Source: a virus. Taken from it: a stretch of DNA of 28,350 nt. Where the stretch lies: positions 1-28,350 of IMG/VR virus record IMGVR_UViG_3300050020_000170; one strand, written 5' to 3'. The translations under genes were made by a program, and so were the position numbers. How positions within the stretch are numbered: the stretch's first letter is position 1; the number at the start of each line of letters is the position of its first letter. The notes beneath the pieces are model-generated. The model was not told the origin of the DNA and made no database searches. It worked only from the letters and a program-made list of their open reading frames with translations. This document shows positions 1 to 28,350 of this stretch, in pieces.

Positions 1-348
1 CAGTATAAGACTAAGATGGTAAAACACAATTTAGATCAGAACGATTGTGAAAATATCAGCATCTTTTCCAATTATATAAAAAATAAAGCAATCTCAGAAA
101 TTTCTAACAATGTTCAGGAATTAGCATCCCTTGCAGTGTATTCCACCTACGGCATGGATAGAGGTTCTAAAGAATTTGCGTGGAAATGTTTTGGAGATGG
201 AATTGTCGATAATCTGATAGAAAATAATGGCGACAAGAAAGTTTTTATTCCTGTAGCAGATGATAATGGTTTGATAGATTATTTGTGGAAAAAATATTCA
301 ATAAAAGAATTTAGCATCGAAAAGGTAAGGGATGAATTCATTCAATGA
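1..348 (+). CDS. Hypothetical protein, probably 5'-truncated by the window edge
   Basis: The reading frame is open from base 1. Its first ATG (base 16) has no ribosome binding site in the 15 bases available, so the true start probably lies upstream. From that ATG the product is 110 residues, acidic and mixed charge, with no membrane segment or cysteine motif. I do not recognise the family. Its 3' end overlaps the next gene by 17 bases, so the two are probably translationally coupled. It lies upstream of a zinc-ribbon protein and an HU-like protein, which suggests a DNA-metabolism or regulatory neighbourhood. No function is assigned. Confidence 0.6.
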   Translation, partial: QYKTKMVKHNLDQNDCENISIFSNYIKNKAISEISNNVQELASLAVYSTYGMDRGSKEFAWKCFGDGIVDNLIENNGDKKVFIPVADDNGLIDYLWKKYSIKEFSIEKVRDEFIQ

Positions 349-1087
349 AAATTGTGATATTGAAAATTTATTGGCAAACGGTTTCAAAGATAATCGTATA
401 AATTTTAATGATTTGGCTTTACTGACGAAAAAATATTATTGGAACGATGGCTATAAAAAATCAAAAATTACTGATCTGCTAGTTGAGTTTTCTAAAAAAT
501 GGGATAAAAACTTTAACGAGATTATTGATAGAAAAACTATAAAAGATGCCGTAAACAATGGCATGAAACGTAATATTAGAAATGCTAAAGAAATAAATAT
601 TTATAAAGAAGAAATTGAACTTATCGAGAATATTGGTGACTTCAAATATCAAAAAATTGCCTTTATAATGCTTTTCCTTAGCAAGATGAATCATAGCGAG
701 GATTCTGAGTTTTATAATTTGAGTAGGGATAAGGATGCACTGGTTATAAAATTATCTCAAGCAAATATTTCTAAAAAAGAATATAAATTCCTACTGCAAG
801 TTTTAGAAGAGAGAAAATTTATATTCGTAGTAAAGCCGGGGAAAAATGAAAAAAATTATGAACAAATATTGTATGCTAAAAAAGAAGGAGAAGTAGTATT
901 TGCTGTTGGAGATAACAATGCTGTCCAAAAGTATGTTGATTATTATGGCGGAGAATTTTTCTATTGCTCTAACTGTGGCAAAAAAGTAATGAGAAAAACA
1001 AACAACCAATATCTATGCGGTGATTGTTGGAAAGAAAAACGGAGAACGGATATTAGAAAATCGGTTAATAAATTTAGAAATCAATAA
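332..1087 (+). CDS. Hypothetical protein with C-terminal zinc ribbon
   Basis: A 251-residue lysine-rich protein. The start ATG follows AAGGTAAGGG and lies inside the end of the preceding gene. The first 200 residues are mostly helical and unrecognised. At about residues 212-228 a CxxC...CxxC pair (CSNCGKK, then CGDCWK) forms a zinc ribbon. It is followed by a basic tail with regularly spaced arginines (RRTDIRKSVNKFRN) of the kind seen in phage nucleic-acid-binding proteins. DNA or RNA binding is the reasonable inference; an enzymatic role is not visible. The stop is followed by a 68-base gap before the HU-like gene, in which I see no clear promoter or terminator. Confidence 0.75.
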   Translation: MNSFNENCDIENLLANGFKDNRINFNDLALLTKKYYWNDGYKKSKITDLLVEFSKKWDKNFNEIIDRKTIKDAVNNGMKRNIRNAKEINIYKEEIELIENIGDFKYQKIAFIMLFLSKMNHSEDSEFYNLSRDKDALVIKLSQANISKKEYKFLLQVLEERKFIFVVKPGKNEKNYEQILYAKKEGEVVFAVGDNNAVQKYVDYYGGEFFYCSNCGKKVMRKTNNQYLCGDCWKEKRRTDIRKSVNKFRNQ

Positions 1088-1155
1088 TGTAATCATTCAG
1101 AAAAGATTTCTTTAATTATGGATAGATATACGAAAACGAGGTTATTAATAATAAA

Positions 1156-1476
1156 ATGAAAATAGAAACAAAAAAAATATTACAAGACGAATTCATTCAT
1201 CTCTTAGCTGCTAGGGCCGGATTTACTATTGCTGACACTGAGGCATTTTTTAAGGCATTGAAAGAATTATTTATGGAAGCAGTAGAAACTGGAACTGAAA
1301 TTAGTATTAGGAATTTTGGCGATCTTTATTATACCACCATTGCTGAAAGAACAGTTAGTGCTACTCCGCATAGTAAAGAACCAAAGACTTATCCAGAAGC
1401 TAAAAAAGTAGTTTTTAAATTGGCAGAACCGTTTAGAAATGTACTCAAAGCCAATTATGGCAAGTTAAAAAAATAG
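1156..1476 (+). CDS. HU/IHF-like DNA-binding protein
   Basis: A 106-residue protein with the organisation of the bacterial HU/IHF family: an N-terminal helical dimerisation part (residues 1-45), the turn RNFGDLYY around residues 53-60 that corresponds to the conserved GFG-type segment, a beta-arm region (TIAERTVSATPHSKEP) and a C-terminal helix ending in lysines. HU proteins bind and bend DNA as dimers. Phage versions help condense or organise phage DNA, or act in replication and packaging. The arm lacks the usual RNP motif and has PHSKEP in roughly that place, so binding geometry may differ. The nearest ribosome binding site (GAGG, 1138-1141) is unusually far from the ATG. No close operon partner is evident. 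Confidence 0.85.
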   Translation: MKIETKKILQDEFIHLLAARAGFTIADTEAFFKALKELFMEAVETGTEISIRNFGDLYYTTIAERTVSATPHSKEPKTYPEAKKVVFKLAEPFRNVLKANYGKLKK

Positions 1477-1487
1477 TTTTATTATAT

Positions 1488-1585
1488 TGTACATTTTTGT
1501 ACATAATGCTATATCGTAAAAATACGATGAAAAGATAGTTTTATCTATATACCGTTTGGTATATTAGTGTCATTAATACACTAAT
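1488..1585 (+). promoter_or_regulatory. Tandem array of five small hairpins in a long intergenic leader
   Basis: Five inverted repeats follow one another in the 183-base gap: TGTACA/TGTACA (1488-1493, 1498-1503, loop TTTT), ATCGTA/TACGAT (1513-1518, 1523-1528, loop AAAA), AGATA/TATCT (1533-1537, 1542-1546, loop GTTT), ATATACC/GGTATAT (1547-1553, 1558-1564, loop GTTT) and ATTAGTGT/ACACTAAT (1563-1570, 1578-1585). Four have 4-base loops. None is G+C-rich and followed by a T-run, so these are not classical terminators. They may be operators, an RNA-stabilising leader or remnants of inserted DNA. Confidence 0.6.
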
Positions 1586-1610
1586 GAAATTGGTGTTTTA
1601 TTGGATTTTA

Positions 1611-1656
1611 ATTCCTCCTATAAATGAGGAATATTTTAGATTTATTATAGGAGGTG
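1611..1656 (+). promoter_or_regulatory. Switch-like occlusion of the tail fibre ribosome binding site
   Basis: The anti-Shine-Dalgarno segment CCTCCTATAA (1614-1623) is perfectly complementary to TTATAGGAGG (1645-1654), which contains the ribosome binding site of the gene starting at 1660. The same segment can instead take part in a 7-bp hairpin ATTCCTC/GAGGAAT (1611-1617 with 1626-1632). The two structures exclude each other, so translation could be switched by which forms. The pairing is read directly from sequence; the regulatory role is inference. Confidence 0.6.
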
Positions 1657-1659
1657 ATT

Positions 1660-3522
1660 ATGCCTACTTTATTTCAAAGAAAAGCGATGGGGGCGATGGG
1701 GGGCGTACCCGCTATTGCCAATTACGAGTTACTTACCCCTTCTGTTGACAGCGGTTGGGCGCAATATCTCAACGGCGAGCGGCAGTTTTTACCAGCATCA
1801 AGTAATTATTTTATCAATCCGCGGCTTAATTACGCCACCGGGGGGCTGGCCTATGGCTTAACCTGTGCTCCTGCAAATACCACAGTTACTACTGAGATTG
1901 TAACGCGGGTTATAAATGGGATAACGGTCAACGCACAGCGGATTCGCATTGTGGGCGGAGCGGGCGTGGCGGTCAGCGCGTCATTTTTGGACACCAATAT
2001 TACCGACGCCGGGACGTTTGTCCAAAATGATTATTTTACTGAGTCTATGTATTTGAAAATTATTGAATTAACTGGATGCAGCATACGACCTGTGGTCGTG
2101 TCTCGCAATGCTGCCCAGGCGCAGCTTGGGCTTCTATACGGCCGGATACTTTCTTCGGTTACTGCCGACTTTGTTCAGCATATGTTTACCACTCAAATCA
2201 CGGACGCTAATGGTAGCAGGTGCCAATTTAAATTCGTTCCAAATAGCGACTTCCACAATGGCGACGTGATTGAGATTGAGTTTGCAATGATGATGCACAC
2301 CAAGGCAATGGCTCCGACAGATTATTATGATGGCTCCTATGCCGGTTGTGCATGGTCTGGAATAGCAGACAAATCCATTTCGACCCGCACTGCTAGTGCC
2401 CTATCCTATATCGACCTAGTCAGTGTTGACTCTAATGGCCCAGCGGCCCTGGCGGGACAGACCATTTACAAGCGTAATCTTGACGCAACTTATTTTGGCC
2501 CTGTCGTCATTACGCCATCGGCCAAATCCGATGCGGTGGCGGCGGAGATTGCGCGGTCATACGGCAATTTAAGACGGCTATGGAATTGCCTTTCTGCAAA
2601 CGATGTACTGATTACGTTTGATAGTGCGCCACACGCCTACAAAAAATTAGGCGCAGCAACTTCCAGTCCCGCCGACCTGGGGTTTGAATCAGCTCGCAAT
2701 TGGGTTAGAAAAGGTGCTTTGTCAGGTCTGCAAAGTGAATGCAGCGTGCAATGGAACGGCACGATCTGGCAAATGTGGAGTGCTAGCGCGGGAATGCTTG
2801 AATATGCTACAGCTCCGGCCTTGCTCGGCCCGTGGAGTATGGGTACATCTACGACCCTATCAGGCGGAGGCGCGAGCGCTGCACGGGCGCAGGTGAGGAT
2901 TATCGGCGGCACTTATCACCTGCTTGTTACGAGTGGGGCAGGCGCAACTCAAATAGATCATTTCACATCGGCAGATGGTACGCCAGGATCATGGACGCTT
3001 TCGGCGGCAGCTGTTTTAACGGTTGGCACTCACCCAGCCTGGGATGATGTTTGGTTCGGCAATACTGAGTTTTGGCTGGAGGGTGCCACTTATTACATGC
3101 TGTATGAGGGCGGCGGTGCAAGTGCGGTCATGAAATTGGGACTGGCGACGGCAGCAAGCCTTGATGGGCCGTGGACAAAATACGTCAGTAATCCGGTGTT
3201 GGGCACAGAGGCGTGCGAGGCGGGTAGTCCCTGCGTAATTAAAAAAGGCAGCACCTATTACTGTTGGTTCCTGGGCGGGTATGCAACTCAGTTACCCACC
3301 GATATATTGTTATCCACTTCCACTGATTTACATACCTGGACTACACCGACATTTGTACTGACGCGAGCAACGGCTGACGAGGGAGTAGGGGTTATCACCG
3401 GACAGGTGGCCGACCCCGAAGTGGTTGAGTTTGAGAGCGTGCTATATATGTTTTACACCGGGGTAGCGGCTAACCCTAGCGGGCCGTGGGTCGGTAAATT
3501 AGCGGCAGGATATTTGACATAA
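1660..3522 (+). CDS. Tail fibre / receptor-binding protein with GH43-like propeller
   Basis: A 620-residue protein. An in-frame GTG lies 6 bases upstream, but ATG 1660 is placed correctly behind AGGAGG (1649-1654). The N-terminal ~240 residues look like the beta-sandwich of phage tail proteins, including a DGSYAGCAWSG signature near residue 225 that resembles tail carbohydrate-binding modules. From about residue 350 there are five repeated beta-propeller blades, each with an aromatic-rich strand (GTIWQMWSA, GTYHLLVTSG, ATYYMLYEGG, STYYCWFLGG, VLYMFYTGV) often followed by a GPW or SWT turn. This is the fold of GH43/GH32-type glycosidases, so host surface glycan binding or trimming is likely. 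Whether it is catalytic is uncertain. The gene is much richer in G+C than its neighbours and uses different codons (GCG, GGC, CGG), pointing to recent transfer. Confidence 0.75.
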   Translation: MPTLFQRKAMGAMGGVPAIANYELLTPSVDSGWAQYLNGERQFLPASSNYFINPRLNYATGGLAYGLTCAPANTTVTTEIVTRVINGITVNAQRIRIVGGAGVAVSASFLDTNITDAGTFVQNDYFTESMYLKIIELTGCSIRPVVVSRNAAQAQLGLLYGRILSSVTADFVQHMFTTQITDANGSRCQFKFVPNSDFHNGDVIEIEFAMMMHTKAMAPTDYYDGSYAGCAWSGIADKSISTRTASALSYIDLVSVDSNGPAALAGQTIYKRNLDATYFGPVVITPSAKSDAVAAEIARSYGNLRRLWNCLSANDVLITFDSAPHAYKKLGAATSSPADLGFESARNWVRKGALSGLQSECSVQWNGTIWQMWSASAGMLEYATAPALLGPWSMGTSTTLSGGGASAARAQVRIIGGTYHLLVTSGAGATQIDHFTSADGTPGSWTLSAAAVLTVGTHPAWDDVWFGNTEFWLEGATYYMLYEGGGASAVMKLGLATAASLDGPWTKYVSNPVLGTEACEAGSPCVIKKGSTYYCWFLGGYATQLPTDILLSTSTDLHTWTTPTFVLTRATADEGVGVITGQVADPEVVEFESVLYMFYTGVAANPSGPWVGKLAAGYLT

Positions 3523-3697
3523 TGGACTCCGAATCATCCCAAAAGTCGGATAGATCAGTCAGTTTGTTCAATTTTGAACATATTGTTCATATATTTTTAT
3601 CAATAAAACAATTATTTCATCTGGTTTTTTAATTTAAATTTATTCAGTTTTAACCTTCTTGTTAGTTGGAGGTTGTAATTTTTGTATAGGAGGTATA
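3523..3697 (+). promoter_or_regulatory. Intergenic leader with alternative hairpins
   Basis: A 175-base gap. It holds overlapping, mutually exclusive inverted repeats (GTTCAA/TTGAAC followed by TGAACA/TGTTCA) and a further 7-bp hairpin AACCTTC/GGAGGTT (3652-3658 with 3668-3674, one G-T pair). The second arm of that hairpin mimics a ribosome binding site just upstream of the real one (AGGAGGT, 3688-3694). No clear sigma-A promoter is visible. Confidence 0.4.
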
Positions 3698-4252
3698 ATG
3701 GCTGTAACTTATTTTTTCGAAAAAAATATTCCTAGTTTTATTTGTTTGAGTACAGATGTTAGCGGAAGCAAAGTTCCTGGGATCAGCGTAATTGGAGCAA
3801 GGGTTTTATTCACAGATACCGGAACTGAATGGGTTGTGGGTGATGATTTAAAATTAGTTCATTATGCTACAAACACTGTTAGTGGAACGTCTGGAAGTTC
3901 GTCTTCTTCATCTGGCTCTAATATTTATGTAACTAATTTAACTAATCCTTTGCCAACCACTCAACCTAGTATTGTTATTGATTCTACATTTAGTGGACAA
4001 ATTATTATTTCTAGTTCCTCAGTACCATATAGTGGCTCCAATCTTAGTGTTACTAATCGCAATGGGTTTTTATTTAAACCGAATCCTGCAAATACCGGGG
4101 TGGTTTGGCTTGTAAATACCGGAGGTAACACTACTTGTTCAGGATTTCCGCTTTCTGTAGGAGAAAATTTTCTTTATAGTGGATCGGGATTATCATATTT
4201 AGATTATGGAACTTCGGTTGCAAATGCCTGTTTGTGCTGGGCAAAACTTTAA
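3698..4252 (+). CDS. Ser/Gly-rich putative virion protein
   Basis: A 184-residue protein. The longer frame opens at 3659, but ATG 3698 sits behind AGGAGGT and is preferred. The N-terminal 60 residues form a small beta-rich domain (start MAVTYFFEKN). A low-complexity stretch GTSGSSSSSSGSN follows, then a second beta-rich domain with many Asn, Thr and Gly residues. This composition is typical of tail-tip, fibre-associated or decoration proteins, and its position just after the tail fibre gene fits an accessory fibre or attachment protein. I do not recognise a specific family. Base composition has returned to the A+T-rich norm, so the gene did not arrive together with the upstream fibre. Confidence 0.6.
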   Translation: MAVTYFFEKNIPSFICLSTDVSGSKVPGISVIGARVLFTDTGTEWVVGDDLKLVHYATNTVSGTSGSSSSSSGSNIYVTNLTNPLPTTQPSIVIDSTFSGQIIISSSSVPYSGSNLSVTNRNGFLFKPNPANTGVVWLVNTGGNTTCSGFPLSVGENFLYSGSGLSYLDYGTSVANACLCWAKL

Positions 4253-4336
4253 ATAAAAGTAGAATTTTATGTGGTTTAATATTGGTAAGTAAGAATTATT
4301 TAGAACAAATCGTCTAAATATTATAAGGAGGTTTCG

Positions 4337-4397
4337 ATATAGCAGTTCGGATATCTAGATTTATTAGATATGGTTTTAATGGTTTTATTTGCTATAT
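4337..4397 (+). promoter_or_regulatory. Two-tier stem-loop before a membrane-protein gene
   Basis: An outer helix ATATAGCA/TGCTATAT (4337-4344 with 4390-4397) encloses ATATCTA/TAGATAT (4351-4357 with 4365-4371). The outer helix ends directly before the GGAGG of the gene starting at 4411. Upstream, AAGGAGG (4325-4331) is a strong Shine-Dalgarno-like site with no start codon at normal distance. Confidence 0.5.
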
Positions 4398-4410
4398 GGA
4401 GGTGATCTAT

Positions 4411-4596
4411 ATGTCTATAATTGTATTGATTTTGATTTTGGCGCTCGTTGGTCTTGCGGTTTGGGCTGAGGAAAAATATATTCCCATGCCTCCTGGTTTT
4501 AAAATGTTCATAAGAGTCGTTGTGATCATCGTTCTGATTTTGTGGTTGCTTTCAATATTTGGACTTCTAGGCTCGATTACAGCAATAAAAATCTAG
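4411..4596 (+). CDS. Small two-helix membrane protein, possible holin
   Basis: A 61-residue protein. An ATG at 4396 lies upstream of the ribosome binding site; ATG 4411 follows GGAGGTGA and is the likely start. The sequence has two hydrophobic helices (residues 1-22 and about 34-57) separated by a short loop with EEKYIPMPPGFK. This hairpin layout, with the Y-I-P-M loop, matches a small membrane-protein family often found in phage and bacterial genomes. A holin or lysis-accessory role is possible because lysin-like genes follow, but small size and topology are the only direct support. An 11-codon frame (4370-4405) ends across its ribosome binding site. Confidence 0.65.
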   Translation: MSIIVLILILALVGLAVWAEEKYIPMPPGFKMFIRVVVIIVLILWLLSIFGLLGSITAIKI

Positions 4597-4613
4597 TTAT
4601 TTAAGGATAACAG

Positions 4614-4955
4614 ATGTGGTTTTTTAATAGGAGATACTATCGTATTTTATCTAAATTAGATAATATTGAAGATTCTATTGTTCATAATGACTATAAGGAA
4701 AATTTTAAAATGCTGAGTACTCAGGTAAACGAGCTTACAGATTCGGTGAACGCAAGTGTATTGGCACAGCAAGCGGCTGTTGCCGCATTTTCTTCAGTAG
4801 CACAGCAAATTGCTGATTTGACTGCCAAACTAGAATTGAATTCAGATGATACCGCTAAAATGATGGAATTAAAAACGCAGTTGGACGATGCGAAAAATGC
4901 ACTCGTTGCTGCAACGCCTGTTGCTCCTGTGGTTCCATTTGAACCGCTAGTATAA
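4614..4955 (+). CDS. Small coiled-coil protein
   Basis: A 113-residue protein with a weak upstream AAGGA and an ATG at 4614, 17 bases after the preceding gene. It starts with an aromatic/basic segment MWFFNRRYYRILSK, then long amphipathic heptad-rich helices (about residues 15-95), and ends in a Pro/Val-rich tail (PVAPVVPFEPLV). There are no cysteines or membrane segments. It could be a small tail-associated or lysis-accessory protein. The family is not recognised, and assignment to the lysis block rests only on location between a small membrane protein and GH25-like genes. Confidence 0.6.
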   Translation: MWFFNRRYYRILSKLDNIEDSIVHNDYKENFKMLSTQVNELTDSVNASVLAQQAAVAAFSSVAQQIADLTAKLELNSDDTAKMMELKTQLDDAKNALVAATPVAPVVPFEPLV

Positions 4956-4970
4956 AGTTTTATAAATCAT

Positions 4971-4998
4971 GTTGCTCATTTAGCAATAGATGAGCAAC
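4971..4998 (+). terminator. Hairpin, possible terminator
   Basis: A perfect 9-bp inverted repeat GTTGCTCAT/ATGAGCAAC with a 10-base loop, just after the stop of the coiled-coil gene. It is followed by A+T-rich sequence without a clean T-run, so it may be a weak terminator or an mRNA-stabilising stem. Confidence 0.45.
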
Positions 4999-5045
4999 AA
5001 TTAAATTAAAAATTAGTTATATTTCTCAAAGGAGATAATGTAAAT

Positions 5046-6080
5046 ATGGTATGGAAAAATAATGCTTTCGGCATCGATGTTTCTAGCGCTCAAACTGGAC
5101 TTGATTGGAGCGTGGTTTCTGCCGATTTTGCCATGATTAAAATGGGCGAGACAAATCGAACTTCTGGTGTAATTGATTATGATCAACAGTTTGCAGTTCA
5201 TGTGCAAGGCGCATATGATAATAATATCCCCGTTGGAGCATATTTTGTACCCGATGCGGAAATTAATGGAACTTTACAAATACCATTGTCAGCATATAGA
5301 AATGGCGCTAGGGGAAAGGATATTGAATATTCTTTTATTCAAAAAACTTTGCAGAATAAGGCTGTCCAATTTATTGCCATTGTATTTGCTCATGCCTCTG
5401 CTGATGCGGTTTGGAATGATGCAAATCTTGAATATTTAGTCAATTCTCTTCAAGCAGGTATGGTCGCTGGTGAAATTCAAAAGATGCCTATTGTTCTTTG
5501 CGCTAATGAGGACTTTGTCAATAAAAACTTTTTTTACAATAAAACAAATACATTTTTTGATTTCGTTGCGAGACATGAATCTGATACTTTGCGAGTATGG
5601 AGTTTGAGTAATACTGGCCCATCTGTATCTACAACTTGGGCTGATGTTAAAAATCATCTACCTTTAGATACAGCAAAACCAACTTATTTGAATTCTACTA
5701 AATATCAGCCTCTATTCTGGCAATTTGCAATTGATAAACTCCCGTTTAATAAAACCGGAAGTTTAACTAATTTTGGGGTAAATATTTCTACTCTTTCAAA
5801 AACAGCACTGTACACATGGATGAATTTTGCTGGAACTGTAGTTCCTCCTGTAGATACTACATGTGAATCTGGTTTTCATAAAGATGCTAATGGCAATTGT
5901 ATTCCTGATGCCCCTCCGCCTGTTGATCACGGATGTAATTCTGATCAAACATGGAATGAAACTACTCAAAAATGTGAGGATAATGTTGTAAATCCTCCTG
6001 CAACTGGAGATTTTTCAGAAGTTGTAAATAAATTAAATGATATTTTAGCATTGCTAAAGCAAGTATTTAATCGATCATAA
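5046..6080 (+). CDS. GH25-like lysozyme-fold protein with Cys-rich tail
   Basis: A 344-residue protein; ATG follows AAAGGAG. Residues 7-270 have GH25 (Cpl-1/cellosyl-like muramidase) features: GIDVSSAQ at 9-16 with the first catalytic-type Asp (D11), DFAMIKMGE at 27-35, and a VGAYFVPDAE strand at 63-72. However, the strand that normally carries the catalytic Asp-x-Glu pair appears to be FIAIVFAHA (109-117) and lacks it, so muramidase activity is doubtful. Residues about 274-314 contain two short cysteine-bounded units (CESGFHKDANGNC and CNSDQTWNETTQKC) in a proline-rich linker. An amphipathic helix follows at the C terminus. It could be a virion-associated, substrate-binding or structural derivative rather than the endolysin. 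The next gene also begins with a GH25-like domain, suggesting divergent duplication. Confidence 0.7.
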   Translation: MVWKNNAFGIDVSSAQTGLDWSVVSADFAMIKMGETNRTSGVIDYDQQFAVHVQGAYDNNIPVGAYFVPDAEINGTLQIPLSAYRNGARGKDIEYSFIQKTLQNKAVQFIAIVFAHASADAVWNDANLEYLVNSLQAGMVAGEIQKMPIVLCANEDFVNKNFFYNKTNTFFDFVARHESDTLRVWSLSNTGPSVSTTWADVKNHLPLDTAKPTYLNSTKYQPLFWQFAIDKLPFNKTGSLTNFGVNISTLSKTALYTWMNFAGTVVPPVDTTCESGFHKDANGNCIPDAPPPVDHGCNSDQTWNETTQKCEDNVVNPPATGDFSEVVNKLNDILALLKQVFNRS

Positions 6081-6088
6081 ATAAAATG

Positions 6089-6116
6089 ATGAGGGATATT
6101 ACTTGATATCCCTCAT
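6089..6116 (+). terminator. 11-bp hairpin, probable terminator
   Basis: The perfect inverted repeat ATGAGGGATAT/ATATCCCTCAT with 6-base loop TACTTG sits between two lysin-like genes. It is followed by TTTAAT, giving weak terminator character; it may instead protect or process the mRNA. Confidence 0.55.
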
Positions 6117-6135
6117 TTAATAAGGAGTAAACATT

Positions 6136-7959
6136 ATGTATGAATATCAAATAGTAATTGATCAGTGGGAAGGAAATCTTAATCTTGACATTGATGTTTT
6201 GAAATCTAACGGTGTCGTTGGAACAATTGTTAGAATCAACGATATGTCTGGTGGTTCCCATATGGATACAATGTTTGCTCAATCTTGGGAATTATCCAAG
6301 CAATTTCCTGTTAGTGCAATTTATTTTGTCTATAATCCTTGGGTTTCTGGAACTGAAAATTTTAATTGGTTATATACTCATCTTCCAGCAAATTATAAGC
6401 AAAGGGTATTTGCTGATATAGAAGTTTCTAAGGCAGACTATTCAACAGTTGCATATGCAAACGAAGTACAAATATTTTTTGATTTATGTAAAGGCAAATT
6501 CCCTGCCAGCGTCTATACTGGAGAATGGTTTTTGCATATGTTATCTTATTGGCCTAAAGATTTAGATTATTGGTGGGCTGCTTATCCCGATATTTTTTGG
6601 CCTAATCCAACACAAGCAATAACTTGGGATGAGTTCAAACAAAGGCTAACTACCGTTTCTTTCGCTTATAATAAAGCTGCCAGTCCTGGTAATGTTATTC
6701 TTTGGCAGTGCAGTGGAGACAGAATAAAACTTCCCGGTGGAAATGGACACCCTGTAGATGTAAATATTTTTCCAGGAAATTTAGATGCTTTAAAAATATG
6801 GTTTAATAGTGATAATAATGTTCCTAATGAACCCCCTGTTCCCCCTATAGAATTACCAATATTAGATTCTGGAATAGTAACAACCACTAGTGGTTTAAAT
6901 GTTCGTTCATCTCCTCAAATAAGTAACAATAAATTATATGCATTGAAATATGGTTCCAATGTCAACATTTATGAAAAATTACCTAGTTGGTATAGAATAA
7001 ATTCTACTAAAGAAGAATACGCTTCGTCTGATTATATTAAGATAATAAATAATTTACCAGTATTATATCAAGCAAAAGTGAATGCGGCAATAGGTTTACG
7101 AGTTAGAAGTTCGCCTAAAATAGTCTCTAATAATATTATAAGGACTTTACCAGATAAAGCCATAGTTAATGTTTATGGTGTTTCTAATAATTGGGCAAAA
7201 ATATCATCTACTTTAGAAGAATATGTTTCTAATGATTATCTTATTAAAATCGTTGCTACTATTGATCCTAAAAAGGGATTAGCAATGGCTCATAGTGAAT
7301 TTCAACAAGATTTAGATATTTTAAGAATTGGATGGTATTATGATTGGTCTGTAAATCAATCTCATTTATCTGATTCTAGATATATTCCTATGTCTAGAGA
7401 TGGTAGTATGGTAAATTTACCTGATGGTTATTCTGGATTTTTATTGTTCCTGAATGAACCTAATCAAAAAGAACCTAATGGATGTGATTTATCTGCCAGT
7501 GATGCTATTATACGATATAAAGCATTGATTGCAAAATATCCTAATGCTAAACTAATTTGTGGAAATTGCTCTTGTTGGGATACGGTATATTCAGGATCAT
7601 TTTTAGGAGATTTTACTAAAGCAATTTCTGATCAACATTTAAAGGTTCCATATGCTTATGGATTACATGGATATATTGAAGAATGGATTGATGTTTTGAC
7701 TTTAGAGAATTTTTGGGAAGTTCAACATTCTATTTGTAATACTAAGATTTGGATTAGTGAATTTGGAGATCGGAATGGAAATCTTACTAATTTCAAGCAA
7801 TTGATAGAATGGATTAAATCTAAAGATTGGATTGAAAGATATGCTGTATTTACTAATAGAAGTAATGGTGAAGATTGGGCAATTGGTAATGGAGTTAATT
7901 TAATTGATTGGAATACTCAACAATTGACCGATATTGGTAAATATTATGCGGGGGTGTGA
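6136..7959 (+). CDS. Modular peptidoglycan/glycan hydrolase: GH25-like, two SH3, GH128-like
   Basis: A 607-residue protein; ATG after AAGGAG. Domains: residues 1-225, a GH25-like barrel with D9 in VIDQWEG and an intact Asp-x-Glu (D94-I-E96 in FADIEVS); a proline linker at 229-241; two bacterial SH3 domains at about 246-303 (GLNVRSSP) and 313-371 (GLRVRSSP), which usually bind cell-wall peptides; residues 380-607, a TIM-barrel glycosidase resembling Asl1-like/GH128 beta-1,3-glucanases, with candidate catalytic glutamates E441 in FLNEPN and E542 in ISEFG. It is a strong endolysin candidate, or a virion hydrolase. The second glycosidase end is unusual for a phage lysin and could attack wall or capsule glucan. 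It lies downstream of a GH25-like gene and upstream of possible membrane lysis proteins. Confidence 0.8.
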   Translation: MYEYQIVIDQWEGNLNLDIDVLKSNGVVGTIVRINDMSGGSHMDTMFAQSWELSKQFPVSAIYFVYNPWVSGTENFNWLYTHLPANYKQRVFADIEVSKADYSTVAYANEVQIFFDLCKGKFPASVYTGEWFLHMLSYWPKDLDYWWAAYPDIFWPNPTQAITWDEFKQRLTTVSFAYNKAASPGNVILWQCSGDRIKLPGGNGHPVDVNIFPGNLDALKIWFNSDNNVPNEPPVPPIELPILDSGIVTTTSGLNVRSSPQISNNKLYALKYGSNVNIYEKLPSWYRINSTKEEYASSDYIKIINNLPVLYQAKVNAAIGLRVRSSPKIVSNNIIRTLPDKAIVNVYGVSNNWAKISSTLEEYVSNDYLIKIVATIDPKKGLAMAHSEFQQDLDILRIGWYYDWSVNQSHLSDSRYIPMSRDGSMVNLPDGYSGFLLFLNEPNQKEPNGCDLSASDAIIRYKALIAKYPNAKLICGNCSCWDTVYSGSFLGDFTKAISDQHLKVPYAYGLHGYIEEWIDVLTLENFWEVQHSICNTKIWISEFGDRNGNLTNFKQLIEWIKSKDWIERYAVFTNRSNGEDWAIGNGVNLIDWNTQQLTDIGKYYAGV

Positions 7960-7961
7960 TT

Positions 7962-8015
7962 ATGACTTTAATTTTGATTGCTGTTTTATTAGCATTAATA
8001 TTGGTTTGGGATTAA
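7962..8015 (+). CDS. Candidate 17-residue hydrophobic microprotein
   Basis: The frame reads MTLILIAVLLALILVWD. GGGGGTG, overlapping the end of the lysin gene, is a plausible ribosome binding site 4-5 bases before the ATG. The product is a single hydrophobic helix long enough to span a membrane. Its position right after a lysin and before a membrane-anchored coiled-coil protein suggests a lysis accessory. It is too short to be sure from sequence alone. Confidence 0.35.
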   Translation: MTLILIAVLLALILVWD

Positions 8016-8065
8016 ATGAAAGCACGATTTTATTGCCTCTCTACCATGCTGTAGAAAAGGTATCC

Positions 8066-8098
8066 GATAATGCAATATTATTGCAATATTGCATTATC
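8066..8098 (+). terminator. 14-bp perfect hairpin
   Basis: GATAATGCAATATT (8066-8079) and AATATTGCATTATC (8085-8098) are perfect inverted repeats around loop ATTGC. It is A+T-rich with no T-run, so RNA stabilisation or processing is as likely as termination. Confidence 0.5.
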
Positions 8099-8135
8099 AG
8101 TCATTATGCTTCTGAAAGGAGGAAATTTTGTTTAT

Positions 8136-8555
8136 ATGCCTATCGAAAAAAATGATGAACTTTCAGAGGGAGAAGTCAATCAATTAAGAATGACATTGAG
8201 AGAATATATTGATCTTAGATTTTCTAATGTAGAAAAAGAATTTAAAACTTATCAATGTAGTATGGATGCGAACTTAAAAAATGCTTACGGGTCAATGGAA
8301 AAAAGACTCGAAGGTATGAATGAATTTCGCCAAACTATCACGGATCAGGCTAATAAATATTTTACTAAAGCAGAGCATGAAGCGTGGAAAGAAAAAATAG
8401 AACAAGAATTACAGACATTGAGAGATTTTAAACTTACTATAGATACGAAAGCAAGTACCAGTGCTGTTAGAACAGCTTATGTAGTTAGTGGTATATCTAT
8501 ATTTTTATCTTTTATAGGTTTAATATTGACCATATTGAAATTGAATATATTCTAA
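8136..8555 (+). CDS. Coiled-coil protein with C-terminal membrane anchor
   Basis: A 139-residue protein starting MPIEKNDEL. The frame is open further upstream to 8070, but that part runs through a hairpin and AAGGAGG (8116-8122), so ATG 8136 is preferred despite a longish spacer. Residues 8-110 are highly charged and heptad-like, predicted coiled coil. Residues about 113-135 (AYVVSGISIFLSFIGLILTI) form one membrane helix near the C terminus. This N-in, C-terminal-anchor layout is common for XhlA-like or holin-associated phage proteins. With the lysins immediately upstream, a lysis-cassette role is likely but unproven. Confidence 0.65.
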   Translation: MPIEKNDELSEGEVNQLRMTLREYIDLRFSNVEKEFKTYQCSMDANLKNAYGSMEKRLEGMNEFRQTITDQANKYFTKAEHEAWKEKIEQELQTLRDFKLTIDTKASTSAVRTAYVVSGISIFLSFIGLILTILKLNIF

Positions 8556-8558
8556 CCC

Positions 8559-8587
8559 TTGACAAAATAAACATAGTGTGTTATAGT
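8559..8587 (+). promoter_or_regulatory. Sigma-A-type promoter
   Basis: TTGACA (8559-8564), a 17-base spacer and TATAGT (8582-8587). Transcription would begin near 8594, just before the structured RNA region and the exonuclease gene. It is one of only two near-consensus promoters I found in the window. Confidence 0.65.
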
Positions 8588-8593
8588 TAATAA

Positions 8594-8800
8594 TACTAAA
8601 GAAAAATAAAAACTCACAAAGCAATCTAGTTAGAAAAAGTCGTACACTGAGGTGGCTCCTCAATTTATAGTACTAGCCCAACTATCGGGGTTAAATTATC
8701 CCACAGCCAGTGGCTAATAATCTGCTATATTTATTATTTAATTATAATCTATTTGCAGAGATATTGTAAGATGCGATGGTTAGATTGCCTATATTCAAAA
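8594..8800 (+). ncRNA. Structured RNA with closing stem and complementary hairpin loops
   Basis: This stretch has no open frame of note and lies directly downstream of the promoter. A closing helix GCAATCTA/TAGATTGC (8621-8628 with 8781-8788) encloses hairpin TGAGG-TGGCT-CCTCA (8648-8662), hairpin CCAC-AGCCA-GTGG (8701-8713) and helix TCTGC/GCAGA (8721-8725 with 8755-8759). The two 5-base loops TGGCT and AGCCA are perfectly complementary and could kiss; alternatively TAGCC (8674-8678) pairs with GGCTA (8712-8716). It could be a leader element of the exonuclease gene at 8830 or a free small RNA. It does not match RNase P, tmRNA, SRP RNA or a riboswitch that I recognise. Confidence 0.5.
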
Positions 8801-8829
8801 TTTAAAGATAAAAAATTGGAGAAAATATA

Positions 8830-9801
8830 TTGGATTCAGCCATATTTGAAGATTGCTATAATGCATATAAAAATGATTTTTATGATGGTAAAGGTTGGAG
8901 TGATCTTGCATTAATTTATGGGTATGCTTCAGGTGAGGTTTTACGTTCCGCATTCAAGAGGGAAAGAAAAAAGCGGGGATTGCCTTCAAAGAATGAATTG
9001 AATCAACCAGAAATACTTTCCAAAGTTGAATATAAATCTCCAAGAGTTGGCGTTTTAGATATTGAAACTTTGCCAGCCGAAACTCTGACATTTGCATTAT
9101 TCGATCAGAACATTTCCTTAGAGCAAGTTTTAACAGATGTATGCCTTTTAAGTTGGGCTGGAAAATTTTTGAACGAACCAGAAGTCTATTCTGATATTCT
9201 AACATCAAAAGAAGCTCCTAAAAAAGATACAAAAAGAATAGTAAAAACTTGTTGGGATTTTATGTCCAAGTGTGATGTAATTATAGGCCATAACCTGATA
9301 TCCTTTGACGGAAAATTGATGAATACCTTTTTCCTTGAGAATAATTTTGTTCCAATCAAATACACTCCAGTTGATACTTTGTTGGTTGCTAAAACTAACT
9401 TTAGATTTAGCAGTAACAAGTTAGCATTTATTAATCGCCAGTTAGGTATTCGAGAAAAATTATCGAATGAGGGATTTGTTCTTTGGAGGCGATGTTTGCA
9501 GGGTGATCAAGAATCCTTAGATATTATGATGGAATATAATATTGGAGATATTTTCAGCACAGAACAATTATTTTATAAAATTCGTCCATATGTGAAAAGC
9601 TTTAATGTTGCACTTTATAATGAGATTGATGATTATCAATGTCCTGTTTGTGGTAGTTTGAAATTGAAATCTAATGGTTTCTATTTCACTAGTGCCGGAA
9701 AATGGGAAAGTGTTGTTTGTGAAGATTGCAACTGTGTTTCTAGAAAGAAAGACAATTTGTTAGACAAAGATAAAAGGAAACATTTACTGGTAAATTCTTA
9801 G
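8830..9801 (+). CDS. DnaQ/RNase-H-like 3'-5' exonuclease with HTH and zinc ribbon
   Basis: A 323-residue protein with a TTG start after TTGGAGAA; no good ATG lies in the conserved N terminus. Residues about 17-55 form a helix-turn-helix-like unit (KGWSDLALIYGYASGEVLRS followed by a basic segment). Residues 70-260 carry DEDD exonuclease motifs: VLDIETLP (Asp and Glu of motif I), IGHNLISFDGK (motif II) and NIGDIFSTEQLF (motif III Asp). Residues 271-303 form a zinc ribbon with CPVCG and CEDCN. This combination suggests a sequence- or structure-targeted nuclease acting on phage or host nucleic acid, in repair, recombination or host takeover. It is the first gene after the promoter and structured RNA at 8559-8800. 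Confidence 0.75.
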   Translation: MDSAIFEDCYNAYKNDFYDGKGWSDLALIYGYASGEVLRSAFKRERKKRGLPSKNELNQPEILSKVEYKSPRVGVLDIETLPAETLTFALFDQNISLEQVLTDVCLLSWAGKFLNEPEVYSDILTSKEAPKKDTKRIVKTCWDFMSKCDVIIGHNLISFDGKLMNTFFLENNFVPIKYTPVDTLLVAKTNFRFSSNKLAFINRQLGIREKLSNEGFVLWRRCLQGDQESLDIMMEYNIGDIFSTEQLFYKIRPYVKSFNVALYNEIDDYQCPVCGSLKLKSNGFYFTSAGKWESVVCEDCNCVSRKKDNLLDKDKRKHLLVNS

Positions 9802-9806
9802 ACTAT

Positions 9807-9856
9807 AAGGTAGGGTTTATATCCCTCCTTGATAATATTTGACAAGAAAGGGAGGG
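9807..9856 (+). promoter_or_regulatory. Switch-like occlusion of a membrane-protein ribosome binding site
   Basis: CCCTCCTT (9823-9830) can pair upstream with AAGG-t-AGGG (9807-9815, one bulged base, 7-base loop), or downstream with AGGGAGGG (9849-9856), the ribosome binding site of the gene at 9859 (8 bp, one G-T). The alternatives exclude each other, as at 1611-1656 before the tail fibre gene. Confidence 0.55.
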
Positions 9857-9858
9857 CT

Positions 9859-10182
9859 ATGGAGCCATTGAACACTATTTATATTCATGCGATTAATTTT
9901 TTATTTTCTGTGCTAGGAGTGATTATTCTTGGCACAATTTTAGTAAAGACTAGGCATGTTTACAAAACTGATTTCGTTTTACTCATGCAAGTTTTACCTT
10001 TAGTAGTTGAATTCCATTTTATGATTTATTCATTGGTATTGTTTATTGATCATTTAGATGGGATAGTTAGTTATCCTTTTTATTATAACCTATGGTCGCT
10101 TTTCCTCTTTAGCCAAACAATAGGAACAATATTGTGGCTATCGATATTGGCATATTTTGAATATCGAAGGAGAGCAAAGTGA
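9859..10182 (+). CDS. Small integral membrane protein
   Basis: A 107-residue protein starting MEPLNTIYIH. The frame extends 10 codons upstream, but that part overlaps the anti-Shine-Dalgarno element; ATG 9859 follows GGGAGGG. There are three probable transmembrane helices (about residues 8-27, 36-60, 76-100), then a basic end EYRRRAK, which suggests the C terminus faces the cytoplasm. It overlaps the next gene by 4 bases (translational coupling). A holin-like or membrane-remodelling function is possible. It is distant from the main lysin genes and no family is recognised. Confidence 0.65.
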   Translation: MEPLNTIYIHAINFLFSVLGVIILGTILVKTRHVYKTDFVLLMQVLPLVVEFHFMIYSLVLFIDHLDGIVSYPFYYNLWSLFLFSQTIGTILWLSILAYFEYRRRAK

Positions 10183-10676
10183 GCGATGCATGGATTGCGG
10201 GTTTGTTTTTAGTATTTGTTACTGCTTTGAGCATTGGGGCGAGTACTATAGTTACTGTTTGGATGAATAGAAGAAAAGTTGCATTAGAGCCACAACAAAT
10301 TCAAGCAGATACAACGCTAAAAAGTGGTGAAGTGACTGCTCATTATCTTGATATGTTCGAGAGGGTTTCAAAAAAATATGATGATTCTGAGACTGAAAAA
10401 GTGGAATTAAGAAAACAAGTTGAAAAACTTCAAAACGATGTAAATGACATTAGAGAAGGAACTCAAAAAGAAATTAATGATCTAAAAGATCAAATGAAAA
10501 AGGATCATGACGAATTGATGAGTCTTTTGGAAGAAGAAAAGGATTATTCTAGCAGGCTTGAACTTCAGCTTTCAAGTTGGAGAATTTCCCCTATCCCTAG
10601 GAATATCGAGGCCGCTAAACTTGCTCTGAAAGGAAACTTATGCATTGACGGTTCCGATTTAGTGGATAAAAAATAA
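10179..10676 (+). CDS. N-terminal membrane-anchored coiled-coil protein
   Basis: A 165-residue protein with GTG start, overlapping the end of the preceding membrane protein; the AAGGAGAG ribosome site lies inside that gene. Residues 5-28 form a membrane helix. Residues about 50-128 are a charged coiled coil. A conserved-looking SSWRISPIPRNIEAAKLAL segment closes the protein. It is coupled to the three-helix membrane protein, so the pair may form one membrane complex. A spanin-like or envelope-bridging role is conceivable, but no lipobox or signal-cleavage motif is visible. The gene is followed by a 219-base gap holding the tRNA-like element and an RNA motif. Confidence 0.65.
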   Translation: MSDAWIAGLFLVFVTALSIGASTIVTVWMNRRKVALEPQQIQADTTLKSGEVTAHYLDMFERVSKKYDDSETEKVELRKQVEKLQNDVNDIREGTQKEINDLKDQMKKDHDELMSLLEEEKDYSSRLELQLSSWRISPIPRNIEAAKLALKGNLCIDGSDLVDKK

Positions 10677-10719
10677 AGAAATTGAAATGGTGATTTTATT
10701 TGGTTTTTATAGGTATAAC

Positions 10720-10799
10720 GCCGACGTAAGCAGGATCGCCCTGTAAGCGATTATCTGTAACAGGACTTGAAAATGTTGGTTCGATTCCAACCTTCGGCT
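10720..10799 (+). tRNA. Degenerate tRNA-like element lacking a D-arm
   Basis: Acceptor-like strands GCCGACG (10720-10726) and CTTCGGC (10792-10798) pair at six of seven positions. A perfect T-arm GTTGG-TTCGATT-CCAAC (10775-10791) abuts the 3' acceptor strand. An anticodon-like arm ATCGC-CCTGTAA-GCGAT (10735-10751) has a 7-base loop. Only 8 bases separate acceptor and anticodon arms, so there is no D-arm. Loop position 33 is C instead of U, and 23 bases lie between anticodon and T arms. Read literally the anticodon would be TGT (Thr); a one-base register shift gives GTA (Tyr) but destroys the stem. It is probably a decayed or non-canonical tRNA. Confidence 0.4.
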
Positions 10800-10803
10800 T
10801 TAT

Positions 10804-10885
10804 AAAAATGGGATAGGAATGCATCATGAACATTCCGAGAAGCGTAACTCCCGCTTCCCATTTTTAATTTATGGAGTTTGGAGAA
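10804..10885 (+). promoter_or_regulatory. Pseudoknotted three-way-junction leader, copy 1 (HNH gene)
   Basis: P1 AAAAATGG/CCATTTTT (10804-10811 with 10858-10865) is followed by GATAGG (10812-10817), P2 GGAATG/CATTCC (10816-10821 with 10831-10836) and P3 GAAGCG/CGCTTC (10839-10844 with 10852-10857). The P3 loop TAACTCC (10845-10851) can pair through AACTCC with GGAGTT (10873-10878), one base before the ribosome binding site GGAGAA (10880-10885). The same architecture precedes the genes at 14732 and 25392. Likely role: translational control of the endonuclease. Confidence 0.65.
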
Positions 10886-10895
10886 AATAGTTTTT

Positions 10896-11534
10896 ATGAA
10901 GAATAATGTTTCCGAAGAAGGTCTTAAAAATATTTATGATGCTCAAAAAAGGGGAAGACAAACAGCATTAAGAAATATGGAAGAAAGAATAAGATTATAT
11001 AATGAAAATCCAAAATTGTGTTTGGGTTGTAACAGACCTTTGGCTTATGAAAAAAAGAAAAATGATTTTTGTTGTCACCGATGCTATGGACTTTACAAAT
11101 ATGGCAAAAAGATGATTTATCCAGATGAAACACCTGATAAATATTGTTTGCAATGTGGAAAAGAACTCGTTGGGAGAAATAAAAGATCAAATATTTTTTG
11201 TGATAAAAAATGTGAACGTCTTTATAAAAAACTATTGAAATCAAAAGAAAAAATGATAAGTTTTAATAACGGCGAGCTTAGTGATGAACGAGCAAGAAAT
11301 TTTTTTAGGAAAATTACGGATAAAATATGTTCAATCTGCGGATTGTCCGAATGGAACGGGTTGCCTATACCATTAGTAGTCGATCATATTGATGGGAATT
11401 GTGATAACAATTTTCCTTCAAATTTTAGGTTTGTTTGTTGCAATTGCGACGCTCAATTAGATACATATAAATCTAAAAATAAAGGAAATGGCAGGGCGTA
11501 TAGGCGAAAAAAGAAAGAGATGCTAGTCATTTGA
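10896..11534 (+). CDS. HNH homing endonuclease with zinc-finger N terminus
   Basis: A 212-residue protein. A TTG at 10878 is in frame, but ATG 10896 lies at good distance from GGAGAA and is preferred. Two treble-clef-like cysteine clusters lie in the N-terminal half (CLGCNRPL with CCHRC; YCLQCGKEL with CDKKC). An HNH nuclease domain fills about residues 140-200: CSICGLS, the VVDHIDGNCDNN core with the Asp-His pair and downstream Asn, and CCNCD. HNH enzymes of this kind nick or cut DNA at intronless or element-free alleles and spread by homing. It sits in an intergenic site before the terminase genes and carries leader copy 1. A terminator overlaps its last codons. Confidence 0.8.
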   Translation: MKNNVSEEGLKNIYDAQKRGRQTALRNMEERIRLYNENPKLCLGCNRPLAYEKKKNDFCCHRCYGLYKYGKKMIYPDETPDKYCLQCGKELVGRNKRSNIFCDKKCERLYKKLLKSKEKMISFNNGELSDERARNFFRKITDKICSICGLSEWNGLPIPLVVDHIDGNCDNNFPSNFRFVCCNCDAQLDTYKSKNKGNGRAYRRKKKEMLVI

Positions 11535-11545
11535 CTAGTATTTTT
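11520..11545 (+). terminator. Intrinsic terminator at end of HNH gene
   Basis: CTAGTC/GACTAG (11523-11528 with 11533-11538, loop ATTT), extendable outward to 9 bp with one G-T pair, is followed by TATTTTTAG. It overlaps the stop codon (11532-11534) and would insulate the terminase genes from endonuclease transcription. Confidence 0.6.
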
Positions 11546-11568
11546 AGATTATAAAGAGGTGATAAATA

Positions 11569-12543
11569 ATGGTTGCTACTAAAGGAACTAGAAGTAGAAG
11601 AAAAACTGTACCAACAAAAACTTTGACTTTGGATGGTGAAGTTGTAAAGCAAAATTATTGTCGGCGATGTCAGAGGATTTTGAAGCCTATTGATTTTTAT
11701 GATGCTACTGACACAATGTTAGATCGTAATGGAAAAATGAGTGTTTGTAAAGAATGTATTGATGATTTATTTACCAAAATATTTTCTACTAACACAGATG
11801 TTTCAAAAACTATTCTGCAACTTTGCCGAATTTTAAACGTAGCATTCATCCCGGCAGCTATCCAATCTACTATAGATCATGCTTCTAAAATGTTTGATAA
11901 AAATGGAAATTTAGCTCCAATGTTTGGATATTATAAGAGCAAAATGTCTAGTATAGCAACATTGAATCAGACAGGAATGCTTACATTTACTGAACCAGGA
12001 AATATCCCTAGTGATAATCCGATGAGTGATGATGATATAGAAAATTCAAGAGATGTAAAGCAATTTTGGGGAGATGGATTATCTCTCGATGATTATCAAT
12101 GGCTTGAGACAGAATTTTCCGCTTGGCAAACTCACAAAACAGACACGCGTGGTGGATTAACATTAATAAAACTTGCTGTTTTGAAACTTTTTGATATTCG
12201 TAAAGCAAGGGCAGAAGGAAGAGACACAACTGCTTTGGAAAAAAGTTTGAGAGACACTTTGGGGTCGGCTGCATTAACTCCCGCAACCGAAAATATTGCT
12301 AATAGCGGCAAAAGCGATGAAGCATTTGGTGTATGGCTTGCTGATATTGAAAATACAACCCCCGCCGAATGGGTAAAGGATAAATCAATCTATAAAGATG
12401 TTGATAATGCTCAAGAATATGGAAATTATCATATTACCCGGCCAATTTTGAATTTTTGGAATCAAAGTCACGATCTTGTCAATGATGCTTTAAAAGATGA
12501 AACAGATCAAGAAGAAAAAGACAACTTAGAAGCGGAGAACTGA
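11569..12543 (+). CDS. Putative terminase small subunit with zinc finger
   Basis: A 324-residue protein; ATG follows AGAGGTGA. It has a basic N terminus (KGTRSRRKTVPTK). A CxxC...CxxC zinc-finger module at about residues 31-64 (YCRRCQR and CKECID) is followed by a mainly helical, charged body. The last two codons are 2 bases before the large terminase start, so they form one translational unit. Small terminase subunits recognise the packaging site and hand the DNA to the motor. The assignment rests on synteny and the DNA-binding-like N terminus, since small terminases are poorly conserved. It could alternatively be an unrelated packaging accessory protein. Confidence 0.6.
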   Translation: MVATKGTRSRRKTVPTKTLTLDGEVVKQNYCRRCQRILKPIDFYDATDTMLDRNGKMSVCKECIDDLFTKIFSTNTDVSKTILQLCRILNVAFIPAAIQSTIDHASKMFDKNGNLAPMFGYYKSKMSSIATLNQTGMLTFTEPGNIPSDNPMSDDDIENSRDVKQFWGDGLSLDDYQWLETEFSAWQTHKTDTRGGLTLIKLAVLKLFDIRKARAEGRDTTALEKSLRDTLGSAALTPATENIANSGKSDEAFGVWLADIENTTPAEWVKDKSIYKDVDNAQEYGNYHITRPILNFWNQSHDLVNDALKDETDQEEKDNLEAEN

Positions 12544-12545
12544 TT

Positions 12546-13067
12546 ATGCCAACAAGAAGAAATTATCAGCAATCTCGCAAAAAAAATGCTCTAAGAGATG
12601 ATCAATTCCAAAAGCCTAGGGAAATACATTCCGCATTACAATTTACTGAAGAACGTAGAAAAAAAATTATAGATTGGGCAACATTCTATAGGAGAAATAT
12701 TCATCGTTTTGTTCAGCATTACTTTGGTATCAAATTGCATTTTTATCAAATAATATGGATTTATTTGATGAGTATAAATGATACATTTGTTGCCATTTGT
12801 AGTCGTGCGGATGGAAAAAGTTGGCTTGTTGCGGTATTTGCTTGTGCAAAAGCGATATTATATCCTAGGTCTGAAATAGTTATTTGTTCTTCAACAAAAG
12901 AACAAGCGGGTATTATTGTTTCCGACAAAATAGCAAGTTTGCGAGAAGAATATCCTAATCTTGCAAGAGAGATTAAAACATTGACAACCAATATGAATCA
13001 ATGGCAGGTTGTTTTTCATAATGGCTCTGTTATTAGAGTTGTAGCCAGTCGAGATAGTGCGCGTGGT
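12546..13067 (+). CDS. terL: Large terminase subunit, exon 1 (ATPase N-terminal part)
   Basis: This exon codes for 174 residues. It includes the adenine-binding and Walker A region: FVAICSRADGKSW at 81-93 is a deviant P-loop as in many phage terminases. ICSSTKEQA at 113-121 and VVASRDSARG at 165-174 follow. The genomic frame continues past 13067 for 20 codons into unrelated residues and a stop at 13130, which is the intron entrance. Joining codon 174 (GGT) to AAA at 13323 gives SARG-KRSTFTIYEEF, the expected link to Walker B. The full spliced protein would have 603 residues, normal for a large terminase. It packages DNA into the prohead at the portal vertex. Confidence 0.85.
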
Positions 13068-13322
13068 AATTCAATTGCCCTTTATGATAGAAATATCATA
13101 TTTGCAGCGGGTAAAGTCGGTGAAAGCTGAAATGCCAATACCGAGCTAATTTTATAGATTGCAAAAGGCTATAAAATAGCGTAACGCATAGACATTGAAT
13201 AAATATAATATGTCCAAGAGTATCCGCCATCTTTTGAAGATGAAAATATATGCTGAACTTATGAGAACACTAATCATAAGAATATAAAGATAAAAAACTT
13301 TATAGATAACAAATTTTTAATG
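13068..13322 (+). ncRNA. Group I intron (subgroup IA-like) in the large terminase gene
   Basis: This 255-nt element has a full set of group I pairings: P1 exon GGT plus AAT with ATTGCC (13065-13070 with 13074-13079), giving the U-G pair at the splice site; P2 TATGAT/ATCATA; P3 GCGGGTA/TATCCGC (13107-13113 with 13221-13227); P4 TCGGT/ACCGA; P6 GCTA..TAGC with an 8-bp extension; P7 GCATA/TATGC (13186-13190 with 13249-13253); P7.1 GACAT/ATGTC; P8 CATCTT/AAGATG; P9 CTTATGA/TCATAAG; P9.1 ATAAAG/CTTTAT. The AATACCGAGC and GTAACGCATAGA strings resemble group I Q and R elements. P7.1 between P7 and P3 marks subgroup IA. The intron would end at G13322. It has no internal endonuclease gene. Confidence 0.85.
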
Positions 13323-14612
13323 AAACGTTCAACGTTCACTATTTACGAAGAATTTCGTTTAATCGACAAACTGGTTTTAGATGCTGTAATTAGACCTTTT
13401 TCATATATTCGCCCTGCCCCATATTTAAAAAATAAAGAATATGAAGAATTTATTGAAGAACCTAAAGAGGTGTTTATTTCTTCGGCATATCATAAGGGAC
13501 TGTGGTGGTATGAAGAAACTAGAAAAGCGGTTATTGATATGCTTGCCGGAAAAAGTTCTGGATTTATAGCTTTTGATACCTCTGTGGCAATCAAACATAA
13601 AATTAAAACTCTAGCAAAGATTAATAGCGAAAAATCAAAGATGGATGAAATTACCGCTATGGAGGAATATGACAATATTCCTTGGGGCGAAAACTCAGAT
13701 GCTTATTTTCGTCTTAGTATGTTTGAAAAGGCAAGAAAGTTAGAAAAGGCAGTATATCCTCAACGGCCTGAAAATTATAATCAAAAAAAGAATCCCTACA
13801 ATATTCCTAGAACCGATGGAGAGATTAGAATACTTTCTTGTGATATTGCTACTATGGGTGGTCGGGTCAACGATCAGTCCGTTACAAGTTTCTTGAGATT
13901 GATACCTACTCGCAAGGGATATAGAAGAGAATTGCTTTACATGGAATCTTTTCTAGGGAAGGGGGCTGTTCCCCAATCTTTAAGAATCAAACGATTATTT
14001 TATGACTTAGATATTGACGTGATCGTTTTGGATGTCCAAAACGCAGGTGGCCCTGTGTATGAAATGCTTGGACTATTAACAAAAGATAATGAGAGAGATA
14101 TTGAATATCCTCCCCTTACCATTATGAGACATCCTAGCATTGATGAAGATACTTATAAGAAATGGTCAGAAAAGACATATGATATCAATGCACTTCCTGT
14201 TATTTATCCTATATCTGCTACTTTGGCATTAAACTCTGAAATAGCTGTTGAAATGAGAGATAAATTACAAAAGAAAATGTTTGAATTTCTTGTTGACGAT
14301 ACTAAAGCAGAAGATTACCAGATTAGAACCAATCCTGAATTTATTAAGGACAATAGCGATTCTGCTTTTAGAGCAGCAATATTGCATCCTCATGTCCAGA
14401 CAAATTTATTTATAAATGAGTGCGTAAATTTGTCATACGATTTTATCAGAGGCAATGTGAAGCTTCAAGAATTAAGCGGAAACAGAAAGGACAGATATTC
14501 TAGTGTAGCGTATGGAAATTACTACGCTTCTTTGTTGGATAAAGATTTAATAAAAAAATATGTTCCTACAGATGATTGGGAAGTATTACAGTCGGTAACA
14601 TTTTTTGGGTAA
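13323..14612 (+). CDS. terL: Large terminase subunit, exon 2 (Walker B and nuclease)
   Basis: This exon codes for 429 residues and starts at AAA after the intron. The ATG at 13320 is intron sequence and has no ribosome binding site. FTIYEEFR provides the Walker B/catalytic-carboxylate motif (residues 179-186 of the spliced protein). VFISSAYHK matches the Ser/Thr-rich coupling motif. The C-terminal RNase H-like nuclease shows ILSCDIATMGG with the first metal-binding Asp, VIVLDVQNAGG with the second, and a late candidate in SDSAFRAAI. The nuclease cuts concatemers during packaging. The gene is followed by an endonuclease with its RNA leader, then the portal. Confidence 0.85.
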   Translation, partial: KRSTFTIYEEFRLIDKLVLDAVIRPFSYIRPAPYLKNKEYEEFIEEPKEVFISSAYHKGLWWYEETRKAVIDMLAGKSSGFIAFDTSVAIKHKIKTLAKINSEKSKMDEITAMEEYDNIPWGENSDAYFRLSMFEKARKLEKAVYPQRPENYNQKKNPYNIPRTDGEIRILSCDIATMGGRVNDQSVTSFLRLIPTRKGYRRELLYMESFLGKGAVPQSLRIKRLFYDLDIDVIVLDVQNAGGPVYEMLGLLTKDNERDIEYPPLTIMRHPSIDEDTYKKWSEKTYDINALPVIYPISATLALNSEIAVEMRDKLQKKMFEFLVDDTKAEDYQIRTNPEFIKDNSDSAFRAAILHPHVQTNLFINECVNLSYDFIRGNVKLQELSGNRKDRYSSVAYGNYYASLLDKDLIKKYVPTDDWEVLQSVTFFG

Positions 14613-14618
14613 AGATTA

Positions 14619-14723
14619 AAATGGATAGGTTATTAAAGGGGTTCGAAACCTTTTAGTGGCTGATAAGTACATACTCCTGAATGTATTTCCATTTGTTTAT
14701 TAATCAGGATTATTTACAGGAGG
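14619..14723 (+). promoter_or_regulatory. Pseudoknotted three-way-junction leader, copy 2 (Vsr-like gene)
   Basis: P1 AAATGGA/TCCATTT (14619-14625 with 14688-14694), GATAGG (14624-14629), P2 GGTT/AACC (14628-14631 with 14647-14650; alternative AAAGG/CCTTT) and P3 AAGTACAT/ATGTATTT (14665-14672 with 14681-14688, one G-T; the last base is shared with P1). P3 loop ACTCCTGA (14673-14680) pairs through TCCTGA with TCAGGA (14704-14709), or through CTCCTG with CAGGAG (14717-14722) inside the ribosome binding site. Two alternative partners make a translational switch plausible. Confidence 0.65.
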
Positions 14724-14731
14724 AATAAAAA

Positions 14732-16276
14732 TTGTCTGCGAAGCTATTATATGAAGATGTTAAAAAATGTGTTGAATCTCACGGTTGCCTTTTGCTAAGT
14801 AAAGAATATATTGATATAAAGACTAAAATACTAGTAAGAGGTATCTGTGGTCATGAATATTTAGTAAACTTTTCTAATTTTAAAAGTCAAGAACAATATG
14901 TTTGCCCCGATTGTGGGAATAAACAACAACATATAGAACACAGATTATCATATGACTATGTTTATAATTATATAAAAGATCATGGCGGTATTCTTTTAAG
15001 TAAAGAATATGTTGGTAATTCACAAAAGCTTGAAATTAAATTTTCTTGTGGTCATATAGATGAGAGAACCTTTGCTAAATTCAAAGAATCTTCCTATATT
15101 TGTGCTAGATGCGCTGGCAAAAAATTATATACTCTTGAAGAAATCAAAGAGATATGTGATAAAAATGGATATATTTTGCATGAAGATATCTATAAAAATT
15201 GCAAAACATATATGAAGTTTTCAGATAATGAAGGATATCTTTATTCGTTGACTTTTGATTTTATCATGAATAATATATTGGATAGAGGTTGTCCTCCTGC
15301 TAAATTCGGAAAAGGGAATCCTTTCACTAAAGAAAACATAATCAATTATTTGCGATTAAATTGCCCAAATTTACATTTAAGTCAAGATGAAGTTTATAAG
15401 AGTGGATTTGATAGAATGAATTTTTATGATAATGAAGGATTCAAATATTACATAGCAATGACACCGTTAATATGCGGCTTAGAAGACGGGTGCTTTCCTA
15501 GATATGTAGATAAATCCAACAAATATTCTATTGAAAATATAGTTCACTGGATAGAAATAAACAATAAACCATTTAAGATGGTTGATGGTCAAGTATATAA
15601 AGGTGCTAGAAGTCCGTTGTATTTTAAATGTGGAAAATGTCCTGTAGAAGAATTGCCCTTCAAGTCAAATTGGGTGAATATTTTTAAAGGAACATTATGT
15701 AATTATTGCAACAACACCTATATAGGGAAATGCAATAATCTTTTATATAGATATCCTGATATATCTCTTGAATGGGATTATGAAAAAAATTATCCTAAAC
15801 GACCAGAAGATATTTCTCCTCATACTAGTGTAAAATATTGGTGGAAATGCGAAGATTGTGGATGTTCCTATTTAATGGCAGGGTCAAAGAAATGTGGAAA
15901 TGAGCCAAGAGGATGCCCTGTCTGTAATGAGTCTAATATGGAGAAAAGAATTCGAAAAACTCTTTCTAAAAATAAAATAAATTTTATTTCTCAAAAGAGA
16001 TTTGATGATTGCAGAGATATTTCATCGTTACCTTTTGATTTCTATTTGCCAGATTATAATTTAGCTTGCGAGGCACAAGGATTGCAACATACAGTAATAG
16101 TTCCTCATTTTGGTGGTGAAGAAGGCTTTATAAAACGACAATATCATGATCAAATTAAACGAGATTATTGTAAAAACAACAATATTCGTTTATTGGAAAT
16201 ATCTTATCTCGATTATAAAAATATAGAAAAAATTCTAGAAGAAGCATTATGCCTCTTCGAAAGAAAGGAGGCTTAG
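14732..16276 (+). CDS. Homing endonuclease: zinc-ribbon repeats plus Vsr-like nuclease
   Basis: A 514-residue protein with TTG start after AGGAGG. The N-terminal ~180 residues contain tandem ~60-residue repeats built on a helix, an LLSKEY-type strand, a CGH motif and a CPDCG or CARCAG pair. Around residues 345-402 lies a zinc-ribbon unit with LEWDYEKN, WWKCEDCG and GCPVC, resembling the probable zinc-ribbon family PF14311. Residues about 403-510 look like the EDxHD (very-short-patch-repair-like) nuclease of I-Bth0305I-type enzymes: Glu in MEKRI, Asp in PFDFYLP, His in QGLQH and Asp in HDQIKRDYC. It lies free-standing between terminase and portal genes. Its stop overlaps the portal GTG by one base and its last codons contain the portal ribosome binding site. 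Confidence 0.8.
   Translation: MSAKLLYEDVKKCVESHGCLLLSKEYIDIKTKILVRGICGHEYLVNFSNFKSQEQYVCPDCGNKQQHIEHRLSYDYVYNYIKDHGGILLSKEYVGNSQKLEIKFSCGHIDERTFAKFKESSYICARCAGKKLYTLEEIKEICDKNGYILHEDIYKNCKTYMKFSDNEGYLYSLTFDFIMNNILDRGCPPAKFGKGNPFTKENIINYLRLNCPNLHLSQDEVYKSGFDRMNFYDNEGFKYYIAMTPLICGLEDGCFPRYVDKSNKYSIENIVHWIEINNKPFKMVDGQVYKGARSPLYFKCGKCPVEELPFKSNWVNIFKGTLCNYCNNTYIGKCNNLLYRYPDISLEWDYEKNYPKRPEDISPHTSVKYWWKCEDCGCSYLMAGSKKCGNEPRGCPVCNESNMEKRIRKTLSKNKINFISQKRFDDCRDISSLPFDFYLPDYNLACEAQGLQHTVIVPHFGGEEGFIKRQYHDQIKRDYCKNNNIRLLEISYLDYKNIEKILEEALCLFERKEA
16251..16272 (+). promoter_or_regulatory. Hairpin sequestering the portal ribosome binding site
   Basis: GCCTCTT (16251-16257) pairs with AGGAGGC (16266-16272), 7 bp with one G-T and an 8-base loop. 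The second arm is the portal Shine-Dalgarno site. The hairpin lies wholly within the endonuclease coding region, so ribosomes translating that gene would open it. Confidence 0.55.
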
Positions 16277-17892
16277 TGGCAAGAAAAAAAATAGATACTA
16301 ACATTGAAATAAAAACTGGCGGAGATGAACCAGAAATTTCCAAAAATCAAGTTATTGACGTATTGGAATTCGCAAGAGCTATTGCCGGAACTCTATTTCC
16401 GGGGGTTATGACTCCTGATCTGGTGAACCAGAGGATGAAAGATTTGTCCTATAATCCTATGGCTCCAACATTGGATAGTTTAAATCAAGCATTAGCAAAT
16501 CCTAAAAATTCTGAAGAACAACTTCGATCTTTTGTAGAATATTATGAGGCTGTTTCTGCTCCTGTAAGGCGCATTATATCGTATATGGCATCTCAGTTAT
16601 CTTTAGATTTGCTTTATACTGTTACTAATGCAGAGCCAGAAGATTATAAGACTACAAAATTTAAAAATGATCAAAAAAAGGTATATGAATATCTCGATAA
16701 ATTTAACTACCAATATCACTTTCGCAATGTAATTAAACAAGTTCTTCGAAATGAAATTTATGTTTGCGCTCCAAGAGACGTTGGCGATGCCATTGTGCTC
16801 CAAGAATTACCTCTCCAATATTGCAAAATCACTTCCCGATGGGGGCGAGGTTACTTGGTAGATTTTAATTTTTATTACTTCTTACTCCCCGGAATTTCAC
16901 TTTCGGGTTTTCCCGATTTCTTTAAAGAGAAATATGCAGAGTTATTTACGGGGCCAAATGGATATAAAACTTATAACCCATTAATATCTCCTGTTAGTGA
17001 GCGCGGAGATTCCCGCTTCGTTTATTGGGTTTCGCTACCTCCAGACGTTGGGTGGGTTTTTAAGCTCGATCCAAGTTTAACAAGTGGTCAACCCTATATG
17101 AGTTCGCTTCTGCCTGAATTTATAGATCAGGGAGTCATGAGGTCTTTGCAAAAGAATCTAAACATGGCAACAGCAACGAAGATTTTAGCTGCTTCTATTC
17201 CATTATTAAAAGATCAGGGAGCGAAAGTAACTAATGCATTGGCCCTTGATCCTAAAATTACTGGACAATTTTTATCATTAGTTCAGGGTGCTTTATCTGC
17301 TGCGGTAAAAATTGCGGTAGCTCCTATAGAAGATATCAAAGCGATTTCTTTTGACGGAGATTCGGAGATGTATGATGATTATTTAAGAACGGCTGTTGCG
17401 TCTAGCGGCCAGAACTCAGCATTATTCTATACCTCAAAGTTGAAGGCCAATGCCATAGAGAGCCAACTATCTTTTCAATCTGATTCTTTGATGATGGAAC
17501 AGCAACTTTACCCCCAATTTGCAGATTACATGAATTATTTTTTGGGACAGTTAAAAACTAAATTCAAATATAATTTCTGGTTTGAAGGTAATGCTTATTA
17601 TCTTAGTCGTCAACAAAGATTAGAAAATGCCACATCATTAGCAACCCAAGGATTTTTAATGCCTCAATTGTTTTCTTCGGCTCTTGGTTGGAAACCACAG
17701 GATTTATATCGCATGATGGAAGAATCTAAGGCAACTGGATTTGTGGACAAACTCACTCCGATTATTTCTAGCTTCCAGCAAGGCAAAGATGATGCCGGAA
17801 GACCGCAAAAGTCTGACAGTAAATTATCAGAAGAGGGGCAACAAACAAAATCTGATGGTGGCAACATAGGACGTGGCGGAAAAGAAACATAA
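16276..17892 (+). CDS. Portal protein
   Basis: A 538-residue protein. The GTG at 16276 overlaps the upstream stop (TAG/GTG) and follows AAAGGAGG; the open frame extends upstream only through endonuclease sequence. The protein has the length and helical-rich layout of phage portals: EYYEAVSAPVRRIISYMASQLSLDL near residues 95-120, a wing region with aromatic strands, a long central helix region about 305-375, and a Ser/Lys/Gly-rich hydrophilic C-terminal tail. It would form the dodecameric ring at one capsid vertex, dock the terminase and later the connector. Synteny (terminase, portal, protease, capsid) strongly supports the assignment; no single diagnostic motif exists. Confidence 0.8.
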   Translation: MARKKIDTNIEIKTGGDEPEISKNQVIDVLEFARAIAGTLFPGVMTPDLVNQRMKDLSYNPMAPTLDSLNQALANPKNSEEQLRSFVEYYEAVSAPVRRIISYMASQLSLDLLYTVTNAEPEDYKTTKFKNDQKKVYEYLDKFNYQYHFRNVIKQVLRNEIYVCAPRDVGDAIVLQELPLQYCKITSRWGRGYLVDFNFYYFLLPGISLSGFPDFFKEKYAELFTGPNGYKTYNPLISPVSERGDSRFVYWVSLPPDVGWVFKLDPSLTSGQPYMSSLLPEFIDQGVMRSLQKNLNMATATKILAASIPLLKDQGAKVTNALALDPKITGQFLSLVQGALSAAVKIAVAPIEDIKAISFDGDSEMYDDYLRTAVASSGQNSALFYTSKLKANAIESQLSFQSDSLMMEQQLYPQFADYMNYFLGQLKTKFKYNFWFEGNAYYLSRQQRLENATSLATQGFLMPQLFSSALGWKPQDLYRMMEESKATGFVDKLTPIISSFQQGKDDAGRPQKSDSKLSEEGQQTKSDGGNIGRGGKET

Positions 17893-18058
17893 CTTTTTTT
17901 ACTCTAATAATTAAGTAATCACTTAATTTATACAATCAATTCAATTAAATACTCTATATCAATCCATAAAACAATAATGGAGAATACCGGCATAAATAAT
18001 CTAACGATTATCTAGCAATAAAATTTCATATTCTATCATATTATAAGGAGAAATTATA
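17893..18058 (+). promoter_or_regulatory. Intergenic region after portal
   Basis: A 166-base A+T-rich gap beginning with a T-run (17894-17900). A hairpin AATTAAGT/ACTTAATT (17909-17916 with 17921-17928, 4-base loop) follows. The ribosome binding site AAGGAG lies about 10 bases before the next ATG. I see no near-consensus promoter and no RNA motif like those before the endonucleases. Confidence 0.4.
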
Positions 18059-18439
18059 ATGACTGCAAATACTACAGGTTCTTTGACTACTACTTCTGTA
18101 AATCATCTTAACATGATGAATCGTGCTGCACAGGATGTTGCTTTAGGCACTCGTCTTTCGCAGCTTCCTACTCAGATGGTATCTGGTTCCTATACTCTAG
18201 TTCTTGCCGATACTATTGGCACTAAAGTTACTCAGTTTGATGGCTTTACTGGCGAAAAAGCTGCTATAGTTACTGCTACTCGTAGTGGCAGTCCTATTTC
18301 TGGTAGTCCTGTTTCTGGTACTGTGACTGCTCCTTGGCGCTATGCTCTTAGTGGTTCCAGTTTAAATGTTTATACTGGTTCTAGTGTTAGTGGTAGTACA
18401 TTTACTACTGGCGACAATTTAGCTTATATTATATTCTAA
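18059..18439 (+). CDS. Small Ser/Gly/Thr-rich virion protein
   Basis: A 126-residue protein; ATG follows AAGGAG. The N terminus is a short helical region (HLNMMNRAAQDVALGTRLS). The remainder is predicted beta-structure rich in Ser, Thr and Gly with repeated SGSP/SGS units (GSPISGSPVSGT). It has no cysteines. Size, composition and position between portal and capsid genes fit a head decoration or cement protein. The same SGS-rich style occurs in the putative virion proteins at 3698 and 26907. The family is not recognised. Confidence 0.6.
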   Translation: MTANTTGSLTTTSVNHLNMMNRAAQDVALGTRLSQLPTQMVSGSYTLVLADTIGTKVTQFDGFTGEKAAIVTATRSGSPISGSPVSGTVTAPWRYALSGSSLNVYTGSSVSGSTFTTGDNLAYIIF

Positions 18440-18445
18440 AAGATT

Positions 18446-18468
18446 ATCCATCCTTTAGAAAGGAGGAT
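18446..18468 (+). promoter_or_regulatory. Hairpin sequestering the ferritin ribosome binding site
   Basis: ATCC-a-TCCTT (18446-18455, one bulged A) pairs with AAGGAGGAT (18460-18468), 9 bp with a TAGA loop. The entire Shine-Dalgarno core of the TTG-started ferritin gene at 18474 lies in the stem, so initiation should be restrained unless the stem is opened. Some terminator function for the upstream gene is also possible. Confidence 0.55.
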
Positions 18469-18473
18469 AAAAC

Positions 18474-18947
18474 TTGAAATTATCACAAAATCTAAATGAT
18501 GCTTTAAATTCTCAGGTACTTATTGAGCTTCAAAATCAAAATAAGTATATGGCAGTTCAAAGCTATTTTGAAGATTTGCAACTAAAAAAACTTGCTAATT
18601 TCTTCAAATCTCAAGCAAGCGGTGAAAATGAACATGCAAATTTATTTATGGATCATATCAATGATCGCAATGGTGGAAAAGTAACTATTGGTGAAGTTGA
18701 TGAACCTCAAATAAATTTTAGCGATTTATCTAGTGTTGCAGATTTTTACATCTTGACTGAACAGCAGACTACAGAAAGTATCGAAAGTCTTTACGATTTA
18801 GCTCTTAGTGAAAAAAGTTTTATAGACTTACCTTTTCTTAGTAAAATGCTTTTAGAGCAAGTAGAAGAGGAAGATACTAGTCAAAAACTAGCACTAAATC
18901 TAAAGATGGTAAAAGATATTGTTCTATTTGATGCTACATTTGAGTAA
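18474..18947 (+). CDS. Ferritin (non-haem, FtnA-like)
   Basis: A 157-residue protein with TTG start after AAAGGAGG. It aligns by eye along its length with bacterial ferritins: an N-terminal LNDALNSQVLIELQNQ helix, YFEDLQLKKLANFFKSQA, the HINDRNGGKV turn, and LLEQVEEED near the end. Candidate di-iron ligands are all present: E18, E51 and H54 (ENEHA), E96, Q129 and E132. Ferritins oxidise Fe(II) and store it in a 24-subunit shell, limiting Fenton chemistry. Here it lies inside the capsid operon between a virion-like protein and the protease gene, so it may protect DNA in the infected cell, store iron, or be carried in the virion. It is slightly shorter than typical FtnA at the C terminus. Confidence 0.85.
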   Translation: MKLSQNLNDALNSQVLIELQNQNKYMAVQSYFEDLQLKKLANFFKSQASGENEHANLFMDHINDRNGGKVTIGEVDEPQINFSDLSSVADFYILTEQQTTESIESLYDLALSEKSFIDLPFLSKMLLEQVEEEDTSQKLALNLKMVKDIVLFDATFE

Positions 18948-18950
18948 ATC

Positions 18951-19157
18951 ATGATTACAAATCCAAAATCAATTCCCTCTGATTTTAAAACTATCAGAGG
19001 GAATATAGTAGTAAAAAATTATCTAAATAAAAAGGGTATTCCTTTTTTGAATGTTGATAAAGGTGTTTATTTATTTAGTGAAAATCCTACAAGATTTTAT
19101 TTGATAAGAGCACCTTTTTATATAAAAGCAATAATTAAGTTAATGAATAAAAAATAA
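18951..19157 (+). CDS. Small hypothetical protein
   Basis: A 68-residue basic protein (start MITNPKSIPS). The ATG is 3 bases after the ferritin stop. There is no clear ribosome binding site, so expression would rely on coupling to ferritin translation. It resembles the next small gene in style (short, a KG[IF]-type turn followed by an aromatic strand, lysine-rich end) and may belong to the same short phage protein family (DUF5659-like, tentative). The first codons contain a perfect 12-bp hairpin (18972-19004), which weakens confidence that it is translated. Confidence 0.45.
   Translation: MITNPKSIPSDFKTIRGNIVVKNYLNKKGIPFLNVDKGVYLFSENPTRFYLIRAPFYIKAIIKLMNKK
18972..19004 (+). terminator. 12-bp perfect hairpin after ferritin
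   Basis: ATTCCCTCTGAT (18972-18983) and ATCAGAGGGAAT (18993-19004) pair perfectly around a 9-base loop. It is the strongest simple inverted repeat in this segment. It lies within the opening codons of the small gene at 18951, so it is either a ferritin-transcript terminator or stabiliser or a brake on that small gene. No T-run follows. Confidence 0.5.
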
Positions 19158-19176
19158 CTGTAAATCTAGGTGAAAT

Positions 19177-19383
19177 GTGGATGATAAAAAATATTTCTTT
19201 TGCTATTCTTATAAACTAAAACTTTTTTTGAAAACAAAAGGTTTTAGATATGAATTTACTGGAAATAATCCTAATAACGGGAAACCTTATTGGGGTTATA
19301 TAAAAGATGATAATTTCAATAATAGTTTAAAAGAATGGGGAGAAATAAATAAATATACTGGCGAAGGTAGATTTGATAAATAA
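19177..19383 (+). CDS. Small hypothetical protein, DUF5659-like
   Basis: A 68-residue protein with GTG start after AGGTGA. It reads MDDKKYFFCYSYKLKLFL followed by KGFRYEFTGNNPNNGKPYWG and ends in a short acidic/aromatic segment. The pattern (FCYS, then FL..KGF, then NP..GK..W) resembles short DUF5659-type phage and Firmicutes proteins of unknown function; this is from memory. No catalytic motif is visible. It sits between the ferritin cluster and the second Vsr-like endonuclease, with the endonuclease ribosome site starting 9 bases after its stop. Confidence 0.55.
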   Translation: MDDKKYFFCYSYKLKLFLKTKGFRYEFTGNNPNNGKPYWGYIKDDNFNNSLKEWGEINKYTGEGRFDK

Positions 19384-19404
19384 TTTAGATTGAGGAGGAA
19401 TATT

Positions 19405-20781
19405 ATGGGAAAAAGAGTTTGGGATATTGAAAAATTAAAAAAATATGTTTCAGACCAGGGCGATGAGCTGGTGTCTGAAGAATATTTTGGATACGGAAAA
19501 CGTCATGAAATTAAATGCCATTTATGTAAAAAAATCTATACAACTTCTCCTAGAAGTTATATAAGAAAAGGAACCAGATGCAAAAAATGTTCTATGAATG
19601 GTTCTTGGAATTTAAAATTCACTATTGACCAAATTAAAGAATATTGTCTGAAATATGATTGTCAACTAATAACCGAATCATATAAATCCGTTAATCAGGA
19701 AATAGAAATACAGTGTAAATGCGGTAGAAAATTTTTAACAACATTTTCTCAATTCAACGGAAGAAAATCAAAACATCAATGTCAAAAATGTTCTAATAAA
19801 GATAAAAACAAAAATTCGGTTATTCCTTTTGATCAAGTTAAAGCATTTATGACTAGTAAAAATTATAAAATTTTGAATTCCAATGATTATGTGAATGGCC
19901 GATCTTTATTAGAAATTGAAGACGAATTGGGTTACAAGCATTGCTTATCGCTTAACTTTTTCAAATCAACTTCGTCAAATAATGGAAGGCCAGAAATTTT
20001 TACAAAGAAAAACAAGTTTGTATTTGAAAACATTCGCCTTTGGATACATTTAACCAACAAGAACTTTGATTTTATAGATGGTGAATTTAGAAGTGATAAA
20101 ATCAGGTCTTTGAATTTTCATTGCCATAAATGTGACAAAGTTTGGAATGCAACCTGGAATTGCATATTGAATGGTATCGGATGCCCATATTGTACGGGGA
20201 AAAGAGTTTCTGAAGATAATTCATTATTTTTCCTTTACCCTGAAATTTGTTTGGATTGGGATTATGATTTAAATAGAAAATCTCCAAAAGAATATACTTA
20301 TGGCTCTGCTAAAAAAGTTCATTGGACGTGTCATAAGTGCAATTACAAATGGATTGCTCCCATAAAGAGGCGTACAGGATTGGGACATGGATGCCCAAAT
20401 TGTGCTCCTGTTTCCAAAGGAGAAGATTTTATTTATGAATATCTTTTGGGATTAGGATATGAAGAAAATGAAATTAAACGATGGCATAGATTTCAAGATT
20501 GTAGAAATAACAAGCCATTATCTTTTGATTTCTATATGCCTTCAATTCCTTGTTGCATAGAATTTCAAGGATTGCAACACACAAAGCCAATAGAATATTT
20601 TGGCGGATTAAAAATGTTTAACACACAGGTTATTAATGACAAAATCAAGAGAGAATATTGTTTATCCAACAAAATACAATTTATAGAAATATTTTTCAAT
20701 GATGATATTAAAAATATTTTAGAGAAAGAATTATCTCCTTTCTCGGAAAGGAGGATTATTGACAAATCAAATTTCGAGTAA
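19405..20781 (+). CDS. Homing endonuclease: zinc-ribbon repeats plus Vsr-like nuclease (second copy)
   Basis: A 458-residue protein. ATG 19405 follows GAGGAGG by 6 bases; the in-frame TTG upstream overlaps that site and is rejected. The architecture matches the endonuclease at 14732: two cysteine-rich ~60-residue repeats (CHLCKK..CKKC and CKCGRK..CQKC), a third degenerate repeat, two further zinc-ribbon units (CHKCDK..CPYC and CHKCNYK..CPNC with DWDYDLN before them), and a C-terminal EDxHD-type nuclease with Glu in GEDFI, Asp in SFDFYMP, His in QGLQH and Asp in NDKIKREYC. Unlike the other three endonucleases it has no pseudoknot leader. It overlaps the protease gene by 23 bases and contains that gene's ribosome binding site. 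Confidence 0.8.
   Translation: MGKRVWDIEKLKKYVSDQGDELVSEEYFGYGKRHEIKCHLCKKIYTTSPRSYIRKGTRCKKCSMNGSWNLKFTIDQIKEYCLKYDCQLITESYKSVNQEIEIQCKCGRKFLTTFSQFNGRKSKHQCQKCSNKDKNKNSVIPFDQVKAFMTSKNYKILNSNDYVNGRSLLEIEDELGYKHCLSLNFFKSTSSNNGRPEIFTKKNKFVFENIRLWIHLTNKNFDFIDGEFRSDKIRSLNFHCHKCDKVWNATWNCILNGIGCPYCTGKRVSEDNSLFFLYPEICLDWDYDLNRKSPKEYTYGSAKKVHWTCHKCNYKWIAPIKRRTGLGHGCPNCAPVSKGEDFIYEYLLGLGYEENEIKRWHRFQDCRNNKPLSFDFYMPSIPCCIEFQGLQHTKPIEYFGGLKMFNTQVINDKIKREYCLSNKIQFIEIFFNDDIKNILEKELSPFSERRIIDKSNFE
20735..20753 (+). promoter_or_regulatory. Hairpin sequestering the protease ribosome binding site
   Basis: CTCCTTTC (20735-20742) and GAAAGGAG (20746-20753) form a perfect 8-bp stem with a 3-base loop (TCG) that covers the Shine-Dalgarno site of the TTG-started gene at 20759. 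It lies inside the endonuclease gene, so translation of that gene would unfold it. Confidence 0.6.
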
Positions 20782-22675
20782 TAATAAGCATCTTAGTTTC
20801 GATGTAAATTCAGCCGAAATTATTGATCAAAACGATAGTAGTCAATTTATCACAGCAAAAGTAAACTGCTTCAGTAGTGGGGAAACAAGAAATAATACCA
20901 CTTGTGATCCTGAAGATTTGAAAAGATGTGCTTCAACCATATTTTTGACCCCGATATTATTTACTGTGGATAAATCCACTCAGGATTTCTACACTCACGT
21001 CTCATCGGATCACAATCTTATATCTGGAGTAATTTTACCTAATAGTGCAACATTTGATGATCAAGATGGAAAAACCACTCTTACTGTTATAGCAAAAATT
21101 TGGAGGCGTTATTCTGAAAACTTTGTTCGAATCTTTCGGCAAGATAATACTATGCAGAAAAAAGTTAGCGTAGAAGTTGAACTGATTGATGCAGAAAATC
21201 AGCCAAATGGATTGCTAAAAATGAAAGATTGGATATTTCAAGGAATTTGTGTTCTCGGAGATACCGTAACGGAAGCTGTGAGGGGAAGTAACATCCAATT
21301 GCTTTCTTTTGCTGAAGAAAATGATGAATTCAAACAAGCATATGAATTAGAATTTGGTAAATATGATTCTCTTGATCTAAGTGTGCCAAAAGGCGTAAAA
21401 GAATCTGCACAAAAGGGATTAGATTTATATAAACAATATAACAGGGGCGGGACTGGAACAGCCTTGGCTGCTGCTAGGCATTTTGTAAAAAGTGATAAGG
21501 CAACTCCCGAAAAGATTAAATATGTTTATAAATATCATGAATCTCATAAAAATGTTGAGAAAGATGATAAAAATTTTTCTGATAGTTATATTGCATTTCT
21601 TTTACATGGGGGTCAAGATGGTTATTCATGGTCTAAAGAACTGAGTGCTAAATTTCAAGAACTTGATGAAAAGCATCTTAGTTACTTTGGTTTAGAGGTA
21701 ACTTTTCCATATGATAAATTAAGTGATGCTAATCCTGCCATTCGTGGAATTGATCCGCCTGTAAGTCTAGCACAAGCTAATGCTATTGCTAGACAGGCTG
21801 ATGCAGTAGGTTCTGATAAAGAAAAAAATGGATGGGCAATAGCAATATCTTCATTTAAAAAAACTCATAAAGTAGTTGATGGAAAATGGGTAGAGAAAGA
21901 AAAAAATATGGATTTAAATGAATCCGAAAAGGAGGAGATGTCTGTGAAGGATGAAAAAGAAATAAAAGAAGAAAACATGGCGAAAGAAGAAACTCCTGAA
22001 GAGGAAAAAACTGAAACGCCAGAAAAAGAAAAACAAGAAGAGGGCAAAGAAAAGAAAGAAAATCCTGAAGAAGAAAAAACTGAGAAACCTGCTGATGAGA
22101 AAAAAGAAGAAGATAAAGAGAAGAAAATGTCTCTTGATTCTAATGTCGATTTAGCATTTTTGCTCAAACTTCTAGAGGATGAGACAGAAGATCGGAAAGC
22201 ATTTATTGGCGAAGAATTTGCTAAACCGGAAGGTGAGCGCAATTATGCCGTTATTTGTAATTCTATGTATGCAAAAATGTGCAAAATGGCTGCTGAGCAT
22301 GAAGAGATGTCTGCTAAGATGGCGACAATGGCTGCTGATGCTGAAAAAGCTAAGAATGATAACCAAGCCTATATGGATGAAAATATGTCCCTCAAGGAAT
22401 TTAAAGCCAATATTGAGAAGACTCAATTTTCGGCTAAGGTAGAATCTGTTTTAGCTGAAGTTATTGATACTTTAACTCAGGATGAAATTGATACTGCTAG
22501 AAAAGAATCTGTTAATTATAGCATTGCAAATATTAATGGATGGGAAAATTCTGTCAAAGCTATTGCTTTTAGTCATACAAAAGGCAAGAAATCTAAGCCT
22601 GAATATACCATTATAGGTTTGCCGTTTGCACGGCCCGATTATAAACAAAACGATTCCCCGTGGAAACGTCAATAA
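20759..22675 (+). CDS. Capsid maturation protease fused to scaffold domain
   Basis: A 638-residue protein with TTG start after AAAGGAGG. Residues 1-200 look like an S78-type prohead protease: a FYTHVSSDHN segment (80-85) supplies candidate His residues, and KKVSVEVEL (134-142) the candidate nucleophile S137. Residues about 208-300 match a helical module seen in phage protease fusions (VPKGVKESAQKGLDLYKQY, GGTGTALAAAR, FLLHGGQDGYSW). A small GWAIAISSFKKTHKV module follows near 358-372. Residues 385-457 are a low-complexity Glu/Lys stretch, and the remaining ~180 residues are helical, as expected for a scaffold. It would guide capsid assembly and then cleave scaffold and itself. A separate scaffold may be made from an internal start near 21938-21944. 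Confidence 0.75.
   Translation: MTNQISSNNKHLSFDVNSAEIIDQNDSSQFITAKVNCFSSGETRNNTTCDPEDLKRCASTIFLTPILFTVDKSTQDFYTHVSSDHNLISGVILPNSATFDDQDGKTTLTVIAKIWRRYSENFVRIFRQDNTMQKKVSVEVELIDAENQPNGLLKMKDWIFQGICVLGDTVTEAVRGSNIQLLSFAEENDEFKQAYELEFGKYDSLDLSVPKGVKESAQKGLDLYKQYNRGGTGTALAAARHFVKSDKATPEKIKYVYKYHESHKNVEKDDKNFSDSYIAFLLHGGQDGYSWSKELSAKFQELDEKHLSYFGLEVTFPYDKLSDANPAIRGIDPPVSLAQANAIARQADAVGSDKEKNGWAIAISSFKKTHKVVDGKWVEKEKNMDLNESEKEEMSVKDEKEIKEENMAKEETPEEEKTETPEKEKQEEGKEKKENPEEEKTEKPADEKKEEDKEKKMSLDSNVDLAFLLKLLEDETEDRKAFIGEEFAKPEGERNYAVICNSMYAKMCKMAAEHEEMSAKMATMAADAEKAKNDNQAYMDENMSLKEFKANIEKTQFSAKVESVLAEVIDTLTQDEIDTARKESVNYSIANINGWENSVKAIAFSHTKGKKSKPEYTIIGLPFARPDYKQNDSPWKRQ
21927..21946 (+). promoter_or_regulatory. 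Internal ribosome binding site for a separate scaffold protein
   Basis: AAAAGGAGG (21927-21935) is followed in frame by ATG 21938 (2-base spacer) and GTG 21944 (8-base spacer). Initiation here would give a ~243-245 residue scaffold polypeptide from the C-terminal part of the protease gene, comparable in logic to phage lambda C/Nu3. The site lies exactly at the junction of the protease-side modules and the Glu/Lys-rich scaffold. Confidence 0.5.
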
Positions 22676-22710
22676 TATTATTTCAATTTAAAAAAGGAGA
22701 TTTATAAAAT

Positions 22711-23256
22711 ATGACTCACGCTGTAGTTAATGCTGACAAAATTCATGCTACACATCAAGATGCGGATGTTCGTCCTGTGATTTCCACTGGTTGCGCTATT
22801 GATAACGGCAACATTTTCAGTCTTAATGGAAAATATGCTACTTCTGGTTCTGGAGTAGAGGTTTGGGCAGTCACTTTGCCTTCAACCGGATCACTGGTTG
22901 GCCTTTGGATGGCTCTTGAACCTGAACAACCTTTCCTCATGTCTGGAACTAATATGTACCGCGGATTGGGAACTATTCAGGATTTTTACAATCCTGCTGG
23001 TCAGGTATTTACTGCTGTAAAATTTGTTGCCGGTGATATCTTCTCGATCACTAGTGATGGCTTGAAAGGTTCTCATACTACTGGTAGCTACATTGTTGCT
23101 GCGGACGGTGAGACTAAATGGGTTTGGGCTGCCACTCCTGCTGCTTCTGCTGCATATGCACAATTTGTTAACACCACCTATGTTTCGATTCCCGATGGTA
23201 CGATTGGTACTCAACGGGTAACTGAATATCAGTTCGAAGTTAAATCGAATTCATAA
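22711..23256 (+). CDS. Putative head decoration protein
   Basis: A 181-residue protein; ATG after AAAGGAG. It is beta-rich, with many Gly, Ser, Thr and Ala and no cysteine motif. Segments such as VWAVTLPSTGSLVGLWMALEP and QVFTAVKFVAGDIFSITSDG resemble small capsid-surface proteins. Genes in this position, between the protease/scaffold and the major capsid protein, usually encode decoration (head-stabilising) proteins. Codon use is slightly richer in G+C than the neighbouring genes and similar to the capsid gene, consistent with high expression. The gap to the capsid gene has a weak hairpin TTAGTCA/TGGCTAA (23259-23265 with 23275-23281). Confidence 0.65.
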   Translation: MTHAVVNADKIHATHQDADVRPVISTGCAIDNGNIFSLNGKYATSGSGVEVWAVTLPSTGSLVGLWMALEPEQPFLMSGTNMYRGLGTIQDFYNPAGQVFTAVKFVAGDIFSITSDGLKGSHTTGSYIVAADGETKWVWAATPAASAAYAQFVNTTYVSIPDGTIGTQRVTEYQFEVKSNS

Positions 23257-23324
23257 TCTTAGTCATATTTATTGTGGCTAATTATTTTGATTTATTAAAT
23301 TTATAAAAGGAGAAAATATTAAAT

Positions 23325-24455
23325 ATGACTATTCAACTTCCTCATACAGTAATTAATTTTGCTGCTGGCGACTCTGCACGACTTGGCTTCTTCGGAGAAT
23401 TCAAGGATTACTGGAATCAGTATCGCTCGGAAAACGGACCCAAGGGTAAACACTATGCTTTCTCGACTGTTGATGCAGAAAATAAACCCATCAGTTTTAT
23501 TGAGAAAGAAGCTTTGCTCAACGCCCATTTGAAACGTGAAATTGGCAAATTGGCGGGTGTTGATTTTTCAACGATGCCTATGGAACAATGGGTTAGCAAT
23601 CCCCAGGTAAAATGGGCTACTTTTGCTTTTGTCGATCAGATGATTGACTCGGTTTTGCCGGATACCATCATTGATAGTATCGGTAGTTTCTGCGACGTTC
23701 GAACCGGAGATTTTGGGTCAACTTTTCTTTTCGATATCAAACCCCGTGATCTATTTGCTGTGAGCAAGTCTGGTTTTGGAATGCGTTCTGCCGAAGTCCA
23801 CAAACAATATAATGGTCAGGTTCCCGTAAATCCAGAAATGCATCAAATTGCAGTTGGCGTGAATCTGTATCGCGTATTGTTAGGATTGGATTCGCTTGCT
23901 TGGTTCACTGCTAAAGCAGTTAAATCAATGGAAACGCAGATGGCCCGCGAAGTGTACGATGCATTCTCAACCGCAATGCTTGCTTTATCGTCCAGCCCTG
24001 CTTCTACTGCTTTGCAAGTTTCTGGATACTCCCAAGATACTTTGGCTGATTTATCTCAGAAAGTTGAAGCTTGGTCGGGTGGAGCCAGCCCCTTAGTTCT
24101 CGGTACTCGCCGCGCCTTAGCTAAAGTTCTTCCCGATGATGCAAATTATCGGTATGATCTGGAATCCGATTTCGTGAAGCTCGGATATTTACGTGAAATT
24201 TCTGGCGTAAATACGTTTGAATTACCCCAAATTGCGGATTGGGCCAGCCCCTTTGCGACAGTTTTGAGCAATTCTTATCTGTATATTATAGCCCCCGGAA
24301 CCGACAAACTAGTTAAACTTTGTCTTGAGGGTGGAACTATCAGTAATACTACGGAAAATTTTGGTCAGGCAACGCTAACTATGGACACCAACATTTGGAA
24401 GAAATGGAAAGCTGCCGTCGTAACTTCGAGCGTTGCGGCTGTGATCGACCTCTAA
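23325..24455 (+). CDS. Major capsid protein (HK97-fold candidate)
   Basis: A 376-residue protein; ATG after AAAAGGAG. Size, position after protease and decoration genes, and predicted mixed alpha/beta composition fit an HK97-fold major capsid protein. Features include the N-terminal acidic/charged arm (residues 20-60), the helix YRVLLGLDSLAWFTAKAVKS near the spine-helix position, and a C-terminal beta-rich domain ending TNIWKKWKAAVVTSSVAA. The gene uses more G+C-rich, apparently optimised codons than its neighbours, as often seen for the most abundant virion protein. A strong hairpin follows the stop. Assignment is mostly by synteny. Confidence 0.8.
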   Translation: MTIQLPHTVINFAAGDSARLGFFGEFKDYWNQYRSENGPKGKHYAFSTVDAENKPISFIEKEALLNAHLKREIGKLAGVDFSTMPMEQWVSNPQVKWATFAFVDQMIDSVLPDTIIDSIGSFCDVRTGDFGSTFLFDIKPRDLFAVSKSGFGMRSAEVHKQYNGQVPVNPEMHQIAVGVNLYRVLLGLDSLAWFTAKAVKSMETQMAREVYDAFSTAMLALSSSPASTALQVSGYSQDTLADLSQKVEAWSGGASPLVLGTRRALAKVLPDDANYRYDLESDFVKLGYLREISGVNTFELPQIADWASPFATVLSNSYLYIIAPGTDKLVKLCLEGGTISNTTENFGQATLTMDTNIWKKWKAAVVTSSVAAVIDL

Positions 24456-24480
24456 GATTATTTTAATCTAAATTAGTTTA

Positions 24481-24510
24481 TTGGGGGAGATATTGATTTA
24501 TCTCCCCTAA
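24481..24510 (+). terminator. Terminator-like hairpin after the major capsid gene
   Basis: TTGGGGGAGATA (24481-24492) pairs with TATCTCCCCTAA (24499-24510), 12 bp with one G-T and a 6-base loop. It is the most stable simple hairpin in the head operon. It likely terminates or protects the capsid mRNA; only A+T-rich sequence, not a long T-run, follows. Confidence 0.6.
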
Positions 24511-24542
24511 TATAAATCATATTATAAAAAGGAAAATATCAA

Positions 24543-25235
24543 ATGAAAAAAACTTCAAATTCTCAATCTACACCAGATGAGAAAATCAATGATAATACTA
24601 CTGATTTTGAGCAACTAAAGCAAATGTTTTTAGCACAACAAAATACTATTACTGATTTGAAAAATCAAGTTGAGGTATTATCAAAGCCAAAGACGGTACG
24701 TTCTTCTAAGTCTTCAGGAGAATACAGGGATATTCGTCCTGATGATTATGTTAAGATTATGTCTTTGAATAACAAACCTATGAACATATCTAGTGAGCCT
24801 AGATTTCAGGGGAAGGCATTGAGTTTCACTTATTTTGGCGAAACTAAGAAAGTCTTATATTCTGAGTTTTTGGATATAAAGGAAAATCATAAAAATTTCT
24901 TTGAACAAGGATTATTCTATCTTCTAGATGAAGGCAGAGGGATTATCAAAGAATTAGGATATGAAGAACTTTATGAACATATTCTTACAAAAGAAAAAAT
25001 TGAAGCCATTTTAAATAGCAATCCTGATGCGTTCAATTTCTTTCAATCTGCTAATAAAAAACAACAGGAACTTATTATTAATATGTTGTTTATAAAAATG
25101 CGGGACGGGCAGAACGTTGATCGTAATTTGATTGCAAATATTTCTAGACATAGCGGAATAGATATTGAGGCCAAAGTTAAAAAGGCTTTGGAAGATATTG
25201 AATATGAAGAAGGATTGAAAAATCTTAAAAAGTAA
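24543..25235 (+). CDS. Conserved-looking phage protein of unknown function
   Basis: A 230-residue protein; ATG after AAAGGAAAA. Residues 1-20 are polar and probably disordered, and about 20-48 form a coiled coil. A central domain (residues ~60-160) includes RPDDYVKIMSLNNKPMNIS, LSFTYFGETKKVLYSEFLD and GLFYLLDEG. The C terminus is helical and charged. I recall proteins with this SLxxxxxNIS...FG...YSEF pattern next to capsid genes in Firmicutes phages, suggesting a virion or assembly protein. The exact role is unknown. The gene ends before a strong promoter with a flanking inverted repeat. Confidence 0.6.
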   Translation: MKKTSNSQSTPDEKINDNTTDFEQLKQMFLAQQNTITDLKNQVEVLSKPKTVRSSKSSGEYRDIRPDDYVKIMSLNNKPMNISSEPRFQGKALSFTYFGETKKVLYSEFLDIKENHKNFFEQGLFYLLDEGRGIIKELGYEELYEHILTKEKIEAILNSNPDAFNFFQSANKKQQELIINMLFIKMRDGQNVDRNLIANISRHSGIDIEAKVKKALEDIEYEEGLKNLKK

Positions 25236-25241
25236 AAAATA

Positions 25242-25281
25242 AATATTGCCCCTTGACAAATTGGCAATATTATGTTATAAT
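25242..25281 (+). promoter_or_regulatory. Consensus promoter overlapping an inverted repeat
   Basis: TTGACA (25253-25258), 17-base spacer and TATAAT (25276-25281), a perfect sigma-A consensus. A 9-bp inverted repeat AATATTGCC/GGCAATATT (25242-25250 with 25263-25271) surrounds the -35 box. It could be an operator or, as RNA, a terminator for the upstream gene. Transcription would start near 25288, exactly where the structured leader of the next endonuclease begins. Confidence 0.75.
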
Positions 25282-25288
25282 AAAAGAT

Positions 25289-25388
25289 TAGAGGGATAGG
25301 GATTATCTGATCCATAATTTCAATAAGAATATCTACTCCCAAATATTCTTCCCTCTATATTAATAAAAATTGGGAGTATTATAGGGAG
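25289..25388 (+). promoter_or_regulatory. Pseudoknotted three-way-junction leader, copy 3 (HNH-type gene)
   Basis: P1 TAGAGGG/CCCTCTA (25289-25295 with 25351-25357), GATAGG (25295-25300), P2 GGAT/ATCC (25300-25303 with 25310-25313) and P3 AAGAATAT/ATATTCTT (25325-25332 with 25343-25350). The P3 loop CTACTCCCAA (25333-25342) pairs through ACTCCCAA with TTGGGAGT (25370-25377), five bases before ribosome site AGGGAG (25383-25388). TCCCT (25350-25354) could instead pair with AGGGA of that site, giving an alternative state. The element starts at the predicted transcript 5' end. Confidence 0.7.
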
Positions 25389-25391
25389 AAT

Positions 25392-26459
25392 ATGAGTGAA
25401 AAATTTGTAGGGCGACCTCCTGCATCTTTGGAAGAAGCAGAAAGGATTTTATTCAAAGTTCATGGAGATTCAATAATTTTATTAGAATATAATGGAATGA
25501 ATTATCCGGGTAAATTTGAATGTAAGATATGCGGGCATAAATGGGAAGTTAAAAGAGCGGATAGAGTTATAAAAACAACCAATTGCCCGAATTGTGCAAA
25601 AATGAAAGATAAATATACTTTAGAATATGTAAAAGAGTATATAGAATCTCAGGGATGCAAATTACTTTCTGATATATATGTAAACGCTAAAACAATGATG
25701 ACTATTCAGTTTGAATGTGGACATATTAATCAAGGAAATTGGAATGAATTTCAACAAGGGAAAAGATGTATTCTTTGCGGCGTAAAAGCGCGAAGCAATG
25801 CTCATAGGACAAAAGAAAAAGATATTATAAAATTTTTAGAAGATAATGGGTTTGAGTTTATTGATTTTCCAACAGGATTTAAAACCCAAAAAACATCTTC
25901 CGTTAGGTATAAATGCAAATATGGTCATATTACCACAAGAGAAGTGGATCGCATTTATGTATATACTACGTGTAAAACATGCGAATTTGCAGATTTAGCA
26001 ATTTTAAAAAAGGGCGAACAAAACACTAATTGGAAGGGCGGAACGTCCGAACTTAGATGGTTTGCTCAAAACCAAATAAGATTTTGGAAATTAAAATCTG
26101 CTAAAAATTGTAATTATAAATGTGTAATTAGCGGAGAAACATTTGATGATATTCATCATTTGTATTCTTTTAATTTGATAATGGATGATGCCATAAGGAA
26201 TTTGAACCTTCCGGTTTATGATAAGATGGAAAAATATACAGTGGAAGAATATACTGCTTTTGCTAATGAAATAATAAGACTGCATAATATTCACCCATTG
26301 GGGGTTTGTTTGACAGAATCATTACATATGCTTTTTCATTCTTTATATGGATACGGATATAACACCCCCGATCAATGGAGTGATTTTGTTTATAGAATAA
26401 ATGTCGGAGAAATCGACATAAGAAAGGAGGCATTATTTGACAGTAACTACATTACCTGA
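25392..26459 (+). CDS. Homing endonuclease: zinc-ribbon repeats plus HNH-like nuclease
   Basis: A 355-residue protein; ATG after AGGGAG. Three ~60-residue cysteine repeats occupy residues 1-200 (CKICGHKW with CPNCAK; CGHINQ with CILCG; a KYGHIT with CKTCEF). They are clearly related to those of the Vsr-like endonucleases at 14732 and 19405. The C-terminal half has instead an HNH-type core: KGGTSELRWFAQNQI, CVISGETFDDIHHLYSFN with the His pair, and GVCLTESLHMLFHSLYGYG with downstream His residues. It would cut phage DNA at a homing site near the neck genes. It is driven by its own consensus promoter and structured leader, and overlaps the next gene by 23 bases. Confidence 0.8.
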   Translation: MSEKFVGRPPASLEEAERILFKVHGDSIILLEYNGMNYPGKFECKICGHKWEVKRADRVIKTTNCPNCAKMKDKYTLEYVKEYIESQGCKLLSDIYVNAKTMMTIQFECGHINQGNWNEFQQGKRCILCGVKARSNAHRTKEKDIIKFLEDNGFEFIDFPTGFKTQKTSSVRYKCKYGHITTREVDRIYVYTTCKTCEFADLAILKKGEQNTNWKGGTSELRWFAQNQIRFWKLKSAKNCNYKCVISGETFDDIHHLYSFNLIMDDAIRNLNLPVYDKMEKYTVEEYTAFANEIIRLHNIHPLGVCLTESLHMLFHSLYGYGYNTPDQWSDFVYRINVGEIDIRKEALFDSNYIT

Positions 26460-26904
26460 TATTGTAGACTTATTTATGTCCCTCCAGCAAGATTATCGGC
26501 TTACATCTCTTTACGTAACTTCTGGTTCTGCTGCTTTTGGAACATATGTCGAACCTTGGTTGCTTTATAGTGTGGCGGAATTCAGTCCAGTTGCAAATCA
26601 AGTTCTTACTTATGATACAACAACCCAATCTTTTGATAAAGCATTAAATCAAGAAAATCAATTAATTTTAGCGCAAATAATGACAAAATGGTGGCTTCAA
26701 AAGCTAGTATTTGATGTGACGGCAATGAAAAACTTTATTGTTGATCATGATTTTTCTAGGCATAGTGAGGCCGCTAATTTCAAAGAAAAAAAAGATGCGT
26801 TGAATATGAAAAAAGAAGAGATTAGCCAAATGTTAAACGAATACGCATATCGAAATAACGGATCGTGGAAAAATTGGTATAATCAAATGTTTGATACGGG
26901 GTAA
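26437..26904 (+). CDS. Putative neck / head-completion protein
   Basis: A 155-residue protein with TTG start; AAAGGAGG lies inside the end of the endonuclease gene. It is mainly helical: TLPDIVDLFMSLQQDYRLTS at the start, a central WWLQKLVFDVTAMKNFI helix and a charged C-terminal helix. It has no cysteines. The position directly downstream of the capsid region and in line with two following virion-like genes suggests a head-tail connector or neck component. No diagnostic motif is recognised, so the role is inferred from gene order. Confidence 0.55.
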   Translation: MTVTTLPDIVDLFMSLQQDYRLTSLYVTSGSAAFGTYVEPWLLYSVAEFSPVANQVLTYDTTTQSFDKALNQENQLILAQIMTKWWLQKLVFDVTAMKNFIVDHDFSRHSEAANFKEKKDALNMKKEEISQMLNEYAYRNNGSWKNWYNQMFDTG

Positions 26905-26906
26905 TT

Positions 26907-27959
26907 ATGAGTCCATATAAATATCTAAATTCTGGTTCTCCAACGTTTATGATGGCCCCTGCCGAAGAAATGGTTTATGATTTTCAGTCCTGGTTAACTG
27001 AAGACTTTGACTATGCAAGCACCACGTATACAATTCAAGAAGAGGCAACTTTTGGATCAAATATATATACGGATATAGTCGCCCGTGTAAATAGAGGTAT
27101 TCAAAGTTCTACAGGATTAAAGTTGGGCGACGATTTTAAAACATTACTTTTCAAAGATTTATCATATTCACCAACTCTAGGCAAAAAATATTATTTTGAC
27201 TCGAATTATTGGATAGTAACATTTAGTGAAACAATAAAAAATCTAGCCGTTTCAGCATTAGTTAGGCGCTGTAATAATACCCTTAGATGGCTTGATGAAA
27301 ATGGAAATTACTATTCCGAAGTTTGTGCTATAGATTATTTGTTGTCTCGTCCTAGAGATGAAATTGGAACAGTCAATCCTGTGATTCCTGCGGGATACAC
27401 GACGATTTTATGTCAACAAAATGATAGAACTAAAACTATCAAGGGCAGTCAAAGATTTTTATTTGGCCCTGCTAATAATCGTGTTTGTCTTAAAGTATTT
27501 GCAGACGGAGTTAAAAATTTCCTGAATCAATCCACATCTGATGATGAATCTTCCACCTTATTAGAATTATCTGTTGGGGGGAATTTCCTTAACACTACGA
27601 CTGATGATCTAGTCAATGGTATAGCAGATAGATATCTTGATTATAATCAATTTACATCTGGTTCTATGGTAGGCTCTTTATCTATATTATCAACTCCTGC
27701 TACAAATCAAATTCTTGAATCTGGTTCACAAATTTATACTGTAAATTATTATTCAGGTTCTTCGATTCATTCTGGAAGTTTTATCTTCGCTGTAAGTGGA
27801 AGCAATGTTCCTGTTAGTAATTATACAATGACAACCTTAACATCAAATTCATTTTCTCTTGTAAATAATGAAAAATGGTTAGATAGTCCTCTTTCTGTAA
27901 TATGTTCAGGAAGTAGTGGCAGTAGAATTCTAGATATAGAATTAAAAGGAAAATGGTGA
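26907..27959 (+). CDS. Putative virion structural protein (neck/tail region)
   Basis: A 350-residue protein; ATG 2 bases after the preceding stop, with GGGG as a weak ribosome site, so translation is probably coupled. Residues 1-230 are mixed alpha/beta. From about residue 240 the protein becomes Ser/Gly/Thr-rich and beta-structured (SGSMVGSLSILSTPATNQ, SGSSIHSGSFIFAVSGSN), like an immunoglobulin-like or surface domain. It overlaps the start of the next gene by one base (TGATG). A connector, collar or tail-associated protein is likely; the family is not recognised. Confidence 0.6.
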   Translation: MSPYKYLNSGSPTFMMAPAEEMVYDFQSWLTEDFDYASTTYTIQEEATFGSNIYTDIVARVNRGIQSSTGLKLGDDFKTLLFKDLSYSPTLGKKYYFDSNYWIVTFSETIKNLAVSALVRRCNNTLRWLDENGNYYSEVCAIDYLLSRPRDEIGTVNPVIPAGYTTILCQQNDRTKTIKGSQRFLFGPANNRVCLKVFADGVKNFLNQSTSDDESSTLLELSVGGNFLNTTTDDLVNGIADRYLDYNQFTSGSMVGSLSILSTPATNQILESGSQIYTVNYYSGSSIHSGSFIFAVSGSNVPVSNYTMTTLTSNSFSLVNNEKWLDSPLSVICSGSSGSRILDIELKGKW

Positions 27960-28350
27960 TGATGGATACTAGACAAGACTCATATAATAAATTTGAAATA
28001 TTATCTACCGTTCCTTATTCTATAGTTGATTATCTTATCACAAATTCAGAGGCCACCTGGAAATTGCTTAATGATAATTCTCCTACTGCTTGGCAATCGT
28101 CAAAACCAAACCTTACTTTAGAACAAAAAGGACTGCTTGTATACAACGGTGTTAGAAAAATAAATGATTGTAGGGTATTTTTAGATACTGGTGCTGATGA
28201 TGGATGGCTTGTAGAATCTACTCAATTGCGGGTTTCGGTAATGGAAGGCGTGCCTAATAATCACGTTTTCGGTACGCTATGTATCGCTTTTGAAATTTAT
28301 ACGCATTATAAAGTAAATAGCCTTTCAAATCTTACTCCTAGAAATTTATC
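27959..28350 (+). CDS. Hypothetical virion protein, truncated by window end
   Basis: The start ATG overlaps the upstream TGA, and the frame is open to the last base, giving at least 130 residues (start MMDTRQDSYNKF). The visible part includes ILSTVPYSIVDYLITNSEATW, WQSSKPNLTLEQKGLLVYN and VRVFLDTGADDGW-like segments with no cysteine motif. The tight coupling and position after neck-like genes suggest a head-tail joining protein. The C terminus lies outside the window. Confidence 0.6.
   Translation, partial: MMDTRQDSYNKFEILSTVPYSIVDYLITNSEATWKLLNDNSPTAWQSSKPNLTLEQKGLLVYNGVRKINDCRVFLDTGADDGWLVESTQLRVSVMEGVPNNHVFGTLCIAFEIYTHYKVNSLSNLTPRNL

Follow-up and report, generated by a model that had tools for sequence, protein, structure and literature searches.

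Structured leaders of phage homing endonuclease genes as a probable divergent branch of the int-alpA RNA superfamily and candidate translation switches

Three of the four endonuclease genes in a 28,350-nt stretch of viral DNA (positions 1 to 28,350, one strand, of IMG/VR record IMGVR_UViG_3300050020_000170; hereafter the window) are preceded by a leader of shared RNA architecture. From its sequence relationships, we judge it probable (about 0.6) that these leaders are a divergent branch, here type I, of the superfamily of int-alpA RNA (RF02996; type II), and that they act in cis as bistable translation switches with a decoy Shine-Dalgarno (SD) sequence. All three have the layout P1-ATA-P2-GAN-P3-P1', with pairing between the P3 loop (L3) and a downstream strand. 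The P1-P2 junction (J12) is ATA, P2 opens with a G-U or G-C pair, P3 opens with two A-U pairs, J23 is GAN in the leaders but AAT in copy 3, and in the three window copies P1' directly follows P3 (J31 of 0 nt). The features are as follows.

10720..10799, + strand: tRNA-like sequence before copy 1 (28.2 bits against an Rfam cut-off of 29; not called by ARAGORN)
10804..10865, + strand: copy 1 (W1) leader core, from the descriptor scan; 42.0 bits with model R2, expected for a training copy
10804-10812/10857-10865, + strand: copy 1 P1; J12 ATA at 10813-10815
10816-10821/10831-10836, + strand: copy 1 P2; loop CATCATGAA, palindrome TCATGA
10837-10839, + strand: copy 1 J23 GAG; P3 at 10840-10844/10852-10856, L3 TAACTCC at 10845-10851
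10873..10878, + strand: copy 1 pseudoknot strand GGAGTT, partner of L3 AACTCC
10880..10883, + strand: copy 1 SD GGAG, also complementary to L3 (CTCC)
10896..11534, + strand: HNH homing endonuclease gene after copy 1 (212 aa from ATG 10896; phrog_10822, 6.6e-21)
14619..14694, + strand: copy 2 (W2) leader core, from the descriptor scan; 28.8 bits with R2, expected for a training copy
14619-14624/14689-14694, + strand: copy 2 P1; J12 ATA at 14625-14627
14628-14639/14649-14661, + strand: copy 2 P2; loop GGTTCGAAA, palindrome TTCGAA
14662-14664, + strand: copy 2 J23 GAT; P3 at 14665-14672/14681-14688, L3 ACTCCTGA at 14673-14680
14704..14709, + strand: copy 2 pseudoknot strand TCAGGA, partner of L3 TCCTGA
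14717..14723, + strand: copy 2 SD CAGGAGG (CAGGAG with L3 CTCCTG, 6 bp)
14732..16276, + strand: endonuclease gene after copy 2 (514 aa, TTG start; treble-clef repeats and an EDxHD/Vsr-like end; phrog_559, 7e-60; phrog_9084 homing endonuclease, 1.9e-30)
25253..25281, + strand: copy 3 promoter, sigma-70-type, perfect TTGACA-17-TATAAT; transcript start at about the first base of P1
25289..25357, + strand: copy 3 (W3) leader core, from the descriptor scan; 35.2 bits with R2, expected for a training copy
25289-25295/25351-25357, + strand: copy 3 P1; J12 ATA at 25296-25298
25299-25306/25314-25321, + strand: copy 3 P2; loop CTGATCC
25322-25324, + strand: copy 3 J23 AAT; P3 at 25325-25332/25343-25350, L3 CTACTCCCAA at 25333-25342
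25370..25378, + strand: copy 3 pseudoknot strand TTGGGAGTA, 9 bp with L3
25384..25388, + strand: copy 3 SD GGGAG, 5 bp with L3 CTCCC
25392..26459, + strand: endonuclease gene after copy 3 (355 aa, treble-clef repeats, HNH-family profiles)

Each structure lies where an earlier note, made from the sequence alone, had placed it. A descriptor scan (P1, ATAGG, P3 abutting P1', and a P3 loop pairing downstream) scored copies 1, 2, and 3 at 51, 46, and 57, with other window matches at 43 or below and the best of 40 dinucleotide-shuffled windows at 47. Copies 1 and 3 thus score above all shuffles; the case for copy 2, which equals the top chance scores, rests on the comparative evidence. Matches of the covariance model in the window fall at exactly the three leader places, and none lies upstream of the fourth endonuclease gene (19390), in agreement with the count of three leaders among four genes in the earlier note. 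That gene (19390-20781, treble-clef/EDxHD) sits closely behind a small open reading frame (ORF), and translation coupling may replace the leader there. The order of P1, P2, and P3 and the abutment of P3 on P1' stand as first described; the proposed GATAGG with P2 opening in GG is refined to J12 ATA and a G-U or G-C opening pair, and ACTCC is not a fixed P3-loop motif, as L3 varies in sequence and covaries with its partner strand.

Over 50 additional copies came to light elsewhere among viral contigs, many by the kind of covariance-model search proposed earlier. The starting set was relatives of the window endonucleases in IMG/VR, and the first to show the same leader before the gene were L002, L003, and L017 (two copies). 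R2, built on seven copies trimmed to equal-length skeletons that include 'N' fillers, found untrained copies before GIY-YIG genes at G003:20741 and G001:31484, as well as matches at the start of many endonuclease loci. A second model (R3, 25 copies) added about 30 copies, and a 123-kb phage record (G054) has six convincing ones; both models are detection tools rather than published-grade alignments, the parsing of a few copies was adjusted by hand, and the viral contigs come without a reliable host. Leader-bearing endonuclease loci are a minority (about 12/80, 7/80, and 5/39 in three locus sets). Single-protein scans gave no relatives of the third endonuclease or of the terminase, and a convincing type I copy is absent from eight named phages whose terminases or endonucleases are related (Thomasclavelia TR-TP1, Mammaliicoccus phi6255, Bacillus Goe14, Lysinibacillus LC76P1, Geobacillus E3, SBSphiJ1, cr116_1, and MT835469). 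Weak R3 matches of about 15 to 23 bits (L135, L101, L163, L164, L270, L298, L299, and L304-L308) sat before unrelated genes or none and were set aside as chance, since they had no partner strand or fell within coding sequence. One phage record, L278, carries two copies close together (226-277 and 1869-1924), the second with an L3 complementary to both a downstream strand and the SD and with the P2 palindrome TAGCTA.

The helices covary well beyond the window. In alignments that were both fitted to the structure or model, 92.3% of helix cells are paired in the 25 training copies (shuffled, 67.1) with 112 double-changed cells (shuffled, 37.7), and 96.0% are paired in 24 copies outside the training set (shuffled, 67.7) with 117 double changes (shuffled, 35.0), a covariation score of 0.825 (shuffled, 0.269), and slid controls at 59% paired or less. 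The covariation that the earlier note had seen among three copies therefore extends to copies outside the training set, and the motif is confirmed, by sequence comparison, as real and far from chance. The pseudoknot is absent from the model, so that covariation between L3 and the downstream strand is independent evidence. This pairing scores 14.7 for own partners versus 11.4 (sd 0.28) for permuted partners in type I (N=57), and 13.1 versus 8.1 (sd 0.29) in type II (N=69), in permutation tests that, like those for the SD below, control only partly for descent. The proximal (pseudoknot) strand lies a median of 10 nt 3' of P1', and the start codon a median of 26 nt 3' of that strand; the distance from P1' to the start codon is 19 to 85 nt in the type I member copies listed, and 16 to 70 nt (median, 35) in type II.

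L3 is complementary to two strands of the same mRNA, the pseudoknot strand and the true SD region. For the latter, own pairs score 13.7 versus 11.1 (sd 0.30) for permuted pairs in a strict set of 43 copies in which the two strands are separate, the top of 5,000 permutations being 12.5; after collapse to distinct L3 loops the values are 13.8 versus 11.1 (sd 0.33), and in type II 13.0 versus 9.8 (sd 0.26). The SD flank changes along with L3, as in L281 (L3 GCCTCGTAA, strands TTACGAG and TTTACGAGG) and L327 (L3 TCTCATCAC, strands GTGATGA and TGATGAGAGG), and L152, with L3 CCTCAC, has GTGAGG twice. Predicted duplex energies for L3 with the pseudoknot strand and with the SD are -6.5 and -7.0 kcal/mol in type I and -6.3 and -6.6 kcal/mol in type II, and the predicted nested minimum-energy fold of copy 2 places L3 on the SD. 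We note that this pairing is just 4 bp in copy 1, L031, and L171, and that the pseudoknot strand and SD region resemble each other, so that duplication between them could account for part of the L3-SD complementarity. The leaders thus combine a set position 5' of the start codon with an anti-SD element that covaries with the SD, features of a leader controlling translation in cis.

The sequence does not fix which state represses, as both pairings share L3 and leave P3 intact. In the switch reading that we favor, L3 on the proximal strand (the decoy SD) would form the pseudoknot and free the real SD (ON), and L3 on the real SD would block initiation (OFF). With so small an energy difference between the two pairings, even a weak input could tip the balance; candidates are the order of folding during transcription, dimerization by way of the palindromic P2 loop when transcripts are abundant, or binding of a ligand or protein to the conserved junction. 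The earlier proposal of a pseudoknot beside the ribosome site that controls it holds as to the covarying pseudoknot, but overlooks the equal complementarity of L3 to the SD. Compact leader RNAs such as preQ1-II and SAM-II govern ribosome access through a pseudoknot and an anti-SD element, and by analogy the pseudoknot near the SD could be the OFF state that keeps the 30S subunit off, with the L3-SD resemblance incidental. This agrees with the earlier picture, with known pseudoknot riboswitches, and with the many copies in which the pseudoknot strand is 13 to 22 nt from the start codon, close to the SD; we consider it unlikely, as it leaves the L3-SD covariation unexplained and the strand is 39 to 64 nt from the start codon in several copies (L080, L160, and L275). 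The leaders also differ from preQ1-II and SAM-II in having no Rfam match, no metabolic theme among downstream genes, and no known ligand.

The P2 loops share a further property, in that 34 of 52 distinct apices contain a 6-nt palindrome (shuffled, 7.4, sd 2.5), as do 21 of 38 after related loops are collapsed (shuffled, 5.6, sd 2.1), and none of 52 L3 loops does. Ten different palindromes occur (TCATGA, TTCGAA, TAATTA, TTGCAA, TGATCA, TGTACA, TAGCTA, ATCGAT, GTCGAC, and ATTAAT), so the apical loop stays self-complementary through sequence changes, as in kissing loops; adjoining AT-rich stretches are also palindromic in 14 to 15 of 57 cases, and the background is therefore partly compositional. 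This pattern suggests that P2 loops may form kissing-loop dimers. A more elaborate and doubtful proposal is that the whole superfamily, int-alpA and endonuclease branch together, forms a three-strand switch (anti-SD loop, decoy SD, and real SD) whose state would be set by mRNA homodimerization through P2, such that the RNA would sense its own transcript level. Mimicry of a tRNA T-loop (TTCGAAA) by the P2 loop was considered and dropped, as the remaining palindromes do not fit.

The link to int-alpA RNA, for which the facts rest on Rfam's record, came from copies whose P2 hairpin is short (GGGTCGCTCCC) and whose junctions are CTAG/GAAAAG. When this form was sought by pattern across all viral contigs, with no selection for endonucleases, at least 120 loci matched; P1 is also formed in 60 of the 80 listed, and 10 of 11 tested exceed the RF02996 gathering cut-off of 35.8 bits (the exception is L319). 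Several leaders of endonuclease-like genes pass RF02996 too (L132, 48.4 bits; L078, 38.8; L002 and L027, 38.0), and R3 conversely finds type II copies (L367 at 38 bits, L351, L319, L363, and L323). The window copies have no RF02996 match, and most of type I behaves likewise; an Rfam search of the window copies at gathering and relaxed thresholds (E up to 10) returned no match. As intermediates pass and window copies do not, we place all in one superfamily with a recognized type II (int-alpA) and an unrecognized type I. The motif is therefore 'unrecognised', as the earlier note called it, in that the window copies score under no Rfam model, but its family is linked to int-alpA.

Both types share the order P1-(C)TAG-P2-(C)GAAAAG-P3-P1' of int-alpA, in which a 3' strand (consensus AgGG) is complementary to L3 (consensus CCuU), and type I has its three-way junction, short or absent J31, and loop-3/downstream complement. 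The junctions differ, with CUAG and CGAAAAG in int-alpA, (A/C)TAGG and GAAAAG in type II copies here, and ATAG and GAN-AAG in type I; type I thus has J12 ATA rather than CTA, J23 GAN, no CCTG before P1', and a longer, more variable P2. The name int-alpA implies a place between integrase and alpA-type genes, whereas the window copies precede endonucleases. Rfam files the class as 'Gene; sRNA', whereas the placement seen here and the complementarity to the SD favor a leader acting in cis. Besides that filing, a trans-acting small RNA would suit one good copy, L303 (1501-1566; G072:14329), which has its own promoter and, downstream, an intrinsic terminator ahead of an amidase-like gene, with no endonuclease nearby; nearly all other copies are tightly placed before start codons and complementary to the SD, which makes a trans role highly improbable. 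L303 may be what remains after loss of an endonuclease gene, or it may be an RNA that stands alone.

Type II occurs in Enterobacter, Salmonella, Klebsiella, Edwardsiella, Vibrio, and Pseudomonas phages and in E. coli prophages, one of which has it before a DUF551 gene. The proteins encoded downstream of type II number 59 and include 8 of DUF1376 (primosomal-type), as many as about 14 with an HNH or GIY-YIG domain, and 2 integrases. The superfamily RNA is not endonuclease-specific, to judge by these contexts, since int-alpA members are also located upstream of primosomal, integrase, DUF551, and other phage genes. We note that DUF1376/primosomal-type replication genes recur behind int-alpA-type leaders (L327, L330, L333, L352, and others), and that a phrog_5329 gene follows such a leader in L092 (4070-4122) and, as a look-alike protein, in L367 (32-84); window ORF 24543-25235 is of the same family and has no such leader.

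In type I, nearly every copy lies directly 5' of a homing-endonuclease-like gene (L281 and L161 are ambiguous). The different nuclease folds noticed earlier, HNH and Vsr-like, widen to GIY-YIG, HNH, EDxHD/Vsr-like, and other classes, and the leader is enriched upstream of these varied endonuclease genes. Outside the window, 53 proteins encoded behind a leader were scanned with profiles, which gave GIY-YIG and NUMOD3 (13 each), DUF4379 treble-clef (19), and phrog_559 and phrog_9084 endonucleases (25 and 21), plus HNH and HNH_repeat proteins. As these loci were selected through endonucleases, a second count used matches above 28 bits elsewhere in the same records, of which about 25 of 28 precede nuclease-like genes, with a few assignments by N-terminal similarity only. 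Among type I copies as a whole, the genes that depart from the endonuclease pattern encode a primase (L277), a DEAD-type helicase (L074), a T5orf172 protein (L278), and a phrog_5329 protein (L092), and L303 departs from it as well.

The leader is, on sequence evidence, part of the insertion and not of the host operon. Copy 2 starts 6 bases 3' of the terminase stop, and its endonuclease gene, inserted between the terminase and portal genes, runs into the latter; in relatives lacking the endonuclease (Thomasclavelia TR-TP1, Mammaliicoccus phi6255, Bacillus Goe14, and Lysinibacillus LC76P1) the gap from terminase to next gene is 13 to 18 bases, the next gene in the last two being annotated as hypothetical only. 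The terminase large-subunit gene is itself interrupted at 13058-13276 by a probable small, ORF-less group I intron (Rfam Intron_gpI, 46.2 bits, E 7.8e-11, slightly below the cut-off of 50); its halves are ORFs 12546-13130 and 13320-14612, and relatives such as Thomasclavelia TR-TP1 have one continuous terminase. The earlier suggestion that the RNA travels with the endonuclease, or is selected for its role, thus stands in that leader and gene form one module, but not as a specific tie, given the int-alpA relatives before other genes.

The tRNA-like sequence before copy 1 and a tRNA in L031 (1306-1376) both end 4 bases upstream of the leader, and by eye the HNH module of L017 also abuts a tRNA or tRNA-like gene upstream of 1396, so that tRNA 3' processing could set the leader 5' end at P1. 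Promoters (10/12 match or better) lie just upstream of 12 of 57 copies (shuffled, 3.1, sd 1.9), and in most of these the -10 box ends 2 to 7 nt 5' of P1, such that P1 can start the mRNA. Such 5' ends would suit a stabilizer that blocks 5'-to-3' RNase J, and flavivirus xrRNA, which halts bacterial RNase J1, has a similar helix-level layout, with a three-way junction and an L3 paired with a downstream strand (the L3-S4 pseudoknot) (PMC5760640). This likeness is an analogy of layout only, as there is no sequence relation, no xrRNA family in Rfam matches, and the leaders lie 5' of start codons in DNA phages and place L3 on the SD as well. A stabilizer seems quite improbable, since it leaves the L3-SD covariation unexplained and type II is present in phages of Enterobacteria and Vibrio, hosts that are not known to have RNase J. 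Modules directly behind an upstream gene or tRNA could also profit from a self-cleaving ribozyme that frees the endonuclease mRNA from upstream transcripts; this is hardly credible, given that cleavage would bring no benefit where a copy has its promoter at P1, that no Rfam ribozyme matches, and that only about six unpaired bases (ATA and GA) are conserved, fewer than known ribozymes have.

Control of phage endonuclease genes by SD sequestration has precedent in T4 I-TevI, I-TevII, I-TevIII, segB, and mobE, where RNA structure restricts translation of homing endonucleases (PMC2988022). The T4 hairpins are simple and are relieved by a late promoter downstream of the hairpin 5' arm; unlike type I leaders, they have no three-way junction, pseudoknot, decoy strand, or cross-family spread. 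In the bistable-switch reading, a potentially harmful homing endonuclease would be kept low and timed, and the module of leader and gene would bring its own control to each insertion site.

Catalogues assign no function to the int-alpA class, which in the literature searched is mentioned by one paper only, as a list entry; it here gains a testable, putative job as a cis translation switch with a concrete three-strand mechanism. To it is added a sizable and divergent set of leaders associated with homing endonucleases that have several unrelated folds, and the palindromes of the P2 loop prompt the testable idea of an mRNA gated by dimerization. If the switch reading is true, a control that is portable and self-limiting travels with selfish endonuclease genes, and ordinary phage replication genes use the same device.
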